Positions 1 through 64,000 of a stretch of DNA of 64,000 nucleotides are shown here, piece after piece; positions within the stretch are counted from its first letter, which is position 1; the number at the start of each line of letters is the position of its first letter. Location: positions 1 through 64,000 of the forward strand of contig CADCWO010000001.1 in the NCBI GenBank assembly GCA_902806435.1, in the 5' to 3' direction. The translations under genes were made by a program, and so were the position numbers. Below the pieces are notes generated by a model. The model worked only from the letters and a program-made list of their open reading frames with translations. It was not told where the DNA came from and made no database searches. The stretch is from an uncultured Synechococcales cyanobacterium. Lineage in GTDB: Bacteria > Cyanobacteriota > Cyanobacteriia > Thermosynechococcales > Thermosynechococcaceae.

Positions 1-113
1 GTTTTGCTAGAAGGAAAGAATCTATCGATTTCGAGATAGACTTTTCCTTCCCACTCAGCCTTGTACTTGAGCATAGTCGCAAACATCCCCCAGCCTGCAT
101 CACTGATAGATTT
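1..113 (-). pseudogene. tnpB: TnpB (IS200/IS605 family OrfB) internal fragment
   Basis: The minus strand reads without stops from 113 to the window edge and gives about 37 residues ending in EIDRFFPSSKT. It contains SISDAGWGMF, LKYKAEWEGK and the EIDRFFPSSKT stretch that normally precedes the zinc-finger cysteines of TnpB, the RNA-guided nuclease of IS200/IS605 elements. The part towards the N-terminus is missing: reading upstream, the frame runs straight into the end of the IS1-like element at 116. The C-terminal part, if present, lies beyond the left edge. Because the sequence on the far side of the IS (after 1183) does not continue the tnpB frame, this is a 5'-truncated remnant and not a gene simply split by an insertion. 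Confidence 0.75.
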
Positions 114-115
114 GG

Positions 116-141
116 GGCACTGGTCTTTTAGTTCGTGATGG
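116..141 (+). repeat. Left terminal inverted repeat of the IS1-like element
   Basis: It begins GGCACTGGTCTTTTA and is a perfect match over 15 bases to the reverse complement of the right end at 1158-1183, with a degenerate continuation. It lies just outside the transposase stop codon. Confidence 0.7.
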
Positions 142-733
142 CTGCAAATCCTCGTAGAGTCAAGAATTCTTCCATTGGAATAGGACGCTCATACAATCCC
201 ATCACCATTGCAGGTGTAGTTTCTTTAGCTAAACTCCAATGCGGTCTGCTCCAATTGTGAATTAATCGTTGTGCGGTAATGGCGTGTTGTAATCCATCCA
301 CCGTTTTGGCGTAATGGTTCTGCCGCCTACGATAAGCACTACAGCGACGACGGATTAAACTATTGAGCGCTTCATTATGGTTAGCATGGACCTCAGAGGT
401 AGAACTGATCGCTGTAAACGGGTGCTCTGGTTTGACCCATTCGACTCGTGGGTTACCTTGAGAGCCTTTGATTTTGCAAGCAACTTCGACACCATAACGC
501 CAGACTTTGCGATGCCCATAAGTACTTGATGTTTCATGTCGCTTCAACCACACACTGGCTAGTCGCCACAACTGTTGAGCATAACGACGTTCACCATCAC
601 TAAACCAGCAGACAAATTCTGCTGGGTGTGCCCAACGCCAAGTTGTTTTCACCCCAACCTCGAATAACAAGTCGTCTTTTTTGCCAACTTGGGCAGTGAC
701 CCAATATCGGCTTTGGCGCTCCATACTGGTCAT
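128..733 (-). CDS. IS1-family transposase, C-terminal ORF
   Basis: This 201-residue frame continues the transposase catalytic domain. FSDGERRYAQQLW probably carries the second acidic residue, and HNEALNSLIRRRCSAYRRR resembles the region of the third acidic residue of IS1-type DDE enzymes. The first in-frame ATG (733) lies downstream of the frame junction, so it is unlikely to be made as an independent protein; the genuine product would be a fusion of about 330 residues with the 750-1124 frame. The stop codon lies about 12 bp inside the left inverted repeat. Confidence 0.75.
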   Translation of the reverse strand: MTSMERQSRYWVTAQVGKKDDLLFEVGVKTTWRWAHPAEFVCWFSDGERRYAQQLWRLASVWLKRHETSSTYGHRKVWRYGVEVACKIKGSQGNPRVEWVKPEHPFTAISSTSEVHANHNEALNSLIRRRCSAYRRRQNHYAKTVDGLQHAITAQRLIHNWSRPHWSLAKETTPAMVMGLYERPIPMEEFLTLRGFAAITN

Positions 734-749
734 TGTCCAACCTTGGGAC

Positions 750-1124
750 TCACTGGGGGGGAAGGTTCTCGCCTACACGAGTATAGAGTTCATCGTGCTC
801 TAAGGTCACTTCACTGCTTTCAGGCGCAGGCGGTGACCAAGCATCGGCTTGCTCAGCCAAACGTTGTTGCCAACGCAGAATTGTTGTGTGTGATTTGGTG
901 AGCACTCGTCCACTGGCTCTGACTCCCATGCCTTCGCTTCGCATATTGAGGGCCAATGAGACGATGGAGGTTGGAGTCCGCAATCGTGCCATTGGTGTGC
1001 CGGTACGTTCACTAAATCGTTTGTGACAGCTTTTGCACAAGTAATTCTGCATCGGTGTTCCATCTTGAAGTCGATGGTTACCATTTTTGATCACCTGCTC
1101 ACTTTGGCAATGAGGGCACCGCAT
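750..1124 (-). CDS. IS1-family transposase, N-terminal ORF (zinc finger, HTH and first catalytic Asp)
   Basis: This 124-residue frame carries a zinc ribbon (Cys3, Cys6, Cys30, Cys33), a region typical of IS1-type helix-turn-helix domains, and ends in EHDELYTRVG, which holds the first Asp of the DDE catalytic core. It stops shortly afterwards in a run of seven C (CTT CCC CCC CAG TGA). Removing one C, or slipping by +1, would join it to the second frame at 128-733 through SESQGWTMTSMERQ. Classical IS1 uses a -1 shift on an A-rich motif, so this may be decay, homopolymer slippage or a sequencing error and not the usual programmed event. Confidence 0.8.
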   Translation of the reverse strand: MRCPHCQSEQVIKNGNHRLQDGTPMQNYLCKSCHKRFSERTGTPMARLRTPTSIVSLALNMRSEGMGVRASGRVLTKSHTTILRWQQRLAEQADAWSPPAPESSEVTLEHDELYTRVGENLPPQ

Positions 1125-1157
1125 CGATAGAATCTCGTCACTACCTTCGTATTCTAC

Positions 1158-1183
1158 CGACCACTAATTAAAAGACCAGTGCC
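1158..1183 (-). repeat. Right terminal inverted repeat of the IS1-like element
   Basis: The reverse complement begins GGCACTGGTCTTTTA, as at the left end. It lies about 35 bp upstream of the first transposase start codon, where the terminal promoter of such elements normally sits. Confidence 0.7.
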
Positions 1184-1233
1184 AGAAAGTGGCGGTTAAG
1201 TAACTACTAGCTGTGAATCGTAAATTTTGAGTC

Positions 1234-1905
1234 CTAGGTAACCGGCTGGTTTTTTAATAACTGCTGGCGAAGTCGTTCTGGGTTTCCTTGATCTACAACA
1301 CGCCCTTGCTCTAGTAAGAATGCGCCATCACAAAAGCTCAACTCCTCCAAACGATGGGTCACCCAAAGGGCTGTTAAACCCCGACTTTTTACCAAACGAC
1401 GAACATTGGCCACAAGTTCTCGTTGGCTGTCCGGGTCTAGTAAGGCTGTTGGCTCATCTAGGAGTAAAACTTGGCAGTGGCGAGCGATCGCTCCGGCAAT
1501 AGCAATCCGTTGTTTTTGCCCCCCACTCAGGGTGTAAATTGGCCGATTTTGAAGTGGCAAAAGATTAACCGCGCTCAAAGCTTCGGATACTCTCTGCCTC
1601 ACCTGAACTAAAGACAGGTGTTCTGATACCAGGCCAAAAGCAACATCAGCCCCAACCGTTGGCATCACTAGCTGATGGTCTGGGTTTTGAAAGACAAAGC
1701 CTACAGGCTGAATCAGTTCAACTTGCCCTGAGTGGGGAGTCAAAAGCCTAGCCAGTAAGCGCAGAAGCGTCGACTTGCCACTACCATTTGTACCCAGAAG
1801 CATCCAAAGTTCGCCTCTGGGTACCTCTAGGCAGCAACCGTCAAGAACTTTACCTCCTTTAGGCCAATTAAAATAGAGGTTTTGCACGTCGATTGCAATC
1901 GACAT
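1234..1905 (-). CDS. Energy-coupling factor (ECF/CbiO-type) ABC transporter ATPase
   Basis: A 223-residue ATPase with Walker A GTNGSGKST (38-46), the FQNPDHQL Q-loop characteristic of ECF ATPases (72-79), signature LSGGQ (126-130) and Walker B VLLLDE (146-151). In ECF importers such ATPases power uptake of vitamins or metal ions together with an EcfT scaffold and a substrate-binding S component at the inner face of the plasma membrane. No S component is next to it; the only EcfT-like gene in the window is about 27 kb away at 28457-29449. The UPF0367 gene lies directly upstream on the same strand with a 4 bp gap, so they are probably co-transcribed. The substrate cannot be told from sequence. 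Confidence 0.88.
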   Translation of the reverse strand: MSIAIDVQNLYFNWPKGGKVLDGCCLEVPRGELWMLLGTNGSGKSTLLRLLARLLTPHSGQVELIQPVGFVFQNPDHQLVMPTVGADVAFGLVSEHLSLVQVRQRVSEALSAVNLLPLQNRPIYTLSGGQKQRIAIAGAIARHCQVLLLDEPTALLDPDSQRELVANVRRLVKSRGLTALWVTHRLEELSFCDGAFLLEQGRVVDQGNPERLRQQLLKNQPVT

Positions 1906-1909
1906 CTAT

Positions 1910-2173
1910 TTAACTTAGCCCCAAAAACCCGCCCACTTTGCCAGAGGCAGCAGCACCAGATTTTTCAGAAAGTTGCATTGCCGCAATCTCACTACTAAGA
2001 ACGGCAATCTTCTTCTCTGGCTCGCGATCGCAGGTTAGCTCTAAAACCTGAGGACTTGTAGCACCCATCGCTTGCAATATCTTCTTATAGAGGGCTTCTG
2101 CTTCATCTGCGTCTTTGCGCTGGATGGATATACCTAAGGGGCTACCTTTAAGTGTTAAATCAATCGTACTCAT
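1910..2173 (-). CDS. UPF0367 family cyanobacterial protein
   Basis: An 87-residue protein starting MSTIDLTLKG, with ISIQRKDADEAEALY and VLELTCDREPEKKIAVL, the pattern of the UPF0367 family, which is widespread in cyanobacteria and has no established function. There is no signal peptide or membrane segment. The C-terminus is rich in small residues (GAAASGKVGGFLG). It shares a strand and a 4 bp spacing with the ECF ATPase downstream and is divergent from psbD, so the 322 bp gap to psbD holds promoters for both directions. Confidence 0.85.
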   Translation of the reverse strand: MSTIDLTLKGSPLGISIQRKDADEAEALYKKILQAMGATSPQVLELTCDREPEKKIAVLSSEIAAMQLSEKSGAAASGKVGGFLGLS

Positions 2174-2331
2174 GCAGGGTTGTAAAGATAATTGTGGCTT
2201 CTCATCTCTAGTATTACAAACCTTACCCGTTGCAGAGGGAAAAATACAGGCACTATCTGCCAGCAGAGCGCGGAAATGCCAAGCCTTACCTCATCCCCTC
2301 TCGGTTTTTCGAAGAATTGAATTCATTCATT

Positions 2332-2361
2332 TTGACGAGTGATAATTAAATAGGTTGTAAT
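2332..2361 (+). promoter_or_regulatory. Putative sigma-70 promoter of psbD-psbC
   Basis: TTGACG (2332-2337) is followed after 18 bp by TGTAAT (2356-2361), close to the -35 and -10 consensus. Transcription would begin near 2368 and give a leader of roughly 125 nt before the psbD ATG. Confidence 0.55.
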
Positions 2362-2405
2362 ATGATTAGAATAACTGTTAAGAAAGTTAAAGTTTAGGTC
2401 TACAT

Positions 2406-2454
2406 TGAGCCATCTTCTGCTTTGCGTACAGGCAAAAGTCTGAAGGCTGGCTCA
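2406..2454 (+). promoter_or_regulatory. Predicted stem-loop in the psbD 5' leader
   Basis: TGAGCCA (2406-2412) pairs perfectly with TGGCTCA (2448-2454). Inside it CTTC (2414-2417) can pair with GAAG (2442-2445), and TTTGC (2421-2425) with GCAAA (2432-2436) around a six-base loop. The structure ends about 27 nt before the Shine-Dalgarno, where it could affect mRNA stability or translation. Confidence 0.5.
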
Positions 2455-2495
2455 GATAATACCGTTGTCCTTCTATCTTTTGGAGAAATCGCGTC

Positions 2496-3554
2496 ATGAC
2501 CATAGCAGTAGGACGCGCAGAGGCAGAAAGAGGGTGGTTCGACGCCCTCGATGACTGGCTCAAGCGTGATCGATTCGTGTTCATCGGCTGGTCTGGGCTG
2601 TTACTATTCCCCTGCGCCTACCTGGCAGTGGGAGGCTGGCTGACCGGCACCACCTTCATCACCTCCTGGTACACCCACGGGCTCGCTAGTTCCTACCTTG
2701 AAGGTGCCAACTTCCTGACCGTAGCTGTCTCCACTCCCGCCGACAGCATGGGCCACTCCCTGTTGTTCCTGTGGGGACCAGAAGCTCAGGGTGACTTCAC
2801 CCGCTGGTGCCAGTTAGGCGGACTGTGGGCCTTCCTGGCTCTCCATGGTGCCTTTGCCTTGATCGGCTTCATGCTGCGGCAGTTTGAAATTGCGCGTCTA
2901 GTTGGCTTACGGCCTTACAACGCCATCGCCTTCTCAGCCCCAATTGCCGTATTTGTTTCAGTGTTTCTGCTGTACCCCCTAGGCCAGTCAAGCTGGTTCT
3001 TCGCTCCGAGCTTTGGGGTAGCTGCGATCTTCCGCTTCTTGCTGTTTTTTCAAGGGTTCCACAACTGGACATTGAACCCCTTCCACATGATGGGAGTAGC
3101 GGGTGTCTTAGGTGGAGCGCTGCTGTGCGCCATTCACGGTGCGACAGTGGAGAACACCCTGTTTGAGGATGATGACCAATCCAACACCTTCCGCGCCTTC
3201 AACCCGACACAGGCAGAAGAGACCTACTCGATGGTGACGGCTAACCGCTTCTGGTCACAGATCTTTGGCGTTGCCTTCTCCAACAAGCGTTGGTTGCACT
3301 TCTTCATGCTGTTTGTGCCGGTGACTGGGTTGTGGATGAGTGCAGTGGGAGTTGTGGGTTTAGCTGTGAACCTGCGTTCCTATGACTTCATCTCCCAAGA
3401 GGTCAGAGCCGCGGAGGACCCAGAGTTTGAGACCTTCTACACCAAGAACATCCTGCTGAACGAGGGCATCCGTGCTTGGATGGCTCCTCAGGATCAGCCC
3501 CATGAACACTTTGTCTTCCCTGAAGAGGTATTACCACGTGGAAACGCCCTTTAA
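2496..3554 (+). CDS. psbD: Photosystem II reaction centre protein D2
   Basis: A 352-residue D2 protein of the usual length. It binds P680 chlorophyll, plastoquinone QA and the non-haem iron in the thylakoid membrane. Expected ligands are in register: His117, redox-active Tyr160 (TyrD), His189, His197, His214 and His268. The start [15 protein letters not shown] matches other D2 proteins and is preceded by GGAG 10 bases upstream. The 3' end overlaps psbC by 17 bp, the arrangement conserved in cyanobacteria and chloroplasts. Third codon positions are strongly C-rich (TTC, ACC, AAC, TAC), unlike psbC immediately downstream. Most cyanobacteria carry a second psbD elsewhere; none is in this window. 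Confidence 0.98.
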
Positions 3555-4944
3555 TTCATCAATGGCTGGTGCCCAAACAATTGAGGCTACTGGTGGTCGC
3601 AGCCTAGAGTCTACCGGGTTTGCTTGGTGGGCTGGAAATGCCCGTCTGATTGCCTTATCTGGCAAGCTAACTGGTGCTCACGTTGCCCATCAAGGTCTAA
3701 TTGTTTTCTGGGCAGGAGCAATGACTTTGTTTGAAGTTGCTCACTTTATCCCTGAAAAGCCCATGTATGAGCAGGGATTTATTCTGCTGCCGCACCTTGC
3801 CTCTCAAGGCTGGGGTGTTGGTGCGGGTGGTGAAGTTATCAGTACCTATCCCTACTTTGTTGTTGGGGTTTTGCACTTGATTTCTTCTGCTGTGCTGGGT
3901 CTGGGTGGAATTTATCACGCTGTTCGTGGCCCAGAAACCCTTGAAAATTACTCCGCTTTTTTTGGCTACGACTGGAAAGATAAAAACAAGATGACCACAA
4001 TCCTGGGGATTCACTTGACCCTCTTGGGACTTGGTGCTTTCCTGTTAGTTGCTAAAGCTATGTTCTTTGGCGGATTGTATGATACTTGGGCTCCTGGCGG
4101 TGGAGATGTTCGGGTGATTACCAACCCAACCCTTAATCCAGCCGTCATTTTTGGCTACTTACTTAGGTCTCCTTTTGGCGGGGAGGGTTGGATTGTTGGT
4201 GTTGACAACTTAGAAGATGTGGTTGGTGGCCATATCTGGGTTGGCCTTATCTGTATTTTCGGTGGTATTTTCCACATTCTCACAAAGCCTTTTGCTTGGG
4301 CGCGGCGGGCCTTCATCTACTCTGGTGAAGCCTATCTCTCCTATAGCGTTGGTGCTTTATCTTTGATGGCTTTTATTGCTACCTTCTACGTCTGGTTTAA
4401 CAACACTGTCTATCCCAGTGAATTTTATGGGCCTACTGGTCCTGAAGCTTCTCAGGCTCAAGCTCTTACTTTCTTAATCCGCGACCAGCGATTGGGAGCT
4501 AATGTTGGTTCCTCCCAAGGACCGACTGGCTTAGGTAAGTACTTGATGCGCTCTCCTACCGGAGAAATTATCTTTGGGGGCGAGACAATGCGGTTCTGGG
4601 ATTTCCGCGGACCTTGGTTAGAACCCCTACGTGGTCCGAACGGTTTGGACCTCAACAAAATCAAGAATGATATTCAGCCTTGGCAAGCACGTCGTGCCGC
4701 AGAGTATATGACCCACGCACCATTGGGTTCTATCAACTCTGTCGGTGGGGTGGCAACAGAGATTAACTCTTTCAACTATGTATCTCCTCGTGCTTGGTTA
4801 GCAGCTTCTCACTTTATCCTGGGCTTCTTTTTCTTGGTCGGGCACCTTTGGCATGCTGGCCGCGCCCGTGCTGCTGCAGCCGGTTTTGAAAAAGGTATTG
4901 ACCGTAAAACTGAAGCAGTTTTGTCTATGCCCAACCTTGACTAG
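3538..4944 (+). CDS. psbC: Photosystem II CP43 chlorophyll apoprotein
   Basis: CP43 core antenna, 468 residues from the GTG at 3538, the conserved cyanobacterial and plastid psbC start inside psbD. GAAGAGG lies about 12 bases upstream of this GTG. The large lumenal loop is present, including GGETMRFWD, whose Glu and Arg correspond to the Mn4Ca-cluster ligands Glu354 and Arg357. This and the [13 protein letters not shown] tail distinguish it from the iron-stress protein IsiA. The N-terminus before STGFAWW is several residues longer than in CP43 sequences I recall. Codon use is T-ending (GGT, GCT, TTT, ATT), in contrast to psbD. A strong terminator follows. Confidence 0.97.
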
Positions 4945-4973
4945 CTAGTAGTGGTTTAAAAAATGGGTTAAGT

Positions 4974-5002
4974 AGCTCCTGTAAGTTTACAGGAGCTTTT
5001 TT
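4974..5002 (+). terminator. Rho-independent terminator after psbC
   Basis: AGCTCCTGTA (4974-4983) and TACAGGAGCT (4988-4997) form a perfect 10 bp stem with a four-base loop, followed by a T run. Confidence 0.85.
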
Positions 5003-5064
5003 CTATTTGACTTCTACTAGACCAGTTGGACTAGAATTTGCTTAATGCACTTGGAGGGCAATTT

Positions 5065-5250
5065 ATGCAGGAATCTAACTTAACGGATGTTCTGGAGTGG
5101 ACCCCTGAAGCAGAAATTAAATTGAAAAACGTACCCTTTTTTGCGCGAACACAGGCGCGAAAAAGAGTTGAGCAGTTGGCTCGCAAAGCTGCTTTAGACG
5201 TTGTCACCGCAGAGCTTCTAGAGCAGGCCAGGCTTGAGTTTGGACAGTGA
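5065..5250 (+). CDS. PCP_red-domain mini-protein (protochlorophyllide-reductase-like C-terminal domain)
   Basis: A 61-residue protein consisting almost entirely of the domain found at the C-terminus of ChlB/BchB and as stand-alone small proteins: [29 protein letters not shown]. The ATG at 5065 is chosen because GGAGG lies seven bases upstream; the in-frame ATG further upstream (5044) has no such site. The stand-alone function is unknown. The domain is best known from light-independent protochlorophyllide reductase, so a link to chlorophyll metabolism is a guess based on family and on psbC upstream. It is separated from psbC by a terminator, so it is probably transcribed on its own. Confidence 0.8.
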
Positions 5251-5295
5251 TCGCTTATAAGCTAGTCTGTTGACAACATGATTTGGTGCAGCCGC

Positions 5296-5898
5296 TTAGT
5301 TTAACTCTCGCCTGCCTTCCAAGGCCCGCGCTAGCGTTACTTCGTCCGCATATTCTAGATCGCCACCCATTGGTAGCCCAAAAGCAATTTGAGTTACCCG
5401 TGTGAAGGGCTTTAATAACTGTCCTACATAGAGTGTTGTAGTTTCTCCTTCTACACTAGGACTGATCGCTAGAATCACTTCATGAATTTCTGGCTGGCTA
5501 GCCCGCTGCACCAGTTCCTGAATATGTAGCTGATCAGGGCCCACACTATCCATCGGAGAAATCACCCCACCTAATACGTGGTATTTCCCCCGGTACTCGC
5601 GGGTTTTCTCAAGAGCAATCACATCCCGCGAGTCAGCGACAACGCAAATGGTACTACCATCTCGATTAGCAGCGCGACAAATCTCACAAGTGGATTCTGC
5701 AGACAAGTGAAAACAAATGGAGCAGAACCCCACCTGTTGCTTAGCTTCTGTTAAAGCTTGGGCCAAGGCTTGCACCTCGGATTCCGGACGCTTGAGAATA
5801 TGCAATGCTAAGCGTTGGGCTGTTTTCGGCCCCACACCTGGTAAGCGTTGCAACTGCTCAATTAAACGAGCCAGGGGACGTGTATAAACCGTGCTCAA
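5296..5898 (-). CDS. recR: Recombination protein RecR
   Basis: A 200-residue RecR with the N-terminal helix-hairpin-helix region ([17 protein letters not shown]), a zinc finger ([16 protein letters not shown]) and the Toprim region containing [14 protein letters not shown] and the conserved tail [16 protein letters not shown]. It acts with RecF/RecO in loading RecA at single-strand gaps. The apparent start is TTG at 5898. It follows mutY by 44 bp on the same strand, forming a DUF760-mutY-recR group. Confidence 0.96.
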
Positions 5899-5942
5899 AC
5901 TTGGCCTCCCTAGATAACTTGGGCGTGTTCTTTCTAGCTAAA

Positions 5943-7058
5943 TCAGAATGATGCATATTGCTGGAGGGCAGCAATGATCTGTGTGTTGGCTTTTGGAAAA
6001 GGATACTGATCAATTTCATCCAGCCACACCCAACGAATTTCGTCACATTCTAAGGGTTGGGGTTGGCCACTGATATAGCGGCAATGGTGGACGGCCAAAG
6101 TCACGCGGAAGTGAGTGTAAGCATGATCAATTGTGATCAGGCGCTCGCCAACACTAATTTCAATGCCTAACTCCTCTTTAATTTCTCGATGAATACAGTC
6201 AACAACTGTTTCATTGGGTTCCAACTTACCCCCAGGAAATTCCCAGAGTCCTCCTAGTAGTCCCTCTTGACGGCGCTTATCAATCAAGATTTGTCCTTGG
6301 TCATTCCAGATGACAGCAACGCCAATTAACTTGTGAGGTAAGGGAGAACGAGCTTCACGCATGGGGATAACAGCTTGCAAATTCAAAGCGAAGGCTTGGC
6401 AGTGAGCCACCCAAGGACAACTACTACAACTTGGATTACGGGGAGTACAGACCGTTGCACCAAGATCCATCAATGCTTGATTAAAATCGCGGGGTTGCTT
6501 GGGATCAAGAAGAGTTTCTGAGAGCTGCCACAGTTGAGGTAAAGCTTTACTGGGAAAATCTTGCAACCCAACTAGCCGCGCAAGGATACGTTTAACATTA
6601 CCATCAAGAATGGCAAGAGGCTGGTTAAAAGCAGCACTTAAAATTCCGCCAGCAGTCGTACGTCCAATTCCTATCAGTTTTAAGACGACGGCTGGATCAG
6701 TGGGAAACTTTCCACCGTATTGGTGAAGAATCTGTTGGGCGGCCCGGTGTAGATTGCGGGCTCGTGAGTAATAACCTAATCCTTGCCAAATTTTTAGCAC
6801 TTGCTGTTGGTCTGCTCTCGCCAACACCTCTAGGCTAGGAAATTCGACTAGCCAACGTTGATAATAGGGAACTACCGTTTTAACTTGAGTTTGTTGCAAC
6901 ATAATCTCAGACACCCAAATTTCATAGGGATCTTGAGTATGCCGCCAAGGCAGGTTGCGACCAAACTGCTCATACCACTTAAGGAGTGACTGCCTGAGTT
7001 CGGGAATAGAACCACTAATCGCTAATACAGGTGCATCCCTAGAATCAGTACTCTCCAT
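5943..7058 (-). CDS. mutY: A/G-specific adenine glycosylase MutY with a complete Nudix box
   Basis: A 371-residue base-excision repair enzyme that removes adenine opposite 8-oxoguanine. Catalytic Glu51 (SEIMLQQTQV) and Asp152 (LDGNVKRILAR) are present, as is the 4Fe-4S cluster set Cys204, Cys211, Cys214 and Cys220. The C-terminal domain (about 243-371) resembles MutT, and residues 277-299 match the complete Nudix box G-x5-E-x7-REuxEExGu, including all glutamates. In many MutY proteins this domain only recognises 8-oxoG and lacks the box. The start overlaps the upstream DUF760 gene by 14 bp, suggesting translational coupling. Confidence 0.95.
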   Translation of the reverse strand: MESTDSRDAPVLAISGSIPELRQSLLKWYEQFGRNLPWRHTQDPYEIWVSEIMLQQTQVKTVVPYYQRWLVEFPSLEVLARADQQQVLKIWQGLGYYSRARNLHRAAQQILHQYGGKFPTDPAVVLKLIGIGRTTAGGILSAAFNQPLAILDGNVKRILARLVGLQDFPSKALPQLWQLSETLLDPKQPRDFNQALMDLGATVCTPRNPSCSSCPWVAHCQAFALNLQAVIPMREARSPLPHKLIGVAVIWNDQGQILIDKRRQEGLLGGLWEFPGGKLEPNETVVDCIHREIKEELGIEISVGERLITIDHAYTHFRVTLAVHHCRYISGQPQPLECDEIRWVWLDEIDQYPFPKANTQIIAALQQYASF

Positions 7059-7395
7059 CTGTAGAGTCGGTAGGAGCTAACTGGAGCGATTTCTCGATTG
7101 CCATCCGCTGCTCTACATTTCGCAAAAAATAACCATTAAGCATAGCCGAAGCCAAAAGTCGCCCTAAGTGCTCCCGACTCGTTGTAACCATGACACCAAA
7201 GTGCTCTGGCGGTAGGTTACCTAAGAGAGCCGTAATGTTACGCTCCATCACCTGCAATACTTCCGCAGAATTAGGCTTGGACAGCTCAGACGTTGCCTCA
7301 GAACTCATTGCTTGCAGGTAGTTCCACAGCGAATCACCTACAGCAGTATTTTCTTGCGGGTTGGATGCTGAGTTAAGAAGGTTATCCATATTCAT
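7045..7395 (-). CDS. DUF760 family protein
   Basis: A 116-residue soluble protein with features typical of DUF760, found in cyanobacteria and plastids: DSLWNYLQAMSSE, VLQVMERNITALLGNLPPEHF and LGRLLASAMLNGYFLRNVEQRM. The function is not established. It is predicted mostly helical, with a polar low-complexity N-terminus. It overlaps mutY by 14 bp and is the first gene of a likely three-gene unit with mutY and recR. Confidence 0.85.
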   Translation of the reverse strand: MNMDNLLNSASNPQENTAVGDSLWNYLQAMSSEATSELSKPNSAEVLQVMERNITALLGNLPPEHFGVMVTTSREHLGRLLASAMLNGYFLRNVEQRMAIEKSLQLAPTDSTDGEY

Positions 7396-7453
7396 AAACT
7401 ACTATGCAGTAATCTAAAGCTCTATCATTTACTGTACCGGCGTCAGGCCTAAG

Positions 7454-7497
7454 AAAAAAGTGGGCGGAACCGAACTGAAGTAGCCGGATTCCGCCCA
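7454..7497 (-). terminator. Rho-independent terminator of the sigma factor gene
   Basis: On the minus strand TGGGCGGAA (7497-7489) pairs perfectly with TTCCGCCCA (7469-7461), followed by CTTTTTT. It lies directly downstream of the sigma gene stop codon. Confidence 0.8.
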
Positions 7498-7521
7498 TCC
7501 CAATGCCTCAAAGTTATTGAG

Positions 7522-8478
7522 CTAACTTGCTAAATACTCATAGATGTCCGCTTTGCGCTTGCGGAGTTTGGTCAGTGCCTCTCGCTCGATCTGACGTACT
7601 CGCTCACGGCTAATATTTAGCCGATCGCCCACTTTAGCCAGTGTGAGAGGCTGACCGTCTTGAAGACCAAACCGCAGAGCTAAGACTTCCTGCTGTTGAG
7701 AGGTTAAATCAGCCATCAACCGTTCTAGATCAGTTTTAAGGGAGGTCTGCTGAGTATAGTCTTCTGGGGAAGCGGCTGTATCCTCTAGCAGTTCACCTAA
7801 CTCCGTATCTTGATTGTCCCCCACTTTGACATCTAAGGATAGGGGCTGACGAGAACGCTCTAGGTACTCTCGCACCTGCCTCGGAGTTAGCTCTAGTTCT
7901 ACTGCCAACTCATTGACCGTAGCAGCCCGACCGTAACGTTGGGCCAGTTGTCGCTGGGCCTTTTTAATTTTGTTTAGCTTTTCCGTGATGTGAATAGGTA
8001 ATCGAATAGTCCGACCTTTTTCTGCGATCGCTCGCGTGATCGCTTGCCGAATCCACCAGTAGGCATAAGTAGAGAATCGATAGCCCTTCGTTGGGTCAAA
8101 CTTTTCTACGCCACGCTGCATTCCAATCGTGCCCTCTTGGATCAAATCTAAGAGGTCAACATTCCGTTTAATGTATTTTTTGGCAACCGAAACAACTAGC
8201 CGTAGGTTTGCTTCAACCATCTTACGCTTGGCGGTTTGACCAGCCTCAACAGCGCCCTGTAGTTCCGGCTCTGATATCCCAGCAGCTTCAGCCCACTCCT
8301 TAAAAGTAGGAGAATAACCCATCTGTTCATTTAGTGAATTCTGGATTTCATTCAGCTCGCTCAAACGCTGAACCTGCTTTCCGTACAGAATTTCTTGCTC
8401 GTGAGTTAGGAGAGGTACCCGACCAATTTCTCGCAAATAAGTACGAACTAGATCGGTTGAAGTCTCAGCGGTCTTCAT
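7522..8478 (-). CDS. Group 2 sigma-70 factor of the RpoD/SigA family (SigB/SigD type)
   Basis: A 318-residue primary-like sigma factor without region 1.1. Region 1.2 ([17 protein letters not shown]), region 2 with the core-binding and -10-recognition helices (about 88-160, including [18 protein letters not shown] and [14 protein letters not shown]), region 3, and region 4.2 with the -35 recognition helix ([18 protein letters not shown]) are all intact. Cyanobacteria carry several such non-essential factors for light, carbon, nitrogen or stress responses. The length and overall pattern fit SigD best, but SigB cannot be excluded. It is monocistronic, with its own terminator. Confidence 0.93.
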
Positions 8479-8884
8479 AGAACTAAAGTCTTAGAGATAG
8501 TAATAACTTTGAAAGAGGGGTATTAGGAAGCGGTCATAAGTAACTACAGCAAGCCAGAAATCTGTGGTTTGGCAGCCAATATGCTACTATTGACCCTTTT
8601 TTTGCCGGATTTTAACCGGAACTAAGACAGGTGAAGGTTGAATTAAAACATAGCTCGCGGCTATCGTCAAGGCAAGTATGCTGATTTCAGCTAGGGAAAT
8701 ATAGTTCATTGAAAATTAATTTATGGAGGAGTGATGAGCAATGTATTAAAAATTGTAACATTGCTGAGTTAACTCTCCTACCTCCCAAGGCGGAAGTTGC
8801 GCTTGGTTGGCAATATAGGTGTTAAAAATCCGAGCAGGGCATGAATTTTCCCTATCTTGTATTCAACCCATCTCTCGATAAATT
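8479..8884. other. Intergenic region between the sigma gene and carB
   Basis: These 406 bp hold the upstream region of the sigma factor and the carB 3' flank. One short minus-strand ORF (8587-8709) is the only coding candidate; no clear terminator for carB was seen. Confidence 0.5.
8587..8709 (-). CDS. Possible 40-residue single-pass membrane protein
   Basis: The minus-strand frame starts at ATG 8709 and ends at TAG 8587. Residues 2-24 are hydrophobic (NYISLAEISILALTIAASY), followed by a proline/valine stretch and a basic tail ending KIRQKKGQ, the build of a small thylakoid or plasma-membrane subunit. There is no good Shine-Dalgarno, and I do not recognise it. It lies about 110 bp upstream of the sigma factor on the same strand and could be chance. 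Confidence 0.3.
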   Translation of the reverse strand: MNYISLAEISILALTIAASYVLIQPSPVLVPVKIRQKKGQ

Positions 8885-11800
8885 TTAGTGGTAGTCTTGC
8901 AAAGCTTTTACTTTCAGGGGTTGGGATTGCAGGGTGTCAATAGCAGCCGCAGTCGCTTTAGCACCGGCGATGGTAGTAATAGTAGGGATTTTGTAGGTTA
9001 GGGCGGTACGCCGGATCAGGCGGCCATCTGCCTGAGCTTCTTCCCCAAAGGGAGTATTCAAGATTAGTTGAATTTTTTCATTCTTGATCCAGTCAAGTAC
9101 ATGTGGGCGTCCCTCATGCAGCTTTAAGACTAGCTCTACTTCCAGGCCATGGTCTTGTAAAACCTGTCGAGTTCCAGCTGTAGCGACGACTTGAAACCCT
9201 AGGGCGATTAAGTCTTTAACAACAGGAACCACTGCGACTTTATCGCGATCGCTCATCGATACAAATACCGTTCCCGCTAAGGGCAATCGCTGCCCAGCAG
9301 AGAGCTGAGACTTGGCAAAAGCTTTACCAAAATCCACATCCATGCCCATCGCTTCACCGGTGGAACGCATTTCTGGGCCTAGAATCGTGTCTGTACCAGG
9401 AAATTTATCAAAAGGCAACACTGCTTCTTTGACAGCAACGTGTCGCGGAATTCGTTCTTGGGTAAAGTCAAGCGCTGCCAAGGTTTTACCTGTCATGACG
9501 CGGGCTGCAATCTGTGCCAGAGGTAGGCCAATTGCTTTGGAGACAAACGGAACAGTGCGAGAGGCGCGGGGGTTGACCTCCAAGATATAGACTTGATCCC
9601 CTTGAACTGCAAGCTGGAGATTCATTAAGCCCACCACCTGCAATCGTTTTGCTAATTGCACGGTCCAGCTGCGAATCGTTTCCAGCATCAAGGCTGAAAG
9701 GGAAGAAGCTGGCAGGGCACAGGCCGAATCCCCCGAGTGAATTCCAGCCTGCTCAATGTGCTCCATAATGCCGCCAATCACCACTTCTCCGGTTTGATCG
9801 GCAACGGCATCCACATCGATTTCAATTGCATTCTCCAAAAACTTATCGATCAAGATTGGATGATCGGGCTCCACCTGAACCGCATAGGTCATGTAGCGCT
9901 CTAAATCGGCGTCGGAGTAAACGATTTCCATCGCCCGCCCGCCTAGGACATAGCTGGGGCGGACAACGACAGGATAACTAACCGTTCGAGCAATTTCCAA
10001 TGCTTCTGTGTAGCTGCGGGCAATCCCATTAGGTGGCTGTGGAATGTCGAGTTCTCGCAAGATTTTCTCAAATCGCTCTCGATCTTCCGCAATGTCAATC
10101 GAGTCGGGGGAAGTTCCCCAAATTTTAGTTTTGAGTTTTGAATGTTGAGGGTTAAGCTCTGAATCCAAATCTGAGAACTGAGCACTCAGAACTTCCTGTA
10201 AAGGGACGGCTAGTTTCAAGGGGGTTTGACCGCCAAACTGGATAATAATACCTTCTGGGTTTTCTACCTCCAAGATGTTTAAGACATCTTCCTTCGTGAG
10301 TGGCTCAAAGTAGAGGCGATCGCTGGTGTCGTAGTCAGTGGAAACGGTCTCCGGGTTAGAGTTAACCATGATCGTCTCAAAACCATCTGCCCGCAGGGCA
10401 TAGGAGGCGTGACAGCAGCAGTAGTCAAACTCAATCCCCTGACCAATCCGGTTGGGACCAGAACCAAGGATCATCACTTTGCGCCGCTGGGAGGGCTGCA
10501 CCTCTGATTCTGCTTCGTAAGTGGAGTAGTAGTAAGGGGTAAAGGCTTCAAACTCCGCCGCGCAGGTGTCAACGGTTTTGTAGACCGGCAGGACGCCCAG
10601 TTGCTGCCGATAGCTGCGCACTGCATCTTCCGAGGTTTTGGTAGCATAAGCGATTTGGCGATCGCTAAAACCTTGTCGTTTGATTGCAAATAACTCATCC
10701 ACCGACAGCTTCTCCAGCAGGGTGCGCTTCAGAAACTTTTCAGTTTCCAGCAATCCCTGCAACTGCCGCAAAAACCAGGGGTCAATTCCTGTAAGTTCAT
10801 AGATCTCCTCTATGCTCATCCCCATCAGTAGAGCGTGACGAATCGTAAAAATACGCTCTGGATTCGGAGTGCGCAATCCGGAGCGTATTTGTTCTAAACT
10901 CGGTAGCTTTTCTTTGCGATCGCAGCCCCAGCCCCCGCGATTGGTTTCCAGGGAGCGCAAGGCTTTTTGCAAGGACTCTTGAAAGGTGCGGCCGATTGCC
11001 ATTGCTTCTCCCACCGACTTCATTTGGGTAGTGAGCACTTCTTTCGTACCGGGAAACTTCTCAAAAGCGAACCGGGGCACCTTGGTCACTACGTAATCAA
11101 TTGACGGCTCAAAACTGGCCGGTGTTTTCTGGGTGATGTCATTGGGAATTTCGTTCAGGGTGTAGCCAACAGCCAACTTCGCTGCGATCTTGGCGATCGG
11201 GAAGCCTGTTGCTTTGGAAGCCAAGGCTGAGGAGCGAGAAACGCGGGGGTTCATTTCGATCACAATCACCTCCCCTGTGACTGGATTCACGGCAAACTGG
11301 ATATTCGAGCCCCCCGTTTCGACACCAATCTCTCGGATGATTTTGATGGAAGCATCTCGCAATCGCTGGTATTCTTTATCCGTCAAAGTCTGAGCTGGAG
11401 CTACGGTGATTGAGTCCCCTGTATGAATTCCCATTGGATCGACATTTTCAATCGAGCAAATAATCACCACATTGTCAGCGAGATCTCGCATCACCTCTAG
11501 CTCATACTCTTTCCAGCCAATTAGGGATAGTTCAACCAGGATTTGGGAAACGGGACTGGCATCTAACCCTGATTGGCAAATTTCCTCAAATTCTTCCTGG
11601 TTGTAAGCAATTCCTCCCCCAGTACCACCAAGGGTGTAAGCAGGCCGGATAATTAAGGGGTAGCTGCCAATCTGCTGGGCAACCTGCTTGGCCTCCACTA
11701 ATGTTTGTGCTAGCCCAGACGGGCAAACGCCAACACCAATCCGCTCCATTGCTTCTTTGAACAGCTTGCGATCTTCTGCCATCTCAATCGCCGCTAAATT

Positions 11801-12154
11801 TGCGCCGATTAACTTGACCCCGTATTTGTCCAAAACCCCATTCTTGGCAAGGGTTACGGCGAGATTCAGTGCGGTTTGCCCTCCCATAGTTGGCAGCAAG
11901 GCATCCGGACGCTCTTGGGCAATTACCTTCTCAACTAGTTCTGGGGTTAAGGGCTCAACATAAGTCCGATCCGCCGTGTCTGGATCAGTCATGATCGTTG
12001 CCGGATTGGAGTTAACTAGCACCACTTCGTACCCTTCATCCCGTAAGGCTTTACAAGCTTGGGTGCCAGAATAATCAAATTCAGAAGCTTGCCCAATCAC
12101 AATCGGGCCAGAACCAATCAACAGAATTTTGTGCAGGTCGTTGCGGCGAGGCAT
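8885..12154 (-). CDS. carB: Carbamoyl-phosphate synthase large subunit
   Basis: About 1089 residues from ATG 12154, giving the family N-terminus [14 protein letters not shown]; a TTG ten codons upstream also keeps the frame open but is less likely. It has two ATP-grasp carboxyphosphate/carbamate halves, each opening with a G-S-G-P-(I/N)-x-I-G-Q motif, then an oligomerisation domain and a C-terminal MGS-like allosteric domain. It makes carbamoyl phosphate for arginine and pyrimidine synthesis with CarA, which is not in the window. In the second half, before [10 protein letters not shown], about 20 residues ([20 protein letters not shown]) look like a translated AT-rich short repeat (see 10127-10189). 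Confidence 0.97.
10127..10189 (-). repeat. Short repeat-like in-frame insertion inside carB
   Basis: The minus-strand DNA runs through CTGAGTGCTCAGTTCTCAG and ends CATTCAAAACTCAAAACT. This is the style of the short AACTCAAAACT / CAGAACTCAG dispersed repeats common between genes in many cyanobacteria. It is 63 bp, a multiple of three, and keeps the carB frame open. The encoded residues fall in a loop just before [10 protein letters not shown], where carB homologues vary in length. Confidence 0.5.
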
Positions 12155-12362
12155 AGGTTTTGGGAGAGGTTGCGAGAAAAGCAAATCAGCTTGTTAATTT
12201 TAAGCCTTGCTAGGTCCATGTACTGTCATTAGTGCTGCAATTAAAAATCACAGTTCACCAAAGCCACTCATCGGCATTTAGTCACTGGGTAGGAGCGATC
12301 GCTGCGCATGGATGGCACTTACTACAGTATCGAAGTTCAATAGATTCAGCATAATAATGACA

Positions 12363-12869
12363 TTAAACAGATTTAGCTGTGCTAATCCGACGACCAAGGA
12401 TGGCTAAGTCGCGTTCAATACCGTCTAGCTTGGCAACCCTCGGTAAATAGCCCCAATGAGTAAAGCCTAGCCCCTCAAACAACCGTAAGCTTGGCTGGTT
12501 ATGGCCAAAGATAAATCCAAGCAAGGTCGTAAAACCAAGGAATGAACTTTGCGCAACGGCTTGCGCTAGTAGTTGTTTACCAACGCCTTGTCCTTGGTAG
12601 CTTGGGGAGACATAGACACTGACTTCTGCCGTCTCCTGGTAAGCAGGCCGTCCGTAGAACAACTGAAAACTCAGCCATCCCACCACAGTTGCATCACCTA
12701 TCATTACCCAAAGCGGGTGACTAGTTGGTGTATGCGCCCGAAACCAGCCCAGCCGATCTTCAACTGAAACGGGAACTATATCGGCAGTTGCAATCCGACC
12801 AGGGATGGCGGCATTATAAATCTGCACAATTGCCGTCAGATCAGTCTCAGTTGCATTGCGTATTTGCAT
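12363..12869 (-). CDS. GNAT N-acetyltransferase, phosphinothricin acetyltransferase-like
   Basis: A 168-residue single-domain acetyltransferase. MQIRNATETDLTAIVQIYN is the usual opening of this subfamily, AEVSVYVSPSYQGQGVGKQLL holds the acetyl-CoA pyrophosphate-binding loop (QGQGVG), and NQPSLRLFEGLGFTHWG is the C-terminal signature. Relatives acetylate phosphinothricin, methionine sulfoximine or other small amines; the natural substrate here is unknown. It stands alone between carB and the YihY gene, both on the same strand. Confidence 0.88.
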   Translation of the reverse strand: MQIRNATETDLTAIVQIYNAAIPGRIATADIVPVSVEDRLGWFRAHTPTSHPLWVMIGDATVVGWLSFQLFYGRPAYQETAEVSVYVSPSYQGQGVGKQLLAQAVAQSSFLGFTTLLGFIFGHNQPSLRLFEGLGFTHWGYLPRVAKLDGIERDLAILGRRISTAKSV

Positions 12870-12978
12870 AAAGTGTCAGACCTACAAGTGACGCAGACAT
12901 CCCATCCACCAAGGCGACTAATATCTACACAGACCGGAGAAGTCTAACGTTTAGACTTTAAAGCCTCTGCTCCTTTGC

Positions 12979-13893
12979 TTATTTGCGACGAGAGCGCATG
13001 GCTTCACCCACCGTGACGTTTAACTGTGCCCCAATCAGCAAAGCCAAAGCACTTAAGTAAAGCCACAGCAGCAGGACAATCACCGCTCCCACAGCACCAT
13101 AAGCACGGTTGTAGTTGCCAAAATAGGAGACGTACAGGCGAAACAAGCCGGAAGCGGTAGCCCACAGTAGCGCTGCCAAAATTGCCCCTGGCAAAATTGG
13201 GGTGCCTGGCTTCCAGCGGCTAGGGCCGTAGCGGTAAATAAAGGCAGCAGCAATCGCAACCATCCCTAAAGCTAGAGGCCAGCTTGACAATTGCCAAAGT
13301 TTCAGCAATCCCGGTGCAAAAATGCCACTTTCTTTGGCGATATTTCGGATGATCAAATTACTGATAAATACACTTAAAGAGGCGATCGCTAGCAGAATAA
13401 TTGTGCCAATGGTCAGTGCGATCGCAACCAGTTTTGCTTTCCAAAAAGGTCGAGCTTGCTTTTGCGGAATTTCATAGATGTGGTCAAAGGCGATCATGGC
13501 AGAATTAAGCGCACTGGAAGCCACCCAGAGTGCAGCTATAAAACTAACCGAAAACAAGCCACCATTACGACTGGTATAAAGCTGCTCCCGCGCAAAATCG
13601 CCCAATAAACTTAAAACTTCTTCCGGCGCAACTTCACTCAATTGGCTAATCAACCCTTGAAAGCTGTTTTTAGTAGAAGCGCCAAATAAACCAATCGCTG
13701 TCAAAGCCGCTAGAGTTGCCGGAAAAATTGACAACATTGCATTGTAAGCCATTTCCGAGGCCAAACCTGGTAGGCGTTGCTTCAGGGCATTCTCTACTGT
13801 TTTACGAAGGGTAGCAATGCTGAGATAGCGAAAAAAGCGAAAGAAACGAGCAGATGCCATAGGCGCTGGAGTTAAGTTAAATTTTCTGAACAT
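12979..13893 (-). CDS. YihY/virulence factor BrkB family membrane protein
   Basis: A 304-residue integral membrane protein with about six hydrophobic segments and the family motifs GLASEMAYNAMLSIFPATLAAL near the N-terminus and YRYGPSRWKPGTPILPGAILAALLWA later. The family was once called ribonuclease BN, but that activity belongs to another protein; its real role, probably envelope-related, is unclear. The basic tail MRSRRK is cytoplasmic by the positive-inside rule. It is transcribed away from nblS. Confidence 0.88.
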   Translation of the reverse strand: MFRKFNLTPAPMASARFFRFFRYLSIATLRKTVENALKQRLPGLASEMAYNAMLSIFPATLAALTAIGLFGASTKNSFQGLISQLSEVAPEEVLSLLGDFAREQLYTSRNGGLFSVSFIAALWVASSALNSAMIAFDHIYEIPQKQARPFWKAKLVAIALTIGTIILLAIASLSVFISNLIIRNIAKESGIFAPGLLKLWQLSSWPLALGMVAIAAAFIYRYGPSRWKPGTPILPGAILAALLWATASGLFRLYVSYFGNYNRAYGAVGAVIVLLLWLYLSALALLIGAQLNVTVGEAMRSRRK

Positions 13894-14020
13894 AATTGAT
13901 TCTTCTGTTAGCAGCTGCGCTTCAGCAGCCCACTTAAACCCAGTTGGTGTTGTCGTCAGTGAACCTTAAGCTTTTCATTAAAATATGTAAATATAGTTGC
14001 ATCTGTTAAGGTTTTTTTAT

Positions 14021-14041
14021 GCGTTCTAAAAAATAGAACGC
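14021..14041. promoter_or_regulatory. Perfect inverted repeat upstream of nblS
   Basis: GCGTTCTA (14021-14028) and TAGAACGC (14034-14041) are perfect inverted copies separated by five A. It lies 60 bp before the nblS start and could be an operator or an mRNA hairpin. Confidence 0.45.
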
Positions 14042-14100
14042 GTATCAGCTTTAGTACCACAGATGTTAAGCGTTACTAGTTACACCGTCTAGGTTTACCC

Positions 14101-16071
14101 TTGATTGCTTTTTTGAAGACAGTTGCAGAAATAATTGCCCGGTGGTGGTCTGAGTTTACCATTCAGACCCGGTTGATGGCTGCAGCGACGCTTGTCGTTT
14201 CCTTACTGATGAGTGCCTTAACATTCTGGGCTGTCAATACGATTCAACAAGATGCCCGCCTGCACGATACACGTTTTGGCCGCGATTTAGGGCTCTTGCT
14301 GGCCGCAAACGTTGCTCCCCTGGTTGCTGATCAAAACTATACAGAATTAGCTCGGTTTTCGCGGGATTTTTATCACAGCACCTCCAACGTTCGCTACATG
14401 CTCTACGCGGATGAGCAAGGGAGTATTTACTACGGCATTCCCTTCTCTGAATCCCAGGTAACGAATTCCTTAACGCTCCAACGGCATATCCAATTGCCAG
14501 AAGGCTCCTCAGAGTTTGATTCCCCTAGGGTGCGACAGCATTTGACCCCCGATGGAGAGGTAGCTGACGTGTTTGTACCCCTCAAACATGATGGTCAGTA
14601 TCTTGGAGTGTTAGCGATTGGCATCAATCCCCACGCTACGGTTGTTGCTTCATCCCATTTAACCCGAGATGTCACCTTGGCTGTGTTTATCTCAATTTGG
14701 GTGATGGTAATCCTGGGTGCAGTTTTTAACGCCCTGATTATTACTCGCCCAATCAAGGAGCTTCTAGTGGGAGTTAAAAATATTGCTGCTGGTAACTTCA
14801 AGCAGCGAGTTGATTTGCCATTTGGCGGTGAGCTTGGTGAGCTAATTTTAAGATTTAATGAAATGGCAGAACGCCTAGAGCGTTATGAGGAGCACAATAT
14901 TGAAGAACTGACGGCAGAAAAAGCAAAGTTAGAAACTTTAGTTTCGACCATTGTCGATGGAGCAGTACTACTAGATACCGAGCTGCAAGTTGTCTTAGCT
15001 AACCCAACCGCCCGCCGGATTTTTGGTTGGGAAACTAATCATGTGATTGGTGCTAATGTGCTTCACTTCTTACCTGATACCGCCCAAATCGAATTAGCAC
15101 GGCCCCTCCAAAAAGTTGCGCTGGGCGAACGTGATGCAGCAGAGTTCCGGATCACCTTAAATTCACCTAGTAAACGAATAATCCGCATCCTGCTTACAAC
15201 TGTTCTCGATCAGTACCGAGAAAAACCGAAAGGGATTGCGATGACGGTACAAGATATTACCCGTGAGGTGGAACTCAACGATGCCAAAAGCCAGTTCATC
15301 AGTAACGTGTCCCACGAACTACGAACCCCCCTGTTCAATATCAAGTCATTCATTGAAACCTTGCACGAATATGGCGATAGCTTAAGTGAACTTGAACGTC
15401 AGGAATTTCTAGAAACTGCAAACCGGGAAACGGATCGCCTTAGCCGCTTAGTCAACGACGTTCTCGATCTTTCTCGCCTAGAGTCGGGACGGCAGTATCA
15501 ATTTGAGCCGATAGACCTTGCTGCAACGGTTGAACAAACCCTCCGCACCTATCAACTGAATGCGCGAGATAAAGGAATTCATCTCATCCAGGAAATCGAC
15601 CCGCAACTGCCGAGCGTTTGGGGAAATTACGATCTACTGCTGCAAGTCTTTGCAAATTTAGTCGGTAATGCGCTCAAGTTTACCCTCTCTGGAGGACGGG
15701 TGGCGATTCGTGCCTACCCCTTAGAATCTGAGAGCGAGGAGCAGCCCAGCCAGGTGCGGATAGAAGTTTCTGATACTGGGATTGGCATTGACCTAGCCGA
15801 CCAGACGGGAATTTTTGAGCGATTTTTTCGAGTTGAGAACCGGGTGCATGTGCTTGAAGGTACAGGATTAGGACTGTCAATTGTCCGCAGTATTCTGGAA
15901 AAGCACCACACAGCTATTCATCTAATTAGTGAACTAGGCGTTGGCACTACCTTTTGGTTTGACTTAGCTGTGGCTCAAGAACCAGGGAAGCCCTTGGTGG
16001 CTCAACCAGTAATAGATTCTTCAACACCAGTAACTGTTGCGGCAACCGTCAACTCTTCTTCATCAGGCTAA
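14101..16071 (+). CDS. nblS: Sensor histidine kinase NblS (Hik33/DspA)
   Basis: A 656-residue membrane kinase conserved in cyanobacteria and some plastids, controlling high-light, nutrient and cold responses and phycobilisome breakdown. It has a transmembrane segment at about 25-46, an extracytoplasmic sensor (47-190), a second membrane segment (191-214), a HAMP domain (215-268), a PAS domain (275-385), a dimerisation domain with phosphoacceptor His405 in SNVSHELRTPLF, and the HATPase domain with the N box (NLVGNALKF), DTGIGI and GTGLGLSIV. The frame opens with TTG at 14101, giving MIAFLKTVAEIIARWWSEFTI, a typical NblS N-terminus. Known partners are the RpaB and NrrA-type regulators, none of which is here. 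Confidence 0.95.
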   Translation: MIAFLKTVAEIIARWWSEFTIQTRLMAAATLVVSLLMSALTFWAVNTIQQDARLHDTRFGRDLGLLLAANVAPLVADQNYTELARFSRDFYHSTSNVRYMLYADEQGSIYYGIPFSESQVTNSLTLQRHIQLPEGSSEFDSPRVRQHLTPDGEVADVFVPLKHDGQYLGVLAIGINPHATVVASSHLTRDVTLAVFISIWVMVILGAVFNALIITRPIKELLVGVKNIAAGNFKQRVDLPFGGELGELILRFNEMAERLERYEEHNIEELTAEKAKLETLVSTIVDGAVLLDTELQVVLANPTARRIFGWETNHVIGANVLHFLPDTAQIELARPLQKVALGERDAAEFRITLNSPSKRIIRILLTTVLDQYREKPKGIAMTVQDITREVELNDAKSQFISNVSHELRTPLFNIKSFIETLHEYGDSLSELERQEFLETANRETDRLSRLVNDVLDLSRLESGRQYQFEPIDLAATVEQTLRTYQLNARDKGIHLIQEIDPQLPSVWGNYDLLLQVFANLVGNALKFTLSGGRVAIRAYPLESESEEQPSQVRIEVSDTGIGIDLADQTGIFERFFRVENRVHVLEGTGLGLSIVRSILEKHHTAIHLISELGVGTTFWFDLAVAQEPGKPLVAQPVIDSSTPVTVAATVNSSSSG

Positions 16072-16086
16072 AAGGCAACTAGAGTT

Positions 16087-16428
16087 TTAGAGCAGGAGCA
16101 GTAGTAAAGCAAACATGCCAAGGATCAGCCAGGTATAACGGCGTAACCACTGCCCAAAGCGACTCGTCATTGTCTCAGACTGTACTGTAGTAGGTGGTGT
16201 AGATTGATTGCGATAAAGCGTACATTCTTTAGCGTAGGGGCGCTGGGGAAAAGTGCAGCTGTCATCAAGGTGATAACGGCAAGATTGGCACAAGAATTCC
16301 TGCCCTAAAGCGCGGTGCAAGGGGATGCCGGGGTGACCATGCGCCTTTAAGAGGCTACGACAGTGAGGACAAGCGATCGCTTGAGAATCAACAGATTGCT
16401 GGCAGCGGGGACAATAAGGCATTGGCAC
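16087..16428 (-). CDS. Zinc-ribbon protein with C-terminal membrane anchor
   Basis: A 113-residue protein with two zinc-binding regions, CPRCQQSVDSQAIACPHC near the N-terminus and CQSCRYHLDDSC in the middle, followed by a polar linker and a C-terminal hydrophobic helix (WLILGMFALLLLLL) that ends the chain. It is therefore probably tail-anchored with its zinc domain in the cytoplasm. No function is known. It converges on nblS, the two stops lying 16 bp apart. Confidence 0.75.
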   Translation of the reverse strand: MPMPYCPRCQQSVDSQAIACPHCRSLLKAHGHPGIPLHRALGQEFLCQSCRYHLDDSCTFPQRPYAKECTLYRNQSTPPTTVQSETMTSRFGQWLRRYTWLILGMFALLLLLL

Positions 16429-16497
16429 AGCTTTACTTTAAGCAGAGGCAAACTTTAAATTGCCTTTCAACTCTATTCTGATGGAACTGGTTGAGGT

Positions 16498-16526
16498 TTG
16501 ACAAAATAGAAGTATCAACCTAGACT
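16498..16526 (+). promoter_or_regulatory. Putative sigma-70 promoter of the phasin-like gene
   Basis: A perfect TTGACA (16498-16503) is followed by a 17 bp spacer and TAGACT (16521-16526). It lies about 80 bp before the start codon of the phasin-like gene. Confidence 0.55.
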
Positions 16527-16605
16527 AAGCAGTTCTTTGCAGACGGTTGTTTCAGTTCAAAACCCATTTAGTCCTGTTGGTTAAGCCAATTAGTGTGAAA
16601 AGATT

Positions 16606-16929
16606 ATGGATAGCAACAACTTGTTTAAACAACTTTTGATGATTGGCGTTGGTACAACAACGTTAGTTGCCGAGAAAATTCGGGAGGTCAGTGATGAATG
16701 GGTAAAAGATGGTCGCTTGAATCCTGACCAGGCCAAAACATTTGTTGACGATTTCCTGCGGCAACTGCGGACCGACAGCGGCGGTTGGGAAGACCAAATG
16801 CAACGACAGTTACGTAATGTGCTGCAAGATCTAGGGGTACCTCGCCAAGCGGAGATGGATGAATTGCGAGGTCGAATTGACCGCTTAGAGCGTCAGGTAA
16901 GAGACTTAGAGAATAAGCTTTGGCGGTAG
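16606..16929 (+). CDS. Phasin-family-like coiled-coil protein
   Basis: A 107-residue helical protein. The N-terminal part (LFKQLLMIGVGTTTLVAEKIREVSDEWVKDG) and the heptad-rich C-terminus (ELRGRIDRLERQVRDLENKLW) match the PhaF/PhaI-like phasin family. Members coat polyhydroxyalkanoate granules in some bacteria, but many cyanobacterial homologues have no demonstrated granule role. It is followed 30 bp later by the FKBP gene on the same strand, probably in one transcript from the promoter at 16498-16526. Confidence 0.75.
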   Translation: MDSNNLFKQLLMIGVGTTTLVAEKIREVSDEWVKDGRLNPDQAKTFVDDFLRQLRTDSGGWEDQMQRQLRNVLQDLGVPRQAEMDELRGRIDRLERQVRDLENKLWR

Positions 16930-16959
16930 TATAGCTACACCATTTTTGGAGGAACACCC

Positions 16960-17478
16960 TTGCAGAGTATTCTAGTTAGTCTGGCTGTTATTGTAGTTTG
17001 TGCTTTAGTGCTAGTGGTAGCCCAATTAGGCACCAACTCCGCTGAAACTATTGCTGCCAGCTTAAATTCTTCCCCAACGGAAGTGCTTGCTTCCGTAGCA
17101 CCAAAAGAGGTCAATCCGTCTATGAAGTCAGATGCAGAACTTACGACAACCCCTTCCGGCCTGAAGTACCAAGACCTGGAGGCAGGTACAGGCGCTACAC
17201 CTCAACGAGGCCAAAAGGTGACAGTTCATTACACCGGCACCTTAGAAGATGGGACAAAATTTGACAGCTCTCGCGATCGCAACCAACCTTTCCAATTCCA
17301 GATTGGTGTGGGTCAAGTCATCAAAGGCTGGGATGAAGGTGTTAGCACCATGAGAGTTGGCGGCCGCCGCCAATTGGTGATTCCTGCTGAGCTTGGTTAT
17401 GGGGCTCGTGGCGCTGGTGGTGTCATTCCCCCTAACGCGACGCTTGTGTTTGATGTGGAGTTGCTGGGAGTTGGCTAA
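16960..17478 (+). CDS. FKBP-type peptidyl-prolyl cis-trans isomerase, membrane-anchored or exported
   Basis: A 172-residue protein starting at TTG 16960, supported by GGAGGA eight bases upstream. Residues 1-24 form a hydrophobic signal or anchor, then comes a polar linker, then one FKBP domain (about 70-172) with [44 protein letters not shown] and [14 protein letters not shown]. It catalyses proline isomerisation, likely in the periplasm or thylakoid lumen. No Cys follows the hydrophobic segment, so it is not an obvious lipoprotein. Confidence 0.93.
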
Positions 17479-17492
17479 AGCCTCCTGAGCAG

Positions 17493-17511
17493 GGGGACAG
17501 TAACTGTCCCC
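17493..17511. terminator. Hairpin between the convergent FKBP and SLH genes
   Basis: GGGGACAG (17493-17500) and CTGTCCCC (17504-17511) form a perfect 8 bp stem with loop TAA. There is no T run on either side, so it may only be an RNA 3'-end stabiliser or a weak bidirectional terminator. Confidence 0.4.
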
Positions 17512-17528
17512 ACTTGTCCTGGTGCTAC

Positions 17529-18506
17529 CTACGGTTGAACAACATATTGTGAGTTAACCGGCTCGGCCTTGCCTGCTTTAACTAAAGCTTGATAAATCAC
17601 GGCGGCGGCATCAGCACGGGTGGTATATTCCTGAGGCTTAAGTATATTTTGCTCAGGATAGTTAACCACCAGGCCTGCTTGAGTCGCGGCTGCCACTTCA
17701 TCAGTTGCCCAACCAGGAATTTGGTTAGCGTCCTTAAAAGTCGGTAAATTCTGGTTGGCAGAGGGCTGCTTAGCAAGGCCTAATCCACTTACAAGGGCAA
17801 CTAAAGCTTGGGCCTTGGGAATTGGTTGAGTTGGCCGGAAAACACTTCCCGGATAGCCTTTTAGAAAACCGGTTCTGGTTGCTTCTTGAATCGCTGGGGC
17901 TGCCCAGAAGTCAGAGGGTATATCTTTATATTGCGCTGATTGTTGAGTAGGGTTTTGATCAAAAGCCTTTTGGATAAAACTAGCGAACTCAGCGCGGGTC
18001 ACCGGCTGATCCGGTCGAAAAGTACCATCACGAAATCCACTGATAATTTGACGTTGAGATAAAGCCGCGATGAAGGGATAAGCCCAGTAGTCACTGGTAA
18101 CATCAGAAAAACGGACAGTTCCCCTCCTCTGAGGTCCTACAGTTTGGGGTCCTATCGCTTGCGGTCCTACAGCTTGGGGTCCTAATTGCCGGGGACCAAC
18201 TCTTTCTGGCCCTGCTCTTTCCGGTTCAACTTCAGTGGCAGAAGGTGCAGTGGGGGCTAGTGGATCGGAAGCCAAAGGAACCGGTTGGGGAGAAGCTTCT
18301 GAGAACAAGTTTGCCAAACCAGAGGGTCCTTGCTCCCTAGTTAGGGACCAAAACAAAATCGTGCCAATGGTCCCAAAGGCAACCACAATGCCAACGAGCT
18401 CATTAAATCCTAGGGAATCTCTCCGAGACGGTTGTCTCCTAGGTGCTAAGTCAGGTTCTAGAGGATCTCGGTACCGCTCTGGACCAGAAGGAGGTATATT
18501 TGTCAT
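17529..18506 (-). CDS. S-layer homology (SLH) domain protein with GP-rich pentapeptide repeats
   Basis: A 325-residue envelope protein. A short basic, proline-rich N-terminus is followed by one membrane segment (about 34-55), a linker, seven tandem GP-containing pentapeptides (96-129, such as GPQAVGPQAIGP), and three SLH repeats (about 133-182, 195-244 and 250-302) with FSDVTSDYWAYPFI, YKDIPSDFWAAPAI and FKDANQIPGWATDEV. SLH domains bind secondary cell-wall polymers or peptidoglycan. It is not an SLH-porin (OprB), as the barrel is absent. Its partners are unknown. Confidence 0.88.
   Translation of the reverse strand: MTNIPPSGPERYRDPLEPDLAPRRQPSRRDSLGFNELVGIVVAFGTIGTILFWSLTREQGPSGLANLFSEASPQPVPLASDPLAPTAPSATEVEPERAGPERVGPRQLGPQAVGPQAIGPQTVGPQRRGTVRFSDVTSDYWAYPFIAALSQRQIISGFRDGTFRPDQPVTRAEFASFIQKAFDQNPTQQSAQYKDIPSDFWAAPAIQEATRTGFLKGYPGSVFRPTQPIPKAQALVALVSGLGLAKQPSANQNLPTFKDANQIPGWATDEVAAATQAGLVVNYPEQNILKPQEYTTRADAAAVIYQALVKAGKAEPVNSQYVVQP
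18120..18221 (-). repeat. Tandem 15-bp repeats coding GP pentapeptides
   Basis: About seven near-copies of a 15 bp unit (for example GGTCCTACAGCTTGG on the plus strand) encode (E/R/Q)xxGP in the linker of the SLH protein. The units are most alike in the centre, which suggests recent expansion. Confidence 0.65.
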
Positions 18507-18691
18507 CTTGCTATCTTGGCTGAAAGGACAAACTTCCTTGAATTGTACGCTCAGTTGCCAACCTGTACCATTTCACAGAGTTTCCGTTGGCCTGATGCAC
18601 CTAAGGGAGTGGGTAGATGCTGCTTTGGGCGTTGCTGATCCCACAGCTTTGCTTAGCACTGTTAGTCGAAGCGGTGAAATCTACACTACAA

Positions 18692-19270
18692 TTAAACTTT
18701 GCCGGAATCAGCTTGCAAAGGAAAATGCTTTGCAATCAAGTTAGGGATTTCTTCCGGTTGAACGCAAGTGTAGCGACTTTTTCCCGGCATCAAGACAATA
18801 TTAGGCCCAGCTTTGCAACGATTCATGCATCCTGTTGTTTTCAAGCAAACCTGGTCTGCTAGCCCGCGATCGCGCAGAGTATTTTCTATTGCTTGATAGG
18901 CCACTAAAGAGCCGCGTTTGATACAAGGAGATTTGTGACAAATTAAAATTTTGCCCTTAGGCTCAAACGGTTTGGCTGGAGACTGCGGGAAAGGTTCAGC
19001 TAGATTGGGGGTGGCGAGTTTGATCTCAGAAGCCTTCAACTTCACCTTGCCAGTCTTCAGTACCTTCTTTTTACCCGAAACCTGAACCCAATCCCCCGGT
19101 ACTATAGTCTGGCTGAGAGAACGGTGCAATTTTTTTGAGAGTTTGAGACAACACTCGCCCTCTGCTGTAGCAAGTTTGAGTTTTTGAGGCTTGGGAGCCT
19201 CAGTTACCCAATTCAGAAATCGCCCTTCAACCCCAAATTTCGTTACCTGGCTCCGCTTTGATTTACCCAT
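18692..19270 (-). CDS. (2Fe-2S) ferredoxin-domain protein (thioredoxin-like ferredoxin)
   Basis: A 192-residue protein. The N-terminal half (1-100) is a basic domain of unknown role conserved in cyanobacterial homologues. The C-terminal half is a thioredoxin-fold 2Fe-2S ferredoxin with ILICHKSPCIKRGS and, about 35 residues later, TTGCMNRCKAGPNIVLMPG, giving four cluster cysteines in the order expected for this family. The electron partner is unknown. Its basic N-terminus is unlike typical soluble ferredoxins and could bind nucleic acid or acidic proteins, which is inference. Confidence 0.85.
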   Translation of the reverse strand: MGKSKRSQVTKFGVEGRFLNWVTEAPKPQKLKLATAEGECCLKLSKKLHRSLSQTIVPGDWVQVSGKKKVLKTGKVKLKASEIKLATPNLAEPFPQSPAKPFEPKGKILICHKSPCIKRGSLVAYQAIENTLRDRGLADQVCLKTTGCMNRCKAGPNIVLMPGKSRYTCVQPEEIPNLIAKHFPLQADSGKV

Positions 19271-19859
19271 AGCACCATCCCAGTTTTAGATTGTCAATTC
19301 AGATGACGCCTGTCATTACATTTTTCATGTCCAACTCAGTAGACTAAATTTCACAACTTCAGTGCAATACGGTTATAACCAACAGTACTATGACAACTTA
19401 CAAGGAAAAGGAAGTAGCCTCATCAAAGTACCAAAACTTTGGGAATTCGCTTTTAAGCAGTGTAGAGCTGTTACCTGGAAGTGATAGGCATACTACTTTG
19501 CCTCCAAGGTATCATTTCTAAACTGCTGTCAGGAATTCTAGACATTTGGAAGTGAGGTTAAAATTGTTATCCAAAATCACAGTTTTTGATATTGCTGAAA
19601 GCTTGTCTAGCTAACCTGCGAGGTTGATTTCAGAGCTGAAACGGACAAGTTAGACCAACAAGCTCCGATTATGTCAAAATAGGCTCAGTTCGGTACATCA
19701 TCACTGACATTAAAAGGTTAATGACTCCTAGTAAGCAGACCTTTGACGCGAAATAGCAGGCTTTGTCTAGTCCATTCATCTTTGTTGAAAGTACTGGTCT
19801 CATTGTTTACTATTTTGTGCCGAACCAAACCATAGCTATGTTTTCAGACCATTGAATAT
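19271..19859. other. Long non-coding region upstream of the RRM protein gene
   Basis: 589 bp without a credible ORF, between a divergently oriented 2Fe-2S gene and the RRM gene. RRM-protein genes of cyanobacteria often have long, cold-regulated leaders, but no specific element was identified here. No tRNA-like clover-leaf was seen. Confidence 0.5.
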
Positions 19860-20168
19860 ATGACCATCTACGTAGGCAACTTATCTTACCAGGCGACTGA
19901 AGCCGATCTGCGGGAAGTATTTGCAGAGTACGGGACTATCAAGCGCGTTGTACTCCCCATTGACCGAGAAACTGGTCGAATGCGCGGTTTCGCGTTTGTT
20001 GAAATGGGGTCAGATCCAGAAGAGGACTCAGCAATCACGGAGTTAGATGGAGCGGAGTGGATGGGCCGGCAGCTAAGAGTGAATAAAGCAAAACCACGGG
20101 AAGCGGGAGGCGGACAAGGGAGCCGTCCCTCTGGTGGTTACTCTGCCGGCGGAGGCGATCGCTACTAA
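19860..20168 (+). CDS. RRM-type RNA-binding protein with Gly-rich tail
   Basis: A 102-residue cyanobacterial Rbp protein. It has one RNA recognition motif with RNP2 (IYVGNL, residues 3-8) and RNP1 (RGFAFVEM, about 43-50), then a basic Gly/Ser-rich tail (GGGQGSRPSGGYSAGGGDRY) typical of the cold-inducible type. Such proteins bind RNA and are implicated in cold acclimation and mRNA localisation. An inverted repeat (ACTAATC/GATTAGT, 20164-20191) overlaps its stop codon and may form a 3' hairpin. Confidence 0.93.
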   Translation: MTIYVGNLSYQATEADLREVFAEYGTIKRVVLPIDRETGRMRGFAFVEMGSDPEEDSAITELDGAEWMGRQLRVNKAKPREAGGGQGSRPSGGYSAGGGDRY

Positions 20169-20338
20169 TCTGTAACGCTAGCGCGATTAGTGAGGGGACT
20201 GGCATTCTATTTGGATGGTGATAACTGCGTCAACTAGTACGGTAGGTTAATTCGATACAATTCAGAAAATCAAACGCCATACTGAAGAGAGGGTAGCCAG
20301 ATTGGCTATCCGATCGGACAATGTTCTGCCAAGTACCT

Positions 20339-20878
20339 ATGAGACGCCAACCTCCACCTGCAAAACCTCAGTCCCCAAACTTCGCTGCTAAATCCAAGCC
20401 TTCTTTCTTTAACTCCCTGACCATAGCGATTCTCGCTGGGGTATTTATCCTTGGAATTGGGCTTGGGGTAATTTTTAGTAGTACAACGAATCTCAACCCA
20501 GAAAACGTAGCATCGATTCAGTTCATCGACCAAAGTGCACCAGATCCTCAAGTTTGTATTAACTACGGAGCCAGTGCCACGGTCATGGATACCCGTGTCT
20601 TTGTAACCTATGAACCGTTCACTGTCTATGTATCGCAGCCCTCGATGCGGCCAGGGTGTGTGCTTCGCAAATCAAACTGGTCTATTCTGGAGCAGAGAAA
20701 ACTAGTTAACTCGGATCAGGTACGTGACTGTAAGCAGCGTCTGAATACCTTTGGTTATACAGGTAAACTGGAGAATTCACCCAAAATTGATTGCGTTTAT
20801 CAAAGTGACAGCGGGAAGAATGCTTTCCTAAACGTACCTGGCGCTAGTTCCACAGCTCCAGAAACTGACAACTTTTAA
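20339..20878 (+). CDS. DUF3172 family protein, membrane-anchored
   Basis: About 179 residues from the ATG at 20339 (MRRQPPPAKP); an in-frame ATG six codons upstream is possible but gives an atypical start. It has a proline-rich cytoplasmic tail, one membrane helix (about 27-48, LTIAILAGVFILGIGLGVIF), then an extracytoplasmic domain with conserved cysteines (DPQVCINYGASATVMDTRVFVTYEPF, MRPGCVL). The family is restricted to cyanobacteria and plastid-bearing organisms and has no known function. It is the first gene of a plus-strand run with mlaE, DUF3119, DUF3086 and plsY; 23 bp separate it from mlaE. Confidence 0.82.
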   Translation: MRRQPPPAKPQSPNFAAKSKPSFFNSLTIAILAGVFILGIGLGVIFSSTTNLNPENVASIQFIDQSAPDPQVCINYGASATVMDTRVFVTYEPFTVYVSQPSMRPGCVLRKSNWSILEQRKLVNSDQVRDCKQRLNTFGYTGKLENSPKIDCVYQSDSGKNAFLNVPGASSTAPETDNF

Positions 20879-20901
20879 ACTCTACTAGGCTGAGATATCG
20901 A

Positions 20902-21699
20902 TTGAAAGACGATACTGCCATTTCTAGTCTCAGCTTGTGGGGTCAGCGTTTGCTAGCGGCCACCTTGTTGGGTGGACAGGTGGTTATTCATCTAGCGCAG
21001 GGCAAAATTCATCGCCGTAATACTCTAGAGCAAATGGCAGCGGTTGGCCCTGACTCTTTGTTAGTCGTATTAATCACTGCTAGCTTCGTCGGCATGGTAT
21101 TTACGATTCAAGTCGCGCGTGAATTTATCAACTTCGGGGCAGTTACTGCGGTTGGTGGCGTTCTTGCAGTTGCGCTTACGCGTGAGCTGGGCCCAGTTTT
21201 AACCGCTGTCATCTTGGCAGGGCGGGTGGGGTCAGCTTTTGCGGCTGAAATTGGTACGATGCAGGTCACTGAGCAGATTGATGCCTTGTACATGCTCAAC
21301 ACGGACCCTGTAGATTACCTAGTGGTTCCCCGGTTGATTGCCTGCTGCTTAATGCTTCCTGTCCTGACTGTGCTGGCTTTGATTATCGGTATCGTTGGCG
21401 GCGCTTTAGTAGCGACCAACCTGTATGGTATTCCTCAAACAGTTTTTTTGAGTTCTGTCCAGGACTTACTCAATGTTTGGGATGTTGTTAGTGCCCTACT
21501 CAAAGCATTTGTCTTTGGTGCTTTAATTGCGGTGATTGGTTCTAGTTGGGGACTGACAACAACAGGTGGCGCTAAAGGTGTAGGCCAGTCTACTACGACT
21601 GCTGTAGTCACCGCTTTACTCACCATCTTTGTGATTAACTTCTTTCTTTCTTGGTTGATGTTTCGGGGAACGGGTAGTGCGGTTCTAGGAGGTCTATAG
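20902..21699 (+). CDS. mlaE: MlaE-family lipid ABC transporter permease (Ycf63-like)
   Basis: A 265-residue inner-membrane permease with five or six hydrophobic segments and the family motifs FVGMVFTIQVA, LTRELGPVLTAVILAGRVGSAFAAEIGTM and EQIDAL. It is homologous to MlaE, to chloroplast TGD1 and to the algal plastid ORF ycf63, which move lipids between envelope membranes with an MCE-domain protein and an ATPase. Neither partner gene is adjacent, so the complex is presumably assembled from genes elsewhere. The frame starts with TTG at 20902. The 14 bp gap to the DUF3119 gene suggests one operon. Confidence 0.92.
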   Translation: MKDDTAISSLSLWGQRLLAATLLGGQVVIHLAQGKIHRRNTLEQMAAVGPDSLLVVLITASFVGMVFTIQVAREFINFGAVTAVGGVLAVALTRELGPVLTAVILAGRVGSAFAAEIGTMQVTEQIDALYMLNTDPVDYLVVPRLIACCLMLPVLTVLALIIGIVGGALVATNLYGIPQTVFLSSVQDLLNVWDVVSALLKAFVFGALIAVIGSSWGLTTTGGAKGVGQSTTTAVVTALLTIFVINFFLSWLMFRGTGSAVLGGL

Positions 21700-21713
21700 A
21701 CTGTGGTCCTAAA

Positions 21714-22136
21714 ATGGAATCAAGCATCGTGTACTCTAGACAGGATTTTAGGGCTGTGACTACCTCTCCACTATCTAGCCAAACAATTTCCCTCAGTCCC
21801 AGTTACCGTATCCCGATCAGCTTGGTGATCGCGGCCCTGCCAATTTTATGGTTGCAAGTGTGGGTAGGCACTATTTTGTTACTGTTCGCCGGATTTCTGC
21901 TGATTCAGGCTGCGACTTTACGGCTTTACTTTACAGATACATCGCTAGACATCTACCGCTCGCAAACGCTGATCCGGCGCTTTCCCTACGCAGACTGGCA
22001 AAACTGGCGGATTTTTTGGTCCCCTGTGCCTGTACTCTTCTATTTCAAGGAAGTCAAGAGTATCCATTTCTTACCGATTTTGTTTGAGCCGAAAGCACTC
22101 AAAGCTGAGTTAGAGGCACACTGCCCTAGGATTTAG
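21714..22136 (+). CDS. DUF3119 family membrane protein
   Basis: A 140-residue protein with a polar N-terminus, a hairpin of two membrane helices (about 31-70, ISLVIAALPILWLQVW and VGTILLLFAGFLLIQ), and a C-terminal cytoplasmic part (RFPYADWQNWRIFWSPVPVLFYFKEVKSIHFLPILF) that recalls PH-like membrane domains. DUF3119 is conserved in cyanobacteria and plants and lacks an assigned function. Its position between mlaE and plsY hints at membrane lipid work, by inference only. Confidence 0.82.
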   Translation: MESSIVYSRQDFRAVTTSPLSSQTISLSPSYRIPISLVIAALPILWLQVWVGTILLLFAGFLLIQAATLRLYFTDTSLDIYRSQTLIRRFPYADWQNWRIFWSPVPVLFYFKEVKSIHFLPILFEPKALKAELEAHCPRI

Positions 22137-22183
22137 CTCAAGTACAACGTGATCCGATGACGCTTATTCATTCAGACTAGCCC

Positions 22184-23260
22184 ATGAACCCTGACGACCT
22201 TTCCTTGACTGATCCAGCAGCCACTGAGCCACTCTCCACTAATCCCGTCAGTGCAATGCCTGACTCAGCGGATGGAGCTGCATTAGCCCAGCAAAAAATG
22301 GCGCTACAACAGCAAGTTGATGAACTACGGCAGGAAATTCAAGCGTTACAAAAGACTAAGGCTCAGCTTTTACAAACTCAACTGGCAAGCCTCCAAACTG
22401 CCTTGGACCGTTTAACCCAAGAGAGTCTAAGTCAACTTGAGCAACGTAAGCAAACCCTACAAGTTGCGGTTGAACAGTTGGAGCGTCGGCAAGAAAAAGT
22501 GCGAGAGGAAATGCGTAAAAGCTTTGCTGGGGTTTCTCGAGACTTGGCAATCCGCGTCCAAGGGTTCAAAGATTATTTAGTCAATAGCTTGCAAGATTTA
22601 GTCACGGTTACTGAGGAATTAGACCTGGCTCCGAAGGCTAAGCAAGAGCCCGTCTCATCCCGTCCGCCGGAAACGACGCAACCAATCGTACCTCAGTTTG
22701 CCGAGCAAGGCTTTCAAGAGCAGGCCAAACAAGTGCGCAAACTCTTAGACCAGTACCGGACGATGCCTAATTACTACGGTGGGCCCTGGCAGTTACGGCG
22801 CACCTTTGAGCCAGTTCATGCAGAGCGAGTGTCTAACTGGTTTTTTACCTCTGGAGGACGGGGAGCAATCCGATCTCTTGGTAGCCGCTTGCAAAATATT
22901 CTAGTTGCCTCAGCGGTAATCTCAATCTTGCGATCGCTCTATGGTAACCGGGTGCGATCGCTGATCCTAGCCAATACCCCAGAACGCTTAGGCGACTGGC
23001 GACGCGGGCTGCAAGACTGTTTGGGGGTTGCCCGGGGTGACTTTGGTCCAGACCGGGGTATTGTGCTGTTTGAGTCCCCAGATTCCTTGGCTCAAAGAGC
23101 GGATCGGCTGGTCAAAGAAGGACAAATGCCCCTAATCTTAATTGATGACTCGGAGGAGCAAGTTAACCTTTCCGTGCTGCAGTTTCCAATGTGGCTAGCT
23201 TTTGCAGCCGAACCACAACTGCGCACTGCTCGTTCTTCTTCTTTCGACTTTTTTGAATGA
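22184..23260 (+). CDS. DUF3086 family protein with N-terminal coiled coil
   Basis: A 358-residue soluble protein. Residues about 35-125 form a long Gln/Glu/Leu-rich coiled coil. The C-terminal domain (about 190-350) carries the DUF3086 pattern (FTSGGRGAIRSLGSRLQNIL, LILANTPERLGDWRRGLQDCLGV and MPLILIDDSEEQVNLSVLQF). This half resembles an alpha/beta domain, but no catalytic motif can be named. It is 47 bp downstream of the DUF3119 gene and 55 bp upstream of plsY, all co-directional. Confidence 0.85.
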   Translation: MNPDDLSLTDPAATEPLSTNPVSAMPDSADGAALAQQKMALQQQVDELRQEIQALQKTKAQLLQTQLASLQTALDRLTQESLSQLEQRKQTLQVAVEQLERRQEKVREEMRKSFAGVSRDLAIRVQGFKDYLVNSLQDLVTVTEELDLAPKAKQEPVSSRPPETTQPIVPQFAEQGFQEQAKQVRKLLDQYRTMPNYYGGPWQLRRTFEPVHAERVSNWFFTSGGRGAIRSLGSRLQNILVASAVISILRSLYGNRVRSLILANTPERLGDWRRGLQDCLGVARGDFGPDRGIVLFESPDSLAQRADRLVKEGQMPLILIDDSEEQVNLSVLQFPMWLAFAAEPQLRTARSSSFDFFE

Positions 23261-23315
23261 TACCGTTGTGGAACAATAGATCCCAGTCACATCAACTCTA
23301 AGTACAGGCTAAGCA

Positions 23316-23996
23316 ATGATTTGGTTACTCTACAATGGAGCCCTACTCCTCATTAGCTATTTGCTAGGGTCGATTCCCTTTGGCTACTTGGCCGGCCGCC
23401 TCCTCAAGGGAATTGACATCCGAGAACATGGGTCTGGCTCTACTGGGGCAACCAATGTCTTACGAACCTTGGGCAAAGGTCCGGGCGCAGCAGTTCTGCT
23501 AGCCGATGTTTTGAAGGGTATTGGCGCGATCGCTGTAGTACGCTGGGCCTACCTGTTCCCGCTTGGGCTCAGTAATCTGATTCCTACCGGGATTGAACCC
23601 AGCCACTGGTTGCCCTGGTTGGTCATCTTGAGCGGGCTGGTAGCAATTTTGGGGCACAGCAAATCAATTTGGCTAGGCTTCACAGGGGGCAAATCCGTGG
23701 CTACCAGCTTAGGGATCTTGCTGGCGATGTCTTGGCCCGTAGGGTTTGGTACCTTGGCTGTTTTTGGAGTAACGTTAGCGCTCACGAGGATTGTCTCACT
23801 GGGCTCAATTGCCGGAGCGGTCGCTGTATCGGTCCTGATGGTACTTATGGGCGAACCCCTACCTTATCTCCTGTTTGCCCTTGTCGGTGGAGGATTTGTA
23901 ATTTGGCGGCATCGAAGTAATATCCAGCGGCTGTGGGCAGGAACTGAACCTCGGCTAGGCCAGTCACCCGCTATCGAAAAGCCAGTCACTAGTTAA
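23316..23996 (+). CDS. plsY: Acyl-phosphate:glycerol-3-phosphate acyltransferase PlsY
   Basis: A 226-residue integral membrane enzyme that transfers an acyl group from acyl-phosphate to glycerol-3-phosphate, the first step of phospholipid and glycolipid assembly. All three signature motifs are present: GSIPFGYLAGRLLKG, HGSGSTGATNVLRTLGKG and GHSKSIWLGFTGGKSVATS. About six to seven membrane segments are visible. It overlaps the converging proC gene by 4 bp at the 3' ends. Confidence 0.96.
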   Translation: MIWLLYNGALLLISYLLGSIPFGYLAGRLLKGIDIREHGSGSTGATNVLRTLGKGPGAAVLLADVLKGIGAIAVVRWAYLFPLGLSNLIPTGIEPSHWLPWLVILSGLVAILGHSKSIWLGFTGGKSVATSLGILLAMSWPVGFGTLAVFGVTLALTRIVSLGSIAGAVAVSVLMVLMGEPLPYLLFALVGGGFVIWRHRSNIQRLWAGTEPRLGQSPAIEKPVTS

Positions 23997-24811
23997 GCAC
24001 CTAGTTCCTTTGATCGTTGGCTGGCAGTTCGTACGGCGTTAATTAAAGCAGCCCGAAAACTTGATTCTTCTAAGGCCGTGATCCCAGCGATCGTTGTGCC
24101 ACCAGGACTCGTCACCCGGTCTTTAAGCTCCGCTGGGTGCATTCCTGTTTCTTGAAGTAACTGTGCCGTTCCCAGTACTGTCTGCAACGCTAGCTTAGCC
24201 GCGATCGCCCTTGGTAGACCGGCAGCTACACCACCATCACTTAGGGCCTCGATAGCAATAGCGATATAACCTGGTCCAGAACCAGATAGCCCTGTGACTG
24301 CATCCATTAAAGATTCTGGCACCTCAACAACTTCACCCACAGCGCCAAAAATGGCCTGGGACTGCTTTAGGTGCTCTGGCTTAACCCATCGGCCTGCAGC
24401 AATAGCCGTCATTCCGGCTCCTATGGTGGCTGGGGTGTTGGGCATTGCCCGGATTACAGGTTGATCTGCAAAGGCCGCTTCAAGCTTCTTGAGGGGAATA
24501 CCTGCCAGAATTGAAATGATCAAGGGGTAACCAGGCTTTTGAGGGCTAGATAAACTGGCCGCTACAACTTCAAATACCTGGGGCTTGACGGCCAAGAGTA
24601 ATGTTTCAACAGTTGTTGCGATCTCAACGTTATCTGCCGTTACTTTTACCCCATAACGCTTGGCTAGTAGTTGACCACGCTCTTGATCGAGATCGCTGAC
24701 GACAACTTGCTCCGGCAGATAAATGCCCTGGGCTAGTAGGCGCTTTAGCAGAGCCTCACCCATCACGCCCCCTCCAATAATACCAAGCTTTCCAGACTGT
24801 TGAATGTCCAT
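23993..24811 (-). CDS. proC: Pyrroline-5-carboxylate reductase
   Basis: About 272 residues from ATG 24811 (MDIQQSGKLGIIGGG); a TTG at 24841 would add ten residues. The Rossmann motif GIIGGGVMGEALLKRL and the C-terminal signature DRVTSPGGTTIAGITALEE identify the last enzyme of proline synthesis, reducing P5C with NAD(P)H. It lies downstream of sepF on the same strand with a gap of about 70 bp, a cyanobacterial neighbourhood (sepF-proC) seen widely. Confidence 0.95.
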   Translation of the reverse strand: MDIQQSGKLGIIGGGVMGEALLKRLLAQGIYLPEQVVVSDLDQERGQLLAKRYGVKVTADNVEIATTVETLLLAVKPQVFEVVAASLSSPQKPGYPLIISILAGIPLKKLEAAFADQPVIRAMPNTPATIGAGMTAIAAGRWVKPEHLKQSQAIFGAVGEVVEVPESLMDAVTGLSGSGPGYIAIAIEALSDGGVAAGLPRAIAAKLALQTVLGTAQLLQETGMHPAELKDRVTSPGGTTIAGITALEESSFRAALINAVRTASQRSKELGA

Positions 24812-24884
24812 CTCCGGTAAATAGTTGGCTTGGGGAAACAAGAAGGATTAGGAACTTAGAGCCAGACGCAGCTCAGTAAATTTG

Positions 24885-25469
24885 CTACTGAGCAATACGG
24901 CTAACAGCAGGCTCACCCGTCCAAGCTGCTGCTGGTGACCGTTGTGGTTGATGCTGAACCACTTCATGCACAACCCCAGATTGAGTGCTGACTTGAACAC
25001 AGCTGGGGGTAAACAGAAAAATGCTTTCACCAATCCGCTCTTGGTGCCCATCAATTGTGTATGTTGCACCAGCAACAAAGTCTACAGCCCGTTGCGCCTG
25101 CTCCGGGTCCATCAAGGTCAGGTTGAGGACTACTGACTTGCGCTCTCGTAAGGCCTGAACCACTTGAGGCATCTCTTCAAACACCTGAGGCTCAATCACA
25201 ACTACTTCTGCAGCAGCGCCCCAAGACTTCCAAGCACTAGGCATCCCGACAACATTGTTCATACTTGAGTTCATAGTTGACCCCAATTCGGTTGCAGATT
25301 GATGACTACGATTTTCCACTTCTCTCTGAGCATTGGTTTGAGACTGATCCGGTGGGTAAGCCTGCTGGTAATCTCTACCATCCATCTCATCATATTCGTA
25401 GGATTCTTCAAACTCTTCTGAGTTATTTAGACCGACAAAGTCACGTAATTTTGAAAATATAGTACTCAT
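24885..25469 (-). CDS. sepF: Cell division protein SepF (Cdv2)
   Basis: A 194-residue FtsZ-binding membrane-associated protein of the divisome. The N-terminal amphipathic helix ([14 protein letters not shown]) is followed by an acidic, disordered linker and the SepF core (about 88-165) with [50 protein letters not shown] and [12 protein letters not shown]. The C-terminal tail is Gln/Pro/Ala-rich and probably unstructured. It takes the place that FtsA has in other bacteria. Confidence 0.95.
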
Positions 25470-25807
25470 GGCTGACGCTCCATTATAAACTGAATCGCTC
25501 TGAGAGATTACCTGTCAACTTCAGAGCAAAAGGAAAGTTAATTCAATTTATATAATCGGATTCATACAAATGATTAACTTTACTAAAAATTGCCCCTTAA
25601 ATTGTAGGCTTTATTCTGGAAACTGCACTGTGATATGCAACTCAATGCAAGTAGTGTGTAAAACCTGAGGATTACTTTCAAATTTGAGTTAACAGTATCA
25701 TCAAATTCCCAGAGGTAAGTAATGATGGGCAAGCGTAAGCTTAAGTTTGCATAAATTAGGTCTTGCTGTAGCCTGTTGGCAACTGAGGGACGGTACGGTA
25801 GTACGGT
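25470..25807. other. Intergenic region between sepF and pipY
   Basis: 338 bp, AT-rich near sepF, with no credible ORF. It should carry the minus-strand promoter for sepF-proC and the 3' end of pipX-pipY. No clear terminator or operator was found. Confidence 0.5.
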
Positions 25808-26500
25808 TTAGACTTGCTCTGTTCTCTCTCCAAACAGAATGCGGCCTAATCTTATCATGGTTGACTTGGCTGCAAGCGCCAGGATGTAATCATCAGACAT
25901 GCCCATTGATAGTTCTGGTAAGGACAGATTGGGTAATCTTTGTTCTCGAATCCGATTAGCTAGCTCCCGTGTTTGGTGGAAAATGCCAAGGATTTGCTGT
26001 GTTTCGAGGGCAAAAGGTGGTATTGTCATCAAACCTTGAATTTTTAAGTGGTGACATTGACTAAGTTGCTCTAAGTCAGCCATCAGTTCTGGAACTGTCC
26101 AACCGTACTTACTTGGGTCGGGAACAATCTTTACCTGCAAACAAACATCAGGCTGCCTTGCGTAATCTTCAGCCAAGCGATTTAACCGCTGGGCTAGCTT
26201 TAAGCTATCTACAGAATGAATCCATTGAAAACATTGCAGTGCCTGCTGAGCTTTATTACTTTGAAGATGCCCGATTAAGTGCCAGGTAACACCCTGCAAA
26301 TCTTGAAGCTGAGCCTGCTTTATCGCTGTTTCTTGAACCCGACTTTCGCCAAAATCACGAATACCAGCAGCATAAGCTTGACGCATCATCTCTACGGGTA
26401 CCTGCTTTGTGATCGCGATTAAGCGGACGGAATCAGGCAGCGAATTCCGAACAGTGGCAATCCGATCTGCCAGCGCTATAGGATGATCAAGGCCAGTCAT
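25808..26500 (-). CDS. pipY: PLP homeostasis protein PipY (YggS/COG0325 family)
   Basis: A 230-residue single-domain PLP-binding protein. LIAITKQVPVEMMRQAYAAG carries the lysine that binds PLP, followed by FGESRVQE, WHLIGHLQSNKAQ and LSMGMSDDYILALAAKSTMIRLGRILFG near the C-terminus. The family has no catalytic activity of its own and maintains pyridoxal-phosphate and amino-acid balance. It overlaps pipX by 4 bp (ATGA), the conserved cyanobacterial pipX-pipY bicistron. Confidence 0.95.
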   Translation of the reverse strand: MTGLDHPIALADRIATVRNSLPDSVRLIAITKQVPVEMMRQAYAAGIRDFGESRVQETAIKQAQLQDLQGVTWHLIGHLQSNKAQQALQCFQWIHSVDSLKLAQRLNRLAEDYARQPDVCLQVKIVPDPSKYGWTVPELMADLEQLSQCHHLKIQGLMTIPPFALETQQILGIFHQTRELANRIREQRLPNLSLPELSMGMSDDYILALAAKSTMIRLGRILFGERTEQV

Positions 26501-26766
26501 TGAAAGGTACGTTTATGAATTGTTTGGAGTTTATCGTACTCTCTCAACTGCCCAGTACGCCGCAAAAGTCTGAGACGATTTTCCACTAAAATCCGGGCAT
26601 CTGTGCGTCCAAGCGGGTCAAACTGGAAGGCTTCCAAGCTAGTGGTAACGACGAAAAACAGGCGCTGAGCATACAGCGTAGTGAACAATTCCCGATTTTC
26701 ATCTATCAAGCAAACCCTAAATAACAGGCCAAATGTTGGATGGTTAAGGTAGGTTTCAGTGTTCAT
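26497..26766 (-). CDS. pipX: PII/NtcA-interacting co-regulator PipX
   Basis: An 89-residue protein that binds either NtcA (as co-activator) or PII (as sequestering partner) to link nitrogen status with transcription. The Tudor-like domain is evident from YLNHPTFGLLFRVCLIDENRELFTTLYAQRLFF, and the C-terminal helices from ARILVENRLRLLRRTGQLREYDKLQ, a close match to known PipX. It is found only in cyanobacteria. The preceding 270 bp are non-coding and probably hold its promoter. Confidence 0.95.
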   Translation of the reverse strand: MNTETYLNHPTFGLLFRVCLIDENRELFTTLYAQRLFFVVTTSLEAFQFDPLGRTDARILVENRLRLLRRTGQLREYDKLQTIHKRTFQ

Positions 26767-27036
26767 TAATCACAGTTAAACTAATACTCAAGCAATGGGG
26801 CCGCAGCTAGGGCAGCAAGCTATGCAAAGCATACGTCATCCCGAGACTGGGAGAGCCAGCCCCTAAAAATCAAAGTTCATATTTTTTAGCGCAAACTAGT
26901 CAAAAAATTTAGCTTCAATTCACTCTTTCGTAAGCTTACAAGCAAACGTTCCTATCCCATAGGGCGTAGAAAAATGGCTGCTTTACAGGTGGGCATAGAT
27001 CAGCAGGGCGCCTCTCGACTTTGCTTTAGCTAGAAG

Positions 27037-28452
27037 CTAGTGCTGCAGGGTGGCAAGAGAGAGCGCAGTGAGTTGTGCCTGCGCTTTCTGAAGGGACTCC
27101 TGCCACTCCTGTTCGGGATTACTGTCTGCGACAACTCCAGCTCCAACTTGACCCCAAATGGTTGAATTAGTTTGATTGCGGCCAGCTGTGACTAGCAGTG
27201 TGCGGATTAAAATGTTGAGATCCAGGTGACCTCGCTGATCCAAGTAGCCGCAGGAACCGTAGAATAAGTTCCGGCGCACCGGCTCTAAGGTTTCAATAAT
27301 CTCCATACAACGAACTTTTGGACAGCCAGTGATTGTCCCACCGGGAAACAGGGCTTGAATAAGATCTACGGCGTCACAGTTAAGTCTTAGTTTGCCTATG
27401 ACGTTACTGACTAGATGCATGACATGGCTGTAGGACTCAATGCTCAGAAACTCATCAACTTGCACCGATCCCCATTCACAGACCCGGCCTAAGTCATTGC
27501 GTTCTAAATCAACCAGCATCGTATGTTCGGCATTTTCTTTAGCATTGCGACGTAGGTCGATCGCTTGCTGCTGATCTTGTTGAGGGGTGATCCCACGCGA
27601 TCGCGTTCCAGCAATCGGCCGAGTTTCAGCTTGCCGCTCTTGCAGCCGCACCAAACGTTCTGGCGAACAACTAACAACTGCTCCCCAAGGAGTTTGCCAA
27701 TAACTGGCAAAGGGGGAGGGATTGATCTGCTGTAGGGCTCGATAAAGCTGCCAACTGTCCACCTCAGCCTCCACACTAAATCGTAAGGAGAGATTAGCTT
27801 GAAAAATATCCCCAGCTTGAATGTAGGATTGAGCCTGGCGGACAGCCGCTTGATAATCGGCTTGCGATGTCTGGAAGCTTGGTGCTATTGGCTGGGGGAA
27901 TAATAGTGGAGATGGCTGATCCTGGCAGTTTGTTTGTCCTAAGGTTTGGTGCAGTTGATCCAACTGTGCTTGAGTAGTAGCCGCCAACCACAGTTGCTGT
28001 TGCCAGTGATCTAAAACCGTGAAGTACTCAGGTTCATACCAGTAGGCCACAGGAAACGGCAGCGGGTCATGTCGCAGGGAGGGAAGGCGTTCAATTTCCC
28101 AAGCCAAGTCATACCCCAACCAGCCCAACCAGCCCCCTGTGAAAGGCAACTGGGCAACGTCAGGTTGGGAGATGGACGGTCTATGTAACAGAGACTTGAG
28201 ACAAGGTAGGATTTCACCTACAGGGGGTGTCCAAACTTGCGATCGCCCAGCAATTAACCGGGGAGGACCAGCACAGATCGAGTAACGGGCATGGGTATTA
28301 AGTACCTCTGCACTGGCCTGGCTAGGGCTTTCGAGTAAGGTAGAAATAGGTAGATGCCGAAATAAAGCTTCAAATACGACTACACCACTGCGGCCTTCCA
28401 GGGGTAGCGATCGCCAGTACCAGGGTAAGAGCTCCTGCATCACATCTGGCAC
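27037..28452 (-). CDS. Chorismate-using synthase: anthranilate synthase component I / PabB family
   Basis: A 471-residue member of the chorismate-binding family. The C-terminal catalytic domain has NPSPFASYW, SCSPERLVRL, ETRPIAGTRSRG, ENAEHTMLVDLERNDLGRV and GTITGCPKVRCMEIIE. The residue after PI is Ala281, as in anthranilate synthase TrpE; aminodeoxychorismate synthase PabB normally has a catalytic Lys there. Residues 39-42 read LLES, the tryptophan-sensing motif of TrpE. Other features (length, overall look) are PabB-like, so the product is uncertain. It starts with GTG 28452 or ATG 28440, and a 4 bp gap to ecfT implies coupling. Confidence 0.85.
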   Translation of the reverse strand: MPDVMQELLPWYWRSLPLEGRSGVVVFEALFRHLPISTLLESPSQASAEVLNTHARYSICAGPPRLIAGRSQVWTPPVGEILPCLKSLLHRPSISQPDVAQLPFTGGWLGWLGYDLAWEIERLPSLRHDPLPFPVAYWYEPEYFTVLDHWQQQLWLAATTQAQLDQLHQTLGQTNCQDQPSPLLFPQPIAPSFQTSQADYQAAVRQAQSYIQAGDIFQANLSLRFSVEAEVDSWQLYRALQQINPSPFASYWQTPWGAVVSCSPERLVRLQERQAETRPIAGTRSRGITPQQDQQQAIDLRRNAKENAEHTMLVDLERNDLGRVCEWGSVQVDEFLSIESYSHVMHLVSNVIGKLRLNCDAVDLIQALFPGGTITGCPKVRCMEIIETLEPVRRNLFYGSCGYLDQRGHLDLNILIRTLLVTAGRNQTNSTIWGQVGAGVVADSNPEQEWQESLQKAQAQLTALSLATLQH

Positions 28453-28456
28453 AGGT

Positions 28457-29449
28457 CTATTCTATATTACCTAGCCAGAGCCGCCCGCCCCAAAACAGTG
28501 CCAAGGCACTCAAGGCTATCCAGTCTCCCAACCGCAGCCGCAAGGGATTCCACTGCACCTGATGTTGATTGGGGCTAGTAAAGCCCCGCACCTGCATAGC
28601 GCTAGCAATCTGCTCCGCCCGAAGGAATAAGTTAGCGAGCAATCGGTCAGCAAGCATGAACCAAACTTTGATTGCACCACGAATGCCTAGCTTTTTCCAA
28701 TTGATCGCCCGGGTCCGCACCGAGCGGATGAGGTTTTGAATTTCTTCAAGCACCAAGGGTAAAAAGCGTAGGGATAAGGTGAGGGTGAGGATTATCTCTG
28801 TGATTGGCCAGTTAAAGCGACGCAACGGCTGCATTAACCGCTCTAGACCGGTGGTGATTTCTTCGGGGGCTGTAGTCAGCAGGTAGAGGTTAGTACTGTA
28901 AATCAGCGTGAATAACACGGTGCTAGTACGAATTCCTAGTTCCAAAGACCGGCGGGTTACAGTAATCGGTCCTTGCTTAAACAGAATGTAGCGGTAGTCA
29001 GTCGGTTGCGGTAGGTTACTTAAATCAGATGAGCTAGCGGATGCTTCTTGATCGCCGGACCAGAATTTGAAGTCGGACCAAGACCGACGAGCAGGTTTTG
29101 CCACACTTAAATTTGGCTGTTGGGCAAACGCCAATTCATCCGCTGGTAACCGAGGCTGAGAACTGGTGGCTAAGCCATCGGGCATAACTGCAGTTATCAG
29201 TAAAACCAGGATGCTCAAAGAGAGGAGCAAACCCATCTGCTGCCGCCAGACCCGCGGTGGGATCGCAGCAACAAGTGTCAAGCCAATCAATAAACCGACC
29301 AGCATCAATCGCCACAGGGGGCTGGCTAATAGGGGGGCAACTAGAAAAGAAAGCAACCAGGCGAGCTTAACGCGCGGGTCCAACCGATGCAGCCAGGTTA
29401 CAGGTTGCTCAATATACAGTCCAATGGGTAAGGAGCGCAGTAGATCCAT
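28457..29449 (-). CDS. ecfT: EcfT/CbiQ-type energy-coupling factor transmembrane protein
   Basis: A 330-residue membrane protein with about five or six membrane helices. The two coupling motifs of EcfT are recognisable: SVRTRAINWKKLGIRGA and the conserved AMQVRGF. It should bridge an ECF ATPase pair to a substrate-specific S subunit. An unusually long polar insert (about 100-155, after VMPDG and before RYILFKQGPI) separates the early from the later membrane helices. No S component is next to it, and an ECF ATPase is found only at 1234-1905. Confidence 0.88.
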   Translation of the reverse strand: MDLLRSLPIGLYIEQPVTWLHRLDPRVKLAWLLSFLVAPLLASPLWRLMLVGLLIGLTLVAAIPPRVWRQQMGLLLSLSILVLLITAVMPDGLATSSQPRLPADELAFAQQPNLSVAKPARRSWSDFKFWSGDQEASASSSDLSNLPQPTDYRYILFKQGPITVTRRSLELGIRTSTVLFTLIYSTNLYLLTTAPEEITTGLERLMQPLRRFNWPITEIILTLTLSLRFLPLVLEEIQNLIRSVRTRAINWKKLGIRGAIKVWFMLADRLLANLFLRAEQIASAMQVRGFTSPNQHQVQWNPLRLRLGDWIALSALALFWGGRLWLGNIE

Positions 29450-29546
29450 CTAGGGTCTATGAGGAGGTGTAGGGTAGAAAAAAGAGCGATCGCATGTTTC
29501 AATTTTGCCTTTCCCCGGTTGGGCTATTCGCGGGTTTCTTTAAAAA

Positions 29547-30149
29547 GTGACGTTTCGCTACCTCCTGTTCTACAAACCCTACGGTGTGCTAACCCAGTTC
29601 TCTGCTTCTGAGGGTGGGCAGCACTCGACATTAAAAGATTATATTCCTGTGCCCTCAGTCTACCCGGTAGGCCGCTTAGACCGTGATAGTGAAGGGTTGT
29701 TGTTGCTAACCAATGATGGTCAGATGCAGCATCGCCTCAGCGATCGCCGGTTTTATCATCCCCGCACTTATTGGGTGCAGGTTGAGCGCATCCCAGACGC
29801 CGCCGCTTTGCAGCAGTTGCGACAGGGGATCGAGATTCAGAACTACCGCACGCGAGCGGCTGTAGTCCAGCTTCTGGGCGCAGAACCGGATTTACCGCCC
29901 CGCGATCCTCCAATCCGCTGGCGCAAGCAGGTACCGACAACCTGGCTAGAAGTTACCCTGACGGAAGGTCGGAACCGCCAGGTGCGGCGAATGACGGCAG
30001 CGGTTGGTTTCCCAACACTGCGGCTAGTACGGGTGGCGATTGCCCACTTACGTTTAACAGGTCTAGAACCTGGCCAGTGGCGCGATCTAACCCAGACAGA
30101 GTTGAAACAGCTGAATCAACTGACTCACCCCAAACAGCCACGTGTTTAA
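29547..30149 (+). CDS. rluE: 23S rRNA pseudouridine synthase, RluE/RsuA family
   Basis: A 200-residue enzyme without an S4 domain. [17 protein letters not shown] carries the catalytic Asp in the RLD motif, and [21 protein letters not shown]-like [19 protein letters not shown] and [23 protein letters not shown] match RluE, which modifies one uridine in domain V of 23S rRNA. The start is GTG at 29547. It converges with the glutathionyl-hydroquinone reductase gene, with a 4 bp overlap of stop codons. Confidence 0.92.
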
Positions 30150-31231
30150 TCTTGTAAGGCTGGCTGCTTGCCAACGCTGTCGCGGCCATGTGGTTCAAGC
30201 AGATTTCTCAGATCAGGGCCAGAGGGAATGATGCCACCCGGATTGAGTGGGAATAGATTGCCGTAGTAGTCTCGCTTGATACTCTCCAGGTCACAGGTAG
30301 CAGCGACCCCAGGAAGCTGGTACAGATCGCGCAGGTAGGCTCCCAAATACTCATAGTCTTGAATTCTGCGGCGGTTGCACTTGAATAACCCGTAGTAGAC
30401 GATATCAAAGCGGAATAGGGTGGTGAACAGTCGCACATCTGCAAGTGTAATCCTGTCTCCGCACAGGTAGCGGCTTGTCTTCAGGGCAGCATCAATTTCA
30501 TCCAACACTATGAAAAGCTGATCACAGGCTTTGATATAGGCTTCCTGAGTCTGGGCAAAACCGCAACGATACACGCCGTTGTTGAGCGAGTGATAAATTT
30601 TCTGATTCCACTCGTCAATCTTCTGTCTCAGTTCCTCTGGGTAAAGGTCTAGCGTGGGATGCTGCGCAAACTCGTTGAATTGAGAGTTCAGCATCACAAT
30701 AATTTCTGCACTCTCGTTATTGACAATCGTCTTTGTCTGCTTATCCCACAGAACTGGAACTGTAGAGCGCCCTGTATATCCTGGTTGTGCTAACTGGTAC
30801 AGTTCAGCCAAGGTGCGACACCCCTCTTCCTGCTGGTCGAGTACCCAACCCCCCTCAGCCGGTGAAGGCGAGGCGATAATAACCGACAGGGTATCTTCGA
30901 GACCCTTGAGCGATCGCGTAACCAGAGTCCGGTGCGCCCAGGGGCAGCCATACCCAACCACAAGACTATAGCGACCCGTCGCTGGTGGGTACAAATTGCC
31001 TTCCTCCATTCCAACAAAGTTTCGAAACTGGCTGCTGGGACGAACGTACTCTCCTAATTGATTGCGTGGGGCAAGCTGTGACATCATCACGTGCCAGAGG
31101 GTCGTCCAAACAAACCTTCCCAGCTTGATCACAAGCTTCCCAGGGAGTGAGGCTTGCTTTTTAGTTCCAGCAGCTTTGGGCAAGCTCTTGAGATTTTCGT
31201 CTTCTCGGGGAGAAGGAATGGATTGTGACAT
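30146..31231 (-). CDS. S-glutathionyl-(chloro)hydroquinone reductase (GST Xi class, YqjG/ECM4)
   Basis: A 361-residue two-domain glutathione transferase. Cys96 in [11 protein letters not shown] is the catalytic cysteine that removes glutathione from glutathionyl-hydroquinones. [18 protein letters not shown] and [25 protein letters not shown] are family marks in the C-terminal helical domain. The N-terminus (about 60 residues, Lys-rich) is longer than in E. coli YqjG. It is likely protective against quinones in the cytosol. Confidence 0.9.
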
Positions 31232-31301
31232 AGCCTTAAAGTTTAACCGGACTGAGTTTTGTGGTTTCTATACTTAACCTACTCAATCCAGCCTAGCTCT
31301 A

Positions 31302-32303
31302 TTAGTTTTTACGGCTCAAATATTTTTCTCTCAATTTACGGAAAATCTTCTGGAGGCGTAGCTGTGCAATATGGATGCTTGTCAAGCTTTTGATATTAGC
31401 TGGGTGCTGCTTTCTGTGGTCAAAAAATTCGTTTAATTCGTCCAAAATAACTTTCAAGCGGAGCGTAATATTTTCTGACCGGTACTCGTCAAAAAACTGC
31501 TCGCTCACAGGCGGTGCAGAATTGTTCAGCGCCTTCAGGATGCGTTGGAGATCATACTCCTTAGAATAGCCAGCGATTTTATAGCAATTAAATCCCGGAT
31601 CTAGGTAATCAGACAGGCCACCGTTAATACTAGAGAAGACTTGGCAGCCGCAGGCAAGGGCTTCCATTGGTTGCAGACCAAACCCTTCACTCACTCCCTG
31701 CTGGGACCAGTACTCAGCAGAGTCATAGAGGTATATCTTGGCGCGGTTGAACAGCCCTGCTAGGTCGGCAACATAGGAATCTACGATCTGGACGTGACAA
31801 TGTTGCTGCAAGGTTGGAATCAATTCCTGGATTAAATACTCAGAGGATTTTCGAGCCTGAACTAAAACATCAATATCTCGCTTCAGGTTTAAAGCCTGAA
31901 ATTCGTTACTAATCTGATTGGGCAAATAATAAATAAGTGAATGGGGTGAGCGCTGCCCCCAGTAGCCCATGGTATTGCGGCTAACTGCAATGATCGGAAT
32001 ACTCGCAGGGATAGCGAATGGGTAGCCAGCACTATGGGCATGGTAAACGACATTGTAGGACTTTAATTTAGTGGCAAGCTTGGCAACATCAAATCCCCAG
32101 CTAATCACAAAAATCAGATCATCTAAATAGTTTGCTTCCAGTAGATCATCTAGGAAAAGTGTACCTTTTTCTCTTTGGCGGTAAGTCACTACATCAGCGC
32201 CACAAAGCTGTTTGGCAAGGCTGAAGGTTTTTAGCTCTGCCCAGAGACCACCACAGGCAAACTTACCACCTATCCCAGGAACTAAGAAGTAAAGCTTTCT
32301 CAT
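31302..32303 (-). CDS. Glycosyltransferase, GT4-like
   Basis: A 333-residue GT-B-fold protein. The N-terminal Rossmann half begins KLYFLVPGIGGKFACGG, a variant of the usual sugar-acceptor domain. The C-terminal donor-binding half has SEGFGLQPMEALACGCQVFSS, with the E-x7-E motif that positions the nucleotide sugar, followed by GGLSDYLDPGFN. The donor and acceptor sugars are unknown. It stands alone; neighbouring genes do not form a polysaccharide cluster. The basic C-terminal helix may bind membrane. Confidence 0.88.
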   Translation of the reverse strand: MRKLYFLVPGIGGKFACGGLWAELKTFSLAKQLCGADVVTYRQREKGTLFLDDLLEANYLDDLIFVISWGFDVAKLATKLKSYNVVYHAHSAGYPFAIPASIPIIAVSRNTMGYWGQRSPHSLIYYLPNQISNEFQALNLKRDIDVLVQARKSSEYLIQELIPTLQQHCHVQIVDSYVADLAGLFNRAKIYLYDSAEYWSQQGVSEGFGLQPMEALACGCQVFSSINGGLSDYLDPGFNCYKIAGYSKEYDLQRILKALNNSAPPVSEQFFDEYRSENITLRLKVILDELNEFFDHRKQHPANIKSLTSIHIAQLRLQKIFRKLREKYLSRKN

Positions 32304-32779
32304 GGCGGAACTTCCTCAGCAAAATAGCCTGTAGGTTAGCCTACCTGATTTAAAACGGTTTGAACGGTAATCCAACAATGACAAGTCGCTGAATGTAACT
32401 GACGAGCAGTCCCCTCTACTTCGCACTTTATGCAATTGAAAGCTGCTAACGCTTAGCCTACAGGCGCTAGGATGATTTGAAGTTGCTAGGCACAACCTAC
32501 TATGGATAATGACTTGCTAGCTTTTCTCACTTGTGCTGGGTTGCTCATCCTCTATCTTGTCTTCTCGGCATTGACCGAGATGGGTACTAAGCTGCCCTGG
32601 AAGAAATAGAACTTAGTAGTACAGGGTTGGAGTTGTTTCTGCCACCGGAGTAACAAGAATGAGTACTCTCAATCGTTGAGCTTGTGAGTTAGGGGTTGGT
32701 AAGCGCACTACAGTTAGGCAAGGGAAGCACCCTAAGTTAGGCATGGCCGTTACTGGATTAACTTGTAGCAGCTTCATCG
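32304..32779. other. Intergenic region between the glycosyltransferase and trpD
   Basis: 476 bp in which the only coding candidate is a 35-residue membrane ORF at 32502-32609 on the plus strand. The rest shows no clear terminator or RNA gene. Confidence 0.5.
32502..32609 (+). CDS. Possible 35-residue single-pass membrane protein
   Basis: It runs from ATG 32502 to TAG 32609. Residues 5-23 (LLAFLTCAGLLILYLVFSA) form one strong hydrophobic helix, followed by a short tail ending KLPWKK, so the C-terminus should face the cytoplasm. The build is that of small photosynthetic or NDH-complex subunits, but I recognise no family. There is no good Shine-Dalgarno. It is divergent from the flanking minus-strand genes. 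Confidence 0.4.
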   Translation: MDNDLLAFLTCAGLLILYLVFSALTEMGTKLPWKK

Positions 32780-33874
32780 CTAACCTGGTTTAAAACGACC
32801 AAAAAAGCTAATTAGATCCTCTAACTTCTGCCAAGCTGCTCCAGATCGTAAAGTTTCTTTTGCTAGAGCAATTCCTTCTCCATAGGTGGTTACGGCGTTA
32901 CCAACTTGCAGAGCTAAAGCGGCATTCAAAGCCACCACATCCTGCTGTGCTACTGTGCCTTTACCTTGCAAAACTGCCTGGAGGATTTGGGCATTCTCCT
33001 GCACACTGCCACCCCGGAGCGCCGAAGTAGGTGCAGCTTGTAAATTCAGCGATTGGGGATTGAGAACTTCCAGCTGCACCTGACCATCCACCAAAATAGC
33101 GAGGTCAGTCAAATTTGCTAGACCTGCTTCGTCTAAGCGCTCACGTCCGTGTAGCACGATCGCTTTACGAGTACCTAGCCGTTTGAGTGCTTCTGCCATC
33201 ACTGGTAGGAGTGCAGAGTCAGAGATACCAATCACCTGTCCTGAAGGACGCAAAGGATTGACCAAAGGACCGAGCAGGTTAAACACAGTCCGCACCTTCA
33301 ACTGCCTGCGTAAAGGCGCAACCGCTTTCAAGGCCGGGTGACAGCCCGGTGCAAATAAAAAAGTGATACCCACTTCTGGCACAGCAGCCCAAATGGCTTC
33401 TAGAGGAGCGCTTAAGTTCACACCTAAGGCTTCTAGTACATCGGCAGAACCGACCCGACTAGAAGCGGAGCGATTGCCATGCTTTGCCACAGGCACTCCG
33501 GCAGCGGCAGCCACAAAGGCCACAGCGGTAGAAATGTTGAAGGTCGAGGCGCCATCCCCACCCGTGCCACAGGTATCAATTAATGTAGCTGGCATCACCA
33601 CTTCTGGCATGCCTGTAACGGCCAGGGACTGTGACAGGAGAACTTGCGCCATTCCTGCTAACTCTTCAGTAGAGATTCCTTTTGACTGGAGGGCAACTAA
33701 GATTGCTCCTGATAAACCTTCCGGGATAGCTGAGCACAACCAGCCTTGCATTAAAGCTGTTGCTTGGGTGATAGACAGCGATTGATGGTCTAGAAGTTGC
33801 TTCAGCAGCTGGGGCCATTGGGGATCTTCTGAGATAGTAGGATTCACTGACATGTCTAGAGGATAGTCATACAT
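32780..33874 (-). CDS. trpD: Anthranilate phosphoribosyltransferase
   Basis: About 364 residues. It converts anthranilate and PRPP into phosphoribosyl-anthranilate, the second step of tryptophan synthesis. [21 protein letters not shown] is the PRPP- and Mg-binding loop, [21 protein letters not shown] and [18 protein letters not shown] are further family signatures. The N-terminal start is ambiguous between ATG 33874 and ATG 33853 ([10 protein letters not shown]). The acetyltransferase gene lies immediately upstream with a gap of under 10 bp, so they probably share a transcript. Confidence 0.96.
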
Positions 33875-33881
33875 CAATTTT

Positions 33882-34379
33882 TTAGACTGCAGTTCTGGCG
33901 AGGTCGGTTAAGGATACCGCATCAATCCGGCAAGTCTGCCAGTCATCAAGAATGGTCGCACCCATCCGGTGATAAAAATCGATCGCCGGTTGATTCCACG
34001 CCAAAACACTCCACTCCATCCGGCCACACCTACGGGAAACAGCTACTTGAGCGACGTGAGCAATCAGTGCTTTACCAATGCCTTGCCCGCGATATTCCAC
34101 CAAGACAAATAAATCCTCCAAGTAAATGCCTGGCTGTGTCAAGAAAGTAGAGTAACTAGGGAAAAAGAGCGCAAATCCGGCTGCCTTGCCCGACACCTCA
34201 GCTAAAACAGCTTCTGCATAGGGCCTATGCCCGAATAGGTGAGCTTCCAATAACTGCGCACTACCAATCACAGCATCGGCTAGTTTCTCATACTCCGCCA
34301 AGGCTTGGATCAGTTCAAACAAGATAGGTACATCAGTGACCACGGCTGAGCGGATCACCAAGGAAGATTCAATCGTCAT
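33882..34379 (-). CDS. GNAT N-acetyltransferase, diamine/SSAT-like
   Basis: A 165-residue acetyltransferase with [51 protein letters not shown] (the acetyl-CoA loop RGQGIG) and [21 protein letters not shown]. This pattern resembles spermidine/spermine or thialysine acetyltransferases, but the substrate is not proven. It immediately precedes trpD on the same strand. Confidence 0.88.
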
Positions 34380-34466
34380 GCTAATCCAGAAATGATGCAG
34401 ATCAAGCAGTTAAGTTTTGGGTGGCTAGAAACCCTGTCCGGCTCAGGTGACGACTCGCGCCAGCGG

Positions 34467-36695
34467 CTAAGGCATTTGTAAGGGAACTAGTGTATTCTCC
34501 GGCAAATAACTGGCAAACTGACCGTCCTTCGCCAAGACAGCAATCAAACGCACCGGCCAGCTAGGTTCAATGTGTAGATCTGCCCAGGGTACAGCAATTT
34601 CCAAACATTGGTCTAAGCCGAACTGAACTTGATGGGAGCGAGACTGCCATTGGTCGTACTCCACGGCTTCCTCAAGCCAGGTGGTTGAGTCCAGGAGATT
34701 AATTCCGAGGCGATAGTGGAAGCGATAGCTTAAAGGAGGCTCAGCCGGAACCTGGGTTAGGGGAATCGGGCTATTGATCTTTAAGCGATCGGGGTAAAAC
34801 CAGAGCAAATTCAACTCTGGTGGACAGTCAATTCCAGGCCGGGTTCCCGCTTGAAAGTCGAAACGTAGACAGAAGTGTGAGTGGTTGAAGCCATACCAAA
34901 GGCGCTGGATGACGCTACTACGGTGCATCGTGCCGCGCGCTCCACCAACTTCGATCCGGCCAGCCTTCTCCCAGGCTTCATCCACACATCCGTTAATGTC
35001 AGGATAAATGAACGCTTGAGGAGAATGATCCTGATGCGCTGCATGGGACTCCAGTGGTTGGTAGAGAACTTCTGGAATTGGCTCATCCAAAGCTTTGTAC
35101 AGGGCCACCAGGTGTTCCCGAAATAGTTGATCGAAGAGGGCATCTTGATTCGAGGTGTGGCCTTCCCCAAACCACCAGAACCAGTCTGAGCCCTCGGCGG
35201 CAAACAACGCTTCCCAGGCTTCCGGATTTGCTGTTTCCGTTGCCTCCGGGTGATTGGCCAGAACCTGACGGGCGGCAGCTAGCAAATCCCAAGCGCGGTT
35301 CTTGACGGGATCACCAATCCAGGTGGTAAAGCTACCATCCACCCAGGAACCACTGTGCAGTTTATCAACGGGTAGGGTTGTCGTGGGGGGAAAGGCATCT
35401 AGAAATTCAGAAACCGTTACCAGCTTGAGGTGGGGGCGATCGCTGAGCTGTTGATACAAATTTTCTAGAAAAGGAATACCATCACGCTGGTAGAACTCCC
35501 AGCAATTTTCCCCATCTAAAGCAATGTTGACTAGCCATGGCTCCTCCAGGGCTGTCCCACCATCCGGTTGCCGGGATTGAAGTGTGCGGGAGATTGCTTC
35601 TAGGTGCGCAATCAGATCAGCAACCGCTTGCTGAGGTTCCATGTTGCTGTAGGTAAAGCCAATCAGATCCGAGAGGCGATGATCGCGGAAGACAATGGAT
35701 AAATCTCCCTGCGGTGTCTCCAGACGGTAAGGCCGGTAGAGAATCTCTGGATCCTGAAGGTTACCAAATTCATTTCGGTTGAAGTAGTGGTCTATGGTCC
35801 ACCCCAAAACCGCTTCATCAGAGCACAGCCATTGAAAACCCTGCTGCGCCACGTAGGGCAAGATCTGAGGGCTCACAGATTGTTCGGAAGGCCATAACCC
35901 TCGCGGAGCTTGACCAAATCGCTCTTGATACATTTCCCAGGCTCGCACTAAGTGCCGGGGAATATCTGCTTGCCATTGAAATCGTGCTTGCGGTAAGGCC
36001 ATCTGCGGCACTGCCACCCGGCCAGCATCAGTATCCGCCAGCAGGGGAAGAATCGGGTGAGTGTAAGGTGACGTGATTATCTCTAGTTGCCCACTGTCTT
36101 GCATCTGCCGGTGCTGGGGCAGAATCCGGCCCAAAATCTGACGCTGTTTGGAGTATATGCGCTGGCGATCGCTGAGAGTAAAATCTTTACCTTTCTCTAG
36201 CCACTGGGCAATTTCTGGGTCATCCCAAAATAGGGGATCAATCCAGGCCAGGTTATGCCAAGTCAGCAGGTCACTGTAATCTTGTAAGCCCCAGTTCTGA
36301 AAGCACCAGGGCAGCCCTTTTTCTTGGGTTTGACTGTGCAATTGGGCGTAGCGAGGATGAGGAGCAATTAAGGTGGGGTAGTGAGCATCAAAAAAATGCT
36401 CCAAAATAAACTGCCGCTGACGGTCACTCAATTGCTCTGTTGGGGTTAGAGCCACTTCCAGATAGGGATCAAATGCTTTCCCCGCTACATAATCTTCAAT
36501 TTGGAGGATTAAAGAAGGAACTAAGTTCACCGTTTGGTGCAGCTTTGGGTAGCGAGCCAGCAGGAGAACCAAGTCCAAATAGTCCTTGGTACCGTGCAAT
36601 CTTACCCAAGGCAGTCGGTAGCGATCAGTAACCCGGCTTTTATACAAGGGCTGATGCTGGTGCCAGATGAAGGAGACGTAGAGCGGATGAGCCAT
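34467..36695 (-). CDS. Glycoside hydrolase family 57 protein (alpha-glucan hydrolase or transferase)
   Basis: A 742-residue cytosolic enzyme. GH57 motif 1 HQHQP is at 12-16, the nucleophile Glu271 lies in GLWPSEQSVSP, and FRDHRLSDLIGF (around 350) carries the general acid Asp. A C-terminal beta-rich domain (about 560-742) resembles the all-beta module of amylopullulanase-like members. It probably acts on glycogen or related alpha-1,4-glucans. No signal peptide. It is divergent from the ABC exporter, with about 118 bp between starts. Confidence 0.9.
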   Translation of the reverse strand: MAHPLYVSFIWHQHQPLYKSRVTDRYRLPWVRLHGTKDYLDLVLLLARYPKLHQTVNLVPSLILQIEDYVAGKAFDPYLEVALTPTEQLSDRQRQFILEHFFDAHYPTLIAPHPRYAQLHSQTQEKGLPWCFQNWGLQDYSDLLTWHNLAWIDPLFWDDPEIAQWLEKGKDFTLSDRQRIYSKQRQILGRILPQHRQMQDSGQLEIITSPYTHPILPLLADTDAGRVAVPQMALPQARFQWQADIPRHLVRAWEMYQERFGQAPRGLWPSEQSVSPQILPYVAQQGFQWLCSDEAVLGWTIDHYFNRNEFGNLQDPEILYRPYRLETPQGDLSIVFRDHRLSDLIGFTYSNMEPQQAVADLIAHLEAISRTLQSRQPDGGTALEEPWLVNIALDGENCWEFYQRDGIPFLENLYQQLSDRPHLKLVTVSEFLDAFPPTTTLPVDKLHSGSWVDGSFTTWIGDPVKNRAWDLLAAARQVLANHPEATETANPEAWEALFAAEGSDWFWWFGEGHTSNQDALFDQLFREHLVALYKALDEPIPEVLYQPLESHAAHQDHSPQAFIYPDINGCVDEAWEKAGRIEVGGARGTMHRSSVIQRLWYGFNHSHFCLRFDFQAGTRPGIDCPPELNLLWFYPDRLKINSPIPLTQVPAEPPLSYRFHYRLGINLLDSTTWLEEAVEYDQWQSRSHQVQFGLDQCLEIAVPWADLHIEPSWPVRLIAVLAKDGQFASYLPENTLVPLQMP

Positions 36696-36813
36696 AGAAG
36701 TTTAAAGAAAACGAGTAGCTGCACAAGGGTTGAGTTTTTGGCAAACCAAGCGCCCGACCAGGCAGGCTGAATACAATTGTGCCAGCAATTCAGATTAGTT
36801 TTAGACTAAGGAA

Positions 36814-38583
36814 ATGGCAAAACCCAACGAGCAGCCAAGCTTTTCCCGGCTAAAAAAACTGGCAGGTTATCTCCGCCCCCATTGGCGGATTACTACTCTC
36901 GGCATTCTAGCGCTGTTGGTTGTGAATGCCATAGGGGTTTACTTACCTCTGTTGATCCGCAATGCGATTGACAAGTTAGAAGTGACGTTTAGCTTCGCCG
37001 AGATCTCGCGCTCTGTGCTTCTGATTCTCCTGTTGGCCTCTGTGATGTGGGTAATCCGGATGGCCTCGCGGATCTCGCTTTTTGGCACGGGGCGGCAGGT
37101 GGAATTTGACCTGAAGCAAAAAATCTTTCAACACTTACTAACGCTAGAGCCTGCTTACTTTGCTCAGAATACAGCTGGAGATTTAATTAACCGGGCAACC
37201 AGCGATGTGGACAATATCCGCCGCTTGGTCGGCTTTGCAGTCCTGAGTTTGGCGAATACGCTCTTTGCCTACGCCCTGACATTGCCTGTAATGCTATCGA
37301 TCAACGTTGGGCTGAGTCTAGCAGCGATCGCCGTGTATCCTCTGATCCTACTACTGGTGCAGGTGTTCAGTGATCGCCTGCGTAATGAGCAGCTGGCGGT
37401 TCAGCAAGAACTGTCTGGGATGAGCGAGTTGATCCAAGAGGATATGAGCGGTATTGCTTTAATTAAAATCTATGCCCAAGAGGAAAACGAGCGCCGCGCC
37501 TTTCGTCAGTTGAATCAACACCTGCTAGATGCTAACTTAACCTTGGCAAAAACTCGCAACATTTTGTTTCCCGTCCTGGGCGGGGTGGCGAGTATCAGCT
37601 TACTGATCCTCCTTTGGTTTGGTAGTCGCGCGATCGCGGACGGCAGCATCACCATTGGGGACTTTATTGCCCTCATACTCTACGTAGAACGACTGATCTT
37701 CCCGACTGCACTTCTGGGCTTCACAATTACCGCTTACCAGCGAGGGGAGGTCAGCATTGACCGGATTGAAGCAATTCTGACAGTACAACCAGAGATTCAA
37801 AACCAACCAGATATCACTTCCCTGCCTGTGGCAAAAGTGCGAGGAGAGATCATCGCGCGTCACCTCACTTATAGCTATCCTGGTGCCAGTGATCCAGCTC
37901 TACTGGATGTCAACTTTACGATTCAACCAGGGGAAACGGTAGCTGTAGTCGGCCCGGTGGGGTCCGGTAAGTCCACCTTGGCTAACGCCCTCCCTCGACT
38001 GCTGGATATTTCGCCGGGCCAGTTGTTTGTAGATGGTTACGATATTACGCAGCTACGGCTAGAAGATCTGCGGGCCGCGATCGCCTATGTTCCTCAAGAT
38101 AGTTTTTTGTTCAGTACGACCCTGAAAAACAATATTCGCTACGGCGATCCATTGAGTGAGCAGCCAGCCGTAGAGCAGGTCGCTCAACAGGCGCAAATCC
38201 ATACTGAAGTTCTCAACTTCCCTCAACGGTATGAAACCCTTGTGGGGGAGCGGGGAATCACCCTCTCGGGTGGCCAACGACAGCGCACTGCTCTAGCTCG
38301 TGCCTTACTCGTAGATGCCCCGGTGCTAGTCCTCGATGATGCCTTAGCTAGTGTGGATAACCAAACTGCCACTGCAATTCTTCAAAATCTTTCAACAGGC
38401 ACCCAGCGCAAAACCGTTCTTTTTATTTCCCACCAGCTCTCGGCAGCAGCTACTGCTGACTGGATTATGGTGATGGATCGTGGGCAGATTGTTCAATCGG
38501 GTACCCACGCGGAGTTAGTTCAAAAACCAGGGCTCTACCAATCCCTCTGGAATCGTCAAAAGCTGGAAGAAATTCTCCAGTAG
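36814..38583 (+). CDS. ABC exporter with fused permease and ATPase (type IV, MsbA/MdlB-like)
   Basis: A 589-residue half-transporter. Residues 1-330 hold six membrane helices, and the nucleotide-binding domain (about 340-580) has Walker A GPVGSGKST, signature LSGGQRQRTALARALL and Walker B VLVLDDALASVD. In the last motif the catalytic residue after the Walker B Asp is Asp, not the more usual Glu (LDDA instead of LDEA), a variant often seen in heterodimeric transporters with one degenerate site. Substrate unknown. Confidence 0.92.
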   Translation: MAKPNEQPSFSRLKKLAGYLRPHWRITTLGILALLVVNAIGVYLPLLIRNAIDKLEVTFSFAEISRSVLLILLLASVMWVIRMASRISLFGTGRQVEFDLKQKIFQHLLTLEPAYFAQNTAGDLINRATSDVDNIRRLVGFAVLSLANTLFAYALTLPVMLSINVGLSLAAIAVYPLILLLVQVFSDRLRNEQLAVQQELSGMSELIQEDMSGIALIKIYAQEENERRAFRQLNQHLLDANLTLAKTRNILFPVLGGVASISLLILLWFGSRAIADGSITIGDFIALILYVERLIFPTALLGFTITAYQRGEVSIDRIEAILTVQPEIQNQPDITSLPVAKVRGEIIARHLTYSYPGASDPALLDVNFTIQPGETVAVVGPVGSGKSTLANALPRLLDISPGQLFVDGYDITQLRLEDLRAAIAYVPQDSFLFSTTLKNNIRYGDPLSEQPAVEQVAQQAQIHTEVLNFPQRYETLVGERGITLSGGQRQRTALARALLVDAPVLVLDDALASVDNQTATAILQNLSTGTQRKTVLFISHQLSAAATADWIMVMDRGQIVQSGTHAELVQKPGLYQSLWNRQKLEEILQ

Positions 38584-38592
38584 CTTGCTCCT

Positions 38593-39270
38593 TCACTCCC
38601 AAAGGTCATCAGTTGCTGCAGGCTGAGCCTTTGTCGAACTTGGCTCAGGAATAACATTGGCGCTTTTTTCAGAGGAAGTAGGTTTCGGTCCTGGCTCTAC
38701 CAGGGGTGGCAAGATTTGCTTAACCTGTAGTCCCACAACCGTAAAATTTTCCCTAACCCAGTTGGCAGGATATGGCTCTGTTGCTAGGAGTTTAGCCTGA
38801 GGGATGAGTAGAACTCGCAGCACACTGAGAGGGATCTGCCAGAATAGGTTACTAGCTAAGAACGCAGATGCAGCTAACAGTAGACCTAGGAAAGGAGATT
38901 GGAAGGGTAATATCCCAACAGCGAGGGGTGTAATTTTGTAGAGTTGCCAAAGTAGAAGCACAGCAGCGATCGCACCTATAGCTGTGACTAGACGTGCACC
39001 CCCAGTTTTGAACAAGCTGAGGATGCGTTGCTGGTCAACCGTAAGCTGGTCTGGCTGTAGGGCAACAGCCAAGATACTGAAGATGTAGAAGGGGCGCTGC
39101 CACTGCATCCAGAAGATTGGTAAAATACCAACTGCCCCAACCACCAGTAACTCTAACCAGATAGGTAACGAACTGCTCGCTGCCAAGCCCAAAAGGGACA
39201 CTGCCAAACTAAGCGGTAGTACCGCAAAGCCGGCAGCGTGAATCCAGAGAAACCGCTCAGACCATTGCAT
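38593..39270 (-). CDS. Low-complexity-tail membrane protein
   Basis: A 225-residue cyanobacterial protein with four or five membrane segments (about 10-30, 35-55, 92-112, 115-140 and 145-165), then a cytoplasmic tail (from about 190) rich in Pro, Ser, Lys and Glu that ends TDDLWE. The family is named for this tail and commonly lies downstream of infB. No function is known. The 46 bp gap to infB suggests it is the last gene of that operon. Confidence 0.8.
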   Translation of the reverse strand: MQWSERFLWIHAAGFAVLPLSLAVSLLGLAASSSLPIWLELLVVGAVGILPIFWMQWQRPFYIFSILAVALQPDQLTVDQQRILSLFKTGGARLVTAIGAIAAVLLLWQLYKITPLAVGILPFQSPFLGLLLAASAFLASNLFWQIPLSVLRVLLIPQAKLLATEPYPANWVRENFTVVGLQVKQILPPLVEPGPKPTSSEKSANVIPEPSSTKAQPAATDDLWE

Positions 39271-39316
39271 ATCCGAAAAGGGTTATTGAACCATTCTCAG
39301 CATAGAGGATCATGGG

Positions 39317-42310
39317 CTAGCTGGCTGGTGAGAGCGTCCGCCGTTTGGTCACCATGCGGTATGCCTCAATAATGTCACCCTCAACCCAGGTATGGAAGCT
39401 GTCTAAGCGCACACCACATTCATACCCGGAGTTGACCTCTCTGGCGTCTTCTTTCATCCGTTTCAAAGAGTCAAGCACGCCTTCATGGATCTGATTACCA
39501 CCGCGGCGAATCCGAATTTTGCAGTTCCGCACCAGCTTGCCAGACTGCACGTAACAACCCGCAACAGCACCTCGACCGACTGGAAAGACTGCCCGAACTT
39601 CTGCTTGGCCCAAAGCTTCTTCTACGAGCTCTGGCTCGAGTAGCCCCTCCATCGCCCCTTCAATATCCTCTAGCAGCTTGTAGATAATGTTGTACTCCCG
39701 GATGTCAACTCCAGCTTCGTCAGCCGCCTGCCGCGCCCCACTAGCTAAAGTTGTATTGAAGCCAATAATTACCGCATCACTAGCAGCAGCCAAGTCAACG
39801 TCTGTCTCTGTAACTTCTCCCGGAGCGGCCAAGAGCACCCGTACCTGGACTTCCTCCTGTGGCAGTTGTCCTAGAGCGCCGAGGATGGCTTCCACAGAAC
39901 CTTGAACGTCTGCCTTCAGCAGCAAGTTAAGTTCTTTTAACTCGCCTTCTCTAGCTTGGTCAGATAGAGCACTGAGGGAAACACGTCGAGAAGCCATCGC
40001 CTGCTGTAAGCGTGACTGCCGTTGTTGATCGGTTCGATCAGATGCGAGCACTCGTGCCGCTTTCTCATCCGGGAAGCATTCGAATTCATCGCCAGCAGCT
40101 GGCACATCTCCTAGACCTAAGACCTCAACGGCAAAAGAAGGTCCTGCTGCTTCTACCCGGTGGCCTCGGTCATCGACCATTGCCCGTACTTTTCCAAGCG
40201 TAGAACCGGCAACTAGGGTATCTCCCACGCGTAAAGTGCCATTTTGGACCAAGAAGGTAGCGACAGGACCCCTAGCTTTATCAAGGTGAGCCTCAATGAT
40301 CGTACCTTTTGCCGGACGGTTAGGATTGGCATGTAAATCCTCAACTTCCGCCACCAGTAGGATCATTTCTAGCAGTGTGTCCAGGTTTTCCCGGTGGATA
40401 GCACTGACAGGGACCATGATCGTCTCACCACCCCATTCCTCAGATAGCAAGTTGTATTCTGTCAGTTCCTGTTTCACCCGATCAGGCTGAGCACCTTCTT
40501 TGTCGATCTTATTGATTGCCACAATAATTGGCACACCAGCAGCACGGGCGTGGCTTATCGCCTCAATAGTTTGAGGGCGCACACCATCATCCGCCGCCAC
40601 AACCAGAATCGCAATATCAGTTACCCGCGCACCGCGTGCTCGCATTGCTGTAAACGCTTCGTGGCCCGGGGTGTCTAAAAAGACAACCTGTTGAGTGGCA
40701 CCGTCGTGTTCAACATCTACGTGGTAAGCACCAATATGCTGGGTGATTCCCCCAGCTTCGCCTTGAGCCACTTTCGTTTTACGGATGGCATCCAGCAAGG
40801 TTGTTTTACCGTGATCTACGTGCCCCATAATCGTAATCACAGGGGGACGGGACTGGAGGTTTTCTAAATCTTCAACATCCAGCATCTCTGTGACTTTACG
40901 AGCTTTTGATTCTTGCTCGACAGTCTCAACCTCAAATCCTAGCTCTTGCGCCACCATCGTCGCAGTTGGGATATCTAGGGTTTGATTAATGTTGGCAGCA
41001 AATCCCTTGAAGAACAGAACTTTGATCACCTCTGTTTCGGGAATCATTAGTTCGGAGGCAAGTTCTTGCACCGTTAACTCACCGGTTAAAACCAGCCGCT
41101 CAGGCCGCTCAGGCGTTGTGTCTACCGGGCGGCGATCGCGGCTTCGACTTACTTTTTTATCTTTTGCAGCGACAGGCATCCGAGCGATCGCCGCTGTCGG
41201 TTTGGCTTGCTTGACCCCTTTCGGCTTAGGCGGACGGACAAGGGATAAACTGATATCCACTGCTGTTTGAGCATTCAAGCCAGTCCCAAAATCTTCGTCC
41301 TCGTCCTCCTCTATCGTCTGTACTCGGCGCTTACCCTTAGTACCTGGTTTTGCCTTGCCAAGCAGATCTTGCCCATCATCCTCTTCTTCTTGAGGACTGG
41401 TTCGCTTCGCTAGACGGGCAGGAACTGGTGGCGCAGGGCGATTTAGTAAAAGCTCCTCAGCTCCGGGACCCGCAAGGGTTGTTATCCCAGCCTCCTGAGT
41501 GCCAGTTGAGCTACGACGCGCTGGTGGAGTAGCGATCGCATTGGGCCGAATCAATTGAGGGCGCTGAAGTTCAACTGTAGCTGATGATTTTGCAACTACA
41601 GGACGATTTACCGGCTCCGCACTTTCCCCCGGCCTTAGTTGTCTTTCTGGTCCTTGCCCTGGTGATGGGGCTGGCTTGTCGCGCCTAAGGGTCGGCCGAT
41701 TAATTTGGCTGATTAAGGTCTTAGCAGAAGCAGCTACAGGTTTAGTTGGAGGACCAGCTAGCTCTAGCTTTGGTTTTACAGCTTCTTTAGCGGCTCTTGG
41801 TTGCGGTTGTGCTGGTTCAACCGGGTGATGATAAGCGGGCTTTTCCCTAGCTACCGGCTCAGAAACTGTTACAGGAGGGCTACTCGGAGCGGTATCTCGA
41901 ACCGGTGAGGTGCGAGTAGGGCGTACTGGTGGACTCAACGCCTGAGGTGACTGCCTGTGCTCTAGCTGATCTATCTCGGTATCAGCTTCCGCGCTTGAAA
42001 ATTCCGCACGGGTTGTCAGTTTGCGAACTTCTAAGATTTGTTGTTTCTTGTGACCCATGGACTGAGGTACAACGTCTTTTACACGAGAGCTAATTGATCC
42101 ATTACGATCTAAATCTGCCTGGTTAGAAGGGTGGTGGCTTGGCGTATAGTCTGCGGCTGCAGCCCGAATACGCTGGGCTTCAGCCTCCGTAATTGTACTG
42201 CTGTGGCTCTTTGCCGAAATATTTAACTGCTCACAAATTGCCAGTATGTCCTGATTACCCAAGTTTAATTCCCGCGATAGCTCGTAAATTCTAACTTTGA
42301 CGCTATTCAT
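39317..42310 (-). CDS. infB: Translation initiation factor IF-2
   Basis: A 997-residue IF-2, which places initiator tRNA on the 30S subunit. There is a short N-terminal helix-turn-helix-like IF2_N segment (1-50), a very long Pro/Ala/Lys/Arg-rich linker (about 55-400), a second IF2_N (about 405-460), then the GTPase with GHVDHGKT (496-503), DTPGHEAF and NKID, followed by the C-terminal beta barrels. The extended linker is usual for cyanobacteria. It is separated from ylxR by a 466 bp gap with two small hairpins, so it may have its own promoter or leader control. Confidence 0.97.
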
Positions 42311-42776
42311 CCACTCTTCCCTCTCGAATCTATTTAATTTGTTTTCACATAGTGCCTTCTGTTCTGACTCAGAATTAACGACGTTTCATCGCTTAGGGCG
42401 TTGAATTTGACGCTCAGAGTTACGCCAGTCTTCATGGTAAACCACATCTAGCGCAACCCTTAGACTTAGAAAATGAGTAATTATGTCAAGCAAAAGAGTT
42501 CAAACCTTAAGTCTACTTCAAGTTAGGTTAGTTATTAGGTAAAATACAGTGCTGGGTGAGTTGTTTAATAGCTGCTTAGCTTGTAACTACCTATAAGTTT
42601 TAATGGTTCGGCTAGCGAAGCCTGAACAATAGCTTTCTAAAAGCTATATCAGTGCTAATGTTTATAATCAGAACAATCTAAGACACCTGTAACTAAATGC
42701 GGCCACCCGCAAGTAAGTTTGAACCACATTCTAGCTTAAATACCTGCCAAGTAGCTAGTTGAGGATTAGGACTGAA
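42311..42776. other. Gap between ylxR and infB inside the rimP-nusA-ylxR-infB group
   Basis: 466 bp with no credible ORF. It contains two inverted repeats (42606-42647) and probably an additional promoter for infB. This gap is wide for this operon. Confidence 0.5.
42606..42647 (-). promoter_or_regulatory. Pair of small hairpins in the infB upstream region
   Basis: ATAGCTTT (42629-42636) and AAAGCTAT (42640-42647) form a perfect 8 bp stem with loop CTA. Next to it GTTCGGCT (42606-42613) pairs with AGCC-GAAC (42619-42627) with one bulged T. Neither has a clean T run on the infB strand, so an RNA leader role is more likely than termination. Confidence 0.35.
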
Positions 42777-43031
42777 CTACGGGAGGCCTGGTAATCGCTG
42801 CCACAGGGTTTGATAAATATCCTCAGGTACGGGTGTTTTTAAGGCACGGCCCAATCTATTTTTCTTGCGCGCAGCTTGTAAGCAGTTAGTCTGGGGGCAA
42901 AGATAGGCGGAGCGACCCATTCCCTGATCTAGCCGGACCTTACCAGAGGAATGGTCTCTAATAACGCGCCAGAAAAACTGTTTCGGGCGCAAGGTCCGGC
43001 AACTAACGCAGCGTCGATGGTTTAGTTCCAT
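42777..43031 (-). CDS. ylxR: YlxR family RNA-binding protein
   Basis: An 84-residue protein with the YlxR pattern: RRCVSCRTLRPKQFFWRVIRD, GKVRLDQGMGRSAYLCPQTNCLQAARKKNRLGRALK. Bacillus YlxR (RnpM) modulates RNase P; whether this one does is not known. It starts 6 bp downstream of the nusA stop, in the usual rimP-nusA-ylxR order. Confidence 0.93.
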   Translation of the reverse strand: MELNHRRCVSCRTLRPKQFFWRVIRDHSSGKVRLDQGMGRSAYLCPQTNCLQAARKKNRLGRALKTPVPEDIYQTLWQRLPGLP

Positions 43032-43037
43032 GCTAGC

Positions 43038-44321
43038 TCAAGCAGGGTTAGACTGAGCGACCTCAGTAGTTTCATCTAGTGTTAACTCACTAGCCACATC
43101 TTCCAAGGGCTCATCGTACTCACTGTCATCTGCTTCAGTGGTCTGGGTATAGTATTGCATTTGTTCAATCTTGCGATTTTCGGCTTCATAGTCATACTTA
43201 GCAGTGTCTTTAATGTCGATTTTCCAGCCTGTTAAGCGGGCTGCCAAACGAACATTTTGCCCTTCTTTACCGATCGCTAAACTGAGTTGATCCTCGGCAA
43301 CCAGAACATGGGCCTGGCGCTCATCTGGATTGGCTAAGCGCACTTCATCTACCCGGGCTGGACTCAAAGAATTGGAAATGTAAGTTGCTGGATCAGGAGA
43401 CCAGCGAATCACATCAATCTTCTCCCCCCGTAGTTCATTAACCACGGCTTGGATCCGCGACCCGCGCGCTCCAATACAAGCCCCGACTGGGTCCACGTCT
43501 CTCTCTAAAGTATCAACGGCAATCTTAGTCCGGGGACCTACCAAGCGCGATGGTGGGTTTGCCTCACGGGCAACGGCAACAATGCGCACCACTTCGTCTT
43601 CAATTTCTGGTACTTCGTTGGCGAACAGGTAAACAACTAGTCCCGCATCGGCACGCGAAACAATCAACTGGGGGCCACGCTGGGGGCCTTCAGCAACGCG
43701 CTTGAGGTAAACCTTAAAGGTGGCATTGGCTCGATAGTTGTCGTTCGGTAACTGTTCCCGTTTTGGTAGTTCAGCTTCAACCTCAGGTTGGCCAAAAGTA
43801 CTGGTTACAGCCATGATCACGGAGCGCCGTTCAAAGCGCAATACCCGTGCTTGTAAAACTGTTCCTTCCAGGTCTTGAAATTCCTCTTGAACTAACTTTC
43901 GCTGCTGATCGCGCAGTTTTTGTGCCAAGACCTGCTTGGTTTGAATTGCCGCCATACGGCCAAAGTCTCCCTGCTCAGGGGTGACATCTAAAACGACCGT
44001 ATCGCCCAGTTGAGCTTCCGCTGCTACCTCCTGAACTTCATTCAAGGCAATCTGGTGATCAGGGTTATCAACAGCATCAACAATCGTTTTGGTTGCTAGA
44101 ACGCGAAAGCCCTCTTCTTCAACGTCAAGCTCTACATCAAAGTTAATGAAGTAGTCTTCATCAAAGTGAGCCCCGTCTAGACGTTGAGTGCGACGATAGC
44201 GCTCATAGCCTTTGAGTAAAGCTTCTTGCAGAGCTGCCTCGACCGCATGTTTGGGCAAATTGCGTTCACGGCTGATCACATTGATCATCTCACTTAAACC
44301 AGGCAAGGAAACCATTGACAT
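43038..44321 (-). CDS. nusA: Transcription termination/antitermination factor NusA
   Basis: A 427-residue NusA that binds RNA polymerase and nascent RNA. It has the N-terminal polymerase-binding domain (1-125), an S1 domain (about 130-205) and two KH domains (about 230-345) with GARGSRIQAVVNELRGEKIDVIRW and IGKEGQNVRLAARLTGWKIDI. The acidic tail (after about 365) lacks the AR repeats of E. coli NusA, as usual for cyanobacteria. It is 85 bp downstream of rimP. Confidence 0.97.
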   Translation of the reverse strand: MSMVSLPGLSEMINVISRERNLPKHAVEAALQEALLKGYERYRRTQRLDGAHFDEDYFINFDVELDVEEEGFRVLATKTIVDAVDNPDHQIALNEVQEVAAEAQLGDTVVLDVTPEQGDFGRMAAIQTKQVLAQKLRDQQRKLVQEEFQDLEGTVLQARVLRFERRSVIMAVTSTFGQPEVEAELPKREQLPNDNYRANATFKVYLKRVAEGPQRGPQLIVSRADAGLVVYLFANEVPEIEDEVVRIVAVAREANPPSRLVGPRTKIAVDTLERDVDPVGACIGARGSRIQAVVNELRGEKIDVIRWSPDPATYISNSLSPARVDEVRLANPDERQAHVLVAEDQLSLAIGKEGQNVRLAARLTGWKIDIKDTAKYDYEAENRKIEQMQYYTQTTEADDSEYDEPLEDVASELTLDETTEVAQSNPA

Positions 44322-44406
44322 AAGGCATCTCCGTCGTTGTTATGTTGATTGAAGCACTTAACCGCGACCACTTGGACCGCTGGATGAGTAGCTTTTAGGT
44401 AGGGGT

Positions 44407-44868
44407 TTAATGCCCTTCGTCTAATTGAACTTGTGTGACAAGCTGCCGAGGAATCTTAATTTTGCGCCCTTTTTGACTGATGTACACTAAGTTTTCATCC
44501 CGGCCAATCAGTTTCCCTGTCCATTCTTTATGACCCTGGTAGGGTTCGCTCGTGCGAACGATCATTGGAAAGCCCTTGAAGGAACTAAAGTCACGATCTG
44601 TAGAGAGAAAGCGAGAAATTCCGGGGCTAGAAATTTCTAAAATGTAAGCGTCAGGTAACAAGCTCGCTGGCTCTAAAACAGCTTCCAAGGCTCGGCTCAT
44701 GCGTTCACAGTCATCCAAGCTTGTTTCTCCCTGCGAGTTGGAGATATCTACCCGCAAAACTGGCGGGCTTTGATGGGTGTGAAAAACAGCACCAACTACA
44801 GATAAACCTAAGTTCTCAGCAACGGGTGCTGCCAGGTCAATGATTTGGGGAATCAATGCATGAACCAT
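44407..44868 (-). CDS. rimP: Ribosome maturation factor RimP
   Basis: A 153-residue protein needed for 30S assembly. The N-terminal domain (about 1-85) has VLRVDISNSQGETSLDDCERMSRALE, and the junction YILEISSPGISRFL is diagnostic, followed by the SH3-like C-terminal domain (WTGKLIGRDENLVYISQKGRKIKIPRQLV). It is the first gene of the rimP-nusA-ylxR-infB group; a terminator for the upstream gene sits just before it. Confidence 0.96.
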   Translation of the reverse strand: MVHALIPQIIDLAAPVAENLGLSVVGAVFHTHQSPPVLRVDISNSQGETSLDDCERMSRALEAVLEPASLLPDAYILEISSPGISRFLSTDRDFSSFKGFPMIVRTSEPYQGHKEWTGKLIGRDENLVYISQKGRKIKIPRQLVTQVQLDEGH

Positions 44869-44889
44869 AGGTATAAAGGCAACTCCAAT

Positions 44890-44914
44890 AAAAAAAGTGG
44901 GCGACTACCCACTT
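44890..44914 (-). terminator. Rho-independent terminator of the 45020-46492 gene
   Basis: On the minus strand AAGTGGG (44914-44908) pairs perfectly with CCCACTT (44901-44895) around a six-base loop, then a T run follows. It separates the channel-like gene from rimP. Confidence 0.8.
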
Positions 44915-45019
44915 CTCATGAAATCAAATGCTTCCATGAAACTCGGTGACCATTCCAGCAGAAGCGTTCACCTTAGCCCTAGTTTAGCGCATGGGATTTC
45001 GAGAGGGGTAGTAGAAGCT

Positions 45020-46492
45020 TTAGGGCTGTGGTGCTTCCAGACTGGCATCGTGCTCCGCGCTGGTCCGCAGTTGATAAACTTCTGCAAGGGTTTGATCGAC
45101 ATCTTCTTCACTTGATCGCCGTAAGTAAGTTAGTTTTAGCTCCTCCAGCAGATCAGATAGGAGTAACTGAATCTCTTGCAAGGTTTGCTTGTCTTGAAGC
45201 TCTGTACGAAGCGTTTGGCTAAACTGAGCAGACAGATGCCGGAAAATTCTCGCTGCCTCAGCGTCTTCTAAAGAGTTAGTCAGGCCATCGTGAATTGCTT
45301 GCGAAAGGTGAGTGGCAAGTTGTCCTGCCAAGTCAGTAGGAATGTGACCAACCCCAGGAATATTCTGTAAGCCTCGGTAAATAGGAGATTGATTGAGCAT
45401 CTGGGCAATGGTGTGCCGTAGCAGGGCTTCTAAATCTGGCTGAATTTGGGGGTAAACTTTATAGACTGATAATTGGCACAGACGCGCCGCGATCGCCGCT
45501 ACTTCATTTGTGTTATTGACTTCGACATAGGATTTTGGCCGGAGCAGCCAACGTAGGAGCCCTCCTTGTTTGATTGATTGCTGCGTCAAACTGATTGTCC
45601 GGACAACCACTAACTCACTGACTTCTCCAGCGATATTTTCGGCTAGCCAACGACTAACCAGTGCCTGTGCTCGCTCAAGATTTAGTAGGCCAGCTTGATA
45701 GAGCCGGATCGTCGCTGGAATTACTCGCAGCCAACGCCAGACAGGTAACAAGAGGAAAAGATCGTACCAACGCCAAAGCATGGCATCCATCCAGCTGGTA
45801 CCAGAATGACGACGGCTGAGGTAGAAGGTGCGGATCAGAAACTCCAGCCCAAAAAGGCCAACAAAGAACCGGTCAATTTGCCAGAAATAGTCAACAAACT
45901 GGCCGGTTTCGCCAATTGGTCGGAAGTAATTCGTTGCCATCAAAGGCCGAATGTCCTGATCAAAAAATGTCAAGGCTTGGGGCCAACCAACTTCGCTTAG
46001 ATAATCCCGGCTCCAGAATACCTGAAACGCTTGTTTCGCGCCATCCTGGTTCAGGTGCTCCCGCATCCGGTTTTTGATTTTTTCCAGGGTTCCGACCTTA
46101 CTGGCGATCGCAAACGCATTTTCATCAATTAGGCCAACGCTCTGATTAGTTAAACTTTCTAGCAATATTTCGACTTGTGGGTCTGAGAGGCCTGAATTCG
46201 CTAGTTGACGCTCGAGACGATCTACCGTGTCTAAATACTGCTGCGTATCTCGCTGGGGTTCAATCGCTTTAACGCCGTCATAGAACGCAGGGACTTCCGG
46301 TAATTTCCGTAAGTACAAGTCTCGCAATGGAATGTAGGTGAGATCAAATAGCACGAGGATCAAATTCATAAGAATGACCAGTGCCATCACTTTTTCAAAC
46401 CAGTTGTTTCTATGCAGGGCGCGCGTGCGTCGTTCTCCGGGTTGTTCAACTTTCATGATTTCCAGCAAGTAGGGCTTGTCCCGCAAAGGCAT
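45020..46492 (-). CDS. Cyanobacterial membrane protein with voltage-sensor-like helices
   Basis: A 490-residue protein I cannot assign to a named family. It has a hydrophobic helix at 34-53, a long soluble insert (55-200), then helix 205-224 containing FGLEFLIRTF, helix 240-252 containing WYDLFLLLP, and RWLRVIPATIRLYQ (253-265) with spaced arginines. This order resembles S1-S4 of ion-channel voltage sensors, with Glu217, Arg221 and Asp244 in matching positions, but no pore is apparent. The C-terminal half (270-490) is a soluble helical domain. ATG at 46456 is an alternative start. A terminator follows. Confidence 0.7.
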   Translation of the reverse strand: MPLRDKPYLLEIMKVEQPGERRTRALHRNNWFEKVMALVILMNLILVLFDLTYIPLRDLYLRKLPEVPAFYDGVKAIEPQRDTQQYLDTVDRLERQLANSGLSDPQVEILLESLTNQSVGLIDENAFAIASKVGTLEKIKNRMREHLNQDGAKQAFQVFWSRDYLSEVGWPQALTFFDQDIRPLMATNYFRPIGETGQFVDYFWQIDRFFVGLFGLEFLIRTFYLSRRHSGTSWMDAMLWRWYDLFLLLPVWRWLRVIPATIRLYQAGLLNLERAQALVSRWLAENIAGEVSELVVVRTISLTQQSIKQGGLLRWLLRPKSYVEVNNTNEVAAIAARLCQLSVYKVYPQIQPDLEALLRHTIAQMLNQSPIYRGLQNIPGVGHIPTDLAGQLATHLSQAIHDGLTNSLEDAEAARIFRHLSAQFSQTLRTELQDKQTLQEIQLLLSDLLEELKLTYLRRSSEEDVDQTLAEVYQLRTSAEHDASLEAPQP

Positions 46493-46562
46493 TCGATAGA
46501 GAGAAATTGCTAAGTGCTAGGTTCCCCTACCCACCGAGATACAGGTTGGCTACACTAAGGCA

Positions 46563-46871
46563 CTAAACTTTGACAATTTCCTGTAGCTTGCTGCGGAACT
46601 GCCCTTTCGGATGGCCTCCCTTAACTTCTCCCAAAATTTGGAACTCTGCTTCTGGAGAATCACAGACTAGGTAAGTTGGCCAGCCCATCTGGGACTTGTC
46701 GGGATACTGAGTCAGCAAAATCTGGCGGTACTTTCTATAGGTAGCTGTGTCTTGCATTTTGACATCAATAAATTCCAGACCCAGCTCTGTGGCAACTTTC
46801 TCATCATAGAAAGACATTTTGTGGCAAATGCCACAGTCCTCGGAGGAGAATTTAATCACAGCCAAGCTCAT
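46563..46871 (-). CDS. Thioredoxin-family protein with CGIC active site
   Basis: A 102-residue single thioredoxin fold. Cys13 and Cys16 form a CGIC motif after VIKFSSED, and the cis-proline is in MGWPTYLV. It differs from classical thioredoxin (WCGPC) and is related to small cyanobacterial Trx-like proteins of unknown target. A good ribosome binding site GGAGG lies nine bases upstream of ATG 46871. No signal peptide, so it is cytosolic. Confidence 0.85.
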   Translation of the reverse strand: MSLAVIKFSSEDCGICHKMSFYDEKVATELGLEFIDVKMQDTATYRKYRQILLTQYPDKSQMGWPTYLVCDSPEAEFQILGEVKGGHPKGQFRSKLQEIVKV

Positions 46872-47058
46872 CGCATAACCTCCAAATGAATCCAGTAATA
46901 CTGATCAGGACTAAGTAAAATTTTACGCTGTAATGCTTGTTCCCACTTACTCGCTCGGTTGAGACGGCTGAAGTCTGACATTGAGACAGGTCTCTACTGC
47001 AGATGACCACGATAGGATAGTTTTTACGCCCTAGGGTTCGCTGGTTAAGCTAGAAATT

Positions 47059-47523
47059 ATGAGTGACGTTAAAGTTGTCAGTGACAATCGGCAAGCACGT
47101 TACCTCTATGAAATTTTAGAGGTTCACGAAGCTGGCATTGAGTTAACTGGAACAGAGGTGAAATCAATCCGAGCGGGTAAGGCCAATTTACGGGATGGCT
47201 ACGGCCTGATTCGTAAAGGTGAAGTGCTGTTAATGAACGTCCATATTTCCCCGCATCAAACAGCCAGCCAGGTATTTAACCATGACCCCCGGCGGACACG
47301 CAAGCTACTCCTGCACCGTGAAGAGATCCGTAAGTTAATTGGTAAAGTTGAGCAAAAAGGTTTGACCTTAGTGCCCTTGAAGCTATACCTCAAGTCAGGT
47401 TGGGTGAAAGTAAGCTTGGCGCTCGTACGGGGTAAAAAGCTGCACGACAAGCGCGAGGACCTGAAAGAGCGTCAAGACAAGCGAGAGATGGAGCGGGCCG
47501 TCAAGGGCAGCTATTCTTTTTGA
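47059..47523 (+). CDS. smpB: SsrA-binding protein SmpB
   Basis: A 154-residue tmRNA partner for trans-translation. [39 protein letters not shown] is the OB-fold signature, and the Lys/Arg-rich C-terminal helix ([26 protein letters not shown]) enters the decoding centre. The tmRNA gene itself was not found in the window. The 3' end overlaps ictB on the opposite strand by 13 bp. Confidence 0.97.
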
Positions 47524-48905
47524 GTTGCCAAAGTGCGTTGTGGTGTGTAGTAGCTGGTAATTAAAGCAACCATAAACCACCAGAGCGTGTTAACTTCTGG
47601 CCGGTACCAAACCGTATCAACGGTGCCGTGGGCAAGCATCCCAATCAAAGCTGCGATCGCCGCGATTAACCAAAACAGTTCCCGGCTTTGTAAGGCGCGG
47701 AGGCGAGAAAGCTGTACTCCACCATGCTGTAGCGTTACGAGAAGGAACCACAGGAAACAGCCGAACCCGATGAACCCGGTTTCCACGATAATTTCAAGGA
47801 AGATGGAGTAGGCACTAAGTGCAGTGTACCGAGGCCGCTGGTACAGCGGATAGATTTTGTTAAATACACTATTACCAGGGCCAATACCAAGAATCGGGCG
47901 ATCTCGGATCATCTCTACCACTGCCGCCCAGACATTTAGCCGGAAGTTATTGCTACTGTCGTTGCGATCAGCAAAGATGCTCATGACGCGATCGCGTAAG
48001 GGTTCCACTAGCAAAATCGCTAACAGGAGCAGTCCTGCTAAACCTCCTAGTAAAGTGGGTATGGCCCAGCGCCGCCAGCGCAGCGGTAGATGGGGGCTCC
48101 ACCAGTACAGGAGTAATACGCAGATCACTAGTATCGAGACAACAAAGCCAATCCATCCGCCGCGGCTAAAGGTTAAAACCAAGCAAGCTCCATTGACGAT
48201 CGCCAGGGTTAACGCCAAAGCTTTCGGCAACCAGCCGCGCCAGGCAAAACAGGCGGCAATACTGAGGGGCACCGCAGGTAGTAGATAGCCCGCTAAAAGA
48301 TTGGGGTTACCCAGGTAGCTATAGACCCGTGTCGTGTTAGCCAGCGAGGACTCGGTATCTACCCAAGTTGCTAGGGCCGTCGCACCAAAAAACCACTGCC
48401 GTAACCCGTAAATGCTGACGAATACGGCTACATGCAGGTAAACCGTGATCAGCCAAGACCGCCAGCGGGGCGATCGCAATATCCGGGCGATTAAAGCAAA
48501 GAGCCCCAAGTAGAGTGTTAGCTTTCCCCAACCAATCGCAGCAGCAGCCTTCTCTGGGGATAGAGCCGTGGCTACGGTAGCGATTCCCCAGTAAAGCAGG
48601 ACCAGTAAGTGAACCGGCGTTAGGTAAGTCTGACTTTCTACATCATCGGATAAAGTTAGGAGCACCCAGAACCCAGCACAGGCAACTAACAAAACTCCGG
48701 TTAATGCGTTCGGCACAAAGGGAGCAAGAGCAAATAGCAAACTCAGGAGCACAATGGCAATTTCACTGCTCCACTGCAAAAGCCAACTATCTCGTCGCCA
48801 ATTTTGCAGGAGCCCAACCAGTTTCCCTAGATAACTTGAACGCCGCCACTGGATTGCGGGCAGGTACACCAGTGTTAGTTGTTGCCATGGGTTCATAAGT
48901 TGCAT
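47511..48905 (-). CDS. ictB: IctB family protein (putative bicarbonate transporter; O-antigen-ligase fold)
   Basis: A 464-residue protein with about ten to eleven membrane segments. It starts [21 protein letters not shown] and shows the cyanobacterial IctB pattern [31 protein letters not shown] and [33 protein letters not shown]. The last elements are shared with Wzy/WaaL polysaccharide polymerases and ligases. IctB was named for inorganic carbon accumulation, but that role is debated and a glycan ligase role is equally consistent with the fold. Confidence 0.92.
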
Positions 48906-49534
48906 TTTTAAGCATCTTGGCCGGGAGTCAATACGACGCTGCTATAACGCCTATGCCATTATCCACAAATATCGAGAATCACAGCCTACTGCAGACACAA
49001 TCTTTGATTTTGAAACTCATCGTTGAGTTAGGAGGCTTCAACGCCTTTGCAATCATTACCACCATCAAATGCAGCCCCAGTGTCTACTTCCGTGTCGGGG
49101 CACAAACTAGCTAGCCGCATCAAGAAGCTTACACGCTCTTCAAACAAAAATAAGCTCAGGAATCTTAGGAGTCTATTGATGATCTTTAAACTTGTTTTAA
49201 TCAGGTTAAAGCTCGTAACCTTGGTACTGTTCCAAAGCTGTCGGAAAGTAAAATCTTCTACTAGTTTTGAAGTTTAGCTACAAGCAAAATAACTACTCAG
49301 GAAGTCTTCTAAATCTAATTCTTAACCTTGTGTGCAGATGCAAGTTATCACCGCTGGCAAATCTAGAATCTGTACGCCGATAGAAATTGCTCTCTTCTAC
49401 TGATTGATTCAAGCCAAGTCGTAAGGGCTCAAAACTCTCCCACTCCAAGCGAAACCCTAATCATCCAAAAGAATGCCAAAATAGCTACAGGCTGGACACC
49501 TCAGTGTTATTTGAAGCTCGATCAAGGGTGAGTA
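48906..49534. other. Long intergenic region between ictB and the TspO gene
   Basis: 629 bp with no credible gene on either strand. Small inverted repeats are present: CGTTGA/TCAACG at 49021-49043, and GCCCC/GGGGC at 49074-49101. No tmRNA or tRNA signature was seen despite the closeness of smpB. Confidence 0.5.
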
Positions 49535-50008
49535 ATGATTAAATCCTGGATGGTAATTGGGGCTGTGACCTTGCTGGTTATGCTGGCAAGTAACGTAATT
49601 CGACCTCGGGATATCAAGTGGTTTAAGAACCTACAGCGGCCTAGCTGGTTAACTTTTGAGGCGGCGATTCCCGTAATCTGGACAGTAATATTTATTTGTG
49701 GTGCTTGGTCAGCTGTGATTAGCTGGGAGAAGGACCCCGGTAGCCCCAGGACATGGCTATTGATGGGGCTTTATCTGCTGCTAGAAGTGATCACAGTTTC
49801 TTATACACCAGTGATGCTTTGGCGTCGAAGTTTGAAAACGGGGATGTATATCGGCGGAACTGGAGCCATATTAGGCATCCTATTGACCCTGGCTGTTTTG
49901 CCAATTTCTGGCTGGGCGGCACTGCTACTGCTACCCTATGATCTCTGGAGCCCGATTGGTACGTTTACAACCTGGCAGATGGCTCAACTTAATCCCCACG
50001 CTGCCTAG
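49535..50008 (+). CDS. TspO/MBR family protein
   Basis: A 157-residue tryptophan-rich sensory protein with five membrane helices. Typical elements are KWFKNLQRPSWLTFEAAIPVIWTVIFICGAWSA and, near the C-terminus, LLPYDLWSPIGTFTTWQMAQLN. In other bacteria TspO binds and degrades tetrapyrroles and affects stress and photosynthetic regulation. It is followed 22 bp later by the GFA-family gene on the same strand. Confidence 0.92.
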   Translation: MIKSWMVIGAVTLLVMLASNVIRPRDIKWFKNLQRPSWLTFEAAIPVIWTVIFICGAWSAVISWEKDPGSPRTWLLMGLYLLLEVITVSYTPVMLWRRSLKTGMYIGGTGAILGILLTLAVLPISGWAALLLLPYDLWSPIGTFTTWQMAQLNPHAA

Positions 50009-50030
50009 TATCGAGGTGTAGCTAGAGGCT

Positions 50031-50417
50031 ATGAAGAAGGCAAAACAACCCAATACCTACAACGGTGGGTGTCACTGTGGAGCTGTGCGGTTTCAGGTAA
50101 CTGTTGATAACTATAAGGTAGCTGACTGTAATTGCTCTATTTGCCGCAAGAAGGGGTTTTTGCATCTGATTGTGCCGCCTGAGCAGTTTACGTTGCTCCA
50201 AGGGACAGAGGCTTTGATAACCTACACTTTTAACACGAGGGTTGCCCATCATATGTTCTGCCGTATCTGCGGGATTCATTCCTTTTACCGGCCGCGTTCT
50301 CACCCAGATGCCTTCGATGTCAATGTGCACTGTCTAGATGGCGATGTCCTGGACCAATTTCAGATTTTGCCTTTTGATGGCGCTAACTGGGAGCAAAACG
50401 TTCATCTAATTCGTTGA
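50031..50417 (+). CDS. GFA (glutathione-dependent formaldehyde-activating-like) family protein
   Basis: A 128-residue Mss4-fold zinc protein. Zinc ligands are evident in YNGGCHCGAVRFQV, CNCSICRKKGF and FCRICGIHSFYRPRSHPD. The family is named after a formaldehyde-glutathione enzyme, but most members have no proven activity. It probably shares a transcript with the TspO gene. Confidence 0.9.
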   Translation: MKKAKQPNTYNGGCHCGAVRFQVTVDNYKVADCNCSICRKKGFLHLIVPPEQFTLLQGTEALITYTFNTRVAHHMFCRICGIHSFYRPRSHPDAFDVNVHCLDGDVLDQFQILPFDGANWEQNVHLIR

Positions 50418-50850
50418 AGCTGCCAAGTTGAGCAAGGTGAGTTCAGCGATCGCGCTCATCACCAATCTTGCTATGACCTGCGATATACCTGCTCTCATGA
50501 GCTTTCATGATTTATTGAGAAGCTAGAGAGCTAGAGCTTAAACTGACTTGGTTGTTAAGGCTAGCTATGCTTTGGGCTCGCTTACGTACCCTGATGTGAT
50601 CTACCAGCGGCCATTTCTGTTTACTTAACCCCGCGTACAGCACTAATTCTCAACAAACGGGGTACTTTGAAACTTCCCATCCAGACTGACTCGAATATTG
50701 AGGATAGCTGTATTACCGTAAATCTGGACCTAGATATCCTGCACTTCCAAGCGCTTGATAATTTGTTGGGTGGTGCATTACTAGGCGGTAAGTCCCTGTT
50801 AAAGCCTTAGCACTGACGACCCTCAACCCTGGCTGACGTTAGCTCACAAC
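50418..50850. other. Intergenic region between GFA and acetyltransferase genes
   Basis: 433 bp between convergent genes. It contains one HIP1 octamer near 50448 but no coding frame, terminator with T run or RNA gene that I can support. Confidence 0.5.
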
Positions 50851-51423
50851 CTATTCATCAAGCTGAAATTCATCAAGCTGAAACTGATCCTTAGTTAAGG
50901 CGTACTTGATAGCTTCTTGGCTAACGCCTGGATAGGTATACGCTTTCTCAACGAACTTTTTCTCAAACTTCAAACCTACTTTTTCCATAACTCGGATAGA
51001 TGCTGGATTAGCCACTAAAGCTGTAGCTACCACCCGCTGCGTATTCAGCTCGGAAAACCCTTTGCGGATCAATGCCTGTGAGCCTTCAGTGGCATAGCCT
51101 TTACCCCAAGCTGATTTTTGCAGTCGATACCCTAATTCGATCTCATCAGGATTGCCCACTGCTGGTCTAAAGTGAAACCAGCCAATGAACTTATTGCTCA
51201 ATTTTTCAACCGCTGCCCAGTATCCGTAGCTGTCGTACTTGTCGTAGTATTCCAGAAAGTTCGGCAAGATTTGCGCCCGGACAACTTCATACTGCGTGGG
51301 TTTTCCCGTTTTATTGGCAAAACACACCACGTCAGGATCACGGTCTAGCTCAAACAAGTGATTAGCATCAGCCTCCGTAAACTGTCGTAAAATCAATCGT
51401 TGAGTTTCTAGAAAGACTTTCAT
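50851..51423 (-). CDS. GNAT N-acetyltransferase, RimJ/RimL-like
   Basis: A 190-residue acetyltransferase of the ribosomal-protein type. TQRLILRQFTEADANHLFELDRDPDV is the typical N-terminus, ELGYRLQKSAWGKGYATEGSQALI the acetyl-CoA loop, and VANPASIRVMEKVGLKFEKKF the C-terminal motif. The protein ends in two copies of FQLDE, encoded by a perfect tandem 15 bp duplication (50854-50883). Substrate unknown. Confidence 0.9.
   Translation of the reverse strand: MKVFLETQRLILRQFTEADANHLFELDRDPDVVCFANKTGKPTQYEVVRAQILPNFLEYYDKYDSYGYWAAVEKLSNKFIGWFHFRPAVGNPDEIELGYRLQKSAWGKGYATEGSQALIRKGFSELNTQRVVATALVANPASIRVMEKVGLKFEKKFVEKAYTYPGVSQEAIKYALTKDQFQLDEFQLDE
50854..50883 (-). repeat. Tandem 15-bp duplication at the acetyltransferase C-terminus
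   Basis: TTCATCAAGCTGAAA occurs twice in direct succession on the plus strand, coding FQLDE twice and followed by the stop codon. Confidence 0.9.
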
Positions 51424-51453
51424 GCCTTGTCCACCCAGGATTCCTCATAGACA

Positions 51454-52365
51454 TTATGATGACTCTCTTGTCAGTAAGGGAAAGAAGTGTCCTACGGGTC
51501 CCTGGCCACGGCCAGGGTTGTACGCATACTTTAAGGCAGTAGTGACATAATCTTTTGCAGCTTTCACTGCGGCAAGCGGATCCTGCCCCAAGGCAAGGTT
51601 GGCTGCGATCGCCGCTGAGAGAGTACACCCTGTGCCATGGGTATTCGGGGTGTTAACGGTCGAAGTTTGTAGTGTTGTAAAGCGATCGCCATCAAACCAA
51701 ATATCCACCCCTTGCAACTCACCTCGCATCCCTCCCCCTTTGAGTAGAACCGCTTTTGGCCCCAGTTGATATACCCGCTGAGCCGCAGCCCGCATTTCGT
51801 CCAGGGAACGGATCTCGAGGCCACTGAGTATTTGAGCCTCATAACGATTGGGGGTGAGAATAAAGGCCAGCGGAATTAAGGTATCTCGTAGCGTAGCGAT
51901 CGCCGTGTCATCAATCAGTTGTGCCCCGGTGCGCGACACCATCACAGGGTCCACAACTAAATTGGCCAGGCCTAGTTCCTGCACCTGAGCGGCAACGGCG
52001 GCAATAATAGCCTGGTTTAGTAACATCCCTGTTTTAACCGCCTGCACCCGCATATCTGAGACAACCGCCTCGACCTGGGCAACGACAGACTCAACCGGTA
52101 GCGCATCCACCCGGTTCACGCCTAAGGTATTCTGAGCCGTGACACAGGTGAGAGCACTGGCACCATGAACTTGGTGAAAGGCAAAGGTCCGCAGATCCGC
52201 TTGGATTCCGGCACCACCGCCACTATCGGAGCCAGCGATCGTTAAAGCGATAGGATAGGTGTTCAGACTGGGCCTCCTGATCGACTGTTGAGTAGTTGAA
52301 TCGTCACTAGTTTTATTTTTACGTACTTTCTCCAGGGCACTTGTTCGGCTATGTCTCACAGACAA
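51454..52365 (-). CDS. thiD: Hydroxymethylpyrimidine/phosphomethylpyrimidine kinase
   Basis: It phosphorylates HMP and HMP-P in thiamine synthesis. ALTIAGSDSGGGAGIQADLRTF is the N-terminal signature, DPVMVSRTGAQLI and NTHGTGCTLSAAIAANLA the ATP/substrate sites. The open frame starts at TTG 52365, giving 303 residues, but the first 33 residues do not resemble ThiD. A perfect AGGAGG (52278-52273) lies six bases before an in-frame CTG at 52266, exactly where homologues have their initiator Met (then NTYPIALTIAG), giving about 270 residues. No ATG, GTG or TTG fits there. A TPP riboswitch was not seen. Confidence 0.94.
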   Translation of the reverse strand: MSVRHSRTSALEKVRKNKTSDDSTTQQSIRRPSLNTYPIALTIAGSDSGGGAGIQADLRTFAFHQVHGASALTCVTAQNTLGVNRVDALPVESVVAQVEAVVSDMRVQAVKTGMLLNQAIIAAVAAQVQELGLANLVVDPVMVSRTGAQLIDDTAIATLRDTLIPLAFILTPNRYEAQILSGLEIRSLDEMRAAAQRVYQLGPKAVLLKGGGMRGELQGVDIWFDGDRFTTLQTSTVNTPNTHGTGCTLSAAIAANLALGQDPLAAVKAAKDYVTTALKYAYNPGRGQGPVGHFFPLLTRESS

Positions 52366-52480
52366 GTAGACGATTTTTCCCTATGCTTTGACTGCACAGG
52401 CTAAAACCCCTGCTTTCTGAGCGCACGAATCGCTGTCGCCTCTGGTAAAATAACGGGGTTGTTCAGCGTAGAATCATCTT

Positions 52481-52999
52481 TTGACCCAGTCGAAAAATAC
52501 ACCACAGGTACAAGCGCCTAAGGTAGATGAGTATTTACAAGAACTGGCAACGATCCAGCAAACGGGTGCCAAACGGATTGCCATTCTTGGGTCGCGCCAT
52601 GTACCACTGACGCACCAGCATTTGATTGAGATGATGAGCTATGCACTGGTGGTATCGGGAAACCGGTTGATGACCTCTGGTGCTACAGGGACAAACGCTG
52701 CCGCGATTCGAGGAGCGATGCGGGCAGATGCTAGTTTGTTGACCGTGGTCTTGCCCCAGAGTATGGAGCGACAACCGCGTGAATCCCGTGAGCAGTTAGA
52801 GCAGGTCATGCATCTGGTGGAGAAGCCAGAGAATGATCAGCTATCGCTAGCAGAAGCAAGTGCTTTGTGTAATCGAGAAATTATTTCCCGCTGCCAGCAA
52901 CTGGTTTGCTTTGCTTTTCACGATAGCCAAACTTTGCTTAAAACTTGCCGGGAGGCTGAGGAGCAGCGCAAAGTGGTAACTGTATTTTATTTTGACTGA
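52481..52999 (+). CDS. DprA-like Rossmann-fold protein (annotated as DNA recombination-mediator protein A in cyanobacteria)
   Basis: A 172-residue protein with KRIAILGSRHVPLTHQHLIEMM and NRLMTSGATGTNAAAIRGAMRADASLLTVVLP. This is a DprA/LOG-like Rossmann core binding a nucleotide or phosphate through the G-S-R and GATGTN loops. It lacks the flanking SAM and winged-helix domains of true DprA, so its role in DNA uptake is uncertain. The start is TTG at 52481. It overlaps ispD tail to tail by 13 bp. Confidence 0.82.
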   Translation: MTQSKNTPQVQAPKVDEYLQELATIQQTGAKRIAILGSRHVPLTHQHLIEMMSYALVVSGNRLMTSGATGTNAAAIRGAMRADASLLTVVLPQSMERQPRESREQLEQVMHLVEKPENDQLSLAEASALCNREIISRCQQLVCFAFHDSQTLLKTCREAEEQRKVVTVFYFD

Positions 53000-53685
53000 A
53001 GCTGGCCTAGTCGCTGGCGCAGAATCAGTTCCGCGATCGCCAGGTCTGCTGGAGTTGTCAACTTCAAGTTTGTTTCTTCCCCCGCCACAATATGAACGGG
53101 TAAATTGAATTTTTCGAACAAGGCGGCATCGTCTGTCACTTCCCAGCCCTGCTGACGCCCTGCCTCGTGACAGTCTTTAAGTTTTTGCACCTCAAATCCT
53201 TGAGGAGTTTGTGCCGCCCAAAGCTGGCTGCGGTCTGGGGTCGCTTGAATCCATCCCTTTTCATCCACGACTTTAATCGTATCTTTGACTGGAATTGCGG
53301 CAATCAAGCCAGAGTGATCGTTCATCGCGTCAGCACAGCGATCAATTAAATCTGCTGTTGCCAAACAGCGGGCCCCGTCGTGAATCAGAACCTGCTCAGC
53401 TTCGGGAGGCAAAGTCTGCAAACCGTTGTAGACTGATTCCTGCCGGGTGGTTCCTCCAGGAATGAAGGCTACAGGTTTGGTGACGGCGAGGCCCTTTATT
53501 AAAGCTTGCCAGTCCGGCCAATCTTCAGGCTGGCCGACAATGCCAATCCAATGAATACGCTGTGAGGCTTCAGCCGCAATCAGCGTCCAAGCGAGTAACG
53601 GTTTACCCAACAAAGTCAGCAAGAGTTTATTGCGCTCTCCGCCCATCCGACGACCCATCCCAGCGGCTGGAATCAATAAATGCAT
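52987..53685 (-). CDS. ispD: 2-C-methyl-D-erythritol 4-phosphate cytidylyltransferase
   Basis: A 232-residue enzyme of the MEP isoprenoid pathway that makes CDP-methylerythritol, essential for carotenoids, phytol and quinones. LIPAAGMGRRMGGERNKLL is the CTP-binding loop, LIHDGARCLATADLID carries the metal-binding Asp, and KLTTPADLAIAELIL the C-terminal signature. It is transcribed alone. Confidence 0.96.
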   Translation of the reverse strand: MHLLIPAAGMGRRMGGERNKLLLTLLGKPLLAWTLIAAEASQRIHWIGIVGQPEDWPDWQALIKGLAVTKPVAFIPGGTTRQESVYNGLQTLPPEAEQVLIHDGARCLATADLIDRCADAMNDHSGLIAAIPVKDTIKVVDEKGWIQATPDRSQLWAAQTPQGFEVQKLKDCHEAGRQQGWEVTDDAALFEKFNLPVHIVAGEETNLKLTTPADLAIAELILRQRLGQLQSK

Positions 53686-53824
53686 CAGGTGCTCCTTGGA
53701 TTTGGTTAAACCCTCAATATATTACCGGAGCGATTCTCAGAAACTGGCACCGATTAAGTGAAGATGTTCCACTACAATAAGGGGCGGTGCAAATAACTAT
53801 AGCCGGGAGTATGCTCAATTAACT

Positions 53825-54802
53825 ATGATGCGAGTACTAGCCCTTGTCCCCGGTGGGATTGACGACCAAATTCTTTTTTTTCCGACCCTGGATGATTTGC
53901 AGCGACATTACCCGCAGGCAGAGATAGATGTTGTGGCCGAACCTCGAGCCAAAGGCGCCTACCGGGTCTGCAAGTCTGTCAATGAAGTGCTGACCTTTGA
54001 CTTTAAAAACCGCAATAGCCTAGCGGATTGGGCCAATCTCTTAGGCAAAATTCGAGAGCATGAATACGACCTTGCAATCACGTTGGAACAGCGTTGGATT
54101 GTCGCAGCGCTTCTCTGGCTAACGGGAATCCCCAGCCGCATTGGATACGCTGGCAGTGCTGCGGAGTCTTTGCTCAACCACGCTGTACCTCTCAAAACTG
54201 ACCAATATGCCGCCTATAGATACCATGATCTCCTGCAAGGATTGGGAATTACAACCCCTTGCCCAGAGTTGAACATTAATGTTTCTACAAAAGACCTGGA
54301 ATGGGCAGAGGCAGAGCAAAAAAGGCTGGGCCTGTTAGGAGGGTCCGCAGCGAGTAACTATGTTCTGATCCATAATGGTTCTAGCGACCTAGCCCAGTCC
54401 CAGGGAGTTAATAATATTTATCCGGTTGGGCACTGGCAACAAATTATTCAAAATCTGCAACAGCGCCAGCCCGACTTAGCGATCGTGGTGCTCCAGGGTC
54501 CAGAGGATCATGCCTGGGTATCGCAGTTGCGGCAAGCTTGCCCCGAGCTTAAGGTCACCGCTCCTGAAGATGTGGGTAAGCTGGCGGCGATAATTGCCGC
54601 AGCCAGCCTAATGTTGTGTACCGATAGTGCTCCGATGCACCTGGCAGTGGCTGTTCAGACCTACACGATCGCCTTGTTTGGCCCCACTGATCCTAAGAAG
54701 CGCCTGCCCTCTGACCCCCGGTTCATTGGGCTAAAATCTCCTACTGGACAAATTGCTGACATCTCCCCAACGCAAGTGTTAACACAACTCTGGAGTGCCT
54801 AG
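53825..54802 (+). CDS. Glycosyltransferase family 9 protein (heptosyltransferase-like)
   Basis: A 325-residue GT-B enzyme of the ADP-heptose:LPS heptosyltransferase group. VLALVPGGIDDQILFFPTLDDLQRHYP is the N-terminal acceptor domain with a GG-x-D variation of the usual GDxL motif, IHNGSSDL starts the donor domain, and LMLCTDSAPMHLAVAVQTYTIALFGPTDP is the family signature. The family transfers sugars in LPS or exopolysaccharide assembly; the acceptor is unknown. Stands alone. Confidence 0.9.
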   Translation: MMRVLALVPGGIDDQILFFPTLDDLQRHYPQAEIDVVAEPRAKGAYRVCKSVNEVLTFDFKNRNSLADWANLLGKIREHEYDLAITLEQRWIVAALLWLTGIPSRIGYAGSAAESLLNHAVPLKTDQYAAYRYHDLLQGLGITTPCPELNINVSTKDLEWAEAEQKRLGLLGGSAASNYVLIHNGSSDLAQSQGVNNIYPVGHWQQIIQNLQQRQPDLAIVVLQGPEDHAWVSQLRQACPELKVTAPEDVGKLAAIIAAASLMLCTDSAPMHLAVAVQTYTIALFGPTDPKKRLPSDPRFIGLKSPTGQIADISPTQVLTQLWSA

Positions 54803-55077
54803 CTCAGGTTGTCCACATTGCACCGAGCCAAATTTCATTACCCATAGCTAGCTTCCCTATTCAGGTGCAGCGCCGATTGTGGCAGCAATTGTCAAATTGG
54901 CGCATACGCTCCAGATGGATGGGGTCGCTGAAGGCGTAGCACCCACGGAGTAATTAACCCAGCTCAAGGGTTAGGATCGAGTACGGGCAGGGGTAATTGT
55001 TTTTGCGGCCGGTGGCTGCAAAACCGCAGCAACTCTGCTCAAATAAAAGGGTTTGTTCTGTTGCTTCTTTGTCAATA

Positions 55078-55527
55078 ATGCGTGTTTTACTCCAGCGGGT
55101 GAAATCTTCCCAAGTTGAAGTTGGGGGTGAAGTAATTGGTCGCATTGGGCGGGGGTTAAACCTGTTGGTCGGCATTGCCAGTACTGATACGGAAGTAGAG
55201 TTAGATTGGCTCGTCCACAAGTGTTTGGAGTTGCGCTTATTTTCAAATAGTCAAGGTCGCTTTGAGTACTCCATCCAAGAAATCGGGGGTGAGCTGTTGG
55301 TAGTGAGCCAGTTCACCCTCTATGGGGATGGTCGCAAAGGGCGACGGCCTTCTTTTGAGCGGGCAGCGCCGCCCCAACAAGCGCGGCAGCTTTACGAGCA
55401 GTTCGTCGCCAAGCTGCGGCTGAGTGGTCTGCGGGTTGCCACAGGCCAGTTTGGGGCCATGATGCAGGTATCAATTGAGAATGATGGTCCAGTAACCTTG
55501 CTACTAGAACGGGAGGCAAAGGAATGA
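55078..55527 (+). CDS. dtd: D-aminoacyl-tRNA deacylase
   Basis: A 149-residue enzyme that hydrolyses D-amino acids (and glycine) from mischarged tRNA. The start [15 protein letters not shown] at ATG 55078 is the family N-terminus; the frame remains open 27 codons further upstream without homology. The two active-site motifs [17 protein letters not shown] and NDGPVTLLL are intact. It overlaps glk by 4 bp (ATGA), so the two are translationally coupled. Confidence 0.96.
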
Positions 55528-56522
55528 CAAAACTACTGGCAGGCGATATTGGTGGTACCAAAACCATCCTCCGCCTCAATCATTTTCAAGCAGGTAAGAC
55601 CCAAACTCTGGCAGAGGCAACTTACCCTAGTGCCGAGTACCCCCACCTCAATGCCATTGTTCAAACGTTTTTAGCAGCAGCGGAAGACACGTCTCCCCAG
55701 CGGGCTTGCTTTGCGATCGCTGGCCCGGTTACCAACAATACGGCGCAGTTAACGAATCTGCCCTGGCAGTTGGATACTGAGCAGATGCAGCAGGTATTAG
55801 AGATTCCCCATGTTCACCTGATCAATGACTTCGCTGCGGTTGGCTATGGCATCCTTGCTCTCACCCCGCAAGACCTGCATATTCTTCAGGCAGCTCCCGT
55901 CATCCCCCAGCAGCCGGTAGCGGTTCTGGGCGCAGGAACAGGTTTAGGAGAGGCGATTTTAGTCTGGCAGGGGCAACAGTACGAGGTTTTACCTTTAGAA
56001 GGTGGGCATACAGATTTTGCCGCGCGGACAGACCTAGAGATTGGACTGCTTAGATATCTGCAACAACGGCATGGACGGGTGTCTGTAGAGCGGGTGGTCT
56101 CCGGGCAAGGAATTGTTGCTATCTACCAGTACTTGCGCTCAACGGGGCTGCCAGAATCTACCCAAGTCAAACAAGAGATGCAAAGTCAAGACGTTGCAGC
56201 CGTAGTTGCTCACCATGCCTTGGCCCATACAGACCGATTGTGTGAACAGGCCCTGGATATGTTTGTTGCCGCCTACGGTGCGGAAGCGGGGAACCTGGCA
56301 CTCAAAAGCCTGCCCTACGGTGGGGTTTACCTGGCTGGAGGGGTTGGCCCAAAGATTTTGCCGAAGCTGCAGGATGGTATCTTTATCCAAAATTTCTTAG
56401 ACAAAGGTCGGATGCGATCGCTGTTAGCAAAAATGCAGGTAGCACTGATTCTGAATCCTAAAGTTGGGTTAATCGGTGCAGCTCTTTACGCGGAACGCTT
56501 GCAGCAATCGGCCTCAAGCTGA
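55524..56522 (+). CDS. glk: Glucokinase (ROK-independent, Glk family)
   Basis: A 332-residue enzyme phosphorylating glucose with [17 protein letters not shown] is the phosphate-binding loop, [10 protein letters not shown] holds the catalytic Asp, [12 protein letters not shown] and [14 protein letters not shown] are the glucose-binding region, and [13 protein letters not shown] the adenosine site. It is coupled to dtd. No sugar transporter is adjacent. Confidence 0.95.
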
Positions 56523-56828
56523 TTGGTCATGGAACGCTTTGATTTCACTGATGCTCGCGATCGCTCAAGGTCAAAAGTAGGGCAGCATAGCAGGCTAGAA
56601 GCTGTTGTGTTAATGCCATGAGCAGCGTAGATTTCATGATGTGCCACAGAATGGACCGGCCTCCTACTTCAACCATTGGCTGGGGCCTACTAGAGGTTTC
56701 TTCGCTTCATCGTGTCCCTAGCCTTCTGCCAGGAGTACCGCCTTCAAAGATTTCCTCCGGGTACTAAGTCAATCGGCCTATCCTTTCATACCTGATACTG
56801 GAATAGGGGCAGTTGTTTACGGAGGGCA
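56523..56828. other. Intergenic region between glk and hemW
   Basis: 306 bp with one HIP1-like octamer near 56558 and no credible coding frame. The strong GGAGGG at 56821-56826 belongs to hemW. Confidence 0.5.
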
Positions 56829-56837
56829 TTGAAGAAC

Positions 56838-58097
56838 GTGTTACCTATGCCAGCACCATCCCGGCAGGATCTCACACTCAGTGGCATCCCCAGGGCTGCT
56901 TATATTCATATTCCCTTCTGCCGTAGGCGCTGCTATTACTGTGACTTCCCGATCGCAGTGGTGGGCGATAAGCTGTGGGGAGAAAACTCCGGAACAATCA
57001 CCCAGTACATCGATGCACTCTGCCGAGAGATTGCCATCACCCCGAGTGGCGGAGCAGACCTGGGAACGGTCTTCTTTGGCGGTGGCACCCCCTCTTTACT
57101 GGCCGTCAACCAGCTGGAGCAAATTCTCGATGCACTGGAGCGGCGCTTTCATCTGCAAGCAGGGGCAGAGATCTCAATGGAAATTGATCCAGGTACTTTT
57201 AGCTTGACGCAACTACAAGGGTATCAGGCAGCAGGAGTGAATCGTGTCAGTTTAGGGGCGCAAGCTTTTCAACCAGAACTACTGGCGGCCTGTGGGCGAT
57301 CGCATAGTGTGGAGGAAATCTATACCGCAGTAGCAACGATCCAGTCAGCCAGATTCACCAATTTTAATTTGGATTTAATTTCTGGTTTGCCCACTCAAAC
57401 TCTAGAGCAATGGCAGGCTTCTCTGTCAGCAGCAGTGGCGCTAGCACCCACCCATCTTTCGATCTACGACTTGACGATTGAACCTGTAACCGCTTTTGGC
57501 CGCCGTTATCAACCGGGTATTGCCCCCCTGCCAACCGACGATATAACCGCCACTATGTACCGCTTAGCCAGCGAGATACTGCGTGGAGCAGGTTATGAAC
57601 ACTACGAGATCTCGAATTATGCTCGTCCCGGGTACCAGTGCCGCCACAATCGGGTGTACTGGCAAAACCAACCCTACTACGGGTTTGGGATGGGTGCAAC
57701 AAGTTACACGCAGCAGCAGCGTTTTACCCGCCCTCATAAGCGCCAGGAGTACTTTGAGTGGGTAGAAGCTCTAGAGAGGGGAGAAAGTGTGCTCAACACG
57801 CCGCAAACGGCCAGAGTGGATATGTTGCTGGAGACCTTAATGGTCGGGTTACGGCTGGCTGAGGGTCTAAGCTTAAAAGCCTTAGCGAGCCAGTTTGGAG
57901 AAGCTGTGGTGCAGCCAATTCTCGATTGCTTGGCTCCCCATCAAGCTCAAGGATGGGTAGAACTATCCCCACCCGGGTCAGCAGAGGGCCGAGTCAGGTT
58001 GAGTGACCCGGAGGGCTTTCTCTTTTCTAATGTGATCTTGGTTGACCTGTGGACGGCCCTTGAGAATTATCAAACTGGGTTGGCGGTTACTGGTTGA
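56838..58097 (+). CDS. hemW: Radical SAM family heme chaperone HemW
   Basis: About 419 residues. The radical SAM motif PFCRRRCYYCDFPI gives the CxxxCxxC cluster ligands (Cys28, Cys32, Cys35), with FFGGGTPSLL and MEIDPGTF downstream and the HemN C-terminal domain at the end. Like other HemW proteins, and unlike HemN, it has one cysteine fewer in the cluster segment, so it is a haem-trafficking protein and not coproporphyrinogen dehydrogenase. The start is uncertain: GTG 56838 is 11 bases after GGAGGG and preferred to TTG 56829 (two bases away); ATG 56847 is also possible. Confidence 0.92.
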   Translation: MLPMPAPSRQDLTLSGIPRAAYIHIPFCRRRCYYCDFPIAVVGDKLWGENSGTITQYIDALCREIAITPSGGADLGTVFFGGGTPSLLAVNQLEQILDALERRFHLQAGAEISMEIDPGTFSLTQLQGYQAAGVNRVSLGAQAFQPELLAACGRSHSVEEIYTAVATIQSARFTNFNLDLISGLPTQTLEQWQASLSAAVALAPTHLSIYDLTIEPVTAFGRRYQPGIAPLPTDDITATMYRLASEILRGAGYEHYEISNYARPGYQCRHNRVYWQNQPYYGFGMGATSYTQQQRFTRPHKRQEYFEWVEALERGESVLNTPQTARVDMLLETLMVGLRLAEGLSLKALASQFGEAVVQPILDCLAPHQAQGWVELSPPGSAEGRVRLSDPEGFLFSNVILVDLWTALENYQTGLAVTG

Positions 58098-58173
58098 AGA
58101 TGGGGAATTCGGGGATAGTTCTGTAAAATTTTAAACAGGAGTCTATTGTCTCATTCGAGGTTAGAGGAATCTA

Positions 58174-59217
58174 ATGCCTGGGCATGACATTATCGTGATT
58201 GGTGCTTCAGCAGGTGGGGTGGAGACCCTTACCAAACTGGTTTGTAATTTACCATCTGATCTGCCAGCGGCGGTCTTTGTCGTCTTGCATTTTCCTAGCC
58301 ATGGGACAAGCGTTCTGCCTAGTATTCTCAACCGTGCTGGCACCCTGCCCGCCAGCCATTATGAAGATGGAGAGACAATTCAACCGGGCCGAATTCATGT
58401 TGCTCCCCCTGACAGGCATCTGCTGGTGAAACCTGGTTGTATCCGCGTGATACGTGGTCCTAGAGAAAACAGCCACCGCCCAGCGATCGACCCTTTATTT
58501 CGGACTGCAGCGTGGGCTTATGGTAATCGGGTGATTGGCGTTGTCCTATCGGGGGTGCTTGATGATGGTACTGCGGGTCTGGCCGCTATCAAGCAGCAAG
58601 GGGGCATAGCGGTGGTTCAAGACCCAGATGACGCTCTCTATCCAGGCATGCCAAAGAGCGCGATCGCGAATGTAGCGGTGGACCACATTCTACCGTTATC
58701 AAAAATTGCCTCTATCCTGGTCCACCTTGCCCATCAGCCTGTTGCAAATAGCCCAAAGGCTGTACCTGAAACAATGGAAGCGGAATCTGATATGGCAGAA
58801 CTAGATCTCACTGGCTTGAATAAAGATGAGAGACCCGGAACCCCTTCGCCCTTCGGGTGTCCAGAGTGTGGTGGTGTCCTTTGGGAATTGCACAACGGAA
58901 AAATCAGCCGCTTTCGCTGCCGGACCGGCCATGCCTACTCACCAGAAAGTTTACTAGCTGAACAATCGGATGGGATTGAGACAGCTCTCTGGAGTGCATT
59001 ACGAGCACTAGAAGAAAGTGCCGCCCTGGCGCGTCGGATGGCCGAGCGATCGCAACGCTCCCAGCAGCCCTTAGTTGCGACTCGCTTTCACAAGCGAGCA
59101 GCGGAGGCGGAAGCAAATGCCACCTTGCTTCACCAATTATTGGTGAAGAGTGAACCTGAACCGACAACAGAGCGAGTGGCAATGGATGGGGTCTTAAAGA
59201 ATCTAAGGCAAGAATAA
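58174..59217 (+). CDS. CheB-type protein-glutamate methylesterase with C-terminal zinc-ribbon-like domain, no receiver domain
   Basis: A 347-residue protein. The CheB catalytic domain (1-185) has Ser12 (GASAGGVET), His39 (VLHFPSHGTS) and Asp131 (SGVLDDGTAG), an intact triad. It lacks the N-terminal receiver domain that restrains canonical CheB, so it is not controlled by CheA phosphorylation in cis. After a polar linker, residues 229-253 hold Cys229, Cys232, Cys249 and His253, a possible zinc site, followed by a helical region. It is the first gene of a four-gene signalling cluster; 29 bp separate it from the second cheB. Confidence 0.92.
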   Translation: MPGHDIIVIGASAGGVETLTKLVCNLPSDLPAAVFVVLHFPSHGTSVLPSILNRAGTLPASHYEDGETIQPGRIHVAPPDRHLLVKPGCIRVIRGPRENSHRPAIDPLFRTAAWAYGNRVIGVVLSGVLDDGTAGLAAIKQQGGIAVVQDPDDALYPGMPKSAIANVAVDHILPLSKIASILVHLAHQPVANSPKAVPETMEAESDMAELDLTGLNKDERPGTPSPFGCPECGGVLWELHNGKISRFRCRTGHAYSPESLLAEQSDGIETALWSALRALEESAALARRMAERSQRSQQPLVATRFHKRAAEAEANATLLHQLLVKSEPEPTTERVAMDGVLKNLRQE

Positions 59218-59246
59218 ACCGTTGGTGTGAATTTCTAGTAGGCAGT

Positions 59247-59864
59247 ATGACCCAATTGGATCTTGGTACCTCTCCCCTGGCCAATCCTGCACCTTTCTCG
59301 CGCGTTGTGGCAGTGGCTGCATCTACCGGCGGTTTAAAAGCCTTGAGCACGATTTTATCTGGCTTACCCTCAGACTTTGGGGCACCAATGATCGTGGTAC
59401 AGCACCTCAGCCCCTCTTACCCCAGCCAAATGGCCGCCATCTTGAGCCGCCGGACATCTCTGCATGTTAAACAGGCCGAAGAGGGCGATCGCTTATACTC
59501 AGGGGTGGTCTACCTGGCCCCTCCCAAGCATCATCTGTTGGTGAATCAGGCAGGTCTCTATCTCTCCGATGCGGAGCGGGTACACTTTACACGTCCGGCA
59601 GCAGACCCGTTGTTTGAGTCCGTAGCCCAGCAGTTTCGCCAGCAGGCGATCGCTGTCGTGTTAACCGGCGGCAATGGTGATGGTGCCTGGGGAGCACAGG
59701 TGATTAAACAAATGGGAGGAAAAGTCATTGCCCAGGATCAAGCCACCTCGGAGCACTTTGGCATGCCCAGTGCTGCTATCCAAACAGGGGTAGTCGATTG
59801 GATACTGCCGATTGAGGCGATCGCCCCTAAGCTGATTACCTTAATCACGACTGGAGCTATGTAA
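59247..59864 (+). CDS. Second CheB-type methylesterase domain protein
   Basis: A 205-residue protein that is almost only a CheB catalytic domain. The triad is Ser26 (AVAASTGGLK), His53 (VVQHLSPSYPS) and Asp145 (TGGNGDGAWG). APPKHHLLV and HFGMPSAAIQTGVVDWILP are family marks. There is no receiver domain. It is distinct from the upstream CheB and lacks its C-terminal cysteine domain. The stop codon shares one base with the start of the cheR gene (TAATG), implying coupled translation. Confidence 0.92.
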   Translation: MTQLDLGTSPLANPAPFSRVVAVAASTGGLKALSTILSGLPSDFGAPMIVVQHLSPSYPSQMAAILSRRTSLHVKQAEEGDRLYSGVVYLAPPKHHLLVNQAGLYLSDAERVHFTRPAADPLFESVAQQFRQQAIAVVLTGGNGDGAWGAQVIKQMGGKVIAQDQATSEHFGMPSAAIQTGVVDWILPIEAIAPKLITLITTGAM

Positions 59865-61723
59865 TGAACCAGCCAGAAGTTACGCCTGAGTTTGAAGCAC
59901 TGTTGGCCTACCTCAAGCAGAGCCGTAACTTTGACTTCACGGGCTACAAGCCTTCCAGCTTGATCCGCCGAATCTCGAAGCGGCTGCAAACGGTTAATGT
60001 TCAGGGCTACAGCAACTACATTGATTACCTGGAAGTTCATCCCGACGAGTTTAAATACCTGTTTGACACGATCTTAATCAACGTCACGGCCTTCTTCCGA
60101 GATGCGGAGGCTTGGGAGTACCTGCGCCAGGAGATTATTCCCCAAATCATCCAAGATAAACCTTTCACTCAACCGATCCGGATCTGGAGCGCCGGTTGTG
60201 CTTCTGGCGAGGAGACCTATACCTTGGCGATCATCCTAGCGGAAGCCCTAGGGATAGAGCAGTTCCGGGAGCGGGTGAAGATCTTTGCCACCGATTTAGA
60301 CAACGATGCCCTCAACCAAGCTCGTCACGGCACGTACAGCGAGCGGCAGGTTCAGGGTATCTCCCCCAACTTGCTGGAGAAGTACTTTGAGCAGGATACA
60401 AGTAACTACACCTTTAACAAAGACCTGCGGCGCTCGCTGATCTTTGGTTGCCATGATTTGATCCAGGATGCCCCGATTTCCCGGATTGACCTGCTAGTGT
60501 GCCGTAACATCCTGATGTACTTCAACAGCGAAACCCAAACCAAAATTCTCAGCCGCTTTCACTTTGCCCTCAATCCGAAAGGCTTTACGTTTTTAGGCAA
60601 GGCGGAGATGCTATTTAGCCGCAGCAACCTGTTCACGCCGGTTGATCTAAAGCGACGGGTGTTTGCCAAGGTAGACCAGGGACGCTTCCGCGATCTGCTA
60701 CCTTCCAGAGTACAAGGGACCAGCACAGAGACAGCCCAGTCAATGTACGAGCAACGAATTTATGAAGCCGCGATCGACGCCGATCCAGTCGCCCAGGTGG
60801 TAATAGATTTAGACGGCTTCCTCAGACACGCCAACCAACGGTCTCGTTTGCTCTTTAACCTCAGCCACCGAGATCTGAACCGCCCGTTCAAAGATCTGGA
60901 ATTCTCCTACCGGCCGGTCGAGCTGCGCGGTCCGATCGCTCAGGCTTGTAGTGAGCAGCGGGTGATTATCTTGCAAAATGTTAAATGGTCCCTCGCCTCC
61001 TACCCAGATCCCCAATATTTCGACATCCAGGTGATTCCGCTACTGGCAAGCAGCAAACTCGTGGGCGTTAAAGTTATTTTTCTAGATGTCACCCTCACCC
61101 ATCAGTTACAGCAGCAACTCCAACACAGTAACCAGGAGTTGGAGACCGCCTATGAAGAGCTGCAATCCACCAATGAAGAACTAGAGACCACTAATGAAGA
61201 ATTGCAGTCGGCGAATGAAGAATTGGAAACCACCAATGAAGAGTTGCAATCTACCAACGAAGAACTAGAGACGATGAACGAAGAGCTGCAATCCACCAAC
61301 GAGGAACTGCAGGCAATTAATGAAGAAATGCGCTTGCGGGGCATCGCTCTTGACCGAGCAAACACTTTTCAGCTCTCAATCCTCTCCAGCTTAAGCAATG
61401 GCGTCGTTGTGCTCAATCCTGCCTTGCTCGTTGAGGCTTGGAACACGAAAGCAGAAGATCTATGGGGCCTACGCTCTGATGAAGTCCAGGGTAAGCCGTT
61501 TCTCAACCTAGATATTGGCTTGCCGGTGGAGCAACTCTTGCCCCCCCTGCGGGCTGGCTTAGCCGGAGAGGTGAAATCCTCTGAGATGACTCTGGATGCC
61601 ATCAACCGGCGGGGGAAAGCGATTCGGTGCAAAGTGACCTGTACTTCTCTGGTTGATTCAAGCGCGCAAATTCAGGGGACAATTTTGTTAATGGCGGAGC
61701 AGGAGCCTACCTCAAGCGATTGA
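59864..61723 (+). CDS. CheR methyltransferase with PAS domains and heptad-repeat coiled coil
   Basis: A 619-residue protein. The CheR N-terminal helical domain (1-75) and SAM-dependent methyltransferase (about 75-275; WSAGCASGEETYTLAI at 108-123, NVTAFFRD at 73-80, LVCRNILMYF at 211-220) are followed by a PAS-like domain (about 300-410), a long coiled coil of ELQSTNE/ELETTNE heptads (413-490), and a second PAS domain (about 500-612). The same arrangement occurs downstream of CheB in single-chain CheB-CheR-coil-PAS sensors; here the units are separate genes. Confidence 0.94.
   Translation: MNQPEVTPEFEALLAYLKQSRNFDFTGYKPSSLIRRISKRLQTVNVQGYSNYIDYLEVHPDEFKYLFDTILINVTAFFRDAEAWEYLRQEIIPQIIQDKPFTQPIRIWSAGCASGEETYTLAIILAEALGIEQFRERVKIFATDLDNDALNQARHGTYSERQVQGISPNLLEKYFEQDTSNYTFNKDLRRSLIFGCHDLIQDAPISRIDLLVCRNILMYFNSETQTKILSRFHFALNPKGFTFLGKAEMLFSRSNLFTPVDLKRRVFAKVDQGRFRDLLPSRVQGTSTETAQSMYEQRIYEAAIDADPVAQVVIDLDGFLRHANQRSRLLFNLSHRDLNRPFKDLEFSYRPVELRGPIAQACSEQRVIILQNVKWSLASYPDPQYFDIQVIPLLASSKLVGVKVIFLDVTLTHQLQQQLQHSNQELETAYEELQSTNEELETTNEELQSANEELETTNEELQSTNEELETMNEELQSTNEELQAINEEMRLRGIALDRANTFQLSILSSLSNGVVVLNPALLVEAWNTKAEDLWGLRSDEVQGKPFLNLDIGLPVEQLLPPLRAGLAGEVKSSEMTLDAINRRGKAIRCKVTCTSLVDSSAQIQGTILLMAEQEPTSSD
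61133..61327 (+). repeat. Tandem 21-bp repeats coding coiled-coil heptads in cheR
   Basis: About eight to nine near-identical 21 bp units encode alternating NEELQST and NEELETT heptads. This is a coding repeat of a coiled coil, not a CRISPR or intergenic repeat. Confidence 0.85.
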
Positions 61724-61888
61724 GCTGTGTTTCTGAGCCCGCCAGGAAATCTGGTAAAAAATGCGTCAAACTGTTTGGAGTTCCCAATTGTCAGCGCTTG
61801 ACAACAATCGGCCAGAGTTGGTGCGACAGGCTTTGCACAGACTGTTACGAGAAGTTACATTAGCAACGAACACAAGTAGGGGGCTGGC

Positions 61889-64000
61889 GTGGTAGGTAAC
61901 GGCTTTGCTCGGCAGCTAGAGACTTGCGGCCAGCGCTTGGCCGAATTGTACCAGCAGGCCCAGGCTGACTTTCCTGAGCGATTCGGCCCGGATGCCCCCA
62001 AAGAAACTTCTTTAGCGCTGGAAGCCTTAGAAGAACTCCAAGTGGCTTTGGAAGAACTCCGGGTGGCTGAAGCGGAGCTATACCAGCAAAATCAGGAGAT
62101 GGTTGCTGCTCACGAGGCAGCGGAGATGGAACGCCAGCGTTACCAAGATTTATTTGAATTTGCTCCCGATGGTTACCTAGTGCTTGGTCCAGAAGGAACT
62201 ATCCGAGAAGCTAATAGTGCAGCAGCTCGGATGCTCAACGTTTCGCAGCAGTATCTTGTGGGTAAACCACTGGTTGTTTTTATTGTTAAGGAAGCCCGGC
62301 GGGGCTTTTATACACAACTGCGCCGATTATTTCAGGGTCAAGGGTTATCCAGTTGCCAGGAGTGGGAAGTACAGCTACAACCTCGTTCGAGGCCAGCTAA
62401 AATGGGCGGTTCCTCTGTAAAACAGGCCTTTGATGCTGCTCTGACGGTGGCTCCGGTTCACAACTGGGTCATGGCTAAAACCGGCAGTAGTTCCTCACCC
62501 GTGGGCGCTCTGCGGATAGGGATTCGCGACATTACAGAGCGCAAGCGAGCCGAGGCAGTACTGCGCGAGAATGAGCGCTACGAACTGGCCTTTCGAGGGG
62601 CGAATGATGGGCTATGGGATTGGAATCTAGAAACCAACCAGATCTATTATTCCTATCGTTGGAAAGCGATGCTTGGCTACGCGGATGATCAAATCACCAC
62701 CGATCCGGAAGAATGGTTTCAGCGGGTCCACCCTGAGGATGTTGCAGCTTTAAAGGCGGCGATCGCTGATCATCTAGAAGGGCGGACTTCTTTGTTTGAG
62801 CACGAACACCGAATACTGCACAAAGACGGTAGCTATCGCTGGATGCTCAGCCGGGCAAACGCCGTTCACAACGGCGAGGTCAAGGCGAGCCGGATTGTCG
62901 GCTCGTTAACAGACACGACTGAACGCCGCGCGACTAAGGACCAACTCCTCCGGAATGCCTTTCACGACGCCCTGACGGGCCTGCCCAACCGCAACCTGTT
63001 TATGGATCGGTTACACCAGGCCATGCAGCGGCGCAAACGGGAATCTTCCTCCGCGACGCCCTACCTATTTGCGGTACTCTTCTTAGACTTAGATCGCTTT
63101 AAGATCATCAACGACAGCTTGGGCCACATGGCTGGAGACCAACTACTGGTGGAGTTTGCGCAACGGCTAGCAGCTTGTATGCGCTCCGTTGATACCGTGG
63201 CCCGCTTGGGGGGGGATGAATTTGCCATCTTGCTCGATGGCGTGAAAGATATGAGCGATACCGTTGAGGTGGCAGAGCGGTTGCAAGCTTCCCTAGGGCC
63301 GCCTTTCAATCTGAAGGCTGGGGCTGCCCTAGACCGAACCCAAGAGGTATTTACTACATCCAGCATTGGCATCGCCCTCAGTAGCAGCTCCTACAATCAA
63401 CCGGAGGAGTTGCTGCGAAATGCCGACATTGCCATGTACCGGGCTAAGCTTCTGGGTAAGGCTCGCTACGAGCTGTTTGATGCTGGGATGCATACCCGCG
63501 CAGTCAAACTGATGCAGTTGGAAACCGATCTGCGGCAGGCAATTGAACGCCAGGAGTTCCAGCTCTACTACCAACCGATTGTCTCTATCAGTGAGACAAC
63601 TCTACAACTGGTCGGATTTGAGGCTCTGGTCCGCTGGCATCACCCGAGCCGTGGCCTAATTGGTCCTGCAGAATTTATCGCCTTTGCAGAAGAGATTGGA
63701 CTAATTCTGCCGATTGGCCAGTGGATACTCACTCAAGCCTGCCAGCAGTTACGGGCCTGGCAGAAGCGCTTTTGGAGTGATTTCTCAGACCCCTCGACCG
63801 TAGTGGGCCGAGGTCGTGCCTTGACGATGAGCGTTAACCTGTGCAGCAAGCAGTTTACGCAACTGAATCTGGTTGCCCAGATTGATCAAGTTCTGCAAGA
63901 GACAGAATTGGCGGCTGGTAATCTCAAGCTGGAGATCACCGAAGGCACAGTCATGGACAATCCAGAATCCGCTACGGCTACGCTGCTGCAACTAGAAGAG
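61889..64000 (+). CDS. PAS-PAS-GGDEF-EAL protein, cut by the window end
   Basis: An open frame of 704 codons from GTG 61889 to the last base, without a stop. An in-frame TAG at 61877 lies just upstream and excludes a longer start. Domains: N-terminal Leu/Glu-rich coiled coil (about 40-85), PAS domain (about 90-215), PAS_3-type domain (about 225-350; NDGLWDWNLETN, RVHPEDVAALK), GGDEF (about 355-530) with GGDEF at 441-445 and the inhibitory RxxD (RSVD) five residues before, then EAL with FEALVRWHHP (Glu578), SVNLCSKQF and LEITEG. Both cyclic-di-GMP synthesis and breakdown residues seen so far are intact; the rest of the EAL domain lies outside. Confidence 0.93.
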   Translation, partial: MVGNGFARQLETCGQRLAELYQQAQADFPERFGPDAPKETSLALEALEELQVALEELRVAEAELYQQNQEMVAAHEAAEMERQRYQDLFEFAPDGYLVLGPEGTIREANSAAARMLNVSQQYLVGKPLVVFIVKEARRGFYTQLRRLFQGQGLSSCQEWEVQLQPRSRPAKMGGSSVKQAFDAALTVAPVHNWVMAKTGSSSSPVGALRIGIRDITERKRAEAVLRENERYELAFRGANDGLWDWNLETNQIYYSYRWKAMLGYADDQITTDPEEWFQRVHPEDVAALKAAIADHLEGRTSLFEHEHRILHKDGSYRWMLSRANAVHNGEVKASRIVGSLTDTTERRATKDQLLRNAFHDALTGLPNRNLFMDRLHQAMQRRKRESSSATPYLFAVLFLDLDRFKIINDSLGHMAGDQLLVEFAQRLAACMRSVDTVARLGGDEFAILLDGVKDMSDTVEVAERLQASLGPPFNLKAGAALDRTQEVFTTSSIGIALSSSSYNQPEELLRNADIAMYRAKLLGKARYELFDAGMHTRAVKLMQLETDLRQAIERQEFQLYYQPIVSISETTLQLVGFEALVRWHHPSRGLIGPAEFIAFAEEIGLILPIGQWILTQACQQLRAWQKRFWSDFSDPSTVVGRGRALTMSVNLCSKQFTQLNLVAQIDQVLQETELAAGNLKLEITEGTVMDNPESATATLLQLEE

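Follow-up and report, generated by a model that had tools for sequence, protein, structure and literature searches.

In the window, a stretch of 64,000 nucleotides from an uncultured Synechococcales cyanobacterium (GCA_902806435.1, contig CADCWO010000001.1, positions 1 to 64,000), psbD and psbC overlap and are translated from the same message, yet they appear to be written in different codons. The initial annotation placed an abrupt switch at the gene overlap and suggested two origins: conversion of psbD by a second copy, or acquisition of psbD by recombination, possibly from a cyanophage. Here, we ask how large the contrast is, where it begins, and whether it belongs to this locus or to psbD in general. 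Our reading, which we hold with a probability of about 0.72, combines three elements: two psbD genes that convert each other, a window misjoined between their loci, and a codon habit of psbD that is lineage-wide.

Codon usage in psbD and psbC

The two genes differ as the initial annotation described. By calculation, psbD has a GC3 of 0.676, as compared with 0.440 for psbC (p 2.3e-11), and third-position C and T are found in ratios of 140:60 and 119:190, respectively (Fisher p 3.5e-12), corresponding to a C/(C+T) of 0.70 and 0.39. The fractions of individual codons follow this pattern, with TTC 0.68, TAC 0.88, AAC 1.00 and ACC 0.68 in psbD, and GGT 0.47, GCT 0.54, GTT 0.62, TCT 0.73 and TTT 0.59 in psbC. 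At four-fold sites, T occupies 35 of 183 positions in psbD (0.19) versus 125 of 252 in psbC (0.50; p 4e-11), the genome pool being at 0.26.

As a reference for both genes, we used 221 ORFs with 150 or more codons, taken from 358 kb of this genome; the set (GC3 mean 0.50, SD 0.066) leaves out the window psbD. The C/(C+T) of psbD exceeds that of all 221 ORFs, and its GC3, at the 99.5th percentile, exceeds all but one. The GC3 of psbC lies at the 19th percentile, but in two-codon families the gene is at the 81st percentile for C and is not T-rich for its genome. Taken together, the genome-wide percentiles and the four-fold T single out psbD for its C usage and psbC for preferring U-ending four-fold codons. 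For comparison, GC3 is 0.466 in psbB and 0.54–0.55 in psaA and psaB, genes that were assigned with the help of Pfam searches.

Position of the switch

The 17 bp overlap is present as first described, but a change in codon usage at that place is not supported. A two-segment model of third positions, fitted without the last five codons of psbD and the first five of psbC, places the best change point about 70 bp upstream of the psbC start (Table 1), with a 2-log-likelihood interval for GC3 of 3459–3528. For the C/T sites, the gain was 28.7, as compared with a maximum of 11.3 over 500 permutations. Relatives behave similarly: the 22 psbD codons ahead of the overlap region are C-poorer than the remaining psbD in 37 of 52 (p 5e-5), a sample made of 25 two-copy genomes and 27 named loci among the matches listed. 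The bias thus softens over the last 20-odd codons of psbD, perhaps as a result of overlapping duties, since these codons also bear the start signals of psbC, including its probable ribosome-binding site.

Table 1. Features of the psbD–psbC locus, in window coordinates
Feature	Position	Strand	Basis or remark
psbD (D2)	2496..3554	+	PF00124 E 1e-73; GC3 0.676; probably stands for two copies collapsed into one
psbC (CP43), GTG start	3538..4944	+	PF00421 E 1.2e-132; GC3 0.440
psbD/psbC overlap, 17 bp including the psbD stop	3538..3554	+	C249 copy diverges from the window just past 3538
127 bp shared without mismatch with the first bases of C249 (tail of the stand-alone psbD2)	3412..3538	+	
Codon-usage switch, best interval (C/T sites), peak at 3471	3459..3483	+	change-point fit
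AAGAGG within psbD, probable psbC ribosome-binding site	3523..3528	+	sequence
psbD leader, stand-alone type, without the operon-copy AGAGG	2470..2495	+	
87-aa gene, no Pfam match; adjoins stand-alone psbD2 in relatives	1910..2173	-	
ABC transporter ATPase (PF00005); adjoins stand-alone psbD2 in relatives	1234..1905	-	Pfam and synteny

The label cbiO-like for the ABC transporter ATPase is our own. Within psbC, the minus strand at 3973–4159 matches the Rfam model of the IsrR antisense RNA with 177 bits; this candidate was set aside, as the match probably reflects the homology between psbC and isiA.

A second copy of psbD

The genome (4.79 Mb, 278 contigs, stated completeness of 99.98%) contains psbD at two loci. 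One whole copy lies on the contig of the window, C1, and the last 46 codons of psbD are repeated at the very start of C249, followed by genes of their own, for an Rrf2-family regulator and then a cysK-like protein. Identity between C249 and the window is complete over exactly 127 of 127 bases; at the psbC start codon, C249 diverges and ends psbD with the same final residues in different codons. The second copy postulated in the initial annotation is therefore found, as a 3′ end; its 5′ end was not found in the draft. Two types of psbD with their own neighbourhoods, conserved synteny and concerted evolution have been described in cyanobacteria (PMC6053082). Like most cyanobacteria, the present genome very probably has two psbD genes. 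The operon copy, psbD1, would overlap psbC, and the stand-alone psbD2 would sit between the ABC-ATPase gene and rrf2-cysK; the psbD2 flanks are on the left side of C1 and on C249, and each copy has its own neighbourhood, which some but not all relatives share.

Among 25 relatives with both copies, the median number of sites that differ between the two is 12 (range 1–108; at most 29 in 23 of the 25), and the GC3 values of the copies are within 0.02 of each other. No amino-acid difference was seen in the first 14 equal-length, near-identical pairs examined, and in the psbD tree the copies pair with one another in all 18 two-copy genomes included. Where the operon and stand-alone copies do differ in codons, the differences cluster in the last 44 codons (136 of 414, over the psbD pairs of the 25 genomes). 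In one further genome (G026, loci L136 and L137), two psbD genes with three differing sites are found, neither of which overlaps psbC, although psbC lies slightly downstream of one. The 127 bp identity, the few differences in relatives and the 18 tree pairings support conversion as a force that keeps the copies alike. Gene conversion would hold both coding regions near-identical, as is seen in relatives and, in the present genome, over the last 127 bp. As the cause of the contrast, the role first assigned to it, conversion falls short: alone, it does not account for the difference between psbD and psbC.

Probable misjoining of the two loci

The window probably joins the left flank and leader of psbD2 to the psbC of the operon inside a collapsed psbD. 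The assembler would have merged the psbD2 left flank, one psbD and the operon psbC, so that C249 opens with what remained of psbD2. The length of that tail is telling: 127 is a usual largest SPAdes word, and the end of C249 shares exactly one such word with the repeat, the expected remnant of a collapsed repeat.

The leader points the same way. AGAGG is present ahead of the operon psbD in 13 of 13 two-copy genomes and ahead of the stand-alone psbD in none of the 13, and the window psbD lacks it. Left out of this count are G006b and G019b, both additional loci that have diverged, and G026, whose pair is not of the operon type. Neighbouring genes are less uniform. Upstream of the operon psbD, ycf4 (PF02392) is found in 6 of 10 operon loci (G003, G033, G029, G027, G019, G031), and not in G009, G001, G006 and G013; at a contig end of G028, it is joined to the start of psbD. 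The stand-alone psbD is adjoined by the ABC-ATPase and 87-aa genes in G028, G033, G043 and G044, and followed by rrf2-cysK in G033 and G029 and by cysK in G043, but has other neighbours in G009, G001, G006, G027 and G019, so this synteny is not universal. Searches of the draft, each run without a parallel positive control, found no ycf4, no operon-type leader ahead of psbD, and nothing orthologous to the ketoacyl-synthase neighbour (42% for the closest hit).

An alternative is that the order ABC-ATPase, psbD, psbC is real and arose in the cell by recombination between the two psbD copies. Whole psbD genes were present at 27 of the best 80 named psbC loci. At four of these, among the matches listed (L037, L055, L059, L060), the leader lacks AGAGG; the ABC-ATPase gene is present at three, and the join seen in the window recurs in the drafts L037, L055 and L059. 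However, the titles of all four mark them as drafts or MAGs, whereas the other 23 of the 27, among the matches listed, have both ycf4 and AGAGG; many of these are drafts too, and five (L079, L083, L090, L091, L105) are titled complete or nearly complete. The constancy of AGAGG in operon copies also speaks against a real order, as do broken psbD ends in this draft and in two others. One contig end of the draft G040 (L055) carries rrf2-cysK and a psbD tail, as in the present genome, and in G039 (L037) a contig end has ycf4 joined to the opening 127 bp of psbD, again with exactly 127 shared bases. The latter is not a clean case, since a diverged psbD-psbC pair is found on its C169 and, on its C153, an additional psbD preceded by a leader of the stand-alone type. 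In G041 (L059), no broken psbD end was seen, and in G042 the second psbD tail differs from its first. A real order is therefore improbable, and merging of the two copies by the assembler is, as judged from the contigs, well supported, short of proof.

The codon contrast is probably independent of the misjoin, because the copies are near-identical and agree in GC3 in the 25 relatives, from which the present genome is judged. Positions 1–115 of the window, where the contig begins, match the interior of C212 (100%) and C205 (88%) and stand beside transposase-like ORFs at 128–1124; this is probably another repeat, at which the contig ended.

Loss of psbD from drafts

In this draft, the D1/D2-family Pfam search matched the window psbD alone, which means that psbA, too, is absent. 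The absence of psbA and ycf4 is probably dropout around collapsed repeats. With a threshold of E 1e-60, psbD went unmatched in 12 of 31 genomes of the same class. Each of these 12 has at least 30 contigs, and all 15 genomes with at most 10 contigs have a match, which indicates that psbD is often lost from drafts. Neighbourhoods of psbD are unreliable in short-read cyanobacterial drafts. With near-identical copies, assemblers drop psbD or attach psbD2 flanks to psbC, and promoters or operon structures of psbD taken from such drafts could mislead.

The contrast across relatives

The contrast is a lineage-wide habit of both psbD copies, usually weaker in relatives than in the window. With kin genomes treated as independent, GC3 is higher in psbD than in psbC in 25 of 25 two-copy relatives (mean difference 0.077, largest 0.179) and in all 26 named operons among the matches listed (mean 0.083, largest 0.191). 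The two-copy pairs exclude G030, which has a run of N in its operon psbD, and G026, G046 and G094, in which no copy fits the operon rule. At four-fold sites, all 25 two-copy genomes and all 27 named loci among the matches listed have less T in psbD than in psbC, and psbD has more A in 21 of the 25 and in each of the 27, respectively; the 27th named locus is L055, whose gap fails the 120-base rule used for GC3. The GC3 difference of the window, 0.236, is the largest of the 52 (25 genomes, 26 named operons among the matches listed, and the window), whereas its four-fold T difference, -0.30, is ordinary. What makes the window extreme in GC3 is that T is replaced in its psbD by C and G rather than by A.

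Compared with the genes around it, psbC has more four-fold T in all 7 genomes, while psbD has less in 5 of 8 and more in the other 3, which suggests that psbD lacks a T preference rather than avoiding T. Slower synonymous change in psbD was considered and discarded, as the mean four-fold distance is 0.58 in psbD and 0.57 in psbC, with psbD the lower in 125 of 300 genome pairs.

On whether the same contrast recurs in relatives without duplication, the four single-copy genomes on hand disagree. Their psbD-psbC differences in four-fold T are +0.09 (G035), 0.00 (G038), -0.08 (G023) and -0.29 (G081), the contrast being absent in two deep single-copy genomes. G081 (L273), a one-contig genome with a single psbD, is nested among two-copy genomes in the tree and may have lost psbD2 recently. 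Among diverged extra copies, psbD3-psbC2 of G006 differs by -0.04 in four-fold T, and the third psbD of G019 has a four-fold T of 0.23, below its converted copies at 0.36. We found no account of the psbD/psbC codon contrast in the open-access text searched. What began as a local oddity becomes a testable general statement on psbD.

Origin of the codon habit

Whereas psbC and psbA, and here psbB too, favour U-ending four-fold codons, psbD does not and uses C, G or A. The likeliest cause would be synonymous selection that is balanced differently on psbD, its effect reaching both copies through conversion. More tentatively, in two-copy cyanobacteria psbD may be under a conserved synonymous regime of its own, free of the U-ending four-fold preference of psbC and psbA until about 22 codons before its end; this regime may belong to the duplicated state, with conversion spreading it to psbD1. 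The inducible psbD2 is a possible seat of such a regime.

Turnover of D1 and D2 runs ahead of that of CP43, and psbD could accordingly be codon-adapted in the manner of psbA, since its product is made faster than CP43. In 15 genomes (G026, without a psbA ORF, and G028, without a psbC pair, are not among them), psbA exceeds psbC in GC3 in 12 and in C/(C+T) in 14. At four-fold sites, however, T is at 0.317 in psbA, 0.311 in psbC and 0.161 in psbD, and psbA is above psbD in 14 of the 15. Because psbA retains U-ending four-fold codons, psbD does not follow it; the proposal fits in part only and is unlikely.

GC-biased gene conversion between the copies, which would raise the GC3 of psbD, fares worse. 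It agrees with the GC3 excess in every two-copy relative and with the lower excess of the four single-copy genomes (Mann-Whitney p 0.008; n=25 vs 4, kinship uncorrected), but a weak-to-strong bias does not predict the raised four-fold A of psbD. Moreover, ACG, TCG and GGG/CGG in the window are not above the genome pool, and copy divergence is not significantly related to the contrast (Spearman -0.33, p 0.10). The rise in A leads us to reject it as a general cause, and it is highly doubtful here.

Acquisition of psbD, foreign codons included, from a cyanophage or another lineage can be practically dismissed: cyanophages do carry psbD, with 423 records matched, but these are 60–80% identical (75.6% at best), three phage genes have a GC3 of 0.40–0.44, in the opposite direction, and group with G023 away from the present genome, and separate trees, the one for psbD with 51 rows and the one for psbC with 30 (most deeper forks of the latter unresolved, and many indels in the G003 psbC), each pair the genome with G003 (100/99 and 100/98). 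The recurrence of the contrast in two-copy relatives likewise identifies it as a habit of psbD and not the mark of a phage gene.

Comparison with known systems

The two-copy psbD system treated in PMC6053082 resembles the present one in its two types with separate neighbourhoods; its copies are near-identical within a genome, and here the tail of a second copy was found, equal to the window psbD over 127 of 127 bases. It differs in that the second psbD is represented here by a 127-bp tail alone, and its passages on the psbD copies do not mention the codon contrast with psbC. The cyanophage gene is a homologous D2 gene, but is set apart from the window psbD by an identity of at most 75.6%, its low GC3 and its place in the tree. 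The cyanobacterial psbA family is like psbD in being a multi-copy component of the photosystem II core, in its C-rich two-codon families and in its loss from this draft; the two part at the four-fold sites, where psbA retains its U-ending codons.
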